Of a stretch of 64,000 nt of DNA, positions 1-64,000 are shown piece after piece. Each line of letters begins with the position of its first letter. Position 1 is the first letter of the stretch. The notes under the pieces are model-generated. The model saw only the letters and a list, made by a program, of their open reading frames with translations. It was not told the DNA's origin and searched no databases. This DNA comes from Methyloversatilis discipulorum. GTDB taxonomy: Bacteria > Pseudomonadota > Gammaproteobacteria > Burkholderiales > Rhodocyclaceae. The stretch is taken from positions 1,984,001 through 2,048,000 of the forward strand of contig NZ_ARVV01000001.1 in assembly GCF_000385375.1 (NCBI RefSeq), in the 5' to 3' direction. The translations under genes and the position numbers were made by a program.

Positions 1-809
1 GGCTGGCGCTGCTTTCGTGGGCCATGATGACGCGCAGCTTTCCGCAGAGCATTTCGCCCTTCTTTCTCGAACGGGCGCTGCCCGAAGGCGGCGGCAGCAA
101 TGTGGTGAACGTGATGCTGGTCGATTTCCGCGGTTTCGACACGCTGGGCGAAATCACCGTGCTCGGCGTGGTGGCGCTGACCGTGTATGCGCTGCTGCGC
201 CGCTTCCGTCCGGCGCCTGAAAGTGCGGAACTGCCGGCGCAGCAGCGGGCGCTGCCGGCCGACCTGGCGACCGATCTGGTGGACGCCCAGACGGCCGAGG
301 ACACCGCCCGCGGCTACCTGATGGTGCCGGCGGTGCTGGTGCGGCTGGTGCTGCCGCTGGCGGCGGTGATCGCGGTCTACCTGTTCATGCGCGGCCACAA
401 CGAACCGGGCGGCGGTTTCGTCGCCGGGCTGGTGCTGTCGACCGCCTTCATCGTGCAGTACATCGTGTCCGGTACGCAGTGGGTCGAAGCGCACATGGAC
501 CTGCGGCCGCAGCGCTGGATCGCCTTCGGCCTGCTGACGGCGACGGCCACCGGCCTCGGTTCCTTCGCGCTGGGCTATCCCTTCCTGACTACTCACACCG
601 CCCACCTCAGCCTGCCGCTGATCGGCGACATCCACGTCGCCAGCGCGCTGTTCTACGACATCGGCGTGTTCCTGCTGGTGGTCGGGGCGACGCTGCTGAT
701 ACTGACCGCGCTGGGCCACCAGTCGGTGCGTGGACGCCGTGTCCGTGACAGCGATGACGACGGTGACGGCGATCGCGGCGGCGACCAACAAAGAGAAGGA
801 GCGCACTGA
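1..809 (+). CDS. mrpA: Mrp/Pha Na+/H+ antiporter subunit A/B fusion, C-terminal part
   Basis: The frame is open from the window edge (codons from base 3), so the 5' end is missing. What remains is the end of the large MrpA subunit followed by a hydrophobic MnhB-type domain (the stretch beginning RLVLPLAAVIAVYLFMRGHN, then GGGFVAGL), as in A/B-fused group 2 Mrp (Pha) systems. The tail is charged (RDSDDDGDGDRGGD). The Mrp complex is a multi-subunit inner-membrane antiporter exchanging Na+ or K+ for H+. The stop overlaps the mrpC start by 1 nt (TGATG), and the C-G genes follow directly, which makes the assignment firm. Confidence 0.9.
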   Translation, partial: LALLSWAMMTRSFPQSISPFFLERALPEGGGSNVVNVMLVDFRGFDTLGEITVLGVVALTVYALLRRFRPAPESAELPAQQRALPADLATDLVDAQTAEDTARGYLMVPAVLVRLVLPLAAVIAVYLFMRGHNEPGGGFVAGLVLSTAFIVQYIVSGTQWVEAHMDLRPQRWIAFGLLTATATGLGSFALGYPFLTTHTAHLSLPLIGDIHVASALFYDIGVFLLVVGATLLILTALGHQSVRGRRVRDSDDDGDGDRGGDQQREGAH

Positions 810-1153
810 TGGAAATCGTCCTCGCCTGCGCGATCGGCGTACTGACCGCCTGCGGCGTGTGGCTGCTGCTGCGACCGCGTACCTATCAGGTCATCATGGG
901 GCTGTCGCTGCTCGGCTACGGCGTGAACCTGTTCATCTTCAGCATGGGCCGGCTGGCGCTGGACAGCGAGCCGGTGCTGGCGGCCGGCGTGCCGACCGAC
1001 CTTGCGCACTACACCGACCCGATGCCGCAGGCGCTGGTGTTGACCGCCATCGTGATCGGCTTCGCGATGACCGCGCTCTTCCTGGTCGTGCTGCTGGCGC
1101 AGCGGGGCTTCTTCGGCAATGACCATGTCGATGGCCGGGAGGACGCCGAATGA
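809..1153 (+). CDS. mrpC: Mrp/Pha antiporter subunit C (NuoK-like)
   Basis: This 114-residue protein has three predicted membrane helices and the NuoK/MnhC features RPRTYQVIMGLSLLGYGVNL and a TDPMPQALVLTAIVIGFA core, typical of MrpC. It is a small inner-membrane subunit homologous to NuoK of complex I. A good ribosome site (GGAG) lies just before the ATG at 809, and the start overlaps the mrpA stop. The gene ends with an ATGA overlap into mrpD, so the two are probably translationally coupled. Confidence 0.95.
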   Translation: MEIVLACAIGVLTACGVWLLLRPRTYQVIMGLSLLGYGVNLFIFSMGRLALDSEPVLAAGVPTDLAHYTDPMPQALVLTAIVIGFAMTALFLVVLLAQRGFFGNDHVDGREDAE

Positions 1154-2862
1154 GGGCATTTGCGCAGGCACTGATGCCGCACCTCACGATAGTGCCCATC
1201 CTGCTGCCGCTGCTGACCGCCTGCCTGCTGCTGTTGCTGGACGGTAGGCGCCACCGCATCCGCGGCATGATCGGTCTGGCGGCCGCGCTGGCCAATCTGG
1301 CGGTGGCGGTGTTGCTGCTGTTCTGGGTCGGCAGCGACCTGCCCGCCGCCTATGGCGTCTACCTGCCGTCGAACTGGGATGTGCCCTTCGGCATCGTGCT
1401 GGTCGCCGACCGCCTGTCGGTGCTGCTGCTGGTCACCGCCGCCGTCGTCGCGCTGATGGCGCTGTTGTTCGCCGTCGCACGCTGGCACAAGGCGGGTGCG
1501 CATTTCCATCCGCTGTTCCAGATCCAGATCATGGGCCTGAACGGCGCCTTCCTGACCGGGGACCTGTTCAACCTGTTCGTGTTCTTTGAGGTGATGCTGG
1601 CGGCGTCCTACGGTCTGCTGCTGCACGGCTCCGGCCCGTCGCGTGTGCGCACCGGCCTGCACTACGTGGCGATCAACCTGCTGGCGTCCTCGCTCTTCCT
1701 GATCGGCGCCGCGCTGATCTACGGCGTCACCGGCACGCTGAACATGGCCGACATCGCGGCCCGCATCCCGCAGGTGGCGGCCGGCGACCGCGCGCTGCTG
1801 CATGCCGCCTTCGCCGTGCTCGGCGTCGCCTTCCTGGCCAAGGCGGCGATGTGGCCGCTGAACTTCTGGCTGGTGCCGGCCTACGCCGCCGCCAGCGCGC
1901 CGGCAGCGGCAGTGTTCGCGCTGCTGACCAAGGTCGGCGTCTATGTGCTGTTGCGCTTCAGCACGCTGATGTTCTCGGATCAGGCGGGCGCTTCCGCCGG
2001 CTTCGGCAGCGACTGGCTGCTGTGGGGCGGCACGGCGACGCTGGCGGCCGGGGCCTTCGGCATGTTCTCGACGCAGCGGCCGGGCCGGCTGGCAGGCTTC
2101 GCCGTCATCGTGTCCTCGGGCACGCTGCTCGCCGTGCTCGGTCTGGCCCGCCCAGAACTGACCGCCGGCGCGCTGTACTACCTGCCCAGTTCGACGCTCG
2201 GCGTGGCCGCCTTCTTCCTGCTGGCCGAGCTGATGGAGCGATCGCGCAGTGCCGACGTCGCCGGCGCGCGCGCGCCGGAGGACGAGGAGGATTACCTGCC
2301 GTTCCCGCTGGCCGAACTGGAACTGGACAAGGACGTCAATCTGGACGAGGACGAGGAAATGCTGATCGGTCACGCCATTCCGGCCGCCACCGCGCTGCTC
2401 GGCCTGGCCTTCATCTGCTGCACGCTGCTGGTCGCCGGGCTGCCGCCGCTGTCGGGCTTCATCGGCAAGTTCGTGCTGCTGTCGGCGCTGGTGCCGGAGC
2501 TGAGTGCCGACACCGCCCACATCGACGCACTGCTGACCTGGGTGCTGCCGGTACTCATCGTGCTGTCCGGGCTGTGTGCGCTGGTGGCGCTGTCGCGCGT
2601 CGGCATCCGTTTCTTCTGGACACCGGTCGATCGCGAGGCACCGCTGCTGCGGGTGGTTGAATTCGTGCCGATCGCGGTACTGGTCGGGGTGTGCGTGTTC
2701 ATTTCGGTGCGCGCCGAGCCGGTCATGCGCTACGCGGCGGCGACCGCCGAGGCGTTGTACAGCCCGGCCGGCTACATCGACGCGGTGCTGTCGGCACGGC
2801 CGCGACCGACACCGACCAATGCCGAACGCCTCCGCCTGCAAGGGCAGGAGTCCGCGCCATGA
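1150..2862 (+). CDS. mrpD: Mrp/Pha antiporter subunit D (NuoN/L-like)
   Basis: The 570-residue polytopic membrane protein belongs to the proton-conducting NuoL/M/N family. Visible family features are FFEVMLAASYGLLLHG, the AFLAKAAMWPLNFWL stretch with the key lysine, and the AGLPPLSGFIGKF motif. A strongly acidic loop at about residues 375-405 separates two helix groups; I believe similar insertions occur in Pha-type D subunits. Together with MrpA it is expected to carry one of the ion-translocating half channels. It overlaps mrpC (ATGA) and mrpE (ATGATG). Confidence 0.95.
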   Translation: MRAFAQALMPHLTIVPILLPLLTACLLLLLDGRRHRIRGMIGLAAALANLAVAVLLLFWVGSDLPAAYGVYLPSNWDVPFGIVLVADRLSVLLLVTAAVVALMALLFAVARWHKAGAHFHPLFQIQIMGLNGAFLTGDLFNLFVFFEVMLAASYGLLLHGSGPSRVRTGLHYVAINLLASSLFLIGAALIYGVTGTLNMADIAARIPQVAAGDRALLHAAFAVLGVAFLAKAAMWPLNFWLVPAYAAASAPAAAVFALLTKVGVYVLLRFSTLMFSDQAGASAGFGSDWLLWGGTATLAAGAFGMFSTQRPGRLAGFAVIVSSGTLLAVLGLARPELTAGALYYLPSSTLGVAAFFLLAELMERSRSADVAGARAPEDEEDYLPFPLAELELDKDVNLDEDEEMLIGHAIPAATALLGLAFICCTLLVAGLPPLSGFIGKFVLLSALVPELSADTAHIDALLTWVLPVLIVLSGLCALVALSRVGIRFFWTPVDREAPLLRVVEFVPIAVLVGVCVFISVRAEPVMRYAAATAEALYSPAGYIDAVLSARPRPTPTNAERLRLQGQESAP

Positions 2863-3353
2863 TGCGCCGCCTGTTTCCCGCTCCGCTGCTGTCGCTGGCG
2901 CTGCTCGCGCTGTGGCTGCTGCTGAACAACGCGTCGCAGGGCCTCGGTCAGTGGCTGCTCGGTGCCTTCCTCGGTGTGCTGGTGCCGCTGCTGACGCAGT
3001 CGCTGCGGCCGACGCCGGTACGCTTCCGCCGGCCGTCGGTGGCGCTGCGGTTGTTCATGCAGGTCGGTTACGACGTGATCGTCTGGAACTGGCGCGTGCT
3101 GCGCGGCACGCTGGCTGCGGGCAAGCGCATGCCGCGCGGCGGTTTCGTCGTGGTGCCACTGGACATGCGCGACCCGAACGGGCTGGCGGTGCTGGCGGCC
3201 ATCATGTGCGTGATCCCCGGCACCATCTGGTCGGAGCTGGCGCTGGACCGCAGCGCGCTGCTCGTCCACATGTTCGACATGGACGACGTCGAGGCCGAGA
3301 TCGCACTGATCAAGGGCCGTTACGAACGCCCGCTGATGGAGATATTCGAATGA
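2859..3353 (+). CDS. mrpE: Mrp/Pha antiporter subunit E
   Basis: The 164-residue protein has two N-terminal membrane helices and a cytoplasmic domain with the MrpE pattern VVPLDMRDPNGLAVLAAIMC...PGTIW, then LVHMFDMDDVEAE. The frame stays open upstream, but ATG 2859 (or 2862) fits the overlap with the mrpD stop and gives the usual family length. MrpE is a conserved structural subunit of the complex with no counterpart in complex I. Confidence 0.93.
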   Translation: MMRRLFPAPLLSLALLALWLLLNNASQGLGQWLLGAFLGVLVPLLTQSLRPTPVRFRRPSVALRLFMQVGYDVIVWNWRVLRGTLAAGKRMPRGGFVVVPLDMRDPNGLAVLAAIMCVIPGTIWSELALDRSALLVHMFDMDDVEAEIALIKGRYERPLMEIFE

Positions 3354-3628
3354 GTCCGCTGCTGTTTTCCGCCATCGTGTTCGCGATGGGCTGCTACATC
3401 ACGGCGATGGCGCTGGCGCTGCTGCGCCTGGTCCGCGGCCCCTCCGCACAGGACCGCGTGCTGGCGATGGACCTGATCTGCACCATTGCGATGCTGATTC
3501 TGATGGTGCTGGCGATACGCTATCGCAGCGCGATGTATTTCGAGGCGGCGCTGCTCATTTCCATCTTCGGCTTCGTCAGTTCGGCCGCCATGGCGAAATT
3601 CCTGCTGCGCGGCGAGGTGATCGAATGA
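3350..3628 (+). CDS. mrpF: Mrp/Pha antiporter subunit F
   Basis: This 92-residue protein has three predicted helices and the MrpF signature LLRLVRGPSAQDRVLAMDLI followed by EAALLISIFGFVSSAA. The ATG at 3350 overlaps the mrpE stop (ATGA); the open frame upstream of it is out of context and has no start of its own. MrpF is a small integral membrane subunit of the antiporter. Confidence 0.95.
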   Translation: MSPLLFSAIVFAMGCYITAMALALLRLVRGPSAQDRVLAMDLICTIAMLILMVLAIRYRSAMYFEAALLISIFGFVSSAAMAKFLLRGEVIE

Positions 3629-3660
3629 GCGCGCCTGTCATGTCGGGGGCGCTGCGATGA
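3625..3660 (+). other. possible 11-codon coupling minicistron between mrpF and mrpG
   Basis: An ATG at 3625 overlaps the mrpF stop (ATGA) and opens a frame of 11 sense codons (MSAPVMSGALR). Its TGA stop at 3658-3660 overlaps the mrpG start at 3657 (again ATGA). The frame therefore bridges the only gap in an otherwise overlapping operon. It may act as a ribosome relay rather than code for a functional peptide. It could equally be chance, since short open frames are common here. Confidence 0.3.
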
Positions 3661-4049
3661 TTCCACCGCTGCCCCTTTGGGTCGAAATTCCGGTGGCGCT
3701 GCTGCTGGCGCTGAGCGGCGTGTTCACGCTGGTGGCGGCGATCGGCGTGGTGCGCTTCCGCAGCTTCTTCCAGCGTATGCATCCGCCGGCGCTGGCCTTC
3801 AGCTTTTCCGCCTGGTGCGTGACGCTGGCCAGCATCCTGTACTTCTCGGTGCAGGATGGCGCGCTGTCGCTGCACGCCTGGCTCATCATCATCTTCCTGT
3901 CGTTGACGGTGCCGGTGACCACCATCCTGCTGTCGCGTACGGAGCTGTTCCGCCGGCGCAACAGCGGCGACCCCGACATGCCGCCGCCACTCAGCGCCTG
4001 CGTGGCGCCTTCGGCGGACGCCGACGTCTCTTCGCCCACGCGGCGCTGA
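3657..4049 (+). CDS. mrpG: Mrp/Pha antiporter subunit G
   Basis: The 130-residue protein has three predicted helices and the MrpG pattern LSGVFTLVAAIGVVRFRSFFQRMHPPAL, then LFLSLTVPVTTILLSR-like helices. The C-terminal 25 residues are polar and proline-rich. It is the last gene of the antiporter operon and is convergent with the metal operon that ends at 4068. I see no clear intrinsic terminator in the 18-nt gap. Confidence 0.93.
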   Translation: MIPPLPLWVEIPVALLLALSGVFTLVAAIGVVRFRSFFQRMHPPALAFSFSAWCVTLASILYFSVQDGALSLHAWLIIIFLSLTVPVTTILLSRTELFRRRNSGDPDMPPPLSACVAPSADADVSSPTRR

Positions 4050-4067
4050 GCTGCATCCGCTGCCAGG

Positions 4068-4457
4068 TCAGAGCAGCAGCGGCGCGACGAAGGCGAAGAA
4101 GCCGCCGATCAGGAAAAGCAGGACCGACACGGCATACACCGCCACCGATGTCCGCCGGGCACGGGCGCAGGCGCGCGCCGCGGCGGGGTCGGCCGGGCAG
4201 GGCAGCGAGCGGGCGCGCCACTGCGCAGCACCCGCCAGCGCCAGCAGGGCGGCGGCGACGCCGAACACCGCACCCTTGTGCTCGGACAGCCAGATCAGCT
4301 GCGGCAGCCGGCTGGTCAGCGAGACCAGCGTGGCGCCGGCGCCGAGTGCGACCAGCAGCGCGGGCAGCGCACAGCACACCAGAGTCGAACCGCTCGCCAG
4401 CAGCGACAGGCCGCTGGCGCTGAGCGACGCGCGCAGGCCGCGTTCGGGTGCGTCCAT
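4068..4457 (-). CDS. MerT/MerC-like small membrane protein
   Basis: This 129-residue protein has three to four hydrophobic segments. The first contains LVCCALPALLVALGAGATL, a vicinal Cys pair in a helix as in mercuric-ion transporters of the MerT/MerC group. A second Cys pair sits in a loop (SLPCPADP...ARACARA). I start it at ATG 4457, one base after the upstream gene's stop; an in-frame ATG at 4481 would overlap that gene. The preceding gene encodes a periplasmic HMA protein, so the pair resembles MerP-MerT. No reductase or merR is present, so the metal may not be mercury. The family is not securely named. Confidence 0.65.
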   Translation of the reverse strand: MDAPERGLRASLSASGLSLLASGSTLVCCALPALLVALGAGATLVSLTSRLPQLIWLSEHKGAVFGVAAALLALAGAAQWRARSLPCPADPAAARACARARRTSVAVYAVSVLLFLIGGFFAFVAPLLL

Positions 4458-4458
4458 G

Positions 4459-4791
4459 TCAGCGTCCCTTGAGCGCGGCACGCAGGCTGTCCAGCGTGTC
4501 GGGCACGCGTTCGATCTTCTTCACCTGGTAACCGGCGTCGGTGATCTGCGTGCGCAGCGTGTCGTCGGCGATGTCCTGACCGTCCTTCAGGCTCAGCGCG
4601 ACGATCTTGTGTTCGAGGCTGACCAGCACGTCGGCGGTGGCCGCGTTGCTGCGCAGCTTTTTCTCGATCGCCGAGCCGCAGAAGGCGCATACCAGACCTT
4701 CGACCTGCATCTTGATCGTACTGGCGGCCAGCACCGGCACCGCGGTCAGCGAAAGAGCGATGGTCATGATGTAAAACTTCATTTTATTCAT
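4459..4791 (-). CDS. periplasmic heavy-metal-associated (HMA) protein, MerP-like
   Basis: The 110-residue protein has an N-terminal signal peptide ending near VPVLAAS and a single HMA fold. The CxxC motif is VEGLVCAFCGSAIEKKL, where an ordinary HMA protein has GMTCxxC. ATG 4791 has an AAGG ribosome site at 7 nt; a TTG 15 nt further up is less likely. It presumably binds a soft metal in the periplasm and hands it to the membrane protein encoded next. The C-terminal 35 residues extend beyond the usual HMA length. Confidence 0.75.
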   Translation of the reverse strand: MNKMKFYIMTIALSLTAVPVLAASTIKMQVEGLVCAFCGSAIEKKLRSNAATADVLVSLEHKIVALSLKDGQDIADDTLRTQITDAGYQVKKIERVPDTLDSLRAALKGR

Positions 4792-4807
4792 TGCATTACC
4801 TTTCAAT

Positions 4808-5506
4808 TCAAAACAGAAACATGAGGTTCACGAAAGCGTCGCCACGGTGCTCGCGATTGACGCTGACGCCGACATCGACCCACCAGCGGCGCTGGAACAG
4901 GCGCAGCAGTGGCGTGATCTGGGTGGCGTCGGTCAGGCCGCTGCGGCGCTCTGCCTGCAGGCCGATCCAGGTGGCGATGTCCTCGTAGTCGGCGGCGTAC
5001 GGCGCCCACAGCCCCTGCGCCGTCGTGACCACCTGGGTGTGTCCGGCCGCGTGATAGGCGTGGGTGGACAGCCGTGCGTAGATGCGCCGCGTTTCGTGGT
5101 CGGCCCAGAAGCCGCCGTGCACGCCGCTGTGGGTGCCGGCGAATTCGCTGCCGCGGGCGGCCAGTGGTCCACCATATATATATGCGTTGGTGATGCCGTC
5201 GCTGCCGTAGGCGCGATGCACCAGCCAGTTCGCCTGCAGGGTGGTGTAGCGGCGTTCGGTCAGTCCGTCGTCCGACACGTAGCGCGACTGCCCGGCGGCG
5301 ACCGACAGGTTTGCGCGCAGGCCGTGCGCCACTTCGGCCATCTGGCTGTCGGGCGAGGCGGTGAACATGAACATGGTGATGTCGCGCGGAATGAAGAAGC
5401 CGGCGACGGCCTGGGTCGACAGCGCGGCCAGCGGCAGCGCCGCGAGCCAGCCGCGTGGCGCGGCACAGCGCCTGCCGCGCGCGGGCGGCAGCTTGAAACG
5501 GAACAT
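4808..5506 (-). CDS. predicted outer-membrane protein of the metal operon
   Basis: I do not recognise a named family. The 232-residue product begins with a basic signal peptide (PLAALSTQAVAG) and continues with alternating amphipathic strands rich in Tyr, Trp and Gly. It ends in ...VNLMFLF, a C-terminal Phe typical of outer-membrane beta-barrels. ATG 5506 has a GGAGTC ribosome site just upstream; the frame is open further up but there it overlaps the preceding gene. Its place between a Cys-rich exported protein and the HMA protein suggests a role in metal passage or sensing at the envelope. Confidence 0.6.
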   Translation of the reverse strand: MFRFKLPPARGRRCAAPRGWLAALPLAALSTQAVAGFFIPRDITMFMFTASPDSQMAEVAHGLRANLSVAAGQSRYVSDDGLTERRYTTLQANWLVHRAYGSDGITNAYIYGGPLAARGSEFAGTHSGVHGGFWADHETRRIYARLSTHAYHAAGHTQVVTTAQGLWAPYAADYEDIATWIGLQAERRSGLTDATQITPLLRLFQRRWWVDVGVSVNREHRGDAFVNLMFLF

Positions 5507-5547
5507 GACGGACTCCTGAACGATTCGGGGGCGGAACAGTGCGACGT

Positions 5548-5880
5548 TCAGGACGGTCTGGGTGGTTTCTCCAGCGGCGCGGGGATGTGCGAACGCTCGA
5601 CGGCGTCGTGCTGAAGCGCCAGGACCGCCGAGCCGGCGGGTGCGGCTGGCGGCGGGGACTGCGTGAGGGCGATCGCCTGTGCGGCTGCGCACAGTGCCGC
5701 TTGCGCGCCCTGATCCTCGCAGCTGCCGCAGTCGTGGCCGGGCATGTCGATCTCCATCATCGCTCCGGCCAGCGCGCAGTGCGTGCTGCAATGAAGCGCG
5801 TAGGCGTGCAGCGGCAGCGCGCACAGCATCAGCAGTGCGATCAGGCGGCGCAACGGGAGGTAACGGGCGACGTGCATCAT
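5548..5880 (-). CDS. small exported Cys/His-rich protein
   Basis: The 110-residue protein starts with a hydrophobic signal sequence (LIALLMLCALPLHAYA). A metal-ligand-rich stretch with CSTHC, MMEIDMPGHDC and GSC follows. The C-terminal half is Pro/Ala-rich and low complexity. It is the first gene of the operon ending at 4068, with a 41-nt gap to the next gene. The layout resembles small copper-induced periplasmic proteins (DUF2946-like), but I cannot assign a family. Two adjacent ATGs (5880, 5877) are possible starts. Confidence 0.5.
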   Translation of the reverse strand: MMHVARYLPLRRLIALLMLCALPLHAYALHCSTHCALAGAMMEIDMPGHDCGSCEDQGAQAALCAAAQAIALTQSPPPAAPAGSAVLALQHDAVERSHIPAPLEKPPRPS

Positions 5881-5929
5881 GCAATCGTGACAGTGATCCG
5901 TCACGCAGACAAGGACGCCACCGTCGAGT

Positions 5930-7213
5930 TCAGACCACCTGCGGCCAGTGCAGGTCACCGCACAGCACGCGCAACTGGTCGTCCCAGCCGCGGTATGCGA
6001 TGGACACCGTCACGCACAGCAGGCCGGACGAGATGGACAGATAGGGGCGCGTCACCTGCACCTTGCCGACGTGCTCGATGGCGCGACGGAAGTAGGGGCG
6101 GCGCGACCAGCGCGCGTGGCGGTTGATCGACAGCGAGCGGTACTGGCTGTCGGCGGTGCCGAAAGGCTGTGAGGTGCGCACATTGCGGCCGACCTGGCGG
6201 CCGTCCGCGTCGAGCAGGAAGCAGCAGTCGGCGCGCTCCAGCTGCAGGAAGCCACGGCAGGCCTCCTCGATCGGGATGCCTTCTTCCAGCAGCACGGCGC
6301 AGCCGCCCATGGCGTGGATGTAAGGCGCGATCAGTTCACGGTAGCGCGCGGCACCGCTGCCGCGTGTCGTGTTGAAGCGTTCCCACAGGTCGTTCAGCAC
6401 CGGGCTCACTTCGCGCGTGTCGACCGGGCGCGCCGCCGGCATCGCGAAGTAGAAGCCCTGGACGAAGTCGATGTCGGCGTCGAGCGCGGCCAGTGCCTGC
6501 GCCTCGGTTTCGACGCCTTCGAGCAGCACCAGCGAGCCGGCTTCGTGGATCAGACTGACGATCTGCGGCAGCAGGCGGCGCGCCGACGGATCCTCGACCG
6601 ACTTGACGGCGAAGGAGCGGTCGAGCTTGACGATTTCCGGCTGCATGGTCCAGATGCGGTCGAAGTTCGAATGGCCGGCGCCGAAGTCGTCGAGCGCGAT
6701 CATGCAGCCGAGGCCGCGCAGGTACTCGACCGTGCGGGCGAAACCGGCGTGTTCGGACACCGCCTGTTCCATCACTTCGATGACGATGCGGCGCGGATCG
6801 ATGTCCGGGTGTTCCGACAGTTCGGGTAGGAAGTCGCTGAGGTCGCTGTCCGGACCGCTGCGGAACACTTCCGGGTGGATGTTCAGGAAGAGCCAGCCGT
6901 CATGCGTGTCCTGCGCGGCGTGGTTGTTCACGTGCAGGTAGCGGCACAGCTGGTCGAGGTAGCGCAGGTCGTCGTAACGCGTGGCGCCGGCGATGACGCG
7001 GGCCGGCGCGACCGGGTTCGCTTCCGCGTCGGCGGCGCGCAGCAGACCTTCGTGACCGATGGCGCGACAGTGCGAAACGCTGAAGATGGGCTGGAAGTGG
7101 CTGGTCAGCGTCAGGCCCTTGTAGCGGGCCAGCACGCCATTTGCGCTGTGGACGATGTCGGCGCCGGGTGCTTGCTCGGCTTCCGCGACGACGGATAACG
7201 ATGCGTGGGCCAT
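5930..7213 (-). CDS. EAL-domain c-di-GMP phosphodiesterase with C-terminal sensor-like domain
   Basis: The 427-residue protein has no membrane segment. Residues 35-265 form an EAL domain in which the metal and catalytic residues are all present: the EAL motif reads EGL (E55), with N111 (LNIHPE), E146 (IEVMEQ), D175-D176 (LDDFGAG), K196 (KLDRSF), E232 (LEGVETE) and Q252 (QGFYF). An active phosphodiesterase cleaving c-di-GMP is therefore likely. Residues 290-427 resemble a PAS/Cache-like sensor (FRRAIEHVGKVQVTRPYLS). I chose ATG 7213 because the 24 residues upstream are atypical. It is divergent from rmuC. Confidence 0.85.
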   Translation of the reverse strand: MAHASLSVVAEAEQAPGADIVHSANGVLARYKGLTLTSHFQPIFSVSHCRAIGHEGLLRAADAEANPVAPARVIAGATRYDDLRYLDQLCRYLHVNNHAAQDTHDGWLFLNIHPEVFRSGPDSDLSDFLPELSEHPDIDPRRIVIEVMEQAVSEHAGFARTVEYLRGLGCMIALDDFGAGHSNFDRIWTMQPEIVKLDRSFAVKSVEDPSARRLLPQIVSLIHEAGSLVLLEGVETEAQALAALDADIDFVQGFYFAMPAARPVDTREVSPVLNDLWERFNTTRGSGAARYRELIAPYIHAMGGCAVLLEEGIPIEEACRGFLQLERADCCFLLDADGRQVGRNVRTSQPFGTADSQYRSLSINRHARWSRRPYFRRAIEHVGKVQVTRPYLSISSGLLCVTVSIAYRGWDDQLRVLCGDLHWPQVV

Positions 7214-7397
7214 GAGGGCGCTCGGAAATGGATGATTGAGCTCTTTATCGGCAGTGCACCATCGACTCTTGAACCCAAGATGCACGCGCGGGATTTCTTC
7301 CCTTGTGACAGCCCGTTGTGGCCCGCCGGCTATACTTCGCAGTCGTCCGGCCTTCCCGGTGCGGGGCGTCCCTCAACCTTCGGCCAACTCACCTCGC

Positions 7398-8750
7398 GTG
7401 TCTGAATTTCCCCCGCTGCTCGTCCTGATCGGTCTGCTCCAGATACTGCTGCTCGGCGCAGTCGTCTGGCTCGTACTACGCGTGCGCGCGCTGGGCGGCG
7501 GGCTGGACGCCGCCACGCAGGAGGGCCAGCGGCAGACGCTGGCCGCGCTGCACGAGGGCCTGCAGCGGCAGACCGAGCGCACCGTGGGCATGCAGGCCGA
7601 CGCCGACGAGCGGCTGCGCCGCGCCATTTCGCTCGAACTGGGCGCGGCACGCGACGCGGTCGGTGCGCTGCAGCGCGCCCAGCAGGTCGGGCTGGCCGAA
7701 CTGTCGGCGGCGCTGAACAGCCGCCAGGAAACCCTGCGCACCGAACTGGTGGCGCAGACCGCAGCCACGCTGGCCGAACAGACGCGGGTGCAGCAGGAGG
7801 CGCTGCAGAACGGCCTGCAGAACGCCTCGGTGCAGCTGACGGCGTCGATCGAATCGCTGACCCGCACCGTGAACGAACGGCTCGAACTGCTCAGCGGCCG
7901 CGTGCACGAACGGCTGGAAGAGGGCTTCCGCAAGACCAACGAAACCTTCGCCAGCGTGATGGCGCGGCTGGCCACCATCGACGAGGCGCAGAAGAAGATC
8001 GAGGGGCTGTCGACCAGCGTGGTGAGCCTGAAGGAACTGCTGGGCGACAAGAAGGCGCGCGGCGCCTTCGGTGAGGTGCAGCTGGAGGCGCTGGTGCGCA
8101 ACGCGCTGCCGCCAGACGCCTTCGAATTCCAGGCCACGCTGTCGAATGGCGCCCGGGTCGACTGCCTGCTGCGGCTGCCGGAGCCGACCGGCCGGGTGGC
8201 GGTCGATTCCAAGTTCCCGCTGGAAAACTATCACCGCATGTTCGCCGCCGATGCGGCCGAAGCCGACCGCAGGCAGGCGCAGGCGGCCTTCCGTGCCGAC
8301 GTGCGCAAGCACGTCGACGACATCGCGGCCAAGTACATCATCGCCGACGAGACCTCGGACGGCGCGGTCATGTTCCTGCCGGCCGAGGCGGTGTTTGCCG
8401 AACTGCACGCCCACCACGCCGAGGTGATCGCCTACGCGCAGGCCAAGCGGGTGTGGATCGTGTCGCCGACCACGCTGATGGCGGTGCTGAACACCGCGCG
8501 CGCCGTGCTCAAGGACGTCGAGACGCGCAAGCAGATCCACCTGATCCGCGACGCGCTGGGCCGGCTGGCCAAGGACTTCACGCTGTTCGACAAACGCATG
8601 GAAAAACTCGCCACTCACATCCGTCAGGCGCACGACGACGTGCAGGAAGTCGCCATTTCCAGCCGCAAGATCAGCGGTCAGTTCGTGCGCATCGAGCGCG
8701 CCGAGGCCGACGCACTGAGGTCGCTGGACACGCCGGAGGACGGCGCATGA
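7398..8750 (+). CDS. rmuC: DNA recombination protein RmuC
   Basis: The 450-residue protein has an N-terminal membrane anchor (LLVLIGLLQILLLGAVVWLVL), a long coiled coil at about residues 45-215, and the RmuC nuclease-like core (FGEVQLEALVRNALPP, VAVDSKFPLENY, SDGAVMFLPAEAVF, WIVSPTTLMAVLNT). RmuC limits recombination between short inverted repeats. GTG 7398 (VSEFPPLL) gives the family length; the open frame further upstream lacks family features. A TATACT -10-like hexamer lies at about 7332. The stop overlaps the next gene by 4 nt. Confidence 0.9.
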   Translation: MSEFPPLLVLIGLLQILLLGAVVWLVLRVRALGGGLDAATQEGQRQTLAALHEGLQRQTERTVGMQADADERLRRAISLELGAARDAVGALQRAQQVGLAELSAALNSRQETLRTELVAQTAATLAEQTRVQQEALQNGLQNASVQLTASIESLTRTVNERLELLSGRVHERLEEGFRKTNETFASVMARLATIDEAQKKIEGLSTSVVSLKELLGDKKARGAFGEVQLEALVRNALPPDAFEFQATLSNGARVDCLLRLPEPTGRVAVDSKFPLENYHRMFAADAAEADRRQAQAAFRADVRKHVDDIAAKYIIADETSDGAVMFLPAEAVFAELHAHHAEVIAYAQAKRVWIVSPTTLMAVLNTARAVLKDVETRKQIHLIRDALGRLAKDFTLFDKRMEKLATHIRQAHDDVQEVAISSRKISGQFVRIERAEADALRSLDTPEDGA

Positions 8751-9691
8751 ACGCCGCGCTCCAGCAGATCCTGCTCGCCGCGCCGCTGTTCGTTCTGGTG
8801 TTCGTCGGCTACGGCATCGTTCATTGGGGCGGCTGGCCGAAAGCGGCGGCCGACGCGCTGGCCAAGTTCGTGTTCACCATCGCGCTGCCCGCCATGCTGT
8901 TCCGGTTGATGAGCGGCTTCGCCAGCCTGCCGCCGGTGGACGTTCGGCTGCTGGCCGCCTTCTTCGGCGGCTGCCTCGTCGTGTTCCTGCTCGGCCGCCT
9001 GGTGTCGGCGAAACTGTTCCGGCTCGACGGCGTGTCGCAGTCGGTGTTCGCGCTGGGCGGCGTGTTCTCGAACAACGTGCTGCTCGGCCTGCCGCTCACC
9101 CGCATCCTGCTGGGTGAAGAGGCCATGCCGGCGGCCGCGCTGGTGGTCGTGTTCAACGCGCTGACGCTATGGACGCTGGTCACTGTGTCGGTCGAGTGGG
9201 CGAAGACCGGTGCGCTGACGCTGGCCGGTTTCGGCAAGACCGCACGCGGCGTGCTGACCAATCCGCTGGTCGCGTCGATCCTGGCAGGCACCGTGTTCAG
9301 TCTGACCGGTTTCCAGCTGCCGTCGCTGATCGACCAGCCGCTGAAGCTACTGGGCGACGCCGCGCTGCCGATGTCGCTGATCGCGCTCGGCATGGGGCTG
9401 GCGGAGTTCGGCGTACGCGAAGGCTGGCAGCAGAGCGTCAGCATCAGCGTGCTGAAGCTGCTCGCCCACCCGCTGGTGGTGTGGGGGCTGGCGGTGCTGC
9501 TCGGTCTGCCGCCGGTGGAGACGCAGGCGGTGGTACTGCTCGCCTCGCTGTCGGTCGGCGCCAACGTCTATCTGATGTCGCGCCAGTTCCACGTCATGCA
9601 GGGGCCGGTGGCCAGCAGCCTGCTGATGTCCACCGCGCTCGCCGCGCTGACCACGCCGCTGATGCTGGCGCTGGTTGCGGCGACTGTGTGA
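8747..9691 (+). CDS. AEC family transporter (auxin efflux carrier/malonate permease type)
   Basis: The 314-residue protein has about ten predicted helices in two halves, with the AEC-type features FSNNVLLGLPLTRILLGEEA and GDAALPMSLIALGMGL, and a final LSVGANVYLMSRQF. The family moves organic anions or small metabolites across the inner membrane; the substrate cannot be read from sequence. ATG 8747 overlaps the rmuC stop (ATGA), so the two may be co-transcribed although their functions seem unrelated. Confidence 0.85.
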   Translation: MNAALQQILLAAPLFVLVFVGYGIVHWGGWPKAAADALAKFVFTIALPAMLFRLMSGFASLPPVDVRLLAAFFGGCLVVFLLGRLVSAKLFRLDGVSQSVFALGGVFSNNVLLGLPLTRILLGEEAMPAAALVVVFNALTLWTLVTVSVEWAKTGALTLAGFGKTARGVLTNPLVASILAGTVFSLTGFQLPSLIDQPLKLLGDAALPMSLIALGMGLAEFGVREGWQQSVSISVLKLLAHPLVVWGLAVLLGLPPVETQAVVLLASLSVGANVYLMSRQFHVMQGPVASSLLMSTALAALTTPLMLALVAATV

Positions 9692-9760
9692 AGCCTTCCT
9701 TCGGCTGGCGAGGTGGAGCGCACGCAGGCGCGGGCTTCTGACTCAGAAAGCGCCCGTTCC

Positions 9761-10030
9761 AGCCCCGCGGACCGCAGCCGCCGCATCGCGACCGGAGGTC
9801 GCTCCCACATGGATCGCGCTCCGTGCGCCGTCGGAGCCTGGTTTGGTGGGAGCGAGCTTGCTCGCGATTGCAGCCTGAATCGAAGCCGGCGGTCTGCAAC
9901 GGCCGCGTCGCGGCCAAGGCCGCTCCCACGGGGGCATGTGCGAGACCCGCGGCCGAAGCCCGGGCGGGGTTCTGTGGGAGGGGTCTTGACCCCGACCGCG
10001 CGCTGCATCGAAGCCCGCGGACCGCAGTGC
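9761..10030 (+). repeat. cluster of four REP-like palindromic units in alternating orientation
   Basis: This gene-free interval (9692-10035) carries four copies of a GTGGGAGCGA-type unit, each with its own small hairpin. They lie at 9786-9808 (reverse), 9846-9868 (forward, GCGAGC-TT-GCTCGC), 9908-9929 (reverse, GCGGCC-AA-GGCCGC) and 9974-9996 (forward, GGGGTC-TT-GACCCC). A second motif, GCCCGCGGACCGCAG or close, appears three times between them at 9761-9780, 9883-9900 and 10011-10030. Inverted pairs at 40-60 nt spacing are the arrangement of BIME/REP elements, mobilised in other bacteria by RAYT transposases. The cluster lies between convergent genes, a usual place for REPs. Confidence 0.8.
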
Positions 10031-10035
10031 CGACC

Positions 10036-10968
10036 TCAGTCTTCGGCGCTCGGTTTCAGCGCGGCCTTCACCGTCACCTCGTTCAGCGACGGTTCGCACA
10101 GTTCGATGAAGCGGTAGGCGTAGCTGCGCAGGTAGTGCTTGCGGCGCAGCGCGATCAGCGTGGTGTTTGCCTCGAACAGGTGTTCGCTGTCGAGCAGGCG
10201 CAGGCCGCTGTCGCGGACCGGGTCGAAGGCGACCGAGGCGATGATGCCGGCGCCCAGGCCCAGTTCGACATAGGTCTTGATCACGTCGGCATCGAGTGCG
10301 GACATGACGATGTCCGGCAGCAGACCGGCGCGGGCGAAGGTGGCGTCGATGCGCGCGCGGCCGGTGAAGCCTTCGTGATAGGTCACCACCGGGTGTTCGG
10401 CCAGCGCTTCGAGCGTCAGCGGTTTCACCGCTTCCAGCGGGTGCCCGGCCGGCACGATGGCCGCGTGATGCCAGGAATGGAAGGGGAAGGTCACCAGTTC
10501 CGGCGCCGCCGACAGCGTTTCGGTCGCGATGCCGATGTCCGCTTCGCCGTCGTTCAGCAGATCGACGATTTCGGTCGGGCTGGCCTGCAGCAGCACCAGG
10601 TGCACCTTGGGGAAGAGGCGCTTGAACTCGGTCACCACGCGCGGCAGTGCGTAGCGCGCCTGGGTGTGCGTGGTGGCGATGCGCAGCTGACCCTCGTCGC
10701 GACGGGCGAACTGTTCGGCCAGCCGCTTGATGTTGCCGGCATCGAGCAGCATGCGCTCGACGATCTCGACCAGTTCGCTGCCTGGCTCGGTCAGGCCGAG
10801 CAGACGCTTGCCCTTGCGGACGAAGAGCTCGACGCCCAGTTCGTCCTCCAGGTCCTTGATGTGCTTGCTCACGCCGGACTGCGACGTGAACAGCGCGTTG
10901 GCGACTTCGGTCAGGTTGAACTGGCGCCTGACGGTTTCGCGAATGATGCGGAGCTGCTGGAAATTCAT
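10036..10968 (-). CDS. cysB: CysB-type LysR transcriptional regulator of sulfur assimilation
   Basis: The 310-residue LysR protein has an N-terminal winged helix (MNFQQLRIIRETVRRQFNLT, ALFTSQSGVSKHIKDLEDEL) that is the CysB/Cbl version. The effector domain carries TTHTQARYALP, ASPTEIVDLLNDGEADIGIATE and ELGLGAGIIAS. CysB proteins activate sulfate-starvation genes with N-acetylserine or APS as effectors. It sits 39 nt after cysA as the last gene of cysTWAB, so its own synthesis should follow sulfate-transport expression. It is my first candidate to bind the 26-nt motif at several promoters here. Confidence 0.9.
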   Translation of the reverse strand: MNFQQLRIIRETVRRQFNLTEVANALFTSQSGVSKHIKDLEDELGVELFVRKGKRLLGLTEPGSELVEIVERMLLDAGNIKRLAEQFARRDEGQLRIATTHTQARYALPRVVTEFKRLFPKVHLVLLQASPTEIVDLLNDGEADIGIATETLSAAPELVTFPFHSWHHAAIVPAGHPLEAVKPLTLEALAEHPVVTYHEGFTGRARIDATFARAGLLPDIVMSALDADVIKTYVELGLGAGIIASVAFDPVRDSGLRLLDSEHLFEANTTLIALRRKHYLRSYAYRFIELCEPSLNEVTVKAALKPSAED

Positions 10969-11007
10969 GTCTTTTCTTTCGGTATCACGGCCTGCGGTCG
11001 GGCGCGT

Positions 11008-12072
11008 TCAGCGCGCGAACACGCGCAGCCGCGACGGCTGCAGGCGTACGGTCTGGCCTTCAGCCAGCGCCAGTGCGGCGACGCGCTCGCGTGTCAGTTC
11101 CACTTCGAAGTGCTGGCCGGTGGCGCCATTCAGTCCGTCCAGCTCGACCCGGGCGGTGACGCCGAAGGACAGCACGCGACTGATCCGCGCCGGCACGCCG
11201 TCGGTTGCGGCGGCGTCGGTCAGGATGTCCAGCTCGTGCGGCCGGGCGAAGGCGATCACCTTGTCGCCGTGCGCGAAGCCGTCGGCGACGTGCGGCAGCC
11301 GCTCGTCGCCGACGCGCAGCGCGTCACCGTCCACGTGAGCGTGGAAGGGGTTCACCGCGCCGAGGAAGCCATAGACGAAGGGCGTGGCCGGGTGACGGTA
11401 TACCTCTTCCGGCGTGCCGATCTGCTCGACCTTGCCGTGGTCCATCAGCACCACGCGGTCGGCCACTTCGAGCGCCTCCTCCTGGTCGTGGGTGACGAAG
11501 ATGGAGGTGATGTGCAGTTCGTCGTGCAGCCGGCGCAGCCAGCGGCGCAGTTCCTTGCGCACCTTGGCGTCGAGCGCGCCGAACGGTTCGTCGAGCAGCA
11601 GCACGCGCGGTTCGACCGCCAGCGCGCGGGCCAGCGCAATGCGCTGGCGCTGACCGCCCGACAGCTGAGCCGGGAAGCGGTCGGCCAGCCAGTCCAGCTG
11701 CACCAGCTTCAGCAGGTCGTGCACCTTGGTGCGGATGACCTTTTCCGACGGCCGCTGGCTGCGCGGCTTCATGCGCAGGCCGAAAGCCACGTTGTCGAAC
11801 ACGCTCATGTGGCGGAACAGCGCGTAGTGCTGGAACACGAAACCAACGTGGCGTTCGCGCACATGGGTGTCGGAGGCGTCCTCGCCGTCGAGCAGCACGC
11901 GGCCGCTGTCCGCCGATTCGAGTCCGGCGATGATGCGCAGCAGCGTGGTCTTGCCGCAGCCGGACGGGCCCAGCAGCGCGACCAGCTCGCCGGTCGGGAA
12001 GTCGAGTGACACGTCGCCCAGCGCGACGAAGTCGCCGAAGGCCTTGTGGATGTTCTGGACCTGGATGCTCAT
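11008..12072 (-). CDS. cysA: sulfate/thiosulfate ABC importer ATPase
   Basis: The 354-residue ATPase has Walker [12 protein letters not shown] near residue 35, signature [15 protein letters not shown], Walker [13 protein letters not shown], the H-loop [13 protein letters not shown] and a C-terminal TOBE-like regulatory domain with [11 protein letters not shown], as in CysA. It powers sulfate import through CysT/CysW with the periplasmic Sbp. Start ATG 12072 ([13 protein letters not shown]) is the family start. A 231-nt spacer with inverted repeats separates it from cysW, unusual inside this operon. Confidence 0.95.
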
Positions 12073-12086
12073 TCTTCTTCCTTCAA

Positions 12087-12316
12087 GAGGGGCTCGTGAT
12101 TCGGGTTCGATGCGCGCGCGTGGTGGCTGGAGCGTTCCGGACAAGGCGGATCGACGCAGCCCGACTGGCTGTCAGGCAAGGAGATTCAACGCAGGCCGGG
12201 ACGCTCCAGCTGCCACGCCCGAAGGGTTGCGCGCGCGCACGCACGTCGTTGCGTCGGGATCGACAGCTGGCGGCGCGCGTGCAACGCGCCCATCGAACCC
12301 GTGTCACGAGTCCCTC
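12087..12316. repeat. nested imperfect inverted repeats in the cysW-cysA spacer
   Basis: The spacer can fold back on itself. The outer arms at 12087-12118 and 12285-12316 (32 nt each) are complementary at all but about five positions; their core is GGGTTCGATG paired with CATCGAACCC. The inner arms at 12126-12140 (GCTGGAGCGTTCCGG) and 12196-12210 pair with one mismatch. A further pair of Gly/Cys-type GC arms lies at about 12224-12285. The right outer arm contains the last codons and stop of cysW. No coding sequence fits. Possible roles are an mRNA stabilising or attenuating structure, or a degenerate miniature mobile element. Confidence 0.6.
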
Positions 12317-13179
12317 CTTGCCTGGTGTTCGATCCAGGTCTTGACGCCCAGGGTCACCAGCGCCAGCAGGGCGAGCAGCGACGCGACGGCGAAGGCGGCT
12401 GCGAACTGGTATTCGTTGTAGAGAATTTCGACATGCAGCGGCATCGTGTTGGTCAGGCCGCGGATGTGGCCGGACACCACCGACACGGCGCCGAACTCGC
12501 CCATCGCCCGCGCATTGGTCAGGATGACGCCGTACAGCAGGCCCCATTTGATATTGGGCAGGGTGACGTGCCAGAAGGTCTGCCAGCCGTTGGCGCCCAG
12601 CACCACCGCGGCTTCCTCCTCCTCCTTGCCCTGCGCCTGCATCAGCGGAATCAGCTCGCGGGCGATGAAGGGGAAGGTGACGAAGACGGTGGCCAGCACG
12701 ATGCCCGGCACGGCGAAGATGATCTTCAGGTCATGTTCCTGCAGCCAGGGTCCGAACCAGCCCTGCGCGCCGAACACCAGCACGTAGATCAGGCCGGCGA
12801 CCACCGGTGACACCGAGAAGGGCAGGTCGATCAGCGTGATCAGGAAATGCTTGCCGCGGAAGTTGAACTTGGTGATCGCCCACGCGGCCGACACGCCGAA
12901 GGTCAGATTCAGCGGCACCGCGATCACCGCGGCGATCAGCGTGAGCTTGATCGCCGACAGCGCGTCCGGCTCGACCAGCGCGGCCAGATAGGTGTCCCAG
13001 CCCTTGCGCAGCGCCTCGACGAACACCGCGATCAGCGGCATCAGCAGGAAGAGGACGAAGAAGGTGAGCGAGACGGCGATGATCGTCCATTTGACCCAGG
13101 CCGGCTCGCGCGTGGCGGCCCGGCCTTCGAAGCGCGCCGCGACGTCGCCGGCGGCGTGCAGTGTGGTGGCGGCTGCCAT
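12304..13179 (-). CDS. cysW: sulfate/thiosulfate ABC importer permease CysW
   Basis: The 291-residue permease has six predicted helices and the EAA-type loop [22 protein letters not shown] followed by [19 protein letters not shown], characteristic of CysW. The segment [21 protein letters not shown] is another CysW hallmark. It forms the channel heterodimer with CysT. Its start overlaps the cysT stop by 1 nt (TGATG), so the two should be translated together. Confidence 0.95.
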
Positions 13180-14012
13180 CAGCGGTTCCTCCCGGTGGCT
13201 TTTTCGGTCCAGGCCTGCAGGCCGTTGATGGCCAGCAGCAGCACGAATGAGAACAGCAGCATCACGACCGCGATTGCGGTGGCGCCGGCGTAGTCGTACT
13301 GCTCCAGCTTGGTGATGATCATCAGCGGGGTGATTTCCGACACCATCGGAATGTTGCCGGCGATGAAGATGACCGAGCCGTATTCGCCGACCGCCCGCGC
13401 GAAGGCCAGCGCAAAGCCGGTCAGCAGAGCCGGCAGCAGTATCGGCAGCGTCACGTAGCGGAAGGTCTGCCAGCGGCGCGCGCCCAGGCTGGCGGCGGCT
13501 TCCTCCAGTTCAGTGTCGAGGTCTTCCAGGATGGGCTGCACGGTGCGCACGACGAAGGGCAGACCGATGAACACCAGTGCCACCAGCACGCCCAGCGGGG
13601 TGAACGCGACCTTGATGCCGAGCGGCTCCAGCGCCGACCCGAGCCAGCCGTTCGGCGCGTACAGCGCGGTCAGCGCGATGCCGGCCACGGCGGTCGGCAG
13701 CGCGAAGGGCAGGTCGATCAGCGCATCGACCAGCTTCTTGCCCGGGAAGGAGTAGCGCACCAGCGCCCAGGCCAGCGCCAGCCCGAATACCGCATTGATG
13801 GCGGCGGCCAGCAGCGAGGCGCCAAAGGACAGCCGGTACGAGGCGAGCACGCGCGGCGTCGTCACCACGTCCCAGAACTGTGCCAGACCGAGGCTGGCCG
13901 TCTTGATGAACACCGCCGACAGCGGGATCAGCACGATGATGGACAGGTAGAACAGCGTGTAACCCAGCGTCAGGTTGAAACCGGGCAGCACCTGGAAGGA
14001 ACGCCGGCTCAT
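13179..14012 (-). CDS. cysT: sulfate/thiosulfate ABC importer permease CysT (CysU)
   Basis: The 277-residue permease has six predicted helices, with PSLDxx-type replaced by [19 protein letters not shown] at the N-terminus, [20 protein letters not shown] in the middle and the EAA loop [19 protein letters not shown]. The motif [16 protein letters not shown] is diagnostic of CysT. It is the first gene of the operon cysT-cysW-cysA-cysB. The usual partner gene sbp is not here but about 25 kb away at 38984-39988. A candidate operator lies 100-125 nt upstream of the start. Confidence 0.95.
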
Positions 14013-14111
14013 GCGAGTCGCTCCTGCAGTGACTGACGTGAAGGTGGTGACATGGATCGCCCCGGAAGAATGTTGTCGAGGCGAGAGCTTAGGGAGTGGA
14101 TTAAATTACTG

Positions 14112-14137
14112 GAAATAATAAGAAGTGATTTGCTTAG
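14112..14137 (-). promoter_or_regulatory. candidate sulfur-regulon operator upstream of cysT
   Basis: Read on the minus strand this is CTAAGC, 14 nt, TATTTC. It matches the sbp copy closely, sharing most of the central TC..TTCTT.TT stretch; only the right half-site departs from the TGGTTC form. It lies in an AT-rich island within otherwise GC-rich DNA, as expected for a LysR-type (CysB) activation site. The 288-nt interval between cysT and the divergent gene at 14301 shows no coding sequence. Confidence 0.55.
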
Positions 14138-14300
14138 CGTAGATCTGAATTAACGAGCGCGTCGCGGCACGCCCGTGGTGCAGCGCAGCGCACGGGCAAA
14201 GTGCATCGACGCCGCATGCAACTTTTTTTCATACAAAGTCTAAAGGCGGCGTGGCGCAGGCCGAGAAGGTGTTCATTCCCCTTCAAGAAGGAAGCTGCCC

Positions 14301-15308
14301 ATGTTCGGTCTGAACCGCTCCCGCAAGGCCTTCGAATCGCTGTCCGCACTGATCGCAGCGTGTCGCGACAGCAACCGCGCACTGGCCAGTCCGCCGGCCG
14401 GTCTGCCGGAGCCTCTGGTCGCCACGCTGCGCGCGATGGCTGAACGAGAAGCCCGCCTGCAGACGGAGCTTGACGCACTGCGCGCCTTGCCCGGGCAGCT
14501 CGCGCAGATGCACGACGCACTCGCCGCGCAGGAAGCCCAGACCGGGCAGGCGCGCGCCGAGGCGGAGCGCGCAGCCCGCGACGCCGACGCTCTGCGCGAC
14601 GAAGCCGCACAGGCGCGTGCACAGGCCGATGCGCTGAGAGCCGACATGGCGCAGCGCGATCTGGCGCAGTCGGCGCTGACCGAAGGCACCTGGACCTACG
14701 ACATCGTCGATGGCGACCCCGACCACGCCGACAATCGCGTGCGCTGGTCCGACCAGCTGCGTGGCCTGCTCGGCGCCAGCCGCAGCGAATTTCCGGACAC
14801 CTGGGACAGCTGGCTTGCCGTGCTGCACCCGGATGACAAGACGCGTGTGATCGACGCGTTCAACGCTCACCTGACCGACAGCAGCGGCCGCACGCCCTAT
14901 GTATGCGAATACCGCCTGCGTCACCGCACGCGCGGCTACATCTGGTTCCGCGAGCGCGCCGCCACGGTACGCGACGCCCATGGTCGAGCGCTGCAGTCGG
15001 CTGGCGCGCTGCGCGACATTTCGGACGAGAAGCAGGCGCAGGAACTGCAGCGCGACCAGCGCGCGAAGATGGAGGACAGCATGCAGCAGATCCTGTCCAT
15101 CTCCGGCGTCATCAACGAGATCTCGAAGCGCACCAATCTGCTGGCGCTCAATGCCAGCATCGAGGCGGCGCGAGCCGGCGAGGTGGGGCGCGGCTTCGCC
15201 GTGGTGGCGGAAGAGGTGGCCAAGCTGGCCCTGCAGACGTCGAACGCGACCAGCGAAATCGTCAAGATGGCGGAAACCCAGCGCGCGCTGAGCGGCGCCG
15301 AGAGCTGA
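14301..15308 (+). CDS. soluble chemoreceptor-like protein with PAS domain and short MCP signalling tip
   Basis: The 335-residue protein lacks membrane segments. Residues 45-120 are a long Ala/Glu/Gln-rich coiled coil. A PAS_3-type fold follows (about 130-245: [49 protein letters not shown]). Residues 265-325 contain the highly conserved MCP tip ([34 protein letters not shown]). The protein ends soon after the tip, so the return helix is much shorter than in normal receptors. Ribosome site AAGGA precedes ATG 14301. It could signal to CheA/CheW from the cytoplasm or be a stand-alone PAS switch. Confidence 0.8.
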
Positions 15309-15320
15309 AGCCGGACGACG

Positions 15321-15860
15321 TCAGGCCTGCATGGTGCCGGCGATCAGGCTGGCGCTCTGCTGCAGCCGGCGGAACAGTTCGAGTCCTTCCGGCCAGGCGC
15401 CGTGGCCGGATTCGGTGTTCACGTGGCCGGCGTTGCCCAGATCGACCAGCTGTGCGCCCCAGCGCTCCGCCCAGCTGGCGGCCGCCAGGAACTTCATCCA
15501 CGGGTCGTTGCGACTGGCGGCGACAACGGCCGGGAAGGGGAAGGGCACGGCCGGAATGCGGGCCGTGATGCCGAACTTGTCCGGGCTGGCCGGCGCAACG
15601 AACAGCGCGCCGGCGATGCGCTCGCCGACGGACTGCGCAGCGACCGCCGAGGCGAGGCAGCCGAAGCTGTGGGCGACCAGCCAGACGCGGCCCGGCGCCT
15701 GCCGCACCGCGTCGGCGACGCGCGCCGACCACAGATCGATATCCGGCTGCGACCAGTCCGCCTGCTCGACGCGGGTGGCGCCGAGCAGCGGCTCGATCCA
15801 GCTCTGCCAGTGTTCGGGGCCGCTGCCGTTCAGGCCGGGCACCACCAGTACGCTGTCCAT
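15321..15860 (-). CDS. RBBP9/YdeN-type alpha/beta hydrolase
   Basis: The 179-residue protein is a compact serine hydrolase of the RBBP9 family. It has VLVVPGLNGSGPEHWQSW at the N-terminus, nucleophile S65 in AHSFGC, D119 in SRNDPW and H146 in AGHVN, a complete triad. The substrate is unknown; family members are small esterase-like enzymes. It is convergent with the chemoreceptor-like gene and 31 nt after prc. A paralogue at 56934-57602 has lost two of the triad residues. Confidence 0.85.
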   Translation of the reverse strand: MDSVLVVPGLNGSGPEHWQSWIEPLLGATRVEQADWSQPDIDLWSARVADAVRQAPGRVWLVAHSFGCLASAVAAQSVGERIAGALFVAPASPDKFGITARIPAVPFPFPAVVAASRNDPWMKFLAAASWAERWGAQLVDLGNAGHVNTESGHGAWPEGLELFRRLQQSASLIAGTMQA

Positions 15861-15891
15861 TCGGTAATCCGCTGCCTCTTTGAATATGCGC

Positions 15892-18015
15892 TCAGCGCGT
15901 TACTGCGACGCCGGCAGTGCGGCGCGCCAATTCGGTGTCGGTGCGCAGGATGTCGACCACGTCGCCCATGATGCGGGCCGCTTCGTCGAGCAGCACGTCG
16001 CGCGCGGCCTTGCGTGACTGTTCGGCCGCCAGTTCGGCGCCGAGCGCGCGCTCGCCGGCCTGCAGGCCGTCGTCGCGTATCGGTTCGGCGTCGGCGCCTT
16101 CGCGCGACTGCGTGCGTGCCTTCAGGCGCGCTTCCTGCGCTTCGCGCTCCTTCTTCCGCTCGGCCGCGTTCAGCGAAATTTCGGTGCGCTTGCGCAGCGC
16201 CTCGTTCTCGGCGAGGTCTTCCAGCAGTTCGCGATAGCCCTTGTCCTGGGACACGCGCGCCTGATGGCGGGCGGACAGCAGCGGCAGCAGTTCCTGCGGC
16301 TTGCCAGCCGGGCGGAAATCGGCCGGTGCGATCTGCGTCCACGGCAGCGGGTTGTCGTAGCTCGACTCGCCAATGCGCTCGTGGTCCATCGTCTGTGCCA
16401 GCGGGATGTCCGGCGTGACGCCGCGCAACTGCGTGGTGCCACCATTGACGCGGAAGAACTGGGCGACCGTCATTTTCAGTTCGCCGTAGGTCGGTTTTTC
16501 GCTCTTGGCCATTTCGTCCATGTCGAGCAGGGTCTGCACCGTGCCCTTGCCGAAGCTGGTTTCGCCGATCACGACGCCGCGGCCGTAATCCTGGATCGCG
16601 GCGGCGAAGATTTCCGAGGCCGAGGCCGAGGCGCGGTTGATCAGAACGCCGACCGGGCCGTCCCAGGCAACGCCGGCATCGTTGTCCTTCTCGACCCGGA
16701 TCTGCCCCTTCGGATTGCGCTGCTGCACCACCGGGCCGCTGTCGATGAACAGGCCGGTCAGCCGGATCGCCTCGTCGAGCGAACCGCCGCCGTTGTTGCG
16801 CAGGTCGATCAGCACCGCGCCCACCTTTTCCGCCTTCAGTTCGGCCAGCAGCTTCGCCACGTCGCGGCTGGCGCTGCGGTAGTCGGCATCGGCGCGAGAT
16901 TTGGCTTCGACGTCCTGGTAGAAGGTCGGCAGCGTGATGACGCCCACCTTCTGGCTGCCAGCGTCGATCACCGACTTGGCCGCCGCCTGCTTTTCCAGCT
17001 TGATGGTGTCGCGCACCAGCTTGATCCGGTTGGGCTTCACGTCCGGGCCGGCGTCGGCCGGCAGGATGTCGAGCACGACCGTGGTGTCCTTGGTGCCGCG
17101 GATCAGCGTGACCACGTCATCGACGCGCCAGCCGAGCACGTCGGCCATTGGCGTGGCCTCGTCCTTGGCGACGCCGACGATGCGGTCGCCGATCTTGATC
17201 TGTTCCGAGCGTGCAGCCGGTCCGCCGGCCACCAGTTCGCGGATGGTCACGTATTCGTCGCGTTCCTGCAGCACGGCGCCTATGCCGACCAGCGACAGCT
17301 TCATGTTGATCGCGAAATCCTCGGCCGCGCGCGGTCCGAGGTAGCTGGTATGCGGTTCGATCGACTCGGCGTAGGCGTTCATGAAGAGCTGGAACACGTC
17401 GTCGCTCTTTGCCCGGTTCAGATTGGTCAGCGCCAGGTCGTAACGCTTGCCCAGCGTTTCGCGGATCGCCGCGTCGTCCTTGCCGGCCAGTTTCAGGCGC
17501 AGCCAGTCGTTCTTGACCCGCTTGCGCCAGATGTCGCGCAGCTCGTCTTCCGACTTCGCCCACGGCACGTCGGTGCGCACATAGCGATAGCTCTCGTTCT
17601 GTTCGAAGTCGAAACCCTTGTCGAGCAGCGCGCGCGCTTCGGTCAGACGGTCGCGCAGGCGCTGCGAGTAGCGGGCGTAGATGGCGAACGGCGCGGCCAG
17701 GTTCTGCTGGCGGATGGCGTCGTCGAGCAGCAGGCGTACCGAGTTGAAGGTGTCGATGTCCGACTGCATGAAGTACACGCGGTCCGGGTCCAGCGTCTTC
17801 AGGTAGCGGTCGAGGATTCTCGACGACATGGCGTCGTCCAGCGGCACGTTCTGGTAATGGAAGCGCGACAGCAGTTCGGCGCTGGCCTGGGCCGCCAGTG
17901 CGTGCGCTTCGACCGGGCGCAGCAGCGGTGCGGGGGCTGCAGGTGTTGCAGCGTGCAACGTCGAACTGGTCGATACGACGATGCCGATCAACAGGCAGAG
18001 GGATTTCAGTTTCAT
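15892..18015 (-). CDS. prc: carboxy-terminal processing protease Prc/Tsp
   Basis: The 707-residue periplasmic protease has a signal peptide (LCLLIGIVVSTSSTLHA) and a long N-terminal helical domain. A PDZ domain follows at about residues 240-325 (IGAVLQERDEYVTIRELVAG) and then the S41 catalytic core, with VGAVLIDLRNNGGGSLDEA, the nucleophile Ser in NRASASASEIF and the base Lys in GETSFGKGTVQ. A DUF3340-like C-terminal helical domain is present. Tsp degrades misfolded or tagged envelope proteins and trims lipoproteins and murein enzymes. ATG 18015 (MKLKSLC) begins the signal peptide; the frame extends 16 residues upstream. Confidence 0.93.
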   Translation of the reverse strand: MKLKSLCLLIGIVVSTSSTLHAATPAAPAPLLRPVEAHALAAQASAELLSRFHYQNVPLDDAMSSRILDRYLKTLDPDRVYFMQSDIDTFNSVRLLLDDAIRQQNLAAPFAIYARYSQRLRDRLTEARALLDKGFDFEQNESYRYVRTDVPWAKSEDELRDIWRKRVKNDWLRLKLAGKDDAAIRETLGKRYDLALTNLNRAKSDDVFQLFMNAYAESIEPHTSYLGPRAAEDFAINMKLSLVGIGAVLQERDEYVTIRELVAGGPAARSEQIKIGDRIVGVAKDEATPMADVLGWRVDDVVTLIRGTKDTTVVLDILPADAGPDVKPNRIKLVRDTIKLEKQAAAKSVIDAGSQKVGVITLPTFYQDVEAKSRADADYRSASRDVAKLLAELKAEKVGAVLIDLRNNGGGSLDEAIRLTGLFIDSGPVVQQRNPKGQIRVEKDNDAGVAWDGPVGVLINRASASASEIFAAAIQDYGRGVVIGETSFGKGTVQTLLDMDEMAKSEKPTYGELKMTVAQFFRVNGGTTQLRGVTPDIPLAQTMDHERIGESSYDNPLPWTQIAPADFRPAGKPQELLPLLSARHQARVSQDKGYRELLEDLAENEALRKRTEISLNAAERKKEREAQEARLKARTQSREGADAEPIRDDGLQAGERALGAELAAEQSRKAARDVLLDEAARIMGDVVDILRTDTELARRTAGVAVTR

Positions 18016-18131
18016 CAGACGTGCTCCGGCGCGTGCGCAAACAAGGAAGTAAGTATGTGCCATCGACCTCGAACAGCGGCCTTTTGTTCGGCGACCGGTG
18101 TGAAAGTGTCCGGGTCGGGGCGCTTTTTCAT
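18015..18131 (-). CDS. candidate 38-residue small protein coupled to prc
   Basis: An ATG at 18131 opens a 38-codon frame (MKKRPDPDTFTPVAEQKAAV...) whose TGA overlaps the prc ATG by 1 nt (TGATG). A weak GGA ribosome site lies about 5 nt ahead. The peptide is polar and basic at its start, with no signal peptide. The overlap suggests translational coupling with prc, but the frame is short and chance cannot be excluded. Confidence 0.3.
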   Translation of the reverse strand: MKKRPDPDTFTPVAEQKAAVRGRWHILTSLFAHAPEHV

Positions 18132-18162
18132 CCTCGTCCGGCGCGCGCGGGGCGCTGGCGCC

Positions 18163-18252
18163 TCAGTGTTGGGCGCCAGTGCCGAAGCGGGCACGGCGGC
18201 CCGTCGCGGCCTGTCGCGGCCGGTACGGCTGCGAGTTGAAGCTGGATTTCAT
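18163..18252 (-). CDS. candidate 29-residue basic small protein behind a sulfur-regulon operator
   Basis: ATG 18252 follows a strong GGAGG ribosome site at 7-nt spacing and opens a 29-codon frame (MKSSFNSQPYRPRQAATGRR...) ending at TGA 18163. The product is small, basic and rich in Gln/Arg, with no membrane segment. A good copy of the 26-nt operator lies 60 nt upstream on the same strand, at a distance like those of sbp and the 46757 operon. The ribosome site and operator are the reasons to call it; I know no homologue. Confidence 0.45.
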   Translation of the reverse strand: MKSSFNSQPYRPRQAATGRRARFGTGAQH

Positions 18253-18312
18253 CGTGTGGCCTCCGTCTGCGTGCATGGACGGCGCCACTCTAGACAGGCG
18301 CCGTTGCGGCGC

Positions 18313-18338
18313 GAACCACGAAGATCTGCTGAGCTTAT
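18313..18338 (-). promoter_or_regulatory. candidate sulfur-regulon operator upstream of the 18252 small gene
   Basis: On the minus strand this reads ATAAGC, 14 nt, TGGTTC, identical in both half-sites to the sbp copy. A second ATAAGC half-site lies about 22 nt further upstream (near 18357). It sits between the sulfotransferase gene ending at 18402 and the 29-codon gene starting at 18252. It could therefore drive that small gene and possibly prc. The remaining DNA of 18064-18401 shows no other feature. Confidence 0.6.
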
Positions 18339-18401
18339 AGCTCTGCCGGTGAAATGCTTATCGACGCCGCAGCTCGTTCGCGCCGCCGCGACCGATGTCC
18401 G

Positions 18402-19340
18402 TCAGCCCCAGCCGCCAAGCGTGTGTGCGTGTTCGGCGTCGAGGCGCGCCTTCAGTGCGTCGCACAGATCGCGGATCTCGGCCGATACGCCGCGCCAGCC
18501 CTGCTTGCCGACCGAGGTGGCGAACACATCGGACACCACCGAGGCGTGGTACGGCCCGCCGAGAAAGCGGAACACCGAGCGGAAGCTGCGCTCCGGGTGC
18601 AGTACGGCGTCCTCGTACTGCAGCGCGATCACCCGCGGGTCGCGGTCCAGGCCGAGGTCAAAGAACACGCGGTTGCGCATGTACCAGTACAGGCAGCCAC
18701 ACTCCTCGTCGCTCAGCGATTCGCTGTACAGCCTGCGGATCAGTGCGACCGTGTCGTCGGCAATGCGCAGGCCGCGCGGCCCGAGGTGGGACAGCTTGCC
18801 CTGCGACACCAGTCGCATCATGTTCTTCTGGTGGCTGCCCCAGCTGCGGATCGACGAATTCACCGCGTCCTCGTAGCGGCGGTACACCCAGATCGCGCGC
18901 GAATTGTCGAAACGGTCGAGCAGGGCGTCGGTGAACTGCGAATCGAGAATGCTGCCGAAGCTCACGTAGGGCGCCGGCGCGAAGTCGATCAGCCGTTCGA
19001 TTACCGCGTGCGAGCGCAGCGAATAGCGTTCGAAGGCGATCGAGAAATCTGCTTCCGGGTAGTCCCAGCCGTGCGGCGAGTTGCCGATCGCGCGGCACAC
19101 CATCTGCGTGCCCGAGCGGTTCGAGCCACTGATGAACACCGGCCGCTTCGTGCGCACCGGATGCAGCGTGAGCGTGCGCGCAATGCGTTTGCCGGCCCGT
19201 TCCAGCTGGATGTTGCCGTGGCGCAGCAGGCGCTCGGGCGTGATGCGCGACAGGCGGCGCGCGAGACCCGAAACCAGCGTACGTGCGTCGTCACGGACGG
19301 GGGCGGTGTAGGCGCTGGAAGCGTCGCGGAGTGAAGGCAT
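18402..19340 (-). CDS. PAPS-dependent sulfotransferase family protein
   Basis: The 312-residue cytosolic protein has the 5'-phosphosulfate-binding loop RPVFISGSNRSGTQMVCRAI at residues 66-85 and the downstream 3'-phosphate region IWVYRRYEDAVNSSIRSWGS, both typical of P-loop sulfotransferases. It should transfer sulfate from PAPS to an unknown acceptor, for example a glycan or lipid. It is the last gene of a five-gene operon, 2 nt after the HD gene. It is only distantly related to the frameshifted sulfotransferase of the same operon, so two acceptors or two positions are likely. Confidence 0.8.
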   Translation of the reverse strand: MPSLRDASSAYTAPVRDDARTLVSGLARRLSRITPERLLRHGNIQLERAGKRIARTLTLHPVRTKRPVFISGSNRSGTQMVCRAIGNSPHGWDYPEADFSIAFERYSLRSHAVIERLIDFAPAPYVSFGSILDSQFTDALLDRFDNSRAIWVYRRYEDAVNSSIRSWGSHQKNMMRLVSQGKLSHLGPRGLRIADDTVALIRRLYSESLSDEECGCLYWYMRNRVFFDLGLDRDPRVIALQYEDAVLHPERSFRSVFRFLGGPYHASVVSDVFATSVGKQGWRGVSAEIRDLCDALKARLDAEHAHTLGGWG

Positions 19341-19342
19341 GG

Positions 19343-19954
19343 TCAGGATCCGGTCAATGCGTTGGCAGCCGATGCCGACGGAGTGGAGGCTTCGATCTCA
19401 GCCAGTGCGGTCAGCCGGGCGAAGCCCTGTTCGAGCGCTTCGTCGAAAAGGCTTTCCAGCACGGCGTGCACGCCGCGCAGAGAGCCGACCACTTCGCCCG
19501 CCCACAGCAGGTAACGCAGACGCCGTTCGAGCGACCAGTGAGCCGGCGGGTTGTGGGTGACATCTCGCACGTTGGCGATCTTGTCGGCCAGGCGTACGAG
19601 CCGTGCGCGCTCGCTGTAGTCGCGTGCAAGCAGGATCTGCAGAGCCTTGCGTTCGGGCTTGGGCAGCGTCATGTCGTCCGTCAGTTCGGCCACGACGGCG
19701 GCAACCTGTGCGCCGAACAGGCCTTCCAGCTCGCTGACAACGGTGTCGGTGTCCTCCAGCGTGTCGTGCAGCAGCGCGGCGACCAGCGTATCCGGGTCAG
19801 CGACGCCGCCTTCGCGCGCGAGGATGTCGGCCACCGAAATCGGATGGTTGATGTAGGGCGACATGTCGGCACTCTTGCGCAGCTGACCGCTGTGCTTGAG
19901 CGCGGCGAAGTTCAGCGCGGCGAACAGTCGGGGGAGCGGGGGCTGAAAGTCCAT
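19343..19954 (-). CDS. MESH1-like HD-domain phosphohydrolase
   Basis: The 203-residue stand-alone HD protein matches the hydrolase half of RelA/SpoT and metazoan MESH1. Metal ligands are H37 (NHPISVA), H63-D64 (LLHDTLEDT) and D124 (RLADKIANV); there is no synthetase, TGS or ACT domain. MESH1 enzymes remove the 3'-pyrophosphate of ppGpp, and human MESH1 also dephosphorylates NADPH. Lying between a TauE-type permease (12-nt gap) and a sulfotransferase (2-nt gap), it might instead remove the 3'-phosphate of PAP, the sulfotransferase by-product. That role is inference; ppGpp hydrolysis is the default reading. Confidence 0.8.
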   Translation of the reverse strand: MDFQPPLPRLFAALNFAALKHSGQLRKSADMSPYINHPISVADILAREGGVADPDTLVAALLHDTLEDTDTVVSELEGLFGAQVAAVVAELTDDMTLPKPERKALQILLARDYSERARLVRLADKIANVRDVTHNPPAHWSLERRLRYLLWAGEVVGSLRGVHAVLESLFDEALEQGFARLTALAEIEASTPSASAANALTGS

Positions 19955-19966
19955 GGATGCGTGCCC

Positions 19967-20698
19967 TCAGATCGATTTGAACGCGACCAGCAGGCCCGAG
20001 CACAGCAGAAAGCCGTTGAAGGCTTTCGCGTAGCCCTGATTGCTGATCCGCTTGAAGATGAATTCGTTGGCGAACAGATACACCGCGACACCGGCGGCGG
20101 CGTAGATCAGGCTGTTGCCCAGCTGTGCGCGGGATTCGGGGCGCGTGATGGTCAGCGTCGCCAGCTGGAAGGCGGCGAACAGCACGTATGCGGCCGCGAT
20201 GGTTGCGCGCGCCACCTCCTTGCCATGATTCATCTGCTGCACGCGCATGCTGAGCAGCGAGCCGCCCAGATTGGTGAGGCCATGCATCACGCCTATGCAC
20301 ACCAGCCAGGTGCGCTCGAAGCGTGCGGTGCGGTCGATCGCGACGCGCAGGGCAGGCCACTGGTTCTTCAGCGCGAACAGAAGAAGCAGACCGGCGATCA
20401 GCAGGCCGAAGCTCTGGCCGGCGCGCAGCGCGACGATGAGGAAGAGCACGATGCACGGTACGGTCCATAACAGGATGCCGCGGATGAAGTGCAGGTCGAC
20501 GCTGCGCGCATCGCGCACGATCTGCGACAGGCTGATGCCGATCGAGATCGGCAACAGCGTGGCCAGCACCGTCGGGTAGTCATAGCCCATCACGATGAGG
20601 ATGGGCGTGCCGAACAGCAGCACGCCCACGCCGAACACCGACTGCACCAGCGCGACGGCAACGATGGGGATGAACAGCAGTGGTTCGATCGTATTCAT
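19967..20698 (-). CDS. TauE/SafE family permease
   Basis: The 243-residue membrane protein has about eight predicted helices and the two-repeat architecture of TauE/SafE (FGVGVLLFGTPILIVMGYDYP near the N-terminus, GVMHGLTNLGGSLLSM in the second half). The family exports sulfite, sulfoacetate and related anions. ATG 20698 overlaps the stop of the upstream sulfotransferase (ATGA). In this operon it may remove sulfite, import or export sulfate, or move the sulfated product or its precursor; the sequence cannot decide. Confidence 0.8.
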   Translation of the reverse strand: MNTIEPLLFIPIVAVALVQSVFGVGVLLFGTPILIVMGYDYPTVLATLLPISIGISLSQIVRDARSVDLHFIRGILLWTVPCIVLFLIVALRAGQSFGLLIAGLLLLFALKNQWPALRVAIDRTARFERTWLVCIGVMHGLTNLGGSLLSMRVQQMNHGKEVARATIAAAYVLFAAFQLATLTITRPESRAQLGNSLIYAAAGVAVYLFANEFIFKRISNQGYAKAFNGFLLCSGLLVAFKSI

Positions 20699-21667
20699 GC
20701 TGCCTTGTCCGCAGTAAAGGTTTCCGGATAGCCCATGTCGCGGGCAATGCTCCGCAGCGAGGGCAGCACGCGTTCGATGCGTTCGCGGTGCGCGTGCTGC
20801 CGCCATTTTTCGAGACGGATCTCGAACAGCGGGTCGTAGGGCTTGTCGAGCAGCGCTTTCGCGTGTCGCTCGATGCGTGCATCGAAGGGCAGTTCGAGCC
20901 GGTCGAATATTTCGAAGATGCCCTCGGTCGGCTCACGCACGATGTCCTCGTAGAACACCTCTATCCACTGGTCAGCCGGGATCTGCCTCTTTGCGTCGAG
21001 AATGGCGCGATGGATGGCTTCGTACTGGAAGGCGCATACCTCCTCGACCGGCGCCTTCAGGTAATTGCGCCAGCCGCGCGGCAGGTAGTGGCACCAGCGC
21101 GTGTAGCGGCCGTCGTCGACCGCGACCTTGGCCGGCAGATCGCGTGCCCAGCTGCCGAAGCGTTCCGGCATGCCCCAGCCCTCGATCATCGAGTTCAGCG
21201 TGTCACCCGGATTGCGCTTGATGTAGACGAAAGTGGCGTCCGGGAACAGCGCGTGCAGATAGGGCACGGCCAGACCATGCTGGTTGTTCTTGTCGACGAA
21301 GCGGGTGCGCCCGGTATGCGCATAGAAGTAGCGGGTGATCAGGTCGCGGTCGGCGTCCGTCGCATCGGCCGCCTCCAGCACGTGGCTTTCCCAGTTCCTG
21401 TCGGACGGGTGGTGAAGCGAGTCCCATACGGCATAGATTTCCCGGTGCCAGCGAGCCGATGGCCGACGATTCGGTCAGCGTCTTGTAAAGCATCTGCGTG
21501 CCGGAGCGGCTGCCGCTGACGACGAACACCGGCCGCTCGGCGCGCAGCCGGGTGCGGTCCCACCAGGCGCCGCGCAGGTCGGTCAGCGTCTTCTTCGCGT
21601 GATGGCGGACCGTCTTGTCCACCTTGAGCCAGAACTGTCCCATCGCGTCAGTTGCCCGCCTGCTCAT
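20695..21667 (-). pseudogene. sulfotransferase interrupted by a one-base frameshift
   Basis: Two frames together make one sulfotransferase. The first runs from ATG 21667 (MSRRATDAMGQ...) through the PAPS loop ERPVFVVSGSRSGTQMLYK to about 21450. The second continues from about 21447 (EIYAVWDSLHHPSDRNWESH) to TGA 20695, including FVYIKRNPGDTLNSMIEGWG. The total of 973 nt is one more than a multiple of three, so one extra base, probably a G in the runs at 21441-21449, explains the break. Repaired, the protein would be about 323 residues. The start overlaps the pyk-sat stop (ATGA) and the end overlaps the TauE gene. A sequencing error, phase variation or a true pseudogene all remain possible. Confidence 0.8.
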
Positions 21668-23856
21668 GCGTGAAACAGCGGCTGGCCCGCTTTGAGTTCG
21701 GCGCTGATCATGTCCTGCACGATGCCGCGTACATACCAGTCCGGCAGCGGTTCGCCGCGCAGCAGCGAATCGCGCACGCGGGTTCCGCTGATCGAGTGGG
21801 CGTCGTCGGTCACGCCGCTTTCGTAGGCGCCGGTGGCCGGGTTGTAGCCGATGGCGTCGAAGAACACCGGCGTGACACCGGTGTCGCCCAGTTCGTCGAA
21901 CAGTGCGCGATAGCTGCGGTCGTCGTAGAAGTCGCCGACGCCAGCGTGGTTGCGGCCGACGATGAAGTGGCTGCAGCCGATGTTCTTGCGGCACAGGGCA
22001 TTGAACACTGCCTCGCGCGGGCCGGCATAGCGCGGGTAGGTGGCGAGTGCGCCGAGCAGCACCTTGCCGTTGGGGTAGATGCCGAAGTCGATCAGCATCT
22101 GGTAGCTGCGGATCAGCGGGCGCGGCAGGAAGTCGCCCGGCTTCTTCGGCCCGACCACCGGGTTGATGAACAGGCCGTCGGCATTGGTGCGCTCCAGCGC
22201 TTCCAGCTGCAGGTGTTCGTGCACGCGGTGGCTGATGTTGCGGCCGTGGAAGGCCACTACCTTGCTCCAGCCCTTGTGCGCAAAGATGAAGCGGCTTTGC
22301 CGCGGCGTCAGTTCGAATTCTCGCCAGGGCGACGGACGCTCCTCGATCAGCGTGATGTCGCCGCCGACGAACCAGTCGCCGTTGCGCAGCACGCGCGCCA
22401 CACCCGGGTGGGCGGACGAGGTGGTGCCGAAGGCGAGTTGCGACAGTTCGGCGAGGTCGTAGCGGTAGATCTGCGTCACGTCGAGCACCGCGTGGGCGTC
22501 GCCCCGGTCGTCGGTGAGCACCACGCGCTGGCCCGGCGACAGCCGACGTGCCTGCGCCTCGTCGACCTGCAGGATGAGCGGCACCGTCCACGCCGTGCCG
22601 TCGGGCAGGCGGTTGCGATGCAGCACGCTGTGCAGCGTATCGCGGTCCATGAAGCCGGTCAGCGGCGAGAAGGTGCCGACGCCGATCTGCTGGCAGTCGA
22701 GCAGTTCGGTGTCGCGCACTGCCAGCCGCGGCAGCGCGGCAAGATCGTCGATGGCCGCCGCCGCACTGACGCGATTGACCAGCACGCCGCCGTGCGGCTC
22801 GATCAGCAGCGAGGTCGGATCGGTGGGCGTGTAGACCAGCGTGTCCTTGTGCGCCGCCGGCAGGCGCTCGTTCAGCACGCGGAATTCGCGGATGAGCTTG
22901 ACGATCATCGCCACGCAGCCGACCGGGTCCTTGCCGATCGCGGTCTCCGCCGCCAGTACCAGTCCGTCGGCGCCGTCGAGCAAGGTGTTGACCACGTCGT
23001 TCACCTCGGCCCGCGTGGGCTTGGGGGCGGTGATCATCGATTCGAGCAGATTGGTGGCGACATACACCTTGCGCTTGCGCGCCTGACCGCGCGCGATGAT
23101 GAGCTTCTGCAGCCGCGGAATGCGCTCGATCGGCTCCTGGCGCGACAGGTCGCCGCGGTCGATCAGCAGCGCGTTCGACTTTTCGGCGATCTCGTCCAGA
23201 TTGATCAGGCCGTTGCGGCATTCGATCTTGGAAATGAGGAAGGTGTCGTCGCCGACCAGCGCCCGCACCTGGTCGACGTCCGAACCGCGATTGGCGAACG
23301 ACAGCGCCACGTGGCGGATGCCGACCGAGCGGCCGTATTCGAGCGCCGCGATGTCCTTGGCCGTCAGCGTGTCGAGCGGGATGTCACGCTCGACGGTGAC
23401 CGCCTTGTTCTGGCCGATCACGCCGCCGTGCAGCACGCGCATCGTCACCTTGGCGTCGTCGCGCGAGATCACCTGCACCAGCACCGAATTGAAGTCGATG
23501 CTGATGAAGTCGCCGACTTCCAGCTTGTCGATCACGTCTTCCGGGTAGAGGTTGAAGTTGAATGCGTCGCCGGGTACGCGCAGCTTGTGCGCATGCACGA
23601 CGCTGTTCTCGCGTACAGCGATCTCGCCGTTCAGCATGTCCCCGGTGCGGATCTGCGCACCCTCGGTGTCGAGGCAGATCGGCACCGAGGTGCGGCTGCG
23701 GATGTAGTCGATCACGCGCGGCAGGTCCTGCAGCTTGGTGTGCGACAGGTTGATGCGGAACAGATTGACGCCCAGTTCTTCCAGCCGTGCGAGCACGCGG
23801 TCGTTCAGCGATGCCGGGCCGAGGGTGCAGAGGATTTCCTTGTCGGTGGTGCTCAT
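21664..23856 (-). CDS. pyruvate kinase-ATP sulfurylase fusion protein
   Basis: The 730-residue protein joins two enzymes. Residues 5-340 are a pyruvate kinase barrel: R34/N36/S38 in FRINLSHT, CLDTEGAQIRTG at 61-72, catalytic K210 and E212 in SKIEC, D236 in RGDL, T268 in YVATNLLESMI, and PTRAEVNDVVN. The allosteric C-terminal pyruvate kinase domain is absent. Residues 345-730 are an ATP sulfurylase: VVAFHGRNISHRVHEHL at 533-549 with the HxxH histidines H543/H546, HFIVGRNHAGVGDFYD and ISGTRVRDSL. Departures from canonical motifs are DTKG to DTEG and GRDHAG to GRNHAG. ATG 23856 has an AGGA site 7 nt ahead. It heads the sulfotransferase operon and should make APS from sulfate and ATP, perhaps with PEP-driven ATP supply. 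Confidence 0.9.
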   Translation of the reverse strand: MSTTDKEILCTLGPASLNDRVLARLEELGVNLFRINLSHTKLQDLPRVIDYIRSRTSVPICLDTEGAQIRTGDMLNGEIAVRENSVVHAHKLRVPGDAFNFNLYPEDVIDKLEVGDFISIDFNSVLVQVISRDDAKVTMRVLHGGVIGQNKAVTVERDIPLDTLTAKDIAALEYGRSVGIRHVALSFANRGSDVDQVRALVGDDTFLISKIECRNGLINLDEIAEKSNALLIDRGDLSRQEPIERIPRLQKLIIARGQARKRKVYVATNLLESMITAPKPTRAEVNDVVNTLLDGADGLVLAAETAIGKDPVGCVAMIVKLIREFRVLNERLPAAHKDTLVYTPTDPTSLLIEPHGGVLVNRVSAAAAIDDLAALPRLAVRDTELLDCQQIGVGTFSPLTGFMDRDTLHSVLHRNRLPDGTAWTVPLILQVDEAQARRLSPGQRVVLTDDRGDAHAVLDVTQIYRYDLAELSQLAFGTTSSAHPGVARVLRNGDWFVGGDITLIEERPSPWREFELTPRQSRFIFAHKGWSKVVAFHGRNISHRVHEHLQLEALERTNADGLFINPVVGPKKPGDFLPRPLIRSYQMLIDFGIYPNGKVLLGALATYPRYAGPREAVFNALCRKNIGCSHFIVGRNHAGVGDFYDDRSYRALFDELGDTGVTPVFFDAIGYNPATGAYESGVTDDAHSISGTRVRDSLLRGEPLPDWYVRGIVQDMISAELKAGQPLFHA

Positions 23857-24214
23857 GTCGATGTCCTGTCTCGTGCAGTGGCCGAAGATGCGGCCCTGAC
23901 TGTTGAATAGCAGGAGCCGTGCCACACCATCGCGATGACGTTTTCGTGACGGATTTGCGTATTTGCGAAGATGTCCTGCACGCTTTTACGCCGCGGCTGT
24001 GCGGTTCCGCCCAGCGGTGCGGGTGCAGCTGGTGAAATCTCCACACTCGTGTCGCTCACGGTGCTGCCGGTGTCACGCAACGTCGATGCGGACGGCATTT
24101 CCGTGCCCGCGCGGACGCGGGCGACGGACGTGCAAACGCTCACACGGAGAATGCGGCCGTGCGTTCAGAACCGCTGAAGCAGCGGTTTCATCCTTCAGAC
24201 CTGCCGGGACTGCG
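23857..24214. other. intergenic region between copA and the pyk-sat operon
   Basis: No convincing gene is present in these 358 nt. The pyk-sat frame stays open upstream to 23925 but without family sequence. A perfect 8-bp hairpin at 24169-24187 (AACCGCTG-AAG-CAGCGGTT) lies just beyond the copA stop and could end that transcript, although no T-run follows. At 23975-23987 on the minus strand AAAAGC followed by GTGCAGGA resembles the left part of the sulfur operator, but the right half-site is missing. The pyk-sat promoter should lie here. Confidence 0.5.
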
Positions 24215-26590
24215 CTATCGACCGAAACGCCGCAGGCGCAGTGCGTTGCCTATTACGGAGGCTGAGCTCAGGCTCATTGCAAGGGCGGCGATAAGAGGGG
24301 AGAGAAGCCAGCCGGTGATCGGGTACAGCACGCCTGCGGCTACCGGAACACCCAGTGCGTTATAGAGGAAGGCAAAAAGCAGGTTCTGCTTCATGTTGCC
24401 CACGGTTGCCTCGGACAGGTCGCGGGCGACGGCTATTCCGCGAAGATCGCCTTTCACGAGCGTGAGCTGGGCGCTGTTCATCGCCACGTCAGTTCCGGTT
24501 CCCATGGCGATGCCCACGTTCGCCTTGGCGAGGGCTGGCGCGTCGTTGATGCCGTCGCCAGCCATGGCGACGACAGCGCCCTGCCGCTGCAGTGCATCCA
24601 CAAGCTGCAGCTTGTCTTCGGGCTTGACCTCGCCATGAACCTCCTCGATGCCGAGACGTGCGCCGACTGCCCGTGCCGTGGTGAGGCCGTCGCCGGTCGC
24701 CATGACGATGCGGAGTCCGGCCGCCTTCAGCGAGGCCAGCGCCTCAGGCGTGCTTTCCTTGATCGGATCCGACACTGCGAGGAGGCCGGCCAGCCTGCCG
24801 TCGACAGCGCAGTGCATGACGCTTGCGCCCTCGGCTCTGAGGGCTTCGGCCTGATCCTTCAATGACTCGACTGCAACGCCGATCTGCTGCATCAGCGCGG
24901 TGTTGCCCAGGGCCAGTGCGCGGCCGGAAAGTACGCCGCGTACACCGATGCCCGAGCCGGATTCGAAGGTTTCCGGCTCTTCGAGAGCGAGACCCCGTTC
25001 GCGGGCTGCCCGTACGATCGCGTCGGCGAGCGGGTGCTCGCTTCCCTGGTCGAGGCTCGCGGCCAGACGAAGGACTTCTTCCTCCGAGAAGCCGGGCGCC
25101 GCAATCGCCCTGTCGAAGGCGGGCTTTCCCTGGGTGAGGGTGCCTGTCTTGTCGATGATCAGGGTGTCGACCTTCCGCAGATTCTCGATGGCAGCGGCGT
25201 CACGAAAGAGCACGCCCTGCGTCGCGCCCCTGCCGGTCGCCACCATGATGGACATCGGGGTTGCAAGACCGAGCGCGCACGGGCAGGCGATGATGAGCAC
25301 GGACACCGCGTTGATCAGACCGAACACCCAGCTCGGCTCGGGTCCGAAGAGCCCCCAGGCGAACAGCGTCAGCAGTGCGATCGCAACGACCGTCACCACG
25401 AAATAGCCCGCCACGATGTCTGCCATCCGCTGCATGGGGGCTTTCGATCGCTGGGCCTGGGCCACCATCTGCACGATCTGGGAAAGCACGGTTGCCGCCC
25501 CCACGCGCTCCGATTTCATGACGAGAGCGCCGTGGGTATTCAGCGTGGCTCCGATCAGCTTGTCGCCGACCCTCTTCATGACCGGCACGGGCTCGCCGGT
25601 GATCATCGACTCGTCGACCGCGCTGCTGCCATCGAGGACCTCGCCGTCGACGGGCACTTTCTCGCCCGGACGGACGCGCAGCCGGTCCCCGACATGGACG
25701 TGGGTCAGCGGCACGTCCTCCTCGCCGCCGTCATCGGTGAGACGCCGGGCTGTCTTCGGCGCCAGACCGAGCAGGGATTTGATTGCCGCCGAGGTCTGGG
25801 AGCGTGCCCGTAGCTCGAGCAGCTGCCCGAGCAGGGTGAGCGAAATGATGACTGCGGCCGCCTCGAAATACACGCCAATACGCCCCATGGAGCGGAACGA
25901 AGCGGGAAAGGCGTCCGGCGCTACTGTCGCGACTACGCTATAGAGGAAGGCAGCGCCCGTACCCAGGCCGATAAGGGTCCACATGTTCGGGCTGCGGTTC
26001 AGCACGGACTGCGCGCCCCGGACGAAGAACGGTGCACCGCCCCACAGCACGATGGGCAGCGACAGCACCAGCTCCATCCAGGTACGGGTGCCTGCGTCGA
26101 GCCGGTCCACCAGGTGCCCGAACATGGCGAGGACGGTGACGACGACGGTCAGAGGCAATGTGAGCCAGAAGCGTCTGCTGAAATCCTTCAGTTCGGGGTT
26201 GTCGTCCTCGTCGAGTTCGGGAATCAGCGGTTCAAGCGTCATGCCGCATTTCGGGCAGGTCCCTGGGTGCTCCTGGCGGATCTCCGGGTGCATCGGGCAG
26301 GTGTAGATGGTGCCGGGCGGCGCCGACGGTGTGTGGAGATCCGACCGATCGCCCGGAGCGCTGTCCTTCGCGGAAAGATCACGAGCGGCCGTGTGCGACG
26401 CCACAGTCGACGGCCGCTGGTAGCGCGCGGGATGGGCTCTGAACTCGTTCAGGCACCGGGCACTGCAGAAGCGATAGGTCTGCCCTGCATGAACCAGGTG
26501 GTGAGCCGAACCCTCGATCACCTTCATTCCGCAAACGGGGTCTTCGAACGAGGCGGCGTCCGGGCGGGATTCTGTCGAGTGGTCATGCAT
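24215..26590 (-). CDS. copA: copper/silver-exporting P1B-type ATPase with YHS and metal-binding domains
   Basis: The 791-residue ATPase begins with a YHS domain (residues 15-60: [18 protein letters not shown]) and a second zinc-ribbon-like heavy-metal domain ([23 protein letters not shown]) in place of HMA repeats. It then has eight helices including the ion site [11 protein letters not shown], the phosphorylation motif [11 protein letters not shown] in SEHPLADAI and the hinge [10 protein letters not shown]. It exports Cu+ or Ag+ from the cytoplasm. ATG 26590 (MHDHSTES) precedes the YHS domain. It is the last gene of the minus-strand side of the copper island, 73 nt after the copZ-like gene. 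Confidence 0.93.
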
Positions 26591-26663
26591 GGTCAGATCA
26601 GGTCCAGTGTGATCGCGCAGCCGGGGGCGCGGAGTGGATGCGTGTGCCTGGATGAAGGCAGTG

Positions 26664-26954
26664 CTATCTGCAGCAACAACCTCCACCGGTCGGGCCAGGC
26701 TTCATATTCGTTGCGGCGTCTGGCGAACCCGGGGATTCGCCAGCTTGCGCCGCTGCGCCGGCGTAGCCTGCCGCTGCCAACGCGTGGAGCATCACGTCGA
26801 GCGCCGGCAGCGCTTCCCCGCGCACGCGTACGTGACCGGACGCCAGATCGACCTCGACGGCCTGCACGCCCTCGACATCGCTCAATGCCGTCCTGACATG
26901 CGAAACGCATGAGCCGCACGTCATGCCACCCACTTTCAGATCGATCGAATTCAT
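26664..26954 (-). CDS. copZ: CopZ-like HMA copper chaperone with cysteine-rich tail
   Basis: The 96-residue protein has one HMA domain ([19 protein letters not shown]; GMTCxxC at residues 10-16) and no signal peptide, so it should act in the cytoplasm. It has an extra C-terminal tail ending GGGCCCR, a three-Cys cluster not usual in CopZ, which may add a metal site. It lies upstream of copA on the same strand, as expected for a chaperone that delivers Cu+ to the pump. Confidence 0.85.
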
Positions 26955-27002
26955 TTCGGTCTCCAGGTCGTCAATCGCTCAATCGGGGAATGCCTGCGGC
27001 AG

Positions 27003-27662
27003 TCACCGCCGGGCGGTGTCGGCATTCCCCGCTCCGAAGCGGGGAATGAAACGCGGCGTCCGTGATGCGTAGTCGTCAAACTCCTGCCCGAACCGCTTCT
27101 GCATCTCGCCTTCTTCGGTGCGTGCGAGCCGTCCGTACATCAGCACCAGTACCGGGAACATGGCCAGCGTAAGCAATGTCGGCCACTGCAGCAGGAAGCC
27201 CAGCAGGATCATTACGAAGGCGACGTACTGCGGATGGCGGATGCGCGCGTAGGGCCCGGCGGTCGCGAGCGAACCGCGGCGCTGGGCGTGATAGAGAACA
27301 TGCCACGCACTCGACAGCAGGTAGAAACCGTAGCCGATCAGCACGTAGCTGGCGATGTGCAGCGGACTGAAATGCGGATCACCTGTCTGTCCGAGCAGGG
27401 TGGACCACAGATGGCCGGCATCATGAGTCAGGATGTCCAGGCCCGGATAACGGGTCTGCAGCCAACCGGACAGCACGTAGACGGTGAGTGGAAATCCGTA
27501 CATCTCGACGAAGAGGGCGACGATGAAGGCTGAGAAGGTGCCGAAGGTACGCCAGTCCCTCGCGGTCGCGGGCTTGAAGAAGCTGAAGGCGAACATGATG
27601 AAGATCGCCGAGTTCGCGATGACGAGTAACCAGAGGTTGTAGGCAGGTCCTGATTGCGCCAT
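27003..27662 (-). CDS. isoprenylcysteine carboxyl methyltransferase-like membrane protein
   Basis: The 219-residue protein has about five helices and the ICMT/PEMT-like C-terminal core: GPYARIRHPQYVAFVMILLGFLLQ, then EEGEMQKRFGQEFDDYASRTPRFIP. Such proteins bind S-adenosylmethionine and recur in bacterial copper and silver islands; their substrate there is unknown. ATG 27662 begins MAQSGPAYNLW. The next gene upstream ends 10 nt away, so the two should be co-transcribed. Confidence 0.75.
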   Translation of the reverse strand: MAQSGPAYNLWLLVIANSAIFIMFAFSFFKPATARDWRTFGTFSAFIVALFVEMYGFPLTVYVLSGWLQTRYPGLDILTHDAGHLWSTLLGQTGDPHFSPLHIASYVLIGYGFYLLSSAWHVLYHAQRRGSLATAGPYARIRHPQYVAFVMILLGFLLQWPTLLTLAMFPVLVLMYGRLARTEEGEMQKRFGQEFDDYASRTPRFIPRFGAGNADTARR

Positions 27663-27672
27663 GGTTGATCTC

Positions 27673-27942
27673 CTATTGTCCTTCCTCGGGTCGCTCCGGT
27701 CCGCTCGACGCCGGCCGCCTGTTCCCGTGACCGTGACCGTGGCCGTGGCCGCGATGCATGAATATGTGCATGACCGGACAGACCAGCAGGAGCAGATAGG
27801 GCAGAGCTCCCAGGACGTGCGCAAGGTGCTCGGTGAGCAGGTAATACGCCGCGACCGCGCCGATCACGAGGAAACCGGCCGCGTGACGGGAGCGCCAGAA
27901 TCCCGGCGGGCGCCCGTCATCGTTTGGATGCATGGAGGTCAT
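27673..27942 (-). CDS. DUF2933 small membrane protein with His/Gly tail
   Basis: The 89-residue protein has two hydrophobic segments, a conserved LPYLLLLVCPVMHIFMHRGHG motif typical of DUF2933, and a histidine run (GHGHGHGHG) that could bind metal. DUF2933 proteins usually sit beside copper genes, as here. ATGs at 27942 and 27933 are both possible. The function is unknown. Confidence 0.8.
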   Translation of the reverse strand: MTSMHPNDDGRPPGFWRSRHAAGFLVIGAVAAYYLLTEHLAHVLGALPYLLLLVCPVMHIFMHRGHGHGHGHGNRRPASSGPERPEEGQ

Positions 27943-27956
27943 CGCAGCGGCCTCTC

Positions 27957-28433
27957 TCAGCGGGGTGAATCGGCCGGAGGCATGCGGTCCATCATCATCT
28001 GCATCATGCCTTCCATCATGTCCATGCGCTTCTCCATCATCCGGTGGCGATCCTCCATGCTGCCGCCGTTCTTCATGCCGGCAGTCCCTTTGCCGTCATT
28101 GCCCATCCCCATCCCGCCGCGCATTCGCTTCATCATGGCCATGCCCTCGCGCATGAGCTTCATGTGCTCGCTCATCAGCGCCTGACGTTGCTCGGGCGTC
28201 TTCGCCGCCATCATCTTCTCGTGCATTGCCTGCATTTTCTGCATGTGGCGATCCATATCTCCCATTGCACTTCGTGCGGCAGGCTCGGGAGACCGGGCCG
28301 GGACGGAGGCGCTTCCCTCCGGATGGTGGCCCTCATGCTCGGCAGGCGACTGGGCCTGCGCCTGGACGTTCGAGGCAAGGCCGGCAATGAGCGCAAATCC
28401 CACGGACAGTGCAGCGGTGCGAAGCGTGTTCAT
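27957..28433 (-). CDS. periplasmic Met/His-rich metal-binding protein
   Basis: The 158-residue protein has a signal peptide (SVGFALIAGLASNVQAQA) followed by a helical region extremely rich in Met and His (HMQKMQAMHEKMMAA, MKLMREGMAMMKRM, MMEGMMQMMMDRM). Such Met arrays bind Cu+ or Ag+, so a periplasmic sequestering role is likely. I start it at ATG 28433; the frame is open for 25 residues upstream but that part is not signal-like. It lies in line with the DUF2933 and His-rich genes. Confidence 0.75.
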   Translation of the reverse strand: MNTLRTAALSVGFALIAGLASNVQAQAQSPAEHEGHHPEGSASVPARSPEPAARSAMGDMDRHMQKMQAMHEKMMAAKTPEQRQALMSEHMKLMREGMAMMKRMRGGMGMGNDGKGTAGMKNGGSMEDRHRMMEKRMDMMEGMMQMMMDRMPPADSPR

Positions 28434-28519
28434 GATCGATTCCTTTCTATCAGGTGTTTCGGGGACAGCAAGCACATCGACGGGAGGCCCGGGCGCGAGC
28501 GGGGACATCCCGGTCGGTA

Positions 28520-28780
28520 TCAGCGATCACGCGGATGATGATGTTTGGTCATGTCGGTCGCCGGATCGGCTTTGTTCGAGTCCGTGACCGTCGGTGCCGT
28601 TGCGGGCATCGGAACCCCCGATTTGTCCGGCGAATGCGAGTGGGGGGTCACCTTTCTCTTGTCCTTCTCGATCTTCGCGTCGGACGGCGTGGCCGGACGG
28701 TCCGTCTCGGCGGCGTGCGCCGGGAACGCCAGCGTGAGAATGGTGGCAGCGGTGGTGGCAAGAGCGTTGAGCAGTTTCAT
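28520..28780 (-). CDS. small periplasmic His-rich protein
   Basis: The 86-residue protein has a clear signal peptide (ALATTAATILTLAFPAHA) and a polar mature part with lysine-rich, SHS and TKHHHPRDR segments. I do not recognise a family. It is the first gene after a cop-type operator at 28878-28893, so it and the genes to 24215 may form a second copper-inducible unit separate from cusCBA. Confidence 0.65.
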   Translation of the reverse strand: MKLLNALATTAATILTLAFPAHAAETDRPATPSDAKIEKDKRKVTPHSHSPDKSGVPMPATAPTVTDSNKADPATDMTKHHHPRDR

Positions 28781-28877
28781 GTCAGATCTCCTGAAGGGTC
28801 GGTAGAGGGCGTCCGGGCAGTGCTGCCTTGACGCTCCACAGTCTGTGTTCCGGCGCCCGTCTCCTCGATGACCCGGC

Positions 28878-28893
28878 GATTACATTTCTGTCA
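28878..28893 (-). promoter_or_regulatory. candidate CopR/CusR operator (cop box)
   Basis: On the minus strand the sequence is TGACAGAAATGTAATC, the form of the cop box bound by copper-responsive OmpR-type regulators. It overlaps the cusA stop codon and lies about 100 nt before the His-rich gene at 28780. A close relative is found upstream of cusR (35672-35689). Together they suggest CusR control of the accessory copper genes. Confidence 0.6.
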
Positions 28894-31800
28894 GGAAGCC
28901 GTTGCGTGACGCGCGCCGGCGGCGTCACGCGAGCGGGACAGCTGCCGCTGTTTGATCAAGGCGTAGAGCGCCGGGATGACGAGCAATGTGAGTAGCGTCG
29001 AGGAGACCATACCCCCCACCATGGGGGCGGCGATCCGACGCATCACCTCAGAGCCGGCGCCACTACCCCACATGATGGGCAGCAGGCCGGCCATGATCGC
29101 GACTACCGTCATCATCTTCGGCCGCACCCGCTCGACTGCACCTTCCATGATCGAGGCGTGGAGATTGGCGGCGGTGGGCGTCACCGCCGACGCTTCGCAG
29201 CGCTTCCTGGCGGCTTCCCACGCGTGGTCGAGGTAGATCAGCATCACCACCCCGGTTTCGGCCGCCACCCCGGCGAGCGCGATGAAGCCGACTGCGACCG
29301 CGACCGAGAGGTTGTAATCGAGCAACCACATCAGCCAGACGCCGCCAACCAGTGCGAAGGGTACGGACAGCATGACGATCAGCGTTTCGGTCAGGCGCCG
29401 GAAGTTCAGGTAGAGCAGCAGGAAGATGATGAGGAGCGTGAGCGGTACGACGACCTTCATCTTCCTGATCGCGCGCTCCATCGATTCAAACTGCCCGCTC
29501 CACGTCGCGTAGTAGCCGGGTGGAAACTTCACGCGCTCGTCTACCGCTGCGCGTGCTTCGGCAACATAACTTCCGATGTCGCGGTCCCGGATATCCACGA
29601 AGATGTACGCGGACAACAGGGCATTCTCCGTGCGGATCGCGGGGGCGCCCCGGGAAATCGAGACGTGCGCGAGCTGCCCGAGCGGAATCATCATGCCGTT
29701 CATCGTGGGTACCAGCACTTCGCGCGCGATCCGGTCCGGGTCGCTGCGCAGTTCCCGTGGATAGCGCACTGCAACCGCGTAGCGCTCACGCCCTTCCACC
29801 GTCGTCGTTACTCTTTCGCCGCCGAGCGCCGTGCCGATCACCTCCTGCAGATCGCCGACGGCCAGACCGTAGCGGGCGAGTTGGGCGCGATCCGGCTCGA
29901 TGTCCAGATAGAAGCCGCCTGTAATGCGTTCCGCGAAGGCGGACGACGTTCCCGGAACCGCCTTCACGACAGTCTCTATCTCGCGTGCCACGCGTTCCAT
30001 CTCGCGCAGGTCCTTGCCAAATACCTTGATTCCGATCGGAGTACGGATTCCGGTGGCCAGCATGTCTATCCTCGCCTTGATGGGCATGGTCCACGCGTTT
30101 GCTACACCGGGAAACTGCAGCGCCGCATCCATCTCGGCGATCAGCCTGTCCTGGGTCATGCCGGGCCGCCATTCCGATTCCGGTTTGAGGTTGATCACCG
30201 TCTCGAACATCTCGGTCGGCGCGGGGTCGGTGGCCGTGGCTGCACGTCCCGCCTTCCCGTAAACCGAAGCCACTTCCGGAAAGCTCTTGATGATCTTGTT
30301 CTGCGTCTGAAGGAGTTCGCCCGCCTTGGTGATCGACATGCCGGGCAGCGAGGCGGGCATGTAGAGCAGGGTGCCCTCGTTCAGGGCAGGCATGAATTCG
30401 GAGCCCAGCCTGCTTGCCGGGTAGATCGAGACCGCCATCGCCAGCACGGCGAGCAGGATGGTGAGCCCCTTCCAGCGCAGCACGCCTGAAATGACTGGGC
30501 GATAGAGCCAGATCAGCAGTCTGTTAACAGGGTTGCGAGCCTCGGGCAGGATGCGGCCACGGATGAACAGCATCATCAGCACCGGAACCAGCGTGACCGA
30601 CAGCAGTGCGGCGCCTGCCATCGCGAAGGTCTTGGTGTAAGCCAGCGGCGAGAACAGCCGGCCTTCCTGCGATTCGAGCGTGAACACCGGCAGGAAGGAG
30701 ACGGTGATGATGAGCAAGGAGAAGAACAGTGCCGGTCCGACCTCCTTGCACGCGAGGAGTATGGCCTCTGCCCGGGACTCCCCCTCGTCGAGACGCTCCA
30801 GATGCTTGTGCGCGTTCTCGATCATGACGATGGCGGCGTCGATCATTGCGCCGATGGCGATGGCAATGCCGCCCAGACTCATCAGGTTGGAGTTCATGCC
30901 CAGCAGATGCATGGCGATGAACGCGATCAGAACGCCCACCGGAAGCATCAGGATGGCAACCAGTGCGGAGCGCAGATGCAGCAGGAACACCATGCATACG
31001 AGGGCGACGATCAGGCTTTCCTCGATCAGCGTGTTGCGCAGCGTTTCAATGGCGCGATGTATCAGTTCAGAGCGGTCGTACACCGGCAGGATGCTCACGC
31101 CTGCGGGCAGTCCGGATGACACCTCGGCGAGCGTGTCCTTCAGGTTGTGGATGACTTCGAGTGCATTCTGGCCGTAGCGCGCCATCGCGATGCCCGACAC
31201 GACCTCACCTTCTCCGTTCAGTTCGGCGATACCCCGGCGTTCGTCCGGAACGCGTTCCACCCGGGCGATGTCCCGAACGAGCACCGGGGTACCGCCATCG
31301 GCTTTCACGATGAGACTGGCGATGTCGTCGATGTCGCGGAGATATCCCCGGCCGCGCACCATGTACTCGGTCTCGGCCATCTCGACCACCCGCCCGCCGA
31401 CGTCCCGGTTCGATTCGCGAACGACGCGCGTAACGGCGGACAGCGGAATGCCGTATGCACGGAGCCTGACCGGATCGACCGTGACCTGGTAGGTCTGCAC
31501 GAATCCACCGATCGATGCGACCTCGGCAATGCCACCAGCCTTCGTCAGCGGATATCTCAGGTACCAGTCCTGGAGGGTGCGCAACTCCGCAAGGGTTCTG
31601 TCCTTGGCCAGTACGACGTACTGGAAGACCCAGCCGACACCGGTTGCATCAGGCCCCATCTGCGGCGTGACGCCCTCGGGCATGCGGCCGGCAGCCGCGC
31701 TGAGCGATTCAAGTACGCGCGAGCGGGCCCAGTAGATGTCGGTACCGTCGGCGAAGATCACGTAGACGAAGGATGCACCGAAGAACGAGAAGCCCCGCAC

Positions 31801-32043
31801 CACCCGTGACTGCGGAACCGACAGCATCGCGGTGGTGAGCGGGTAGGTAACCTGGTCCTCCACCACCTGCGGTGCCTGACCGGGGTATTCGGTGTAGACG
31901 ATCACCTGTGCGTCGGACAGATCGGGCAGCGCATCGAGCGGTATTCTCATTACCGCGAGTACGCCGGCGACGATGACTAAGAAGGTGGCGAGCAGTACGA
32001 GGAAGCGGTTACGACCGGACCAGTCGATGAGTCGGGCAAGCAT
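28891..32043 (-). CDS. cusA: CusA-type RND copper/silver efflux pump
   Basis: The 1050-residue protein is a heavy-metal RND transporter with twelve predicted helices and two large periplasmic loops. N-terminal features are IPLDALPDLSDAQVIVYTEYPGQ and DQVTYPLTTAMLSVP; the helix-4 proton relay is LGGIAIAIGAMIDAAIVMIENAHKHL. It exports Cu+ or Ag+ from periplasm or cytoplasm through CusBC. It is third in the cusC-cusB-cusA order, 22 nt after cusB. Confidence 0.94.
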   Translation of the reverse strand: MLARLIDWSGRNRFLVLLATFLVIVAGVLAVMRIPLDALPDLSDAQVIVYTEYPGQAPQVVEDQVTYPLTTAMLSVPQSRVVRGFSFFGASFVYVIFADGTDIYWARSRVLESLSAAAGRMPEGVTPQMGPDATGVGWVFQYVVLAKDRTLAELRTLQDWYLRYPLTKAGGIAEVASIGGFVQTYQVTVDPVRLRAYGIPLSAVTRVVRESNRDVGGRVVEMAETEYMVRGRGYLRDIDDIASLIVKADGGTPVLVRDIARVERVPDERRGIAELNGEGEVVSGIAMARYGQNALEVIHNLKDTLAEVSSGLPAGVSILPVYDRSELIHRAIETLRNTLIEESLIVALVCMVFLLHLRSALVAILMLPVGVLIAFIAMHLLGMNSNLMSLGGIAIAIGAMIDAAIVMIENAHKHLERLDEGESRAEAILLACKEVGPALFFSLLIITVSFLPVFTLESQEGRLFSPLAYTKTFAMAGAALLSVTLVPVLMMLFIRGRILPEARNPVNRLLIWLYRPVISGVLRWKGLTILLAVLAMAVSIYPASRLGSEFMPALNEGTLLYMPASLPGMSITKAGELLQTQNKIIKSFPEVASVYGKAGRAATATDPAPTEMFETVINLKPESEWRPGMTQDRLIAEMDAALQFPGVANAWTMPIKARIDMLATGIRTPIGIKVFGKDLREMERVAREIETVVKAVPGTSSAFAERITGGFYLDIEPDRAQLARYGLAVGDLQEVIGTALGGERVTTTVEGRERYAVAVRYPRELRSDPDRIAREVLVPTMNGMMIPLGQLAHVSISRGAPAIRTENALLSAYIFVDIRDRDIGSYVAEARAAVDERVKFPPGYYATWSGQFESMERAIRKMKVVVPLTLLIIFLLLYLNFRRLTETLIVMLSVPFALVGGVWLMWLLDYNLSVAVAVGFIALAGVAAETGVVMLIYLDHAWEAARKRCEASAVTPTAANLHASIMEGAVERVRPKMMTVVAIMAGLLPIMWGSGAGSEVMRRIAAPMVGGMVSSTLLTLLVIPALYALIKQRQLSRSRDAAGARHATAS

Positions 32044-32065
32044 CGGGATGCGTTCCTCTCGGCGA

Positions 32066-33658
32066 TCAGTGACGGTCGTGCGAAGCGTGTTCCGGCGACG
32101 GCTGCGCCGGCGCGGAGGCAGTTCGCCTTTTCATCGAGGTCACCACCCATTCGCCCGCCGCGCGCTCGACGAATTCGAACGCGATCAGATCGCCGCTGCG
32201 CACATCTTTCGTCACAGCGGGGTTCGCGAGCTTGAAATCCATGCTCATTGCCGGCCAGCCCAGGCTGTCGACCGGACCATGGTTGATCGTGACCACCGCT
32301 GCCGAGCTGTCCATGCGCTCCAGTCTCCCCTGCGCCTGATGCCCGGACGTGCGGCGCGTGCCTGCTGCTTGCGCCTCCTCGTGGGGTGCCTGGCCGAAGC
32401 TGCCAAGGGCCGCCTTGAGGTTGCTCTCCGCGTCGATCAGGAAGTTTGCGGCCACGACGACCGGCTCCCCGTCGCGGAGGCCCCGGAGCACTTCAGTCCT
32501 GTCGCCGGCACGCGCGCCCAGAGTCACTTCCCGGGGTTCGAAGCGCCCGGGCGAACGTTCGACCAGAACCACACGTCGGGTGCCACTGTCCAGGATGGCG
32601 GACGACGGTACCGTCAGAACCGGGGCCCGACCGGCCACCGTGAGTGTGACGTCCGCGTACATGCCCGGTTTGAGCAGGCCCGAGCGATTGGGCAACTCGA
32701 TCCTGACCGGGGTGGTGCGCGTGTCGGTGTTCACCGTCGGGTAGATGAAGGACACGGTGCCGCCGAACGTCTGCTCCGGATAGGCATTCGCCGTCACGCT
32801 GACATGCGCACCGGGTCTGACCAGGCCGATGTCCTGCTCGAAGAGATCCGCCATTACCCACACCGTGGACAGATCCGACACTTGGTACAGCGGGTCGCCG
32901 GGCATGAAACGCATGCCCTGCAGCGCTCTCTTCTCGGTGACTATGCCGGTGGCGGGAGAACGGAAGGTGAGCGTCCGGCGCACTGCGCCAGAGCCGGAGA
33001 GCGAACGGATCTGGTCGTCGGAGACATCCCAGTTGCGAAGACGTGCAAGGCTCGATTCCGCGAGCCGTCGCATGCCCGTCTGCGTTTCGGCGCTGCTTTC
33101 CTCGAGCGCACGTACTCCTTCGGCGGCGATGGCGTACTCGCTCTGTGCCGACAGCAGTTCCGGGCTGTAGGCCTCGAACAGCGCCTGCCCCTTGCGGACG
33201 GCCTGACCCACGGCATTCACGTGCAGACGCTCGATATAGCCTTCGAACTTCGGCGATATCGCGTACGTGCGGCGCTCGTCCGCTTCAATCCTCGCCGCCG
33301 CGCGAATCTGTCGCTCCAGCATGCGGCGGGAGACAGCCTCGGTCCGCACGCCCAGCATCTGCACCTTTTCGCTGCTCACGACGACTTCGCCCGTGACGCC
33401 ATCCGCACTTTTCTCATCGTCGGCGAACACAGGGACGTAGTCCATTCCCATCGGATCCTTTTTGGGTACCGGAGAGGTATCGGGCAAGCCCATCGGATTG
33501 CGGTAGTAGAGCGGCGTGCGCTGCTTCGGCGTGGCGTCGGCGCTTGCGGCTTCCTTCGTGCTGTGGGGGGCTGTGCTGCCAAGCCAGTAGCCTGCGCCGG
33601 CCGCGACACCGACCAGCAGGATGGCGGGCAGCACCCTGCGCAGTGACAGCGTGCTCAC
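32066..33658 (-). CDS. cusB: CusB-type membrane fusion protein with C-terminal CusF domain
   Basis: The 530-residue periplasmic adaptor has an N-terminal membrane anchor and a metal-binding segment at residues 50-80 (YYRNPMG, KKDPMGMDYVPVF). Beta-barrel/lipoyl and hairpin domains follow (ISPKFEGYIERLHVN...). The last 95 residues are a CusF-like fold with INHGPV and WPAMSMDF, the His/Trp/Met/Met Cu(I)/Ag(I) site. Fusion of CusF to CusB replaces the separate chaperone. The GTG start at 33658 overlaps the cusC stop (GTGA). Confidence 0.92.
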   Translation of the reverse strand: MSTLSLRRVLPAILLVGVAAGAGYWLGSTAPHSTKEAASADATPKQRTPLYYRNPMGLPDTSPVPKKDPMGMDYVPVFADDEKSADGVTGEVVVSSEKVQMLGVRTEAVSRRMLERQIRAAARIEADERRTYAISPKFEGYIERLHVNAVGQAVRKGQALFEAYSPELLSAQSEYAIAAEGVRALEESSAETQTGMRRLAESSLARLRNWDVSDDQIRSLSGSGAVRRTLTFRSPATGIVTEKRALQGMRFMPGDPLYQVSDLSTVWVMADLFEQDIGLVRPGAHVSVTANAYPEQTFGGTVSFIYPTVNTDTRTTPVRIELPNRSGLLKPGMYADVTLTVAGRAPVLTVPSSAILDSGTRRVVLVERSPGRFEPREVTLGARAGDRTEVLRGLRDGEPVVVAANFLIDAESNLKAALGSFGQAPHEEAQAAGTRRTSGHQAQGRLERMDSSAAVVTINHGPVDSLGWPAMSMDFKLANPAVTKDVRSGDLIAFEFVERAAGEWVVTSMKRRTASAPAQPSPEHASHDRH

Positions 33659-34938
33659 AGTTCTTCTCCGATCATGCGTTCCACGTCCGCGAGCCGCGCC
33701 TGTCCCTCGGCCTGCGCGCGGATCAGGCTCTGTCGTGCCTGACGGATCTGCCGTAGCGCGTCGATCAGGGTCGAGAAGTCGACGCGGCCTGCTTCGTATC
33801 CGGCCAGTGCCGAACGGAACGTCAGTTCGGCCTGCGGCAACAGCGTGCCGCGCGTCAGCTCCTCCGTACGGCGGGCACTGTCCAGCGCTGCGGTGGCTTC
33901 CGCGATCTCGCCCATCAACAGGTTCTCGGCCGACAGCTGTCTTGCGCGTGCGGCGGAAACCATCGCTTCCGATTCGCGTTCCTGTGCCCGGCGCGTGTCC
34001 TGTTGAAGGGGAATGTTCAGTTCGACCATCACCTCCCACTCCTTCACCGCGTTGTCGTACTGAATGGGCGAGACGCCGAAGGTGAAATCCGGATAGCGAT
34101 TGCGATAGGCCAGCTCCCGGCTTTTTTCCGCCGCCTGAAGACGGGCGATCTCCACGGAAAGCAGCGGGTTGGACCGGCGTGCCCGGCCTTCCAGAGCGCC
34201 CGCTTCGAGCCGCGAGGGGTCGGGCAGGGGGCGCAGGTGATCCGGGTCGGCGAGAGGCGCCCGGGCAGGACGCGCGGCAAGCGCGTTGATCCGGGCTTCC
34301 AGCTGCTGCTGCTCCGCAACCAGCACCCGTCTCTCGTTGTGCAGCCCTGTCTGTTCGATCTGCGCGCGGATGACGTCCTGCTGGGGTGCCAGACCATTCG
34401 CGTACCGGGTAAGTGCCAGATGTTCAAGGCGCTTCGCCAGTTCCAGGATCTCGTCGGTCAGGCGCGCATTCCGATGTACGAAATACCGTTGCGCAAAGCT
34501 CGTCTTGATGCGCGCGGCCACGTCGTTCCAGCTGACGAGTGCCCGTCCGCGCGCGCCCTCGGCCTCGAATTCTGCGACCTGCTTCTTCAGGTCGCGCTTG
34601 CCGAACCAGGGAACGTCCTGCATCACCAGATAGCGGGTGCTGCCGACCTGGCCGGGAATGAGGGTCGGACTCCGTTCACCCATGCGCGTGATGTCGCGAA
34701 ATTCGGTTCTCAGCCTCGGGTCCGGCAGTGCGCCTGCGGGCGTCACCCGCTCCGCTGCGGCCTCCGCTTCATAAAGCATGGCGAGGTATTCGGGGTTCTG
34801 CTCGCGAGCAAGGCGCAGAAGGCTGTCAACGCTCGCGCCAGGTACGTCCGCGGCGGACGGGGCGGCCAGCAGCGATGTGCTGCACGCGATCATCAGTGCC
34901 GTAGAAAGCCTCCCGATCTGTCTGCGCCAGGTATTCAT
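33655..34938 (-). CDS. cusC: CusC/TolC-like outer-membrane efflux protein
   Basis: The 427-residue protein has a signal peptide (LMIACSTSLLAAPSAADVPG) and two OEP-type alpha-helical repeats (LLRLAREQNPEYLAMLYEAEA; LLPQAELTFRSALAGYEAGRVDFSTLIDALR). Trimers form the outer-membrane tunnel of the Cus efflux system. It lacks a lipobox Cys at the expected site. It is the first gene of cusCBA and follows the cytochrome c gene by 39 nt. Confidence 0.9.
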   Translation of the reverse strand: MNTWRRQIGRLSTALMIACSTSLLAAPSAADVPGASVDSLLRLAREQNPEYLAMLYEAEAAAERVTPAGALPDPRLRTEFRDITRMGERSPTLIPGQVGSTRYLVMQDVPWFGKRDLKKQVAEFEAEGARGRALVSWNDVAARIKTSFAQRYFVHRNARLTDEILELAKRLEHLALTRYANGLAPQQDVIRAQIEQTGLHNERRVLVAEQQQLEARINALAARPARAPLADPDHLRPLPDPSRLEAGALEGRARRSNPLLSVEIARLQAAEKSRELAYRNRYPDFTFGVSPIQYDNAVKEWEVMVELNIPLQQDTRRAQERESEAMVSAARARQLSAENLLMGEIAEATAALDSARRTEELTRGTLLPQAELTFRSALAGYEAGRVDFSTLIDALRQIRQARQSLIRAQAEGQARLADVERMIGEEL

Positions 34939-34977
34939 ACGTTCTGTTCTCCGCAGCGTGCCGTCGCTCGGCAGCCA

Positions 34978-35604
34978 TCAATGCCGATGGTCGTGCGTGC
35001 CATGGTCATGCTCTGGTGGCGCGACGGGTCCCGTCTCGAGCTCATGGGGTGACGTCGAGTGATTGATGCCGCGATGCGAATGCCCGTCGCTGGCAGCGAC
35101 GGCGCGCCGATAACCGTCTGCCGACAGGCCGGGCAGCACGCGCAGGAACGCCACCAGGTCCCAGATCGCTGCATCCTCCATGCCGCCCTTTGACCAGGCC
35201 GGCATTCCGGATCCCTTGATGCCGTGTTTGATGATCCAGAAACTGCGTGCGTCCTCGTCTCGAACGCCCTCCCGAGGCTTGGAAAGATCCGGCGGGGCGG
35301 GATAGAGCCCGCGCCGCAGCTCGCCTTCCTCCTGCCCTGGAGACAGATGACAGCCGACGCACATGGCGTCGTAGTTACCGGCTGCGCGACGGGCCCGTTC
35401 CGGATCATCGAGGTCGGCGGGAGGGGCCACCCGGGCTGAGCGGACAGCCACGGAGCGCTCGCGCGCCCATGCGATGAGCTCGTAGGTGGTTTCGCCGTGC
35501 GGGCGGTCCGCGGCGAAATCGGGGAGACCGAGCTGTATGGCGGCCAGCGCGGAAAGTGCCATCAAAATGAGCACGATCAGCGCGCCGACAAGGATGTTCT
35601 TCAT
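34978..35604 (-). CDS. membrane-anchored cytochrome c with His-rich tail
   Basis: The 208-residue protein has one N-terminal helix (LVGALIVLILMALSALAAI) and a single class I c-type domain with heme site CVGCH and a downstream GSGMPAWS methionine ligand. The C-terminal 40 residues are histidine-rich (SDGHSHRGINHS, EHDHGTHDHRH). It is probably a periplasmic electron carrier or copper-binding redox protein. It is the first gene of the minus-strand copper transcript, divergent from cusRS. Confidence 0.8.
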   Translation of the reverse strand: MKNILVGALIVLILMALSALAAIQLGLPDFAADRPHGETTYELIAWARERSVAVRSARVAPPADLDDPERARRAAGNYDAMCVGCHLSPGQEEGELRRGLYPAPPDLSKPREGVRDEDARSFWIIKHGIKGSGMPAWSKGGMEDAAIWDLVAFLRVLPGLSADGYRRAVAASDGHSHRGINHSTSPHELETGPVAPPEHDHGTHDHRH

Positions 35605-35671
35605 CTGCCCAGTCCGAGTTATCCGGTGGCGTGATTCTTCCCCGGCCGGGGTAACGGGACCCTGACTCTCC

Positions 35672-35689
35672 GATTACATTTCCGTAATC
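35672..35689. promoter_or_regulatory. candidate CusR operator between divergent copper transcripts
   Basis: The sequence GATTACATTTCCGTAATC is an inverted repeat (GATTAC, 6 nt, GTAATC). It lies in the 148-nt gap between the cytochrome c gene (minus) and cusR (plus) and matches the cop-box form seen at 28878-28893. It is placed to control both the cytochrome c-cusCBA transcript and cusRS. Confidence 0.65.
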
Positions 35690-35752
35690 TCGCGGATACG
35701 TCGCCCTCAACTGTGCAGGATGACGGTTCAGGAAAATGATGAGAGCGCTGCC

Positions 35753-36430
35753 ATGAAGATTCTCGTTGTCGAAGACGAACCCAAGACCGGTGACTATCTG
35801 CGGCAGGGCCTGGTGGAAGCGAGCTTTGTCGTGGATCTCGCGCGCGACGGCCTGGACGGCCTGCACCTTGCCCTGACCGAGAGCTACGATCTGGCCATAC
35901 TGGACGTGATGCTTCCCGGGATTGACGGCTGGCAGATACTGCAGGGCATTCGCGGTGCAGGTAAGAACATGCCGGTCCTGTTCCTGACTGCGCGCGACGC
36001 CGTGGATGACCGGGTTAAGGGGCTGGAGGCGGGCGCCGACGACTATCTGGTGAAGCCCTTTGCGTTCTCCGAGCTGCTGGCCCGGGTCCGCACGCTGTTG
36101 CGCCGGGGCGGCGCGAGCATGGAGTCCGGCCAACTGCGCGCGGCCGACCTGGAGCTCGACCTGATGCGCCGCCGCGTGACCCGCTCCGGCGTCAGAATCG
36201 ATCTCACGGCAAAAGAATTTGCGCTGCTCGAGCTGCTGCTTCGACGGCAAGGCGAGGTGCTGCCGCGCTCGCTCATCGCGTCACAGGTGTGGGACATGAA
36301 CTTCGATAGCGATACCAACGTCATCGAAGTCGCGGTGCGCCGCTTGCGTGCAAAGGTGGACGAAGGATTCGATCGGAAGCTGATTCATACCGTGCGCGGC
36401 ATGGGCTATGTGCTGGAGGTCGACGCGTGA
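35753..36430 (+). CDS. cusR: copper-responsive OmpR-family response regulator
   Basis: The 225-residue protein has a receiver domain ([16 protein letters not shown], phosphoacceptor Asp in [14 protein letters not shown], Thr/Ala switch LFLTARD, Lys in [16 protein letters not shown]) and an OmpR-type winged helix ending [10 protein letters not shown]. The pattern is that of CusR/CopR/IrlR metal regulators. ATG 35753 (MKILVVED) is preferred over an ATG 33 nt upstream. It ends in an ATGA overlap with cusS. Confidence 0.92.
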
Positions 36431-37833
36431 GCGCATTGCTGCGGCGGTCGATGACCTTGCGTCTGACACTGCTTTTCGCGGTCCTGTCGACGTCGGTGCT
36501 GCTGGTCCTGGGACTGCTGATCGGGGTCCTGGTCGAGCGGCATTTCGAGGAGATCGACAGGGCGCTCATCGGTGGCAAGGTCGAACTCCTTACGCAGGCG
36601 CTGCGGAGAGTGCGCAACGAGGACGAACTGAAGGCTCTTCCGGAGCAGCTGGATCACGCCCTGGTCGGGCATCACGGACTGATCGTCATCGTCCGGGCTC
36701 CCGACGGCCAGACGATCTATCGATCGGCGGACGGGTCATTTCCATCCGAAGTACTTGCGGTGGGGCAGCGCCCGACAGACCCGTACCGCCTTTGGGAGGA
36801 CGGTGCCGGGCGGCATTACCGGGGCCTGGCGGTCCAGGCGCCGACGGCGATCGAGGGGCTTGCCCCGGCCGTCCTCGGTATCGCGGTGGATATGACGCAG
36901 CACGAGCTGTTCATGCGTTCGTTCGAGTGGGCACTATGGTCCCTGGTCGGTCTTGCAGCCCTGATGTCCGGAGGACTGGGCTGGATCGCTGCCCGCCGCG
37001 GTCTGCATCCCCTTCGCGAGATCAGCCGGCGCGCCGCCAGCATCACTGCGGATCACCTGGATCAACGGCTTCCGGTGGCGTCCATTCCCGCCGAACTCGC
37101 CGATGTCGTCAGTAACCTGAACGACATGCTTGCCCGGCTGGAAGCATCCTTCCACCGGCTTGCCGATTTCTCTTCTGACCTCGCTCACGAGATACGCACT
37201 CCCGTCAGCAATGTGCTGACGCAGACCCAGGTGACACTGTCGCGCGCGCGCTCGATAGAGGAGTACCAGGATGTCCTTGCCTCGAACGCCGAGGAGTTCG
37301 AACGTCTGTCGCGAATGATCGCCGACATGCTCTTCCTCGCGAAGTCGGACAACCAGCTGCTTGTACCGCAGCGTGAAGACGTGGATCTGCGAGCCGAGAT
37401 CGATAGCGTCATCGAGTTCTACGAACCGCTGATTGATGAGAAATCGATCGATCTCACTTTCACCGGTGCGGCCCGGGTATCCGGAGATCGGCTGATGCTG
37501 CGCCGTCTCGTTAACAACCTGCTCTCGAACGCGGTGCGGCATACGCAGGCTCATGGCCGGATCACGATCGACGTACGGCCGGCAGACGCGGACTGCGTCG
37601 AGCTCAGTGTGGAGAACACCGGTGACGCAATTCCTGAGGATGACCTGTCACGGATCTTCGAGCGCTTCTACCGCGTGGATGCGTCACGCAGGAGGTTCAG
37701 TGACGGCGCGGGTCTCGGTCTGGCGATATCGAAAGCCATCGTTCGTGCCCATGGAGGAGAGATCTCTGCCGTTTCAGGGCAGGATCACGTCACGCTCAAA
37801 GCCACTCTGCCAACGCACCGCCCCCAGCCCTGA
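36427..37833 (+). CDS. cusS: heavy-metal sensor histidine kinase
   Basis: The 468-residue inner-membrane kinase has two helices flanking a periplasmic sensor domain (about residues 35-175). A HAMP linker ([15 protein letters not shown]) leads to the phosphorylation motif [15 protein letters not shown], and the ATPase has N ([12 protein letters not shown]), G1 and G2 boxes ([14 protein letters not shown]). It senses periplasmic Cu/Ag and phosphorylates CusR. The 14-nt gap to the convergent regulator gene has no obvious terminator. Confidence 0.92.
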
Positions 37834-37847
37834 CGCCGGCGCACAGT

Positions 37848-38963
<1,116 letters not shown>

Positions 38964-38983
38964 CGGGCAGGGCGTGGTCGGAT

Positions 38984-39988
38984 TCAGCGGCGGGTGACGA
39001 TCTGGTCGTAGATGCCGCCGTCGGCGAAGTGCGTCTTCTGCACCGCATCCCAGCCGCCCAGCTTCGCCTCGACCGTGAATGTGTTCACCGGCGGGAACCG
39101 CTTGGCGTACTTCTTCAGCGCCGCCTCGCTGCGCGGGCGGAAGTGGTGACGGGCAATGATGTCCTGGCCTTCGGCCGAGTACAGGTACTGCAGATAGGCC
39201 TCCGCCTGCCTGCGGGTGGCGCGCTTGTCGACCACCTTGTCGACCACGGCCACCGGGGCGGCCGCCTCGATTGACAGCGACGGATAGACGATGTCGAACT
39301 GGTCGCCGCCGAGTTCCTTGTCCAGCAGCACCGCCTCGTTCTCGAAGGTGACCAGAACGTCGCCGATGCCGCGCTGGGTGAAGGTGGTGGTGGCGCCGCG
39401 GCCACCGCCGTCGAGCACCGGCACGTTGGCGAACAGCTTGCTGACGAAGTCCTTCGCCGCCGCCTCGTCGTTCGCCTTGTTCAGTGCATAGCCCCAGGCG
39501 GCGAGGTAGGTGTAGCGGCCGTTGCCCGAGGTTTTCGGGTTGGGCACGATCACCTGCAGACCGGCGCGGGTGAGATCGGACCAGTCCTTGATCGCCTTCG
39601 GATTGCCCTTGCGCACCAGGAAAACGGTGGTGGTCGTGTAGGGCGTGGCGTCGTTCGGCAGGCGCTTGCGCCAGTCGGCCGACACCAGGCTGTTCTTCAC
39701 CAGGATGTCGATGTCCGGCGACTGGTTCATCGTCACCACGTCGGCTTCCAGCCCGCCGATCACGGCGCCGGCCTGCTTGCTCGATCCGCCGTGCGACTGG
39801 TTCAGCGTCAGCGTTTCGCCCGACAGCGTTTTCCAGTGTGCGGCGAAGGCCGGGTTGATGTCCTTGTACAGTTCGCGCGACACGTCGTAGCTCACGTTGA
39901 GCAGCGTGGTCTGCGCCTGCGCCGGCAGTACGACGGCGGCGAGGGCGAGCAGGGCGGCGGAAATCAGGTGGGTGAGGCGGGTGTGCAT
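38984..39988 (-). CDS. sbp: periplasmic sulfate-binding protein
   Basis: The 334-residue protein has a signal peptide (LISAALLALAAVVLPAQAQ) and the sulfate-binding signatures LLNVSYDVSRELYKDIN, NQSHGGSSKQAGAVI and NPKTSGNGRYTYLAAW. It captures sulfate (or thiosulfate) for CysTWA, whose genes are 25 kb away. ATG 39988 begins the signal peptide; the open frame upstream is not signal-like. A strong operator copy lies 55-80 nt upstream. Confidence 0.94.
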   Translation of the reverse strand: MHTRLTHLISAALLALAAVVLPAQAQTTLLNVSYDVSRELYKDINPAFAAHWKTLSGETLTLNQSHGGSSKQAGAVIGGLEADVVTMNQSPDIDILVKNSLVSADWRKRLPNDATPYTTTTVFLVRKGNPKAIKDWSDLTRAGLQVIVPNPKTSGNGRYTYLAAWGYALNKANDEAAAKDFVSKLFANVPVLDGGGRGATTTFTQRGIGDVLVTFENEAVLLDKELGGDQFDIVYPSLSIEAAAPVAVVDKVVDKRATRRQAEAYLQYLYSAEGQDIIARHHFRPRSEAALKKYAKRFPPVNTFTVEAKLGGWDAVQKTHFADGGIYDQIVTRR

Positions 39989-40042
39989 GATGGCTCCGTT
40001 GGGATCGAAGGCACGCAGCCTAGGCAGTCGGGCCGGGCGCGT

Positions 40043-40068
40043 GAACCAACAAGAAACGATGTGCTTAT
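40043..40068 (-). promoter_or_regulatory. candidate sulfur-regulon operator upstream of sbp
   Basis: On the minus strand this is ATAAGC, 14 nt, TGGTTC, one of the two best copies of the motif. It begins at the stop codon of the EAL gene and ends 54 nt before the sbp start, so sbp-sfnR should have its own promoter here. Confidence 0.65.
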
Positions 40069-40898
40069 CAGGGATTCGGGAATGCCGTCCTGCCGGTCGC
40101 TCGTCGCGCGGCCGGCGCGACGGGGTGGCCGAGCGCGTAGCCCTGGCCGAGGCGAACCCCGGCTGCGCGTACCCGGGCCAGTGCCGCCTCGCTGCCGATG
40201 CGCTGCACGATGAGTTCGATGCCATGACGGGCGCAGGTCTTCGCGTGCTGCGCCAGGTCGCGCAGCGTGTCGTCGCGGCCGGCGTCGAGCTTGACGAAGT
40301 CCGGCCGTACGTGACGCACCAGTTCGTCCAGCTGGCCTGCGTTCAGCAGGTTCACGCCGATGCGGTATCCGTTGTAGCGGTAGTTGAGCATCACGTAGGC
40401 CAGCATGGCGAAGTCACTGGTCATCGCGTCCGGTGATTCGATCACCACCTTGCGGCGCTCGATGTTCAGTGCCGACAGCACGCGTCCGAAGGCGCTGCCG
40501 TGGTCCTCGCCGACGGCCAGCATCAGGCGGCCATGGACGTTCAGGAAGAGACTTCCGGTCTCGTCGGCACGGCCGAAGTAGTTCAGCACGTGCAGCGTGC
40601 GGCACAGCCGGTCGAGTTCGATCAGCGCATCGTCGCCGGCGGCGTTGGCGAACAGGTTCCACGGCGACAGGTCGCCGCCGGTGGCGTCGAAGGAACGGAT
40701 GAAGGCTTCGTGGCCGATCCGCGTGCCGTCGTCCAGCCTTTGTACCGGCTGGAAAACCGAAGACAGGCTGCTGTGCATGAAACGCCCGGCGACGTGACCG
40801 TCGGGCGTCGTCCACAAGGGGTGATGCCCGTCGGCATCGCGGGGTAGGGTATGCAGGTAGCGCTCGAGCGCCGAGCGGCTGGCGTCGACGGTGTTCAT
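40068..40898 (-). CDS. degenerate EAL-domain protein, probably catalytically inactive
   Basis: The 276-residue protein is an EAL fold without membrane segments. Several catalytic positions are lost: DDFGxG is replaced by VNLLNAG, the LxEGVE glutamate by IVQRIGSE, and the E of the third motif lies in VIESPDAM. The EAL motif itself reads EAF, and KLD and QGY remain. It may bind c-di-GMP or a protein partner instead of hydrolysing. ATG 40898 has a GGAG site; an upstream ATG at 40937 overlaps the preceding small gene. It lies under the operator at 41117-41142. Confidence 0.8.
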   Translation of the reverse strand: MNTVDASRSALERYLHTLPRDADGHHPLWTTPDGHVAGRFMHSSLSSVFQPVQRLDDGTRIGHEAFIRSFDATGGDLSPWNLFANAAGDDALIELDRLCRTLHVLNYFGRADETGSLFLNVHGRLMLAVGEDHGSAFGRVLSALNIERRKVVIESPDAMTSDFAMLAYVMLNYRYNGYRIGVNLLNAGQLDELVRHVRPDFVKLDAGRDDTLRDLAQHAKTCARHGIELIVQRIGSEAALARVRAAGVRLGQGYALGHPVAPAARRATGRTAFPNP

Positions 40899-40933
40899 GT
40901 GTTTCTCCGTGAGGGGCGACAGGCGCGTCAGGC

Positions 40934-41083
40934 TCATTCGAGCAACAGCCAGGTGCGATAGAGCAGGGCGAGGCCGAAGGCGAACACGACCGCTGCCAGC
41001 AGCTTGTCGCCGAGCGGAAGCGGTTCGTGGCGGTCGGGGCGCTTTTCGGGCCGGCGCAGCCGGCGGGGTCCGGGGGCATTCAT
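40934..41083 (-). CDS. small single-helix membrane protein
   Basis: The 49-residue protein is basic at its N-terminus (GPRRLRRPEKRPDRHEP) and has one C-terminal helix (LLAAVVFAFGLALLYRTWLL). The ATG at 41083 is 33 nt downstream of a sulfur-regulon operator, and the stop overlaps a possible start of the EAL gene (ATGA). I know no family. It may anchor or regulate a partner at the inner membrane. Confidence 0.55.
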   Translation of the reverse strand: MNAPGPRRLRRPEKRPDRHEPLPLGDKLLAAVVFAFGLALLYRTWLLLE

Positions 41084-41116
41084 GGCGACCAATCTAGGGG
41101 GCGCGCCCGCCACATC

Positions 41117-41142
41117 CAACCAATTAATCCTGCAGAGCTTAT
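41117..41142 (-). promoter_or_regulatory. candidate sulfur-regulon operator between the EAL unit and the encapsulin locus
   Basis: On the minus strand this is ATAAGC, 14 nt, TGGTTG, with TGCAGGATTAA inside. It lies in the 257-nt gap between the minus-strand small membrane protein and the plus-strand rhodanese gene and could serve both. On the plus strand of the same gap, GCAAAGC (41167) and TTGGTT (41201) recur with a longer spacer, perhaps a second degenerate site. Confidence 0.6.
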
Positions 41143-41340
41143 GCGCGCCGCCTTAGCGGATTTCGCGCAAAGCATTCCCTGCATTCGATCTGAAATTCAA
41201 TTGGTTTGTGGGTGCCCGGCCGGCCGATAGATTGGCGTCACCGGGAGCGACGCCCTTGCGTCGGCCCGGCGCCGGCCGATGCCGGGACCGCCTGGGAGGC
41301 GGCGCATCGCCGGTGTCGTCACGCCGAGGAGGAAATAATC

Positions 41341-41835
41341 ATGACTGCTGCGACCGCGGACGCCCTTGCGTCCTCACCCCGTGCTGCTGTGCTCGACGCA
41401 CCGCCGCTCTCGATTGCCCGCGAACGTGCGGAGCACGACGCGCTCCTGTACGCCGGCGGCATCACGCCGGACCAGGCCTGGGCGCTGGTATCGGCCGGCG
41501 ACGCCGTACTGGTGGATGTCCGCACGGCGGAGGAACGCAAGTTCGTCGGCCACGTACCGGGCAGCGTCCACGTGGCGTGGGCGACCGGTACATCGATGAC
41601 GCGCAATCCGCGCTTCGTGAAGGAACTGGAAGCCAAGGTCGGCAAAGACGCCGTCCTCCTTCTGTTGTGCCGCAGCGGCAAGCGTTCGGCCGCCGCCGCC
41701 GAGGCGGCAGCGAAAGCCGGCTTCCGTCATGTGTTCAACGTGCTCGAAGGTTTCGAGGGCGAACTGAGCACCGACGGCCAGCGGCGCAACAGCGGCGGCT
41801 GGGTGGTCAGCGGCCTGCCCTGGCAGCAGGACTGA
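41341..41835 (+). CDS. rhodanese-like sulfurtransferase of the encapsulin locus
   Basis: The 164-residue protein has one rhodanese domain (GITPDQAWALVSAGDAVLVD, GHVPGSVHVAW) with the active-site loop LCRSGKRS, whose Cys carries persulfide. An N-terminal 35-residue extension precedes it. A strong GGAGG ribosome site fixes ATG 41341. Rhodanese genes accompany many family 2A encapsulins, where they may feed or empty the sulfur store made by the cysteine desulfurase cargo. Confidence 0.88.
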   Translation: MTAATADALASSPRAAVLDAPPLSIARERAEHDALLYAGGITPDQAWALVSAGDAVLVDVRTAEERKFVGHVPGSVHVAWATGTSMTRNPRFVKELEAKVGKDAVLLLLCRSGKRSAAAAEAAAKAGFRHVFNVLEGFEGELSTDGQRRNSGGWVVSGLPWQQD

Positions 41836-41890
41836 TGCGCGGCGGTCGCCGTCGCGGCCGCCTTCTTCATCCCCGCAACGGAGATCCCGA

Positions 41891-42856
41891 ATGACTTTGA
41901 AGAAGGGCGGCCTCACGAGGGCCACGGAATCTGAAGGCGCGTGGCAGCTGGACCGCATCGTGTCCGAGCTGCGTGACATCCGCACACGCTGGCGCGGCGC
42001 GCAGCAGCGTACGACCGAATGCGGCGCGCGCGAATTTCCGTCGCGCGAGGCCTTGCGCGACATCGCCGAGGCGCTGTGCGGCGCGCTGTTCCCGATGCGG
42101 CTCGGCCCGTCCGATCTGCATCAGGAGAGCGAGGATTTCTACATCGGCTACACGCTGGACGCCGCGCTCAACGCCCTGCTGCACCAGGTGCGGCTGGAAC
42201 TGCGCTACGACGCGCGCCGCGCGGCATCGCCGCAGGCTGACGTCGACCTGCTGGCGCGAGCCATCGTCGCCGAATTCGCACTGTCGCTGCCCGGCCTGCG
42301 CGCGCTGCTCGACACCGATGTGCTGGCCGCCTACCAGGGCGACCCGGCGGCGCGCAGTGTCGACGAGGTGCTGCTGTGCTACCCCGGCGTGCTCGCAGTC
42401 ATCCATCACCGCATCGCGCACAAGCTGTACGCGCTGGGCGTGCCGCTGGTCGCACGCATCATTTCCGAGGCGGCGCACTCGAGCACCGGCATCGACATCC
42501 ACCCGGGAGCGCAGATTGGCGCCGGCTTCTTCATCGATCACGGCACCGGTGTCGTGATCGGCGAAACCGCGGTAATCGGCGAGCGCGTGCGGCTCTACCA
42601 GGCGGTCACGCTGGGCGCCAAGCGCTTCCCGGCAGACGAGGTTGGCACGTTGCAGAAAGGGCTGCCGCGTCATCCGGTGGTCGAGGACGACGTGGTCATC
42701 TACGCCGGGGCCACGATACTGGGCCGCGTCACGATAGGACGCGGTTCCACGATAGGCGGCAATGTGTGGCTCACGCGCAGCGTGCCGCCCGGCAGCCAGG
42801 TCACGCAGGCCAATTCACAGAACGTGCCGGTCGCGGCGGAACTGGTCGAGCCATGA
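41891..42856 (+). CDS. serine O-acetyltransferase (EpsC/CysE type)
   Basis: The 321-residue enzyme has a helical N-terminal domain (residues 1-170) and a left-handed hexapeptide-repeat domain (HPGAQIGAGFFIDHGTGVVIG, VTIGRGSTIGGNVWL). The conserved catalytic region includes HRIAHKLY and IDHGTGVVIGETA. It makes O-acetylserine from serine and acetyl-CoA for cysteine synthesis. Family 2A encapsulin loci often carry this gene, linking cysteine supply to cysteine desulfurase. It overlaps the XRE gene by 4 nt. Confidence 0.9.
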   Translation: MTLKKGGLTRATESEGAWQLDRIVSELRDIRTRWRGAQQRTTECGAREFPSREALRDIAEALCGALFPMRLGPSDLHQESEDFYIGYTLDAALNALLHQVRLELRYDARRAASPQADVDLLARAIVAEFALSLPGLRALLDTDVLAAYQGDPAARSVDEVLLCYPGVLAVIHHRIAHKLYALGVPLVARIISEAAHSSTGIDIHPGAQIGAGFFIDHGTGVVIGETAVIGERVRLYQAVTLGAKRFPADEVGTLQKGLPRHPVVEDDVVIYAGATILGRVTIGRGSTIGGNVWLTRSVPPGSQVTQANSQNVPVAAELVEP

Positions 42857-43146
42857 CAGCCCGGCACGGAAGGCCGACGCCACCTCTGGCCGAGGCGCTG
42901 ACGCGCCGCTTCGGCCGTGCGGTGCGGCGGACGCGCGAATTGCGCGGCTGGTCGCAGGAGGTACTGGCTGAGCGCGCCGAACTCAATCGCTCCTACCTCG
43001 GCGAGGTCGAGCGCGGCAGCGCGATGCCCTCGCTCGCCACGGTGGTCAAGCTCGCGCTGGCGCTCGAATTGCCGGCCGGCGATCTGCTCGACGGCTGCGA
43101 ACGCATGGACGAGCTGCCAGCTGCCGTGCAGCACACGATCGCCTGA
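42853..43146 (+). CDS. XRE-family helix-turn-helix regulator
   Basis: The 97-residue protein is almost entirely one XRE DNA-binding domain (FGRAVRRTRELRGWSQEVLA, LNRSYLGEVERGSAMPSLAT, LALALELPAGDLL). The ATG at 42853 overlaps the serine acetyltransferase stop (ATGA). It lies directly before the encapsulin promoter region and may act there; a perfect palindrome, GGCTATAGCC, is 26 nt downstream of its stop. Confidence 0.85.
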   Translation: MTARHGRPTPPLAEALTRRFGRAVRRTRELRGWSQEVLAERAELNRSYLGEVERGSAMPSLATVVKLALALELPAGDLLDGCERMDELPAAVQHTIA

Positions 43147-43171
43147 ACGGACGGACGACGAACCGATTGGT

Positions 43172-43219
43172 GGCTATAGCCGGTTGAATGCCGCATAGAA
43201 GAAATAGATATTTGCTTAG
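43172..43219 (+). promoter_or_regulatory. encapsulin upstream region: palindrome and weak sulfur operator
   Basis: Two elements sit in the 115-nt gap before the shell gene. GGCTATAGCC at 43172-43181 is a perfect 10-bp palindrome inside a wider AACCG...CGGTT frame, a plausible XRE operator. At 43194-43219, reading on the minus strand, CTAAGC, 14 nt, TCTATG matches the left half and AT-rich centre of the cysT operator, including CTAAGCAAAT. The shell gene has an AGGAG ribosome site further down. Confidence 0.4.
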
Positions 43220-43261
43220 CAGTTTTTCGCATAAACAACCTCCCCTTGCTAGGAGCCTTTC

Positions 43262-44191
43262 ATGGCCGACACACCCGAACAGCTGGCGCTTGGCGACAAC
43301 GCCGCCCGCCAGCTTGCCAACGCCACCAAGACCGTCCCGCAGCTATCGACCATCACGCCGCGTTGGCTGGTTCATCTGCTGCAGTGGCTGCCGGTCGAGG
43401 CGGGCATCTACCGCGTGAACCGTGTGAAGAACCCGCAGGACGTGCGTGTCGCGTGCTCGCAGCGCGACGAAGCGGAACTGCCGCAGATCTTCGTCGACTA
43501 CGACGAACAGCCGCGCGAGTACTTCCTGAATGCGGTCACCACCGTGCTCGACGTGCACACCCGCGTGTCCGACCTCTACAGCAGCCCGCACGACCAGATC
43601 AAGGAGCAGCTGCGTCTGACCATCGAAACGATCAAGGAGCGGCAGGAAAGCGAACTGATCAACAATCCGGAATACGGTCTGCTGGCCAATGTGCATGACG
43701 ACCAGCGCATTTCGACGCTGACCGGCGCGCCGACCCCGGACGATCTGGACGACCTGATCGGCAAGGTGTGGAAGGAGCCCGGCTTCTTCCTGACCCATCC
43801 GCTGGCGATCGCCGCTTTCGGCCGCGAATGCACCCGCCGCGGTGTGCCGCCGCCCACCGTGAGCCTGTTCGGTTCGCAGTTCCTGACCTGGCGCGGCCTG
43901 CCGCTGATTCCGTCGGACAAGGTGCCGGTCGAGGACGGCAAGACCAAGATCATCCTGCTGCGCACCGGCGAGAAGCGCCAGGGCGTGGTCGGCCTGTTCC
44001 AGCCGGGTCTGGCCGGTGAACAGAGCCCGGGCCTGTCGGTCCGTTTCATGGGCATCAACCGCAACGCGATCGCGTCCTACCTGATCTCGCTGTATTGCTC
44101 TCTGGCCGTGCTGACCGAAGACGCGCTGGCTGTGCTCGATGACGTGGAGATCGGCAAGTACCATGAGTATCCCGACACCTACAAGCAGTAA
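43262..44191 (+). CDS. family 2A encapsulin shell protein (SrpI-like)
   Basis: The 309-residue protein matches the sulfur-regulated SrpI/family 2A encapsulin, an HK97-fold capsid-like protein that self-assembles into an icosahedral nanocompartment. Visible hallmarks are the N-terminal arm (ADTPEQLALGDNAARQLANA), VNRVKNPQDVRVACSQRDEA, the LRTGEKRQGVVGLFQPGLAG segment, and a C-terminal YLISLYCSLAVLTEDALAVL helix. Family 2A shells package cysteine desulfurase and store sulfur. The next gene encodes that cargo, overlapping or abutting the shell gene. Confidence 0.93.
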   Translation: MADTPEQLALGDNAARQLANATKTVPQLSTITPRWLVHLLQWLPVEAGIYRVNRVKNPQDVRVACSQRDEAELPQIFVDYDEQPREYFLNAVTTVLDVHTRVSDLYSSPHDQIKEQLRLTIETIKERQESELINNPEYGLLANVHDDQRISTLTGAPTPDDLDDLIGKVWKEPGFFLTHPLAIAAFGRECTRRGVPPPTVSLFGSQFLTWRGLPLIPSDKVPVEDGKTKIILLRTGEKRQGVVGLFQPGLAGEQSPGLSVRFMGINRNAIASYLISLYCSLAVLTEDALAVLDDVEIGKYHEYPDTYKQ

Positions 44192-46094
44192 CGTGAGCGG
44201 TCTGAGCTCTCCGCTGCCGCCCGGCGCGCCCGACGCGTCGGTGCTGTCGCGCCTGGCCAGCGAGCTGTTCGCTGCGCTGCCCGGGCAGACGCCGCCTTCG
44301 TTCGATGCACCGCTGGCAGTTGCGCCGGCGCCGACACCGCAATCGCCGGTGCCGCCGGTCCCGGCCAGCGCGCCGTCGAGCACGGCTGCGGCGGCCGCGC
44401 CGGTCGCACCGCAGCATGGTCTGTCGCTGGGCGCCTCGTCGCCCAAGCTGGTACCGCACGCGACCGCGCAGAATCATGTGCCCGACGTGGCAGCCGACGC
44501 CTACCCGGTCGGCTCGCCGCGCGCGGGCGTTGCACAGGGCGTGCCCGAGGCCTACGCGGCAGCGCTGCCGCCGCTCGGTGGCGCGTCCGCCTTCCCGCAG
44601 CCGGGCGGTGCTTCGGCACCCTCGTCGCCGTACTATTTCCTCGGCGAATCGAGTGCGCTGCAGTCGGCGCCTGCACATGTTGATGACCGCGTCAGTGCCC
44701 GTTCCTTCGGCCTGCCCGGCGACGACGCGCTGCGCGGGCTGCTGGCCGAGCCGTCACGCGAGGTGCATCCGGCCGCGCCGTCGGCGCCGGCCTACTACTT
44801 CGTCGACAGCCAGGCGGCGCCCACGGTCGGTCACGCCGGGCGGGTGCCGAATGCCAACGCCGGCCGTCATCCGCCTTTCGATGTCAATGTGGTACGGCGG
44901 GACTTTCCGATACTCGCCGAGCGGGTGAATGGCAGGCCGCTGGTGTGGTTCGACAACGCCGCGACAACGCAGAAGCCACAGGCGGTGATCGACCGGCTGG
45001 CGTACTTCTACGCGCACGAGAACTCGAACATCCACCGTGCGGCGCACGAACTGGCCGCCCGCGCGACGGATGCCTACGAGGCGGCGCGGCAGAAGGTGGC
45101 GCGCTTCATCGGCGCAGGTTCGGTAGAGGAAGTCATCTTCGTGCGCGGCGCGACCGAGGCGATCAATCTGGTGGCCAAGAGCTGGGGTGCGAAGAATATC
45201 GGCGCCGGCGACGAAATCATCGTGTCGCACCTGGAACACCACGCCAACATCGTGCCCTGGCAGCAGCTGGCGGCCGAGAAGGGGGCGAAGATCCGCGTGA
45301 TCCCGGTCGACGACAGCGGTCAGGTACTGCTCGAGGAATACAAGCGCCTGTTGAACGAGCGTACCAAGCTGGTCGCGGTGACCCAGGTGTCGAATGCGCT
45401 GGGCACCGTCGTGCCGGTGCAGGAGATCGTCGAGCTGGCGCATCGTGCCGGTGCGAAGACGCTGGTGGATGGCGCGCAGTCGGTGTCGCACATGCGGGTG
45501 AACGTGCGTGCGCTGGACACCGACTTCTTCGTGTTCTCCGGCCACAAGATCTTCGGCCCCACCGGCATCGGCGTGGTGTACGGCAAGCGAGACGTGCTGG
45601 AAGACATGCCGCCCTGGCAGGGCGGCGGCAACATGATCCAGGACGTCACTTTCGAGCGCACCGTATTCCATCCGCCGCCGGCGCGTTTCGAGGCCGGTAC
45701 CGGCAACATCGCCGACGCGGTGGGGCTGGGTGCGGCGCTGGATTATGTCGATCGCGTCGGCATCGAGAACATCGCGCGCTACGAGCATGACCTGCTGGTC
45801 TATGCCACGCACGCGATCCGCGACATACCGGGCGTTCGGCTGATCGGCACCGCGGCCGACAAGGCGAGCGTGCTGTCCTTCGTGCTGAAGGGCTACACCA
45901 CCGACGAAGTCGGCCAGGCGCTGAACGAGGAAGGCATCGCGGTGCGAACCGGTCACCATTGCGCGCAGCCCATCCTGCGTCGCTTCGGCCTGGAAACCAC
46001 GGTGCGTCCCTCGCTGGCCTTCTACAACACCTGCGAGGAAGTCGACCGCTTCGCCACCGTTGTCCGGCGGCTGGCGGGGCAACGCAGGCGGTGA
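44163..46094 (+). CDS. cysteine desulfurase encapsulin cargo with disordered N-terminal targeting region
   Basis: The 643-residue protein (ATG 44163) has a PLP cysteine desulfurase of the SufS type from about residue 240 (WFDNAATTQKP, ATEAINLVAKSWG, SHLEHHANIVPWQ, PLP lysine in FSGHKIFGPTG, catalytic Cys in TGHHCAQP). The first 240 residues are Pro/Ala/Ser-rich and disordered, the type of region that directs cargo into family 2A shells. Within it the motif SPYYFLGESSA at 155-165 recurs as APAYYFVDSQAA at 208-219. GTG 44193, just after the shell stop, is an alternative start. It releases sulfane sulfur from L-cysteine inside the compartment. Confidence 0.93.
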   Translation: MSIPTPTSSNVSGLSSPLPPGAPDASVLSRLASELFAALPGQTPPSFDAPLAVAPAPTPQSPVPPVPASAPSSTAAAAAPVAPQHGLSLGASSPKLVPHATAQNHVPDVAADAYPVGSPRAGVAQGVPEAYAAALPPLGGASAFPQPGGASAPSSPYYFLGESSALQSAPAHVDDRVSARSFGLPGDDALRGLLAEPSREVHPAAPSAPAYYFVDSQAAPTVGHAGRVPNANAGRHPPFDVNVVRRDFPILAERVNGRPLVWFDNAATTQKPQAVIDRLAYFYAHENSNIHRAAHELAARATDAYEAARQKVARFIGAGSVEEVIFVRGATEAINLVAKSWGAKNIGAGDEIIVSHLEHHANIVPWQQLAAEKGAKIRVIPVDDSGQVLLEEYKRLLNERTKLVAVTQVSNALGTVVPVQEIVELAHRAGAKTLVDGAQSVSHMRVNVRALDTDFFVFSGHKIFGPTGIGVVYGKRDVLEDMPPWQGGGNMIQDVTFERTVFHPPPARFEAGTGNIADAVGLGAALDYVDRVGIENIARYEHDLLVYATHAIRDIPGVRLIGTAADKASVLSFVLKGYTTDEVGQALNEEGIAVRTGHHCAQPILRRFGLETTVRPSLAFYNTCEEVDRFATVVRRLAGQRRR

Positions 46095-46119
46095 ACCCGG
46101 CGAATCGAACGCACCGGAC

Positions 46120-46147
46120 GGTGGGTGCGTGAATTCACGCACCCACC
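46120..46147. terminator. 28-bp perfect palindrome after the desulfurase gene
   Basis: The two 14-nt halves (GGTGGGTGCGTGAA and its exact reverse complement) form a perfect palindrome 25 nt past the cysteine desulfurase stop. No T-run follows on either strand. It could be a transcript 3'-end stem that blocks exonucleases, a bidirectional terminator, or a protein site. The rest of the 152-nt gap to the thioredoxin-like gene shows nothing else. Confidence 0.5.
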
Positions 46148-46246
46148 CCAGTCAGACGGGTTATCGTCCCATGCATGCAGGTGCTTCCGGATCCCGGCTC
46201 GAGCGTCGTATCGTGCGCGTTTCCGTCCTGACGACCGGATGTAGCG

Positions 46247-46597
46247 ATGAGCCTCACCGTTCTCTGTTTGTGCGCCGAGTGGTGCGGCACCTGCCGCGAC
46301 TTTCAAGCGTCCTTTGACGAAATAAGCGCGAGGCGTGCCGCCGACAACTGCAGGTGGGTGGATATCGAGGTGCATGACGAGCTACTTGCCCGTCTGGATA
46401 TCGAGATCGAGAGCCTGCCAACCCTGATCATTGTTGACGACGACGGTGAGGTCCGCTTTGCCGGACCGATCGCGCCCTTCCTCGACGTCGCGATGCGCCT
46501 TTGCCGGACCGCAGACGAAGGCGTTCTTCTTGCCGACCCGGGCGACGTACTTGTGTCACGGGCGCCTGCTCTTGTCTCAGCGCTCACGGATGGCTGA
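46247..46597 (+). CDS. thioredoxin-like protein
   Basis: The 116-residue protein has a thioredoxin fold with CAEWCGTCRDFQ (WCxxC at residues 12-16), cis-Pro in ESLPTLIIVDDDGE and no signal peptide, so it should act in the cytoplasm. Its place after the desulfurase and before the sulfonate operon suggests reduction of persulfide or sulfane sulfur intermediates. It has its own weak upstream region rather than a coupled start. Confidence 0.8.
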   Translation: MSLTVLCLCAEWCGTCRDFQASFDEISARRAADNCRWVDIEVHDELLARLDIEIESLPTLIIVDDDGEVRFAGPIAPFLDVAMRLCRTADEGVLLADPGDVLVSRAPALVSALTDG

Positions 46598-46667
46598 CCC
46601 TTCCGTTCGCGATGCTAGGCATGTGTCGAGAATTCTGCGTGCCCATCTCTTGCAGTTCCCGATGATG

Positions 46668-46693
46668 CAAAGCTTTGCAGATTAAGTTGGTTG
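46668..46693 (+). promoter_or_regulatory. candidate sulfur-regulon operator of the 46757 sulfonate operon
   Basis: On the plus strand this reads CAAAGC, 14 nt, TGGTTG and shares the internal TGCAG.ATTAA with the 41117-41142 copy. It includes a perfect 14-nt palindrome, TGCAAAGCTTTGCA, at 46666-46679. It ends 63 nt before the first gene of the operon, like the sbp copy. Confidence 0.65.
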
Positions 46694-46715
46694 GTGTAGG
46701 GCGGTGTGACACTTA

Positions 46716-46753
46716 GATTCTGCGGATCGCAACAGCCTGCGTTCCGCAGAATC
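46716..46753 (+). repeat. 11-bp perfect inverted repeat just before the start codon at 46757
   Basis: GATTCTGCGGA at 46716-46726 pairs exactly with TCCGCAGAATC at 46743-46753, with a 16-nt loop. The right arm occupies the position where a ribosome site should be, and the ATG follows 3 nt later. In mRNA the stem could hide the start; in DNA it could be an operator. No other Shine-Dalgarno sequence is visible. Confidence 0.6.
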
Positions 46754-46756
46754 AAC

Positions 46757-47317
46757 ATGACCCGCCTCACCCTGCACACCGCCGATACCGCACCCGAAGG
46801 AAGCCGTGCTCTCGTCGAGCGCGTGATCGCCAACAACGGCTTCCTGCCCAATCTGATCGCCGCGCTGTCGAACGCGCCGGTCGCGCTCGAAACCTATCTG
46901 ACGGTCGGCGAGATCAACGGGCGTGCCAGCCTTTCGCTGGCCGAACGCGAGGTGGTGCAGATCACGGCCGCCAGCACTCACGGCTGCGACTTCTGCGTGG
47001 CCGGCCACAGCGCCATTGCGCTGAAGAAGGCCGGCTTCGACAAGGCGGCGGTGGTCGCGTTGCAGCACGGGCGTCCGGTCGGCGATGGACGGCTCGATGC
47101 GCTGGCGGCGTTTGCGCGAGAGGTCATCGCCACTCGCGGCGCCGTCAGTGACAGCGCGCTGGCGGAGTTCACCGGTGCCGGTTTCCTGCCCGCGCAGGCG
47201 CTCGAAGTCATCCTCGGCATCAGCCTGGCGACGCTGTGCAACTTCGCCAACAATCTGGCGCAGAGCCCGGTCAATCCGCAGCTCGAACCCTTCCGTGCCG
47301 GTGTGCTGACGGCATGA
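46757..47317 (+). CDS. AhpD-like carboxymuconolactone decarboxylase-family protein
   Basis: The 186-residue protein has an AhpD-type fold with the redox motif STHGCDFCVAGHSAIALKKAG (CxxC plus His). AhpD-like proteins reduce peroxides or relay thiol electrons. The context, first gene of a sulfonate-type ABC operon with a flavoprotein, suggests protection from or handling of reactive oxygen made during organosulfur oxidation. It overlaps the next gene by 4 nt. Confidence 0.85.
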   Translation: MTRLTLHTADTAPEGSRALVERVIANNGFLPNLIAALSNAPVALETYLTVGEINGRASLSLAEREVVQITAASTHGCDFCVAGHSAIALKKAGFDKAAVVALQHGRPVGDGRLDALAAFAREVIATRGAVSDSALAEFTGAGFLPAQALEVILGISLATLCNFANNLAQSPVNPQLEPFRAGVLTA

Positions 47318-48411
47318 ACACGAACACTCACGAACGGCTGCCGGACGGCCTGCGCGACTGGCTGCAGCAACAGGCGCCGGCACTGAACGACGGCAGCTCC
47401 GACGACGAGGCGCTGCTGCCGGCGCTGGCCACCGCCGGACTGTTCGCCATCGGCGTGCCGCAGTCGATGGGCGGAACCGGAGGCAGCACCGGCGACGCGG
47501 TCGAGGCCATCGCCGCGGTGGCCGAGCATTCGCTGACGGCTGCCTTCGTGTTCTGGGGTCATCGCGCCTTCATCGAATATCTGCTCGCCAGCCCGAACGC
47601 GGCGCTGCGCGAACGCCGGCTGCCGGCCTTGCTGGCCGGCAAGCACGCCGGCGCGACTGGCCTGTCTAACGCGATGAAATTCCTTTGCGGCATTGAATCG
47701 CTGCAGATCGAGTCCAGCCGCACCGGCGAGGGCTGGCGTCTGGACGGCAAGCTGCCCTGGGTGACCAATCTGCGCAAGTCGGGCTTCGTGTTCGCGGCGG
47801 CGGTGTCGTCGCGCGAAGGCGAGCCGCCCTTCATCGTTGCGCTCGACGGTCGCCACGCCGGCGTATCGCGTACGGCCGATCTCGACCTGATCGCGATGCG
47901 CGGCAGCAATACCGCGGCGCTGAACATAGACGGTGCGCTGATCGACGCGTCCGACGTGATCGCGCCGGACGCGCGTGACTGGTTGCCGCGCGTGCGCCCC
48001 GGCTTTCTCGGCCTGCAGTGCGGCCTGTCCATCGGCCTGGCGCGCGCCGCACTGGCCGCCGCGCAGGCGCGCTGCAACAGCGCCCGCGCCACGCTGCAGG
48101 ACGAACTCGACGCGGTTGGCGACGCGCTGGCCAAGCAGGTGGTGGCGCTGCTCGATGGACTGGCCGCACAGCGCTTCGTCAGCGACGCGGCGGCGCTGTT
48201 CCGGCTGCGCATCGCGCTGGCCGATACGGTGCAGCGCGCGGTGCAGCTCGAACTGCAGGCGAGCGGCGGTCGCGCCTACCTGGTCGATCCGCAGTTCGGT
48301 TTCGCGCGCCGCCTGCAGGAATCGGCCTTCGTGCCGGTCATCACGCCCAGCGTCACCCAACTGCAGGGCGAATTGCGGAAGCGCGCACAGGCGCAGGCGA
48401 GGGCGGCGTGA
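47314..48411 (+). CDS. acyl-CoA dehydrogenase-like flavoprotein of the sulfonate operon
   Basis: The 365-residue protein is of the acyl-CoA dehydrogenase/DszC/SfnB class: N-terminal helical domain (LPALATAGLFAIGVPQSMGG), central beta domain (LPWVTNLRKSGFVFAAAVSS) and C-terminal four-helix part. It lacks an obvious catalytic glutamate of true acyl-CoA dehydrogenases. SfnB-type proteins are induced by sulfate limitation and are thought to act in organosulfur oxidation. The start overlaps the AhpD-like gene; the stop overlaps the ATPase gene (GTGA). Confidence 0.8.
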   Translation: MNTNTHERLPDGLRDWLQQQAPALNDGSSDDEALLPALATAGLFAIGVPQSMGGTGGSTGDAVEAIAAVAEHSLTAAFVFWGHRAFIEYLLASPNAALRERRLPALLAGKHAGATGLSNAMKFLCGIESLQIESSRTGEGWRLDGKLPWVTNLRKSGFVFAAAVSSREGEPPFIVALDGRHAGVSRTADLDLIAMRGSNTAALNIDGALIDASDVIAPDARDWLPRVRPGFLGLQCGLSIGLARAALAAAQARCNSARATLQDELDAVGDALAKQVVALLDGLAAQRFVSDAAALFRLRIALADTVQRAVQLELQASGGRAYLVDPQFGFARRLQESAFVPVITPSVTQLQGELRKRAQAQARAA

Positions 48412-49223
48412 ACGCAGCGGTGCCCAGGGCGCTGCTGCGCCCGGAACCGGCGGCGCTCGCCGCGCCTGTGTCCACGCTGCTGGCACGTGATCTGGCCTAC
48501 GCCCATGACGGTGGCGGGCCGGTGTTCAGCGGCGTGTCGCTCGAGGTCCGGCCGCGCGAGATCGTCTGCCTGCTGGGTGGCAGCGGGTGCGGCAAGTCTT
48601 CTTTGCTGCGCGTGCTGGCACGGCTGGAGGCGCCCGCCTCGGGTGACATTCACTTCCTCGGCGAGCCGCTGCGGGCGCCGCATCCGCGCGCCGCACTCGT
48701 TTTCCAGCAGCCGGGGCTGCTGCCCTGGCTTGATGCGGCGGGCAATGTCGGTTTCGGTCTCGACTTCGAGCATCAACCTCGACTGGCGCGCAGCGAGCGC
48801 GCCGCGCGCGTCGAGCATGCGCTGTCCGCGGTGGGGCTGGCGGGACACGGACATCGCTATCCGGCACAGCTGTCCGGCGGCATGGCGCAGCGCGTGGCCC
48901 TTGCCCGCGCGCTGGCGCGCGAGCCGCAGCTGCTGTTTGCCGACGAACCGTTCTCCGCACTCGACGCCATCACGCGTGCCGAAATGCAGGCGCTGCTGGT
49001 GGAGCTGGTGCATCGCTGGCACACCGCGGCGCTGCTGGTTACGCACGACATCGACGAAGCCATCCTGGTGGCCGACCGCATCCTGCTGATGGGCGGCACG
49101 CCTGGCCGCATCGTCCGCGAATGGACAGTGGATATCGAGCGCCCGCGTGAGGCGCAGCCTGCGGCCGTGACCGCCTTGCGGCTGGACATCCTGAACGCGC
49201 TGCAGGTGCTGCGCGCGCATTGA
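48408..49223 (+). CDS. sulfonate/taurine-type ABC importer ATPase (system 1)
   Basis: The 271-residue ATPase has Walker A GGSGCGKSSLL, Q-loop VFQQPGLLPWLDAAGNVGFG, signature LSGGMAQRVALARAL and Walker B LLFADEPFSALD, typical of SsuB/TauB/NrtD. GTG 48408 overlaps the previous stop. An N-terminal 25-residue extension precedes the ATPase fold. It energises the permease encoded at 50481. Confidence 0.88.
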   Translation: MNAAVPRALLRPEPAALAAPVSTLLARDLAYAHDGGGPVFSGVSLEVRPREIVCLLGGSGCGKSSLLRVLARLEAPASGDIHFLGEPLRAPHPRAALVFQQPGLLPWLDAAGNVGFGLDFEHQPRLARSERAARVEHALSAVGLAGHGHRYPAQLSGGMAQRVALARALAREPQLLFADEPFSALDAITRAEMQALLVELVHRWHTAALLVTHDIDEAILVADRILLMGGTPGRIVREWTVDIERPREAQPAAVTALRLDILNALQVLRAH

Positions 49224-49251
49224 AACCAAGACCATCAGAAGAGGACATGAC

Positions 49252-50484
49252 ATGAACAAGGATGGGAAGCTGCATATCTGCGCTTCGTCCGATTGCGGTT
49301 GCGGGCTGACGCGCCGCGACATGCTGAAGCTGGGCGCACTGACGTTGGCCGGCGTGGCGGCGCCGCTGCTGCGTGCGGGTGACGCGCGTGCGCAGGCCTT
49401 CAAGGGCGACGACCAGCCGGTGAAGATCGGCTACCTGCCGATTACCGATGCGACACCGCTGCTGGTGGCGCACGCGCGCAAGCTGTTCGAGGCGGAAGGC
49501 CTGAAGACCGAGTCGCCGCGGCTGTTCCGCAGCTGGGCGCAGATCGTCGAGGCCTTCGTTGCCGGGCAGGTGAACGTGATCCACCTGCTGACGCCCGCCG
49601 CGCTGTGGGTGCGCTACGGCTCGAAATTCCCGGCGAAGATCGTCGCCTGGAACCATGTGAACGGCTCAGCGCTGACCGTCGATCCGTCGATCTCGACCGT
49701 CGCCGACCTGGGCGGCCGCACGGTGGCCGTGCCCTTCTGGTACTCGATCCACAACATCCTGCTGCAGCAGGTGCTGCGCGCGAACGGTCTGACGGCGGTG
49801 ACCAAGGCCAAGGAGGCGCAGCTGGCCGCGAACGAAGTGAACCTCATCGTGCTGCCGCCTGCCGAAATGGTGTCGGCACTGGCCGGCAAGTCCATTGCCG
49901 GCTACATCGTGGCCGACCCCTTCAACGCGTTGGCCGAAACCAAGGGCGTGGGCAAGGTGCTGCGCTTCTCGGGTGACGTGTGGCAGAACCACGCGTGCTG
50001 CGTCACCTTCCTGTCCGAGCGCGACACCAGCGAGCGGCCGGAGTGGGCGCAGCGCGTCACCAACGCCATCGTGCGTGCCCAGCTGTGGACGCGCAGCAAC
50101 CAGCTGGATACCGCTAAGCTGCTGTCGGCGGCAGGCGAGGGCAAGTACACACCGCACGCGCTGCCGGTTCTTTCCAAGGTGCTGGCGGCGACCGACTACG
50201 CCAGCTACGAAGCTTCGGGCGTGGTGAAGAACAAGGGCTGGTACCAGCGCCGCATCGACTTCCAGCCCTATCCCTTCCCGTCCTACACCGAAGAGCTGGT
50301 GCGCGCGGTGAAGCAGACCCGGGTCGAGGGCGACACGAAGTTCCTCGATGCGCTCGATCCGGCCTTCGTCGCGCGCGACCTGGTCGATGACCGCTTCGTG
50401 CGCCGGGCCATCGACCTGGTCGGTGGGCCGTCGGTGTTCGGCCTGCCTGCCGACCTGCGGCGCAAGGAAGTCGTGCGGGTGTGA
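49252..50484 (+). CDS. Tat-exported ABC substrate-binding protein, sulfonate/nitrate/taurine type (system 1)
   Basis: The 410-residue protein has a twin-arginine signal (LTRRDMLKLGALTLAGVAAPLL) preceded by an unusual Cys-rich segment (ICASSDCGCGLTRR). The mature part is an NMT1/SsuA-like fold (VKIGYLPITDATPLLVAHARKLFEAEGL, LGGRTVAVPFWYSIHN). Tat export implies folding, perhaps with a cofactor, before export. The ligand is probably an organosulfur compound by context. A ribosome site precedes ATG 49252, and the stop overlaps the permease start. Confidence 0.87.
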   Translation: MNKDGKLHICASSDCGCGLTRRDMLKLGALTLAGVAAPLLRAGDARAQAFKGDDQPVKIGYLPITDATPLLVAHARKLFEAEGLKTESPRLFRSWAQIVEAFVAGQVNVIHLLTPAALWVRYGSKFPAKIVAWNHVNGSALTVDPSISTVADLGGRTVAVPFWYSIHNILLQQVLRANGLTAVTKAKEAQLAANEVNLIVLPPAEMVSALAGKSIAGYIVADPFNALAETKGVGKVLRFSGDVWQNHACCVTFLSERDTSERPEWAQRVTNAIVRAQLWTRSNQLDTAKLLSAAGEGKYTPHALPVLSKVLAATDYASYEASGVVKNKGWYQRRIDFQPYPFPSYTEELVRAVKQTRVEGDTKFLDALDPAFVARDLVDDRFVRRAIDLVGGPSVFGLPADLRRKEVVRV

Positions 50485-51230
50485 TGGGCGCGCGTTTCAT
50501 CCTCCCGCTGGCCGGCCTGCTGGGCGCGCTGCTGCTGTGGCTGGCCGGCTCGGCTTGGCTGGCGCATGGCATGCCGATCGCGGCCGATTTCGCGCCGGCG
50601 CCGTCGGCCGACGCGCTATGGCAGCTGCTCGGCAGCGGCGAGCTGTGGCCGCACGTGCTGGTGAGCCTGAGGCGGGTCGCGGTCGGCCTGCTGCTGGCCA
50701 TTGCCATCGGTGTGCCGCTGGGTGTGCTGACCGGGCTGTCGCGCCGTTTCGCCCAGGGCACGACACCGCTGTTCCAGTTCCTGCGCATGGTGTCGCCGCT
50801 GTCCTGGATGCCGCTCGCGGTGATGGTGCTGGGCGTGGGCGACGCGCCGGTGTACTTCCTGCTCGCCTTCGCCGCGGTGTGGCCCATCCTGCTCAATACC
50901 GCGTCCGGCGTCGCGCAGCTCGATCCGAACTGGCTGCTGCTGGCACGCAGCCTGTCGGCCACCCGGCGCGAGACGGTGCTGCGCGTGGTGCTGCCCGGCA
51001 TCACCGCGCACATCCTGACCGGCGTGCGACTGGCGATCGGCATCATCTGGATCGTGCTGGTGCCGGCCGAAATGCTGGGCGTGTCGGCCGGGCTCGGCTA
51101 TTTCATCCTCGACACACGCGACCGCCTCGCCTACTCGGAGCTGATGGCCGTCATCGTGCTGGTCGGTGCGCTCGGTTACGCGCTCGATCACCTGGCGCGC
51201 AGCGCGCACGCCCGCTGGCTGCACCGCTGA
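50481..51230 (+). CDS. sulfonate/taurine-type ABC permease (system 1)
   Basis: The 249-residue permease has six predicted helices and the SsuC/TauC EAA loop (LDPNWLLLARSLSATRRETVLRVVLPGITAHILTG), then VSAGLGYFILDTRDRLAYSEL. It completes the ABC system of 48408-50484; the start overlaps the binding-protein stop (ATGA). A GC hairpin follows the stop at 51259-51280. Confidence 0.88.
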   Translation: MMGARFILPLAGLLGALLLWLAGSAWLAHGMPIAADFAPAPSADALWQLLGSGELWPHVLVSLRRVAVGLLLAIAIGVPLGVLTGLSRRFAQGTTPLFQFLRMVSPLSWMPLAVMVLGVGDAPVYFLLAFAAVWPILLNTASGVAQLDPNWLLLARSLSATRRETVLRVVLPGITAHILTGVRLAIGIIWIVLVPAEMLGVSAGLGYFILDTRDRLAYSELMAVIVLVGALGYALDHLARSAHARWLHR

Positions 51231-51258
51231 GCACACGCGGTGCTGTGCCGTACACCTG

Positions 51259-51280
51259 CGGCCGCCCGGAGGGGCGGCCG
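51259..51280 (+). terminator. terminator-like hairpin after the system 1 sulfonate operon
   Basis: GGCCGCCC and GGGCGGCC pair over a 4-nt loop, extended by one more C-G base pair at the ends, 29 nt past the permease stop. The following TCTGT is only weakly T-rich. It probably separates the sulfonate operon from the ABC exporter gene. Confidence 0.55.
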
Positions 51281-51348
51281 TCTGTCATGATTGCGGCACG
51301 CCGCCGGCATCGATGAGCGGCCCGCCCGAAATCTTCCCCGAGCCCGCC

Positions 51349-53127
51349 ATGCATCCGCTTTCCCGCCTGTTCTCGCACGCGCGCAACTACCGCCGCGACG
51401 TGCGCATCGCCTCGCTGTATTCCGTCCTCAACAAGTTCTTCGATGTGCTGCCGGAGGTGCTGATCGGCGTCGCGGTCGACGTGGTCGTGAACCAGAAAGC
51501 CAGCTTCCTCGCGCGCGTTGGCATCGTCGATCCGAAGGACCAACTGGTGCTGCTGGCGCTGATCACGGTCGTCGTGTGGGTCGGCGAATCGCTGTTCCAG
51601 TACCTGTACGACGTGCGCTGGCGCGACCTTGCGCAGAACCTGCAGCACGACCTGCGCATGGAGGCCTACCGCCACGTGCAGAAGCTGGACATGGCCTATT
51701 TCGAGCGCAACCGCAGCGGCAATCTGCTGGCGGTGCTGAACGAGGACATCAACCAGATGGAGCGCTTCCTGAATGGCGGCGCCAACGACCTGATCCAGGT
51801 GTTCGTCGGTTCGCTGATGGTGGGCGGCGTGTTCTTCGTACTGACGCACGAGCTGGCCTTCCTCGCGCTGGTGCCGGTGCCGCTCATCCTTTACGGCGCC
51901 TTCTGGTTCCAGCGCCGGCTGGCGCCGCGCTACGGCGCGGTGCGCGAGGCGGCCGGCGCGCTGGCGGCTCGGCTGAACAATAACATCCAGGGCATCGCCA
52001 CGGTGAAGGCCTACGCCGCCGAGGAGTACGAGGCCGGCCACATCGAACAGGGGTCGGACGATTACCGCGTGCGCAACGGCGAGGCGATCCGGCTGTCGGC
52101 GGCGATCACGCCGGTCATCCGCATGGCCATCCTCGCGGGCTTCACGGTGACCCTGCTGTACGGCGGCTTCATGGCGCTGAACGGCGACATCGGCGTCGGC
52201 AGCTATTCGGTGCTGGTGTATCTGACCCAGCGCCTGCTCTGGCCGCTGACGCGGCTGGCCGACCTGACCGATCTGTATCAGCGCTCGATGTCGTCGATCG
52301 AGCGGGTGATGAACCTGCTGCAGACGCCGGTGAACATCGCCTACGAAGGGCGGGCGCTGCCGCGCGCCGAGGTGCGCGGCGAACTGGTTTTTGACGAGGT
52401 GTCCTTTGCCTACGACGGAACGACCCGGCCCGCGCTGGATCGCGTCGCCCTGCGCATCGACGCCGGCCGCAGCGCGGCCTTCGTCGGCAGCACCGGTGGC
52501 GGCAAGAGCACGCTGATCAAGCTGCTGCTGCGCTTCTACGAGCCGCAGCAGGGCAGGGTGCTGCTCGACGGCATGCCGATCGGTGAACTGAACCTGCAGG
52601 ACCTGCGCCGCGCCATCGGCTATGTCGCGCAGGACACCTTCCTCGCCGACGCCTCGGTCGCACAGAACATCGCCTACGGCATGCCGGACGCCACACGCGA
52701 GGCGGTGATCGAGGCGGCGAAATCGGCCGAGGCGCACGACTTCATCGTTGCACTTCCGCAGGGTTACGACACGCCGGTCGGCGAACGCGGCCTGCGTCTG
52801 TCGGGCGGCCAGCGGCAGCGGCTGGCGCTGGCGCGCGCGATCCTGAAGGACCCGCCGATACTGGTTCTCGACGAGGCGACTTCGGCGGTGGACAACGAAA
52901 CCGAGGCAGCCATCCAGCGCTCGCTGGAGCGTCTGGTGGTCGGCCGCACGACGCTCATCGTGGCGCACCGGCTGTCCACGGTGCGCCACGCCGACACCAT
53001 CCACGTGATCGACGGCGGACGCATCGCCGAATCCGGTACGCACGACCAGCTGCTTGCGCTCGACGGCATCTACGCCTCGCTGTGGCGGCTGCAGACCGGC
53101 GAGCGGCGGGCCCGCCGGCTTCCTTGA
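51349..53127 (+). CDS. ABC exporter (MsbA/HlyB-type, fused permease and ATPase)
   Basis: The 592-residue half-transporter has six helices (about residues 20-320) and a C-terminal ATPase with Walker A GSTGGGKSTLIKLLLRF, signature [18 protein letters not shown], Walker B ILVLDEATSAVD and H-loop IVAHRLSTVRHADT. It should work as a homodimer exporting a lipid, peptide or drug; the substrate is unknown. ATG 51349 is the family-like start; ATG 51313 is an in-frame alternative. Confidence 0.88.
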   Translation: MHPLSRLFSHARNYRRDVRIASLYSVLNKFFDVLPEVLIGVAVDVVVNQKASFLARVGIVDPKDQLVLLALITVVVWVGESLFQYLYDVRWRDLAQNLQHDLRMEAYRHVQKLDMAYFERNRSGNLLAVLNEDINQMERFLNGGANDLIQVFVGSLMVGGVFFVLTHELAFLALVPVPLILYGAFWFQRRLAPRYGAVREAAGALAARLNNNIQGIATVKAYAAEEYEAGHIEQGSDDYRVRNGEAIRLSAAITPVIRMAILAGFTVTLLYGGFMALNGDIGVGSYSVLVYLTQRLLWPLTRLADLTDLYQRSMSSIERVMNLLQTPVNIAYEGRALPRAEVRGELVFDEVSFAYDGTTRPALDRVALRIDAGRSAAFVGSTGGGKSTLIKLLLRFYEPQQGRVLLDGMPIGELNLQDLRRAIGYVAQDTFLADASVAQNIAYGMPDATREAVIEAAKSAEAHDFIVALPQGYDTPVGERGLRLSGGQRQRLALARAILKDPPILVLDEATSAVDNETEAAIQRSLERLVVGRTTLIVAHRLSTVRHADTIHVIDGGRIAESGTHDQLLALDGIYASLWRLQTGERRARRLP

Positions 53128-53196
53128 TCGAGGTCAGATCGCACCGGGCACGGCAGGCATAGAAAGACGACAGGTGGTGCGCTGATGCACCGCCCG

Positions 53197-53220
53197 TCAC
53201 GGCCGCATGCGAGGCCGTGA
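53197..53220. repeat. two hairpins in the 120-nt gap before the PEP-CTERM gene
   Basis: TCACGGCC at 53197-53204 pairs exactly with GGCCGTGA at 53213-53220 (8-nt loop). Just upstream, GGTGC and GCACC also pair across 6 nt near 53175-53190. They may end the ABC exporter transcript or structure the leader of the PEP-CTERM gene, whose GGAG ribosome site follows at 53239. Confidence 0.5.
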
Positions 53221-53247
53221 TCCGGTCCACTGTCGATGGAGCCTGTC

Positions 53248-54204
53248 ATGACGTCCAAACACCCTGTCCCGTTCCGCATCCGTGCCAGCCTCGCTGCGCT
53301 GCTGGGTACCGCCTGTCTGAGCGGCGCTGCTCAGGCGGTCCCGAACGACACCTTCCGCAGCTGGAGCTATGTGAGCCTGCCCGGTGGCGGCCTGCTGTCC
53401 GATGGCCAGCCGTGGAACGGCGATACCGCCTTGTGGAGCGGCGCCAGCTCGGCCTGGCTCGACGCCGACAGCCACGCGCGTTCGCAGATCGGTTTCGAGA
53501 ATGGCCAGCTCGCGGCGAAGATCGAGGTCAGTGCCCGGTCGCCGGTCAATGGCCACGTCTACTCAGAACTGTTCTATCGCGATCAGGGTTTCGTCTGCGA
53601 TGCCGATGCGTGCGGAATGGCCGTGCCCTCCGCGGCGTCGTTCACCGTGAATCTGCACCAGGACGGGCAGTTCACCGCGGGCAGCGCCAATTTCAGCGTG
53701 TCCTACGCACTGTGGTCGGCAGGCGCCTTCCACAGTTTCCACTTCGCGGTGCAACAGGGTGAGGGGCCGCTGGCACCCTATGGCGCGTTCTCCACCGAAA
53801 ATCTGGTGACCGGGCAGTCGACGCTGGAACCGCTGATGATTGCCGGGCCGTCCGGCCAGCCGGTGTTCAATCCCTTGTTCAACCTGGTGTGGGAGGACGA
53901 CGATCAGGACGGCGTGTACAACTTCGCCTATGACCTCAGTTTCACGACCGCCACCCAGGGCGTGGACCTGAGGGAGGATCTGTTCATGTCCGCCTACGTC
54001 TACGGCACGCCCGACGGTCAGTTCTTCGATTCATTCAATTCCTTCCATTCCACCTGGACACCGGAGGCCGGTGCCGCGCTCTATGGCAGCGGCGGACGCG
54101 CGGTCGTCGGCCCGGTGCCGGAACCTGATGTCTGGACGCTGATGGCGGCGGGACTGGGAATGGTGGCAGCCCTCGGCCGCGTGCGCCGCCGCGAAGTCGA
54201 CTGA
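53248..54204 (+). CDS. PEP-CTERM-anchored exported protein
   Basis: The 318-residue protein has a signal peptide (ASLAALLGTACLSGAAQA) and a mature beta-rich domain without a recognised family. At the C-terminus it carries a PEP-CTERM sorting signal: VPEPDVWTLMAAGLGMVAAL followed by GRVRRRE. An exosortase (EpsH) would cleave it for surface display or export with exopolysaccharide. ATG 53248 has a GGAG site at 6 nt, so it is preferred over ATG 53236. PEP-CTERM proteins mark EPS/floc-forming betaproteobacteria. Confidence 0.85.
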   Translation: MTSKHPVPFRIRASLAALLGTACLSGAAQAVPNDTFRSWSYVSLPGGGLLSDGQPWNGDTALWSGASSAWLDADSHARSQIGFENGQLAAKIEVSARSPVNGHVYSELFYRDQGFVCDADACGMAVPSAASFTVNLHQDGQFTAGSANFSVSYALWSAGAFHSFHFAVQQGEGPLAPYGAFSTENLVTGQSTLEPLMIAGPSGQPVFNPLFNLVWEDDDQDGVYNFAYDLSFTTATQGVDLREDLFMSAYVYGTPDGQFFDSFNSFHSTWTPEAGAALYGSGGRAVVGPVPEPDVWTLMAAGLGMVAALGRVRRREVD

Positions 54205-54221
54205 TCGATCGCGGCTGACGC

Positions 54222-55598
54222 TCAACCGCCAGCGGCGAGCAGGCTGTCCACTGCCACCGCGGCGTGCTTGCGCAACTCGGGGATCGCGGTGGCTTCCCAG
54301 AACTGGGCTCGCAGCAGCGGTCCGACGTAGTACAGCCCGTCCACGCTGCGGCCGCGCGCGTCGATGGCCCGGCAGCTGGCGTCGACCATCAGGCCGAGCT
54401 TGAGCGGGTCCTGCGTCATCAGACCGCTTTCCAGCAGACGGTGCAGCAACGGTGCGCGCTGGGCGTCGATGCGGTGACCCGGGCCGGTGCAGTTGACGAC
54501 ACGGTCGAACTGCTGTGCCTGCGGACCGCGGCGGGCGTCATCCCAGCGTACGGTCACTGCGCCCTCATCAGCTGCGGCCGCGCGCAGCCGTCCGGCGCCG
54601 ACGGTGAGGCGACCGTCCTGCAGCAGCGCGTTCATCGCGTTGAAGGGCTCGGGAGCGGTGCGGTGGCGCAGCACCTCCCAGTGCGGCCGTACGTGGCGCA
54701 CGAAGCGCAGCTTCTCGCGCTCGTCCAGGCTCTGCCACAGCGCCGGCGTCAGGGCACGCAGCGAGCCGATCACGTCGCGCCAGTCGACGCAGGCACGCTC
54801 GGCCTGGGCGACCGCGGCGCGCACCAGGCGAGTGAGCGCACGCGCACTGCGCGCCTGCAGCAGCGCTTCGCGGTCGAGCGGGATGGTGGCCGGAGGTGCG
54901 TCCTGCGCGCGGTGCGAGCGCGGCAGCAGGCCGCGGCGCGACAGCGCGGTGATCGGACCGCGATGGCCGCGCCGCGCGAGGTCGACCACCACATCGAGCA
55001 TGGTCAGGCCGCTGCCGAGTATCAGCACGCGCTCGTCGGTGCCGATGTGCTCGACGGCGCCCGACCATGGGTCGTTGATGTAGGCGGCGCCCAGCGCATC
55101 CAGACCGGGCAGTGGCGCGACCGGACTCAGGTGCCCCATTGCGAGGATGACGGCATCGGCATCCAGCGTCGCGTCGCCGGACAGGTGAAGACGGAAGCCG
55201 CCGGCAAGGCGCCGCTCGATGGCATTGACCCGCGCCGTTCGGATGTCGAGGCGGCCCGGATGTGCGTCGGCCGCCTGGCGCAGGCGCTGTTCCAGATACT
55301 CGCCGTACAGCATGCGCGGCACGAAGGCGCTGGCGCGGTAGCGATGCCCCGTCTCGTCGAGGTAGCGGACGAAATCGCCTTCCTGCGCCGGGTCCATGCC
55401 GAGGCGGCCGGCCGGCACGTTGAGCAGGTGCAGCGGAGAACGGGTGCCGTAGGCCAGACCGCGGGCGACCGGACCGGAGGCGTTGATCAGGCTGACCTGC
55501 CAGCCATCGCCGCAGCGGGCGAGGAACTGACAGGCGCAGGCCGTGCCGCTGAAGCCGGCACCGATGATGACGAGCGTGCGCACGCGGAAACCTTTCAC
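54222..55598 (-). CDS. FAD/NAD(P)-binding oxidoreductase (HpnW-like)
   Basis: The 458-residue protein has a dinucleotide-binding motif at the N-terminus (TLVIIGAGFSGTACACQFLA) and a second nucleotide fold (ERVLILGSGLTMLDVVVDLARRG). NVPAGRLGMDPA and the C-terminal YYVGPLLRAQFWEATAIPELR are typical of the FAD-NAD(P)-binding family. The substrate is unknown. A 122-nt spacer separates it from the DUF2325 gene; it is convergent with the PEP-CTERM gene. Confidence 0.8.
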   Translation of the reverse strand: MKGFRVRTLVIIGAGFSGTACACQFLARCGDGWQVSLINASGPVARGLAYGTRSPLHLLNVPAGRLGMDPAQEGDFVRYLDETGHRYRASAFVPRMLYGEYLEQRLRQAADAHPGRLDIRTARVNAIERRLAGGFRLHLSGDATLDADAVILAMGHLSPVAPLPGLDALGAAYINDPWSGAVEHIGTDERVLILGSGLTMLDVVVDLARRGHRGPITALSRRGLLPRSHRAQDAPPATIPLDREALLQARSARALTRLVRAAVAQAERACVDWRDVIGSLRALTPALWQSLDEREKLRFVRHVRPHWEVLRHRTAPEPFNAMNALLQDGRLTVGAGRLRAAAADEGAVTVRWDDARRGPQAQQFDRVVNCTGPGHRIDAQRAPLLHRLLESGLMTQDPLKLGLMVDASCRAIDARGRSVDGLYYVGPLLRAQFWEATAIPELRKHAAVAVDSLLAAGG

Positions 55599-55720
55599 CA
55601 GGAGGGCCGAAGCAGATGGATGCTCCGGCGTACCCGGCGACTATAGCGTCCGCCGCCTTGCGTTTCCGTGACTCGGAACCGCGGCGCAGGCCGCGGCCGT
55701 GATGCAGTTCCCGACCGGGC

Positions 55721-56002
55721 TCAGGCCGCCAGCTGCGACAGTGCGTTGCGTATCTGCGAGCGGCTGCGCGCGCTGTAGACGACCGGCAGTCCGTGCTGGC
55801 TGGCAAGCCTGCGCACGCGCGCGGCCATGCCGTGATTGACGTGATCGATCAGCAGCACGATGCCGCGCAGGTCGCGCGGCAGCGGTTGATGGTGGTCGGC
55901 GGCGCGTCGGCCGCTCCAGTGATGCAGGCGGTCTATGCCGGCCTCGCGTGCCGAGTCAGCGAACTGGTTGGGGTGGTCACCGCCGACGACAAGGATGGCC
56001 AT
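55721..56002 (-). CDS. DUF2325 protein
   Basis: The 93-residue protein matches the DUF2325 pattern: MAILVVGGDHPNQFADSARE, LHHWSGR, and IVLLIDHVNHGMAARVRRLA followed by LPVVYSARS. ATG 56002 has a GGAG site 8 nt ahead. The family is small, cytoplasmic and poorly understood. A weak copy of the sulfur operator lies 69-94 nt upstream. Confidence 0.85.
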   Translation of the reverse strand: MAILVVGGDHPNQFADSAREAGIDRLHHWSGRRAADHHQPLPRDLRGIVLLIDHVNHGMAARVRRLASQHGLPVVYSARSRSQIRNALSQLAA

Positions 56003-56070
56003 CTGATGTACTCCGGATTGCGATGGCTCGACCTTACGGACTGCCCGCAGCCGGGGGAACTGAATTGTTC

Positions 56071-56096
56071 TGCGCAGCTTCTTCTGCACAGCTTTG
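56071..56096 (-). promoter_or_regulatory. weak sulfur-regulon operator upstream of DUF2325
   Basis: On the minus strand this is CAAAGC, 14 nt, TGCGCA. The left half and the TGTGCAGA that follows resemble the 46668-46693 copy; the right half does not match. Placement 69-94 nt before the start is compatible with the stronger copies. Confidence 0.35.
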
Positions 56097-56131
56097 CCGG
56101 ATGAAGCCTATGTGCAGCCCGACGGTGGACG

Positions 56132-56157
56132 AAAAAAAAGCCCGGCCGGAGCCGGGC
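56132..56157 (-). terminator. intrinsic terminator of the lsfA operon
   Basis: On the minus strand GCCCGGC, TCCG, GCCGGGC is followed by eight T residues, a classic rho-independent terminator 26-52 nt beyond the peroxiredoxin stop at 56184. It closes the long sulfonate operon on this strand. Confidence 0.9.
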
Positions 56158-56183
56158 GTTTCGATGCCGGCGTGGCCGTTTGT

Positions 56184-56819
56184 CTACTTCGGCTGCGGCG
56201 TCAGGCGCAGATAAGGCCGTACGGCCTTGTACCCGGCGGGGAAGCGGCGCGCGATCTCGTCCGGGTCCTGCAGCGAGGGCACGATGACCACGTCGTCGCC
56301 GTGCTTCCAGTTGCCCGGCGTAGCGACTGAGTGCTTGTCGGTAAGCTGCAGCGAATCGATCACGCGCAGCACCTCGTCGAAGTTGCGACCGGTGCTCGCC
56401 GGGTAGGTGATGATGAGGCGCACCTTCTTGTTCGGATCGATGATGAACAGCGAGCGCACGGTCAGCGTGGCATTCGCGTTCGGATGGATCATGTCGTACA
56501 GCTCGCTCACCTTGCGGTCGCCGTCGGCGATGATGGGGAAGTTCACCGTGGTGTTCTGCGTGTCGTTGATGTCGGCGATCCAGCGCGTGTGCGATTCCAC
56601 CGGGTCGACCGACAGTGCGATGGCCTTGACGCCGCGCTTGTCGAATTCGCTCTTGAGCTTGGCGGTGAGGCCCAGTTCGGTGGTGCATACGGGCGTGAAG
56701 TCCGCCGGATGCGAGAACAGCACACCCCAGCTGTTGCCGAGCCATTCATGAAAACGAATGCGGCCCGCGCTGGAGTCCTGTTCGAAGTCGGGGGCGATGT
56801 CGCCCAGTCTGAGAGTCAT
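56184..56819 (-). CDS. lsfA: 1-Cys peroxiredoxin, LsfA-like
   Basis: The 211-residue protein is a Prx6-type peroxiredoxin: catalytic Cys in SHPADFTPVCTTELG, then TRWIADINDTQN and a C-terminal domain starting RVIDSLQLTDKH. It has only the one Cys, so it needs an outside reductant. In Pseudomonas, LsfA of this type is induced by sulfate starvation and its gene lies beside ssu genes, as here. It reduces peroxides, probably those made by sulfonate-oxidising flavoenzymes. A 114-nt gap separates it from the upstream hydrolase. Confidence 0.9.
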   Translation of the reverse strand: MTLRLGDIAPDFEQDSSAGRIRFHEWLGNSWGVLFSHPADFTPVCTTELGLTAKLKSEFDKRGVKAIALSVDPVESHTRWIADINDTQNTTVNFPIIADGDRKVSELYDMIHPNANATLTVRSLFIIDPNKKVRLIITYPASTGRNFDEVLRVIDSLQLTDKHSVATPGNWKHGDDVVIVPSLQDPDEIARRFPAGYKAVRPYLRLTPQPK

Positions 56820-56933
56820 GATGTGGTCCTTTCATTCAAGAAGTGCAGGGTCTGCTGGCGTCGGGAGTCTGTCGCGGTCGTCGGGGGACTGCGAGCATCA
56901 ATGCTAGTCCGGATACTTCGGCGTGCAGCGGCA

Positions 56934-57602
56934 TCAGAGCGTCGCCCGCGACTGGCGTCGAAGCTTTGCCAACCAGCCGTGCCGGCGCGGGGCCGGTTCG
57001 TTTCCTTCCGCGAAGCTGCCCAGCGGAAGGTCACGTTGTGCATGATGCATCAGTCGGAACAGGCGCAGGCATTGCGGCCAGGCGCCCTGATGAACGGTCG
57101 GGTCGATATTGCCCAGTGCGCTGGTCAGCAGCAGTCGGCTGCCCCACCTGTCGGCCCACTGGCTGGCGGTGACCAGACGCATGTCCGGATCGTCGGCGCT
57201 GGCGATCACCAACGAGGTGAAGCCCAATGTCGTCTGCGGCAGCAGTCCCGAGATCGACGGCTTGCGGGGTATCGTCTCTTCACCCTCGATCAGCGGACCG
57301 TCGGCACCGTAGCGTTCGGGGTCGACGGGCGTCACCAGCAGCGCGCCGGCGACGCGATCGGTCCGGTCGGAGGCGGCCATGATGGCGGCAAGGCAACCGA
57401 AGCCATGCGCGATGAGCCAGACCGGGCCGGCCGAGCGGGCGATTGCCTGCTTCACGCGCCCCGTTCGGTGTGCCAGCACCGGCGAACTCCACTCGTCGTG
57501 CGGTACGCGGCGCGCCTCCGGAAGTTCGCCTTCGAGCCATGACAGCCAGTGTCCCGGTGGCATGCCCTGAAGCCCGGGAATAATGAGGACGGTGGACGTC
57601 AT
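56934..57602 (-). CDS. RBBP9-like hydrolase fold with missing catalytic residues
   Basis: The 222-residue protein is a paralogue of the 15321-15860 hydrolase (VLIIPGLQGMPPGHWLSWL). The nucleophile serine is replaced by Gly (G67 in AHGFGC) and the catalytic His by Asn (N165 in LGNIDPT); the acid D138 region (ADDPD) is kept. It also carries an extra basic C-terminus. It is thus probably a pseudoenzyme with a structural or regulatory role. It lies between ssuF and lsfA in the sulfonate operon. Confidence 0.8.
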   Translation of the reverse strand: MTSTVLIIPGLQGMPPGHWLSWLEGELPEARRVPHDEWSSPVLAHRTGRVKQAIARSAGPVWLIAHGFGCLAAIMAASDRTDRVAGALLVTPVDPERYGADGPLIEGEETIPRKPSISGLLPQTTLGFTSLVIASADDPDMRLVTASQWADRWGSRLLLTSALGNIDPTVHQGAWPQCLRLFRLMHHAQRDLPLGSFAEGNEPAPRRHGWLAKLRRQSRATL

Positions 57603-57621
57603 GGCGATGCGCTGCTCGCGA

Positions 57622-57843
57622 TCAGCTGCCGATGCGGGCGATCGACACTTCGGTGGATTTCACCAGCGCGACCACTTCGACGCCCGGCTTCAGGCCCAGC
57701 TCGTCGACCGAACGGGTGGTGATGACCGAGGTGACGATGCCGGCCGGCGTGTCGACATCGACTTCGCTGACCACGTCGCCGCGGACGATCTCCTTCACTT
57801 TGCCCTTGAACTGATTGCGTACATTGATTGCGGTGATGGCCAT
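57622..57843 (-). CDS. ssuF: molbindin-like protein SsuF
   Basis: The 73-residue protein is one TOBE/Mop domain (AITAINVRNQFKGKVKEIVR, VTSVITTRSVDELGLKPG, VVALVKSTEVSIA), the oxyanion-binding molbindin fold. SsuF of this kind is encoded in ssu operons of pseudomonads and is needed for growth on sulfonates for reasons that are unclear. It follows ssuB by 11 nt. Confidence 0.9.
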   Translation of the reverse strand: MAITAINVRNQFKGKVKEIVRGDVVSEVDVDTPAGIVTSVITTRSVDELGLKPGVEVVALVKSTEVSIARIGS

Positions 57844-57854
57844 GGTGCTTCCTT

Positions 57855-58679
57855 TCAGATTGCGAACGAAATATGGGCGATGCCCGGTGTCCAGGCGTCG
57901 GTCGACGCCGCGGAGGATTCAATGGGCGGCGCACTGAGCACGCGCGACAGGATGCGCGCCTCGTAGGCAGAGAAGCCGTTGCTGGCGCGCTCGCGCGGGC
58001 GGGCGAGACGGACGTCAAGGTCGAGCGCGATGGCGCCGTCCTCGATCAGCAGCACGCGGTCGGCCAGCGCCACCGCCTCCTGCACGTCGTGCGTGACCAG
58101 GATGGCGGTGAAGCCTTGTTCCAGCCACAGCGACTCGATCAGTTGCTGCATTTCGATGCGAGTGAGCGCGTCGAGCGCGCCCAGCGGTTCATCGAGCAGC
58201 AGCAGGCGCGGCGAATGCACCAGTGCGCGGGACAGCGCGATACGCTGGCGCTGGCCGCCGGACAGCTGGGACGGCCAGTCGCGTTCGCGGTCGGCCAGGC
58301 CGACACGCGCCAGCACTTCGCGAGCACGGCGGCGGAAGGCTGGCGTGAGGCCCAGTGACACGTTGTCGAGCACGCGCTTCCACGGCAGCAGACGCGCTTC
58401 CTGGAACATGATGCGCACGTCGTCGGCGCCACCGTCTATCGACAGTTCGCCTTCGCTGGCCTGGTCGAGGCCGGCCAGCAGGCGCAGCAGCGTGCTCTTG
58501 CCGCAGCCGCTGCGGCCGACGATGGCGACGAATTCGCCCGGACGGATATCGAGGTCTATGTCGTGCAGCACCTGGCGGTCGCCGAAGGCCTTGCCGATGC
58601 CGCGCAGCGTGACGGCCGCGCCGTTGATCACGCGTTCGGCGGCGCTCACTTCGCTGTTCTCTTCCGGTGAGAAGTACAT
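57855..58679 (-). CDS. ssuB: aliphatic sulfonate ABC importer ATPase (system 2)
   Basis: The 274-residue ATPase has Walker [18 protein letters not shown]-loop [20 protein letters not shown], signature [15 protein letters not shown], Walker [13 protein letters not shown] and H-loop [13 protein letters not shown], the SsuB pattern. ATG 58679 begins [10 protein letters not shown]; the frame extends well upstream but there it crosses ssuC. It follows ssuC by 11 nt. Confidence 0.92.
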
Positions 58680-58690
58680 GGTCGGCCTCC

Positions 58691-59482
58691 TCAGCGCGTT
58701 TGGTAGTTCGGGTGCCAGGACAGCCATACGCGTTCCAGCGAGCGGGCCAGCAGGTCGGCGAGCTTGCCGAGCAGCGCGTACAGCAGGATGCCGACCAGCA
58801 CCACGTCGGTCATCAGGAACTCGCGCGCATTCATCGTCATGTAGCCGATGCCTTCCTGCGCCGAAATGGTTTCCGCCACGATCAGGATGACCCACATGAA
58901 TCCGAGCGAAAAACGCACGCCGACCAGGATGGACGGCAGCGCGCCCGGCAGGATGATGTCGCGGTAGAGCGCCCAGCCGCGCAGCCCGTAGGAACGGCCC
59001 ATCTCGATCAGACCGGCGTCGACCGAACGGATGCCGTGGAAGGTGTTGATGTAGACCGGGAAGAACACGCCCAGTGACACCAGGAAGAGCTTGGCCGTCT
59101 CGTCGATGCCGAACCACAGGATGACCAGCGGGATCAGTGCCAGCGGCGGAATGTTGCGGATCATCTGCACCGTGGTGTCGAGCAGGGTTTCGACCCGTTT
59201 CCACGAACCGGTGGCCAGACCGAGCAGCAGGCCGAGGCCGCCACCGATGGCGAAGCCGCTCAGCGCGCGCTGCGCGCTCACCAGTACATGGCGCCACAGT
59301 TCGCCGCTGGCCGCCAGCGTCCAGAACGCCTTCAGCACGTCGAGCGGCGCCGGCAGCACGCGGCTGGACAGCCAGCCAGTCTGCGCAGCGATCTGCCACA
59401 GTACGACCAGCGCGAGCGGCAGGCTCCACGGCAGCAGTTTCTGCCGCAGATGCGACAGCGAGGTAGTTTTCCGGATACTCAT
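58691..59482 (-). CDS. ssuC: aliphatic sulfonate ABC permease (system 2)
   Basis: The 263-residue permease has six helices and the SsuC-type loop [31 protein letters not shown], then [19 protein letters not shown]. It pairs with the ssuB product. It lies 9 nt after the flavoprotein gene, so the order in the transcript is ssuA, flavoprotein, ssuC, ssuB, ssuF. Confidence 0.92.
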
Positions 59483-59491
59483 GTCATGTCT

Positions 59492-60721
59492 TCAGGAATA
59501 GATGGAGGGCTCGGGCACGCGGTCGTCCAGCACCCAGCGGCCGATGTCCTGCAGCTTGTAGTCGAGGTTGTCGTGCAGCGTGTGCACGCGTACGTTGCGC
59601 CAGTAACGGTCGTGGCCGTAGCGGGCGGCGGTGGCGCGTGCGCCCATCAGCTCGAAGATGCGCGACGTCACGTCGAGTGCGGCGCGGCCGGCGGCGATCT
59701 TGGCCTGCCAGATCAGCAGCGCGACCTCGCCGCGTTCGCGCGCGGTCAGTGCGTCGCCACGTTCCCATGCCTGCTGCAGCGCCTGCTCCGCCTGGACGGC
59801 CAGCGCCAGCGCGCCGCGATAGGCGATCCACAGTTCAGCGAAGCGCACTTGGCCGTAGGGGTCGTCGGCGGCGCGGGCCACGCCGCTGGAGAACCAGGGG
59901 CGCGCTTCGTGCTGCACGTAGTTCCACGCGGCGCGCAGCGCACCCTGCGTGTTGCCGAGATAGATCTCGGTCAGGATGAGCTGCGACACCAGCGTGCGCA
60001 GCGTCGCCCGCGGCGTGCCGCGGGTGCCCGGCGGGCCGAGTATCTCGTCCGTCTCGACGCGCACGTTCTCGAAGGTGACGGTGCCGCTGTCGGTTTGGCG
60101 CTGGCCGAGGTTGTCCCAGTCGTCGTGCACCGTGATGCCGGCGCGGTCGGACGGCAGACTGATGAACACCCGGTCGGCCGGGTCATCGCCGCGCGGTGCG
60201 GTCACGTTCAGCATGTCGGCGCCGGTGGCACCGGAGCAGAAGGACTTCACGCCGTTGAGCACGAAGTGGTCGCCCTCCGGCGTGAGCCGGATGCGGGTGT
60301 CCAGACCGTTGGTGGCATTGCCCCAGAACCAGCCTTTCGCCACCGTGTCGCCGAGCAGACGCGCCTGCTGCGCCGGGTTGGCGAACAGCCGCACGCTGGC
60401 CACTTGCAGGTGCTGGAAGCCGAACAGGTGGGCGAGCGAACTGTCGGCTTCGGCAAAGCGGCGGATGATGGCGTAGATCTGCGGCCAGGGCAGTTCGGCG
60501 CCGCCGAATTCCGCCGGTACCGCGAGCGTGAGCAGGCCGCTGTCGCGCAGCAGCTGGCGTTCGGCCCACGCGGTACCGCCGGCGCGGTCTCGCTCGGCGG
60601 CGGTGGCTTCGAGCCCGCGTGCGGTGCGCTCGACCGCGTCGGTATGGTGGCCGAAGTCGCGGTCGAACAGGTGCGCGGCCTCGCGGCGTTCGAGCTGGCG
60701 TGTGGTGTCCGGAGCATTCAT
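59492..60721 (-). CDS. SfnB/DszC-like flavin-dependent oxidoreductase
   Basis: The 409-residue protein is an acyl-CoA dehydrogenase-fold flavoprotein: LLTLAVPAEFGGAELPWPQI, FGFQHLQVASVRLFA, GVKSFCSGATGADMLNVTA, GITVHDDWDNLGQRQTDSGT and a C-terminal helical domain ending YKLQDIGRWVLDDRVPEPSI. This matches SfnB/DszC-type sulfur-acquisition oxidoreductases, thought to oxidise or desulfurise organosulfur compounds with reduced flavin. ATG 60721 (MNAPDTT) is preferred. It stands where ssuD would be in many ssu operons. Confidence 0.88.
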   Translation of the reverse strand: MNAPDTTRQLERREAAHLFDRDFGHHTDAVERTARGLEATAAERDRAGGTAWAERQLLRDSGLLTLAVPAEFGGAELPWPQIYAIIRRFAEADSSLAHLFGFQHLQVASVRLFANPAQQARLLGDTVAKGWFWGNATNGLDTRIRLTPEGDHFVLNGVKSFCSGATGADMLNVTAPRGDDPADRVFISLPSDRAGITVHDDWDNLGQRQTDSGTVTFENVRVETDEILGPPGTRGTPRATLRTLVSQLILTEIYLGNTQGALRAAWNYVQHEARPWFSSGVARAADDPYGQVRFAELWIAYRGALALAVQAEQALQQAWERGDALTARERGEVALLIWQAKIAAGRAALDVTSRIFELMGARATAARYGHDRYWRNVRVHTLHDNLDYKLQDIGRWVLDDRVPEPSIYS

Positions 60722-60731
60722 TGCGGTCGCC

Positions 60732-61703
60732 TTACAGAGACGGTTTCCAGACCGGCACCGCAGTGGCATTCACCTTGCGCGGCAGCAGGCCCTCGCGGGT
60801 GAAGGTGTCGGCGATGGCCTGCTGCTCCTGCAGCCGCTCCGGCTGCACCAGACGCACGTCGTAGCTGCGACGGCCGTTGGCCTGTTCGACCGTGGCTTCA
60901 TCCAGACCCCACACCGGCGCCAGCAGGGCGGCAGCGTCCTTTGGGCTCTGCTTGACCCACTTGCCGGTTTCGGTGAGCGCGTCGTGAATCACCTTGATCA
61001 CGTCCGGCCGCGCCTGCGCGAAGGGCGTGGAGGCGAGGTAGTAGCGCTGGTACTGCGCCAGATTCGTGCCGTCGGCCAGCACGCGCACCTTGGCCTGGCG
61101 CTGCACCGCGGACAGGAAGGGGTCCCACACCACCCAGGCGTCGACACTGTCGCGTTCGAAGGCGGCGCGGCCGTCGGCCGGCGCGAGATAGGCGGGCTGG
61201 ATGTCCTTGAAGCTCAGTCCGTTCTTCTCCAGCGCGGCGATCAGCAGGTAGTGCACGCCGGCGGCCTTGGCGAAGGCGACGCGCTTGCCCTTCAGGTCGG
61301 CCACGCTCTTGATCGGCGAATCGGCCTTGACCACGATGGCCTGCGCGGTGGGCGAGGGCGCCTCCTGCGCGACATAGGTCAGGTTGGCACCGGCGGCCAG
61401 TGCAAACACCGGCACGGTGTCAGCGACGTCGGCCGACACGTCGACGCTGCCGACGTTCAGCGCTTCGAGCAGCGGAAGACCGCTGGCGAACTCGTGCCAG
61501 CTCACCTTCACGCCCAGCGGCGCAAGCTTCTGTTCCAGCGTGCTGCGGGTCTTCAGCACGGTGATCAGTGTCGATGACTTCTGGTAGCCGATGCGTACGG
61601 TAGTCGGCTTGTCCTGTGCGGCGGCACTGCCGAGTGCAAGCGCCGGTAGCAGGGCGATGAATGCCTTCAAGGCGTTACGGCGAAGAGTGAAACGTGTGCT
61701 CAT
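60732..61703 (-). CDS. ssuA: aliphatic sulfonate-binding protein (system 2)
   Basis: The 323-residue protein has a signal peptide (FIALLPALALGSAAAQDKP) and the SsuA-like fold (VRIGYQKSSTLITVLKTRST, GSVDVSADVADTVPVFALAAG, DAWVVWDPFLSAVQ). It binds alkanesulfonates in the periplasm for the SsuBC permease. It follows the system 3 ATPase gene by 38 nt. Confidence 0.92.
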   Translation of the reverse strand: MSTRFTLRRNALKAFIALLPALALGSAAAQDKPTTVRIGYQKSSTLITVLKTRSTLEQKLAPLGVKVSWHEFASGLPLLEALNVGSVDVSADVADTVPVFALAAGANLTYVAQEAPSPTAQAIVVKADSPIKSVADLKGKRVAFAKAAGVHYLLIAALEKNGLSFKDIQPAYLAPADGRAAFERDSVDAWVVWDPFLSAVQRQAKVRVLADGTNLAQYQRYYLASTPFAQARPDVIKVIHDALTETGKWVKQSPKDAAALLAPVWGLDEATVEQANGRRSYDVRLVQPERLQEQQAIADTFTREGLLPRKVNATAVPVWKPSL

Positions 61704-61741
61704 GGCGAAGTCCTCTTTCTGTGTGTGGGGTGTGGCGCACG

Positions 61742-62470
61742 TCAGACGACGTGAGCGCCTTCGAGAATTTCGAGAATCGTGTTGCGGGCATCGGCCAGCG
61801 CCGGTGAGCGGCGGTGGCGCGGTCGTTGTTCCGTGATCGTCACTTCGTCCAGCGCGCGGCCGTTGCCCATCACCACGACACGGTCGGACAGCCAGGCTGC
61901 CTCGTCGACGTCGTGCGTCACCAGCAGCAGCGTGGTTCCGTGCTCGCGGGCGATGGCCAGCAGCAGCTCCTGCAGCTTCATCCGCGTGAAGGCATCGACC
62001 GCGCTGAAGGGCTCGTCGAGCAACAGCAGGCGCGGCCGGTTGAACAGACCGCGGGCGATCGCCACCCGCTGCGCCATGCCGCCGGACAGCGCCTTCGGCA
62101 GCGCGTCGGCCACCTGTGCAAGGCCTACTTCCTCCAGCAGCGTGAACACGTGCGGGTCACTGGCGCGCCGGGCGTCGGCGTCGAAACCGACGTTCTGCGC
62201 GACGGTGAGCCAGGGCAGCAGTCGCGGCTCCTGGAAGATGAAACCGATGTCGCGGTGGATGCCGTGCTGCGCCTGACCGTCGAGCCGCACCTGTCCATCG
62301 TGTTCGCGGTCCAGGCCGGCGACGATGCGCAGCAGCGTGCTCTTGCCGCAGCCGCTGGCGCCGACCAGGCTGACGATTTCGCCGGCCTCCAGTTCGAGCG
62401 AGAAGTTGTCCAGCACGAGCCGGTCGCCGAAGCGTTTGGCACGCACATGCACATCGAGCAATGCAGTCAT
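61742..62470 (-). CDS. sulfonate-type ABC importer ATPase (system 3)
   Basis: The 242-residue ATPase has Walker [18 protein letters not shown]-loop IFQEPRLLPWLTVAQNVGFD, signature LSGGMAQRVAIARGL and Walker B LLLLDEPFSAVD. It resembles SsuB/TauB and is a paralogue of the 57855 gene. It follows the system 3 permease by 10 nt. Confidence 0.9.
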   Translation of the reverse strand: MTALLDVHVRAKRFGDRLVLDNFSLELEAGEIVSLVGASGCGKSTLLRIVAGLDREHDGQVRLDGQAQHGIHRDIGFIFQEPRLLPWLTVAQNVGFDADARRASDPHVFTLLEEVGLAQVADALPKALSGGMAQRVAIARGLFNRPRLLLLDEPFSAVDAFTRMKLQELLLAIAREHGTTLLLVTHDVDEAAWLSDRVVVMGNGRALDEVTITEQRPRHRRSPALADARNTILEILEGAHVV

Positions 62471-62480
62471 CGTGCGCTCC

Positions 62481-63320
62481 TCAGGCCAGCCGGCTCTCTA
62501 GCGCGTCGCGCCAGGCCAGCGCGCGCCTCTCGAGTGATTTGAGGACGCTGTCCGACAGCTTGCCGAGTACGGCCAGCAGCAGGATGGCGGCGAGCACGAT
62601 GTCCGGTCGTGAGGTTTCACGGCCGTCCGTCAGCAGGTAACCCAGGCCGCGGGTGGCGGCGATCAGTTCGGCGGCGACCAGGAACATCCAGGCCAGGCTC
62701 AGGCCGACGCGCAGGCCGGTGTAGAGGCTGGGCAGCGAAGCCGGCAGCAGGATGCGACGCACCAGCGCGGAGCGGCTCAGGCCATATACCTCGCCCAGTT
62801 CCACCAGCTTGCGGTCGACATTGCGCAGGCCCGACAGCAGATTCAGATAGACCGGAAAGAAGGCGCCGATCGCGATCAGCGTGATCTTGGGCGTTTCGTC
62901 TATGCCCAGCCACAGCAGCAGCAGCGGCACCCAGGCCAGACTGGGCACGGCGCGCAGTGCCTGGAAGGTCGGATCGAGCAGCGCTTCGGCGCGACGGTCC
63001 AGCCCGACCACGACGGCGGCAACCACCGCCAGCGAGGCGCCGATCGCGAAACCACCGGCGACGCGGGCAATGCTGACGCCGATATGCGATGCGAGGCCGC
63101 TGCCCAGGTCGAACAGCGTGCGCACGATCTCGCTCGGCGCAGGGAACAGGTGGGCGGCCAGCACGCCGCTGCGCACCAGCACCTCGAAGGCGAGCAGCGC
63201 GAGTGCGGGCAGGACCCAGCCCAGGGCCGGGTGGGGACGCCCGGCGCGACCGGCGGGGACGGCCGGCCGCGCGGACGACACCGTCGCCTGAAGGGAGGAG
63301 GTGCGGGCAGCGGTGTTCAT
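62481..63320 (-). CDS. sulfonate-type ABC permease (system 3)
   Basis: The 279-residue permease has six helices after a polar N-terminus, with the SsuC-type loop DRKLVELGEVYGLSRSALVRRILLPASLPSLYTG and ATRGLGYLLTDGRETSRPD. ATG 63320 (MNTAARTSS) is preferred over the open frame upstream. It starts 4 nt after the binding-protein stop. Confidence 0.9.
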   Translation of the reverse strand: MNTAARTSSLQATVSSARPAVPAGRAGRPHPALGWVLPALALLAFEVLVRSGVLAAHLFPAPSEIVRTLFDLGSGLASHIGVSIARVAGGFAIGASLAVVAAVVVGLDRRAEALLDPTFQALRAVPSLAWVPLLLLWLGIDETPKITLIAIGAFFPVYLNLLSGLRNVDRKLVELGEVYGLSRSALVRRILLPASLPSLYTGLRVGLSLAWMFLVAAELIAATRGLGYLLTDGRETSRPDIVLAAILLLAVLGKLSDSVLKSLERRALAWRDALESRLA

Positions 63321-63324
63321 GGCA

Positions 63325-64000
63325 TCAGTCCTTGGCCGCGACCACGGCGGCGGCATGGGTCGGGTCGATCAGTTCGGTCACCACCTTGGCGACGTCGGTG
63401 CCTTTGCGCACCAGTTCCTCCTCGACCAGGATGGGTGCTGCGGCGCGCAGCGCGTCGTGGTGTTCGCGGCCGATGCGCGGGTTCGAAAAATCGGTGCGCT
63501 TCAGTTGCGCCTGGGCCACGGCCAGGTTCAGCTTTGCTTCCTCGGCCAGCAGCTTCGCGGCGTCGTCCGGATTGGCGATGACCCAGCGGCGGGCGCGCTC
63601 GTAGGCAGCGATCACCGTCTTCACCTGCTGCGGGTGTGCCTTCAGGAATTTCTCCGACACGTTCAGGAAGCCGTAGGTGTTGAAGTTCACATTGCGGTAG
63701 ATGAGCTTCGAACCAGCCTCCAGTTCGCTCGCAGCGAGGTGCGGATCGAGGCCGGCCCAGGCGTCGACGCGCTTCTGTTCAAGCGCGACGCGGCCGTCCG
63801 GATGCTGCAGGTGGACGATCTCGACGTCGTTGCGCGACAGACCGGCCTCCTGCAGCGAGCGCAGCAGGAACAGATAGGGGTCGGTGCCCTTCGTGGCGGC
63901 GACGCGCTTGCCCTTCAGCTCGGCCACCGATCTGATGGTCGAATCCTTCGGTACTGCGAGTGCGGTCCACTCCGGTCGCGAATACACATAGACCGAACGG
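63325..64000 (-). CDS. sulfonate-type ABC substrate-binding protein (system 3), 5' end missing
   Basis: The frame is open to the window edge, so the N-terminus and signal peptide are outside. The visible 225 residues are an SsuA-like fold (SVAELKGKRVAATKGTDPYL, RVALEQKRVDAWAGLDPHLA, FNTYGFLNVSEKFLKAHPQQ). With 62481 and 61742 it forms a third sulfonate-type importer, probably co-transcribed with system 2. Confidence 0.88.
   Translation of the reverse strand, partial: RSVYVYSRPEWTALAVPKDSTIRSVAELKGKRVAATKGTDPYLFLLRSLQEAGLSRNDVEIVHLQHPDGRVALEQKRVDAWAGLDPHLAASELEAGSKLIYRNVNFNTYGFLNVSEKFLKAHPQQVKTVIAAYERARRWVIANPDDAAKLLAEEAKLNLAVAQAQLKRTDFSNPRIGREHHDALRAAAPILVEEELVRKGTDVAKVVTELIDPTHAAAVVAAKD

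Follow-up and report, generated by a model that had tools for sequence, protein, structure and literature searches.

A single open reading frame of Methyloversatilis discipulorum joins a pyruvate kinase (PK) barrel to an ATP sulfurylase (ATPS), and the same architecture recurs in bacterial lineages where gene neighbourhood links it to APS kinase and sulfotransferases and, in one case, a sulfotransferase is part of the chain. Reading from sequence and gene context, we propose with moderate confidence that the fusion is a dedicated sulfate-activation enzyme that supplies PAPS to sulfotransferases, its PK recycling the ADP of APS kinase with PEP. Sulfate activation is among the most uphill steps of metabolism. 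ATPS yields APS and PPi, and APS kinase yields PAPS and ADP. To our knowledge three drives act on this pathway, namely PPi hydrolysis, APS kinase, and the GTP of CysN. The window analysed here is a stretch of 64,000 nucleotides (contig NZ_ARVV01000001.1, positions 1,984,001 to 2,048,000), and all coordinates below refer to it.

The fusion gene occupies 21664..23856 on the minus strand, where a single open frame of 730 codons plus stop begins at an ATG at 23856, within a stop-free minus-strand frame of 23925-21664; an AGGAC stands shortly upstream of the ATG. A PK barrel with B domain fills residues 6-314 (22915..23841, minus strand; PF00224, E 1.9e-68), matching profile positions 4-327 of 328 at 231.4 bits against the curated Pfam cut-off of 30, and solved pyruvate kinases are the top Foldseek matches of the barrel. 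A linker follows at residues 315-351 (22804..22914, minus strand), in which 0 of 37 columns are invariant over 13 rows. The C-terminal half consists of PUA_2, the N-terminal domain of ATPS (residues 352-505; 22342..22803, minus strand; PF14306, E 8.5e-46, profile 1-158 of 159), and the ATPS catalytic domain (residues 513-717; 21706..22320, minus strand; PF01747, E 1.4e-59, profile 2-209 of 212), which bears the motifs HGRNISHRVHE and GRNHAG. No PK C-terminal domain was listed in the fusion by Pfam at E 0.001, and the APS kinase domain PF01583 was absent from the seven fusion members scanned. The preliminary description of this DNA had thus been right about one continuous 730-residue frame holding both enzymes, about the missing PK C-terminal domain, and about the changes of DTKG to DTEG and GRDHAG to GRNHAG, to which further departures can now be added. 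Its claim of a complete ATPS holds for the domain, but not for the QTRN motif, of which two residues differ: the window reads HGRN, where His replaces the usual Gln and the usual Thr has become Gly.

With PUA_2 and PF01747 both over cut-off, the chain has the domain content of Sat, and without an APS kinase domain beside its ATPS it is not a bifunctional PAPS synthase. Ten NCBIfam families match it, each below its own cut-off. The full-length pyruvate kinase model TIGR01064 scores 257.8 against 306.4 bits, so that the fusion falls outside that family; the ATPS models NF003166 and TIGR00339 score 341.2 against 387 and 287.5 against 322.95 bits, and the PAPS synthase model NF004040 scores 239.5 against 669 bits.

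The fusion is confirmed as a genuine single protein-coding frame. A frameshift, chimera or misassembly as its origin could draw on one relative, L014, whose MAG carries it as two separate frames, but the host genome is one contig (4,251,015 bases, 99.99% complete) and 14 further lineages come from separate assemblies, so that the relatives already refute this reading and we give it practically no credence. The frameshift or assembly join between the halves that the preliminary description had named as a possible undoing is likewise not found, since full-length fusions stand in independent assemblies, among them two rhizobial plasmids, both complete, and an M. universalis EHg5 scaffold of 4.08 Mb. 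AlphaFold2 models of the fusion on 10 rows gave a mean pLDDT of 69.7, with a good PK and an ATPS catalytic part mostly below 60, too low to read the domain interface from.

The fusion was found in 15 lineages, which we count as the window with L010, L004, L005, L006, L007, L008, L009, L011, L012 with L015, L013, L014, L025 with L026, L049, L050, and L054. A scan of a contig collection of genomes contributed 12 loci, 11 with a one-frame fusion and one (L014) in two frames. A 99% identical copy lies in a MAG named Methyloversatilis discipulorum, and the fusion is also present, at 55% identity, on two complete plasmids from Ensifer and Sinorhizobium. By record title the taxa span Beta-, Alpha- and Gammaproteobacteria, Omnitrophota, and KSB1. 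The family is rare and patchy across lineages: with the host counted each time, the fusion was found in 2 of 150 members of the family sample (both of the host genus, from which four members were sampled), 2 of 369 in the class sample, and 2 of 398 in the phylum sample, or about 0.5% in class and phylum, and in the class around G611 it occurred in one of 48, that one being G611 itself; these frequencies cover the family, class and phylum samples and the class of G611. Such patchy occurrence over distant phyla suggests horizontal spread. Phages as its source were rejected, as one scan of viral contigs returned 60 stretches with a pattern and no fusion relative among them.

In the window the fusion is followed by a sulfotransferase gene (20695..21667, minus strand; PF13469 in its C-terminal frame), whose ATG at 21667 overlaps the fusion stop as ATGA. 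The reading frame of this window copy shifts near 21448; L004, L005 and the near-identical MAG L010 have the gene unbroken, and the sulfotransferase downstream of the fusion in Methyloversatilis universalis is intact too. Next comes a TauE/SafE-type transporter homologue (19967..20698, minus strand), homologous to a gene near the fusion in L004, L006 and L007, for which Pfam listed no family in the window copy; its ATG overlaps the sulfotransferase stop, again as ATGA. Because both stop/start junctions overlap in this way, the three genes likely form one operon. The same gene run holds a second sulfotransferase-family gene (18402..19340, minus strand; PF13469, E 2.5e-08, 34.9 bits). A PF13469 search of the host genome gave three sulfotransferase places, one of them the gene adjoining the fusion, and missed this weaker second gene, so that the host has at least four sulfotransferases.

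Across the family, 13 of the 15 lineages have an APS kinase or sulfotransferase next to the fusion, a few genes away from it, or joined to it in one chain. APS kinase lies directly downstream in five (L009, L012/L015, L013, L025/L026, L050) and adjoins the fusion in none of the other ten. The called frames of fusion and APS kinase overlap at stop and start in L009, L012, L013 and L050, where the overlaps depend on the start choice of our own codon-usage script, the source of gene calls for several neighbour loci. In a tree of APS kinases these four overlapping ones branch together (98/95), and none of the 14 others falls among them; those of L025/L026 group with two others on long branches, and the tree carries a long-branch warning. 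Sulfotransferases are adjacent in the window, L004, L005, L006, L014 and L049 and fused in L054, which makes seven of 15 lineages, and stand a few genes away in L011, L012 (26.6 bits, just below Pfam's 27-bit cut-off) and L050. Neither gene was among those called in the 15.6 kb locus of L007. The L008 contig stops just after the fusion. Transporters also recur, of the TauE/SafE type near the fusion in L004, L006 and L007 and of the Na/H-exchanger type in L011, L025 and L049, and O-antigen ligase, flippase, heparinase-like or carbamoyltransferase genes lie near it in L008, L025 and L054. The closest association is that of L054, a second fusion copy in the KSB1 genome that holds L011: here one frame of 1069 residues reads sulfotransferase, PK, PUA_2 and ATPS in order, with an intact ATPS motif (HGRNPAHRGHE), and the gene is flanked by an O-antigen ligase on one side and a gene of the polysaccharide-export type on the other.

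The sulfotransferase neighbours, which the preliminary description did not mention, are the strongest clue to the purpose of the fusion, and together with the other sulfation neighbours, the sulfotransferase fusion of L054, and the separate CysD, CysNC and PK of the host they point to PAPS supply. In the proposed scheme the ATPS half would convert ATP and sulfate to APS; APS kinase, whose gene comes next in five lineages and lies elsewhere in others, would act as its partner, converting APS to PAPS and releasing ADP; and the fused barrel would turn PEP and that ADP into ATP on the spot. Removal of ADP would relieve a stalled APS kinase, and the free energy of PEP would be added to an unfavourable pathway. 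The sulfotransferase targets would probably be cell-surface glycans or similar. The scheme supposes catalysis by each half, ADP as the acceptor, a complex with APS kinase, and a sulfated product. Against it weigh the changed PK positions described below, the altered ATPS motif and the ten lineages whose fusion adjoins no APS kinase. It is consistent with the enzymology literature: in one reported release order ADP is the last to leave APS kinase, and a dead-end complex of enzyme, ADP and APS forms (PMC3734648), and where PK and PEP serve to regenerate ATP in vitro, the inhibition that ADP exerts on APS kinase is avoided (PMC9885120).

The preliminary description had instead placed the regeneration of ATP at the sulfurylase site, where PK would drive the ATPS step itself. 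Recycling of ATP with PEP survives as the best reading for sulfate activation, but its site would be the APS kinase step, since by established chemistry ATPS makes APS and PPi and no ADP, and PK cannot pull the sulfurylase step directly. The covalent link to ATPS, not to APS kinase, speaks for the direct drive; the persistence of PK in members whose ATPS site is degraded speaks against it, and we consider it very improbable.

The other sulfate-activation genes of these genomes bear on whether the fusion might instead serve sulfate reduction for cysteine, with its sulfation neighbours incidental. Besides CysD and CysNC, the host has a separate ordinary pyruvate kinase and an APS kinase that stands alone; three CysN matches exceed the cut-off in its genome, where the fusion is the sole PF01747 match. 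APS kinase is present in all 15 genomes or records searched for it, and CysN is over cut-off in 8 of 17, the host included. In G899, G903 and G904, genome searches detected no further PF01747 and no CysN over cut-off, and the ATPS half may be the only ATPS there, which speaks for the proposed scheme and would suit a cysteine role as well; in G903 the APS kinase adjoining the fusion is also the only one detected. The only-ATPS reading of G903 is weakened because G906, which carries a near-identical fusion, has CysN over cut-off, and the gap in G903 may come from an incomplete assembly. The CysN matches in other genomes, the host's among them, the sulfotransferase fusion of L054, and the APS kinase or sulfotransferase genes close by in 13 of the 15 lineages leave a cysteine role scarcely credible.

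The PK is the better-conserved half of the fusion. Invariant columns number 102 of 309 in PK, 22 of 154 in PUA_2 and 32 of 205 in ATPS, in an alignment of 13 rows from which the near-copies L015 and L026 were dropped and in which four rows with degraded ATPS lower the ATPS figure by construction. Between pairs with an intact ATPS motif, dN/dS for PK, PUA_2 and ATPS is 0.055, 0.22 and 0.12 (window against L004) and 0.095, 0.42 and 0.12 (window against L005). R34, N36, S38, H39, D63, R70, K151, K210, E212, G235, D236 and T268 are identical in all 17 aligned rows, two near-copies included, and T64 is kept in 16, with T64S in L050; these 13 are ligand and catalytic positions of PK, those for PEP, Mg and K+ among them. 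Simple decay of the barrel was therefore rejected, PK being the best-kept part and the ligand residues being kept.

The ATPS half has fared differently. We take QTRNP.H..H and GRDH to be the ATPS motifs. Their R, N, H, H and GR.H are kept in 11 of 15 fusion rows, all 11 with His for Gln, and degraded in four (L009, L011, L049, L050); 15 of 15 rows of single ATPS compared read FQTRNPMHRSHE. On the tree, the degradation calls for three changes of label, of which well-supported branches require at least two. Another strong ATPS is present in all four degraded-ATPS genomes as against one of eight intact-motif lineages (Fisher p 0.010), or two of nine with the split L014 added to the intact ones (p 0.021); this count leaves out two plasmids, for which the plasmid alone was searched, and L054, which shares a genome with L011. 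A two-step role of ATPS plus PK cannot hold in the four members, because the ATPS site is degraded there. Their intact PK would still make sense, as it could go on serving APS kinase. More tentatively, then, we picture a PEP-powered PAPS factory in which a remodelled PK is the constant element that keeps APS kinase going, the ATPS half is optional and has decayed where another ATPS exists, and the KSB1 chain joins everything except APS kinase, sulfotransferase included.

The PK site itself is altered. Against ordinary PKs, all 17 rows carry K114E, P116A and E117Q together with the motif changes ARGDLG to DRGDLS, ATQM to ATNL, and SGETAK to AAETAI, which gives the family the signatures DTEGAQ, DRGDLSR and AAETAI. 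Residue 44 is D in 15 of 17 rows and K in two. We presume that residue 44 and I307 lie on the ADP side of the site. At rabbit positions 113/114/117/120 the family reads T/E/Q/T (S for T113 in L050) and so fits neither main PK class, which are T/K/E/T (K+-dependent) and L/Q/K/hydrophobic (K+-independent), the two signatures covering only about 80% of PKs (PMC8835810). Other residues at 117, Gln included, are reported in Crenarchaeota PKs (PMC4374775), as is activity of rabbit PK K114Q (PMC8835810), the fusion family having Glu at 114. Human PKM2 K367M is described as lacking PK activity (PMC4737187), and the K367 position is I307, Ile in all fusion rows. We set I307 aside as proof of a dead kinase, because six PKs from the family of the host have Ser at that position, as does 7oo1, whose title names a P. 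aeruginosa isozyme. PK activity of the fusion barrel is likely, though not sure.

These changes could also mean that the barrel makes no ATP but binds PEP as a sensor or scaffold, gating or assembling the sulfation machinery by the PEP level, and the suggestion in the preliminary description that the barrel had turned regulatory stands to this extent. Fungal ATPS, with its inactive APS-kinase-like regulatory domain, offers a parallel. The family-specific changes crowd the PK site, I307 and residue 44 included, the PEP-side residues R34, K210, E212, D236 and T268 are kept, and PK stays intact where ATPS decays. Against a sensor, all 17 rows keep the ATP ligands K151 and R70 and, bar T64S in L050, the K+ positions; there is no obvious need for K210, which we take to be the catalytic lysine; and purifying selection is strongest in PK. 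We regard a sensor as unlikely, though as a serious candidate.

Less probable still, and in our view distinctly doubtful, is a barrel that moves the PEP phosphate to an acceptor other than ADP, be it a different nucleotide or an intermediate bearing sulfate or phosphate, with the changed residues as the new acceptor site. Such a site might comprise E65, A67, Q68, D233, S238, R239, N269, A302 and I307, which do not vary in any of the 17 rows and differ from the corresponding residues in the six sequences of the host's family that served as canonical PKs. The signature is the same with or without a neighbouring APS kinase, however, and APS kinase is present in 15 of 15 searched genomes or records, as in the host, so that PK seems no replacement for APS kinase and is unlikely to have taken over the phosphorylation of APS.

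PAPS supply with recycling of ADP may be set beside known systems. CysDN of the E. coli type makes APS with an outside energy source added, as proposed for the fusion; it is coupled to a GTPase, its ATPS is unrelated, and the host has CysDN too. With pyruvate kinase (TIGR01064) the fusion shares barrel, B domain and the PEP/K+/Mg2+ ligand residues, but it has no C-domain and its signature residues are changed. Its PUA_2 and catalytic domain resemble those of single-chain ATPS (NF003166, TIGR00339), and 11 of 15 rows retain RN..H..H and GR.H, but the first motif has His for Gln. Bifunctional PAPS synthases (NF004040, animal PAPSS) link sulfate activation to PAPS, as would be the case here, but carry an APS kinase domain where the fusion has pyruvate kinase. 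The nearest parallel found for PEP-powered sulfate activation through a fused PK, if that is what it is, is the fusion of ATPS to inorganic pyrophosphatase in stramenopiles and haptophytes (PMC2275785). There too a helper enzyme pulling sulfate activation is fused to ATPS; the pyrophosphatase removes PPi, whereas the N-terminal PK barrel would remove ADP, in a bacterial protein tied to sulfotransferases. PAPS synthesis in vitro with PK and PEP (PMC9885120) likewise clears the ADP of APS kinase, in a laboratory mixture as opposed to one protein. No title or abstract opening among the papers listed by searches of an open-licence collection, thin on subscription journals, describes the fusion architecture.

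If the proposal is correct, PEP acting through a fused PK would be a fourth drive for sulfate activation, one already used in the flask (PMC9885120), and the KSB1 sulfotransferase would carry its own sulfate-activating and energy-recycling domains. The fusion may offer a single enzyme for helping PAPS manufacture, and the family would mark gene clusters of bacteria whose products probably add sulfate to surface molecules.

Directly after the pyruvate kinase-ATP sulfurylase (PK-ATPS) fusion lies a sulfotransferase gene (20695-21667, minus strand), whose frame is broken near position 21448 in the genome of the window. The same gene is unbroken in a metagenome-assembled copy of the locus that is 99% identical (L010) and at two further fusion loci, L004 and L005; the broken frame reflects either a recent pseudogene or a sequencing error. 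In a KSB1 genome, sulfotransferase, PK, PUA_2 and ATPS form a single chain of 1069 residues (L054:8739-11945, minus strand), and this genome also encodes a PK-ATPS protein whose ATPS site is degraded, as well as a separate ATPS.

The protein encoded at 19967-20806 (minus strand) was assigned no family by Pfam search, even though its relative at L004 scores as TauE/SafE. A transporter of the Na/H-exchanger type neighbors the fusion in three lineages (L011:10548-11810, L025:14865-16118 and L049:4859-6055), of which the L011 and L049 fusions are sisters.

In the APS kinase tree, the kinases that adjoin the fusion at four loci (L009, L012, L013 and L050) form a branch of their own and carry NN(K/R)L; most other APS kinases compared have NI.R. 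The host's stand-alone APS kinase gene, in the region L053:5891-8811, is preceded by a gene whose product, on inspection of its sequence by eye alone, looks like a PEP synthase-type enzyme, and the surroundings look like a sugar-acid and glycan cluster.
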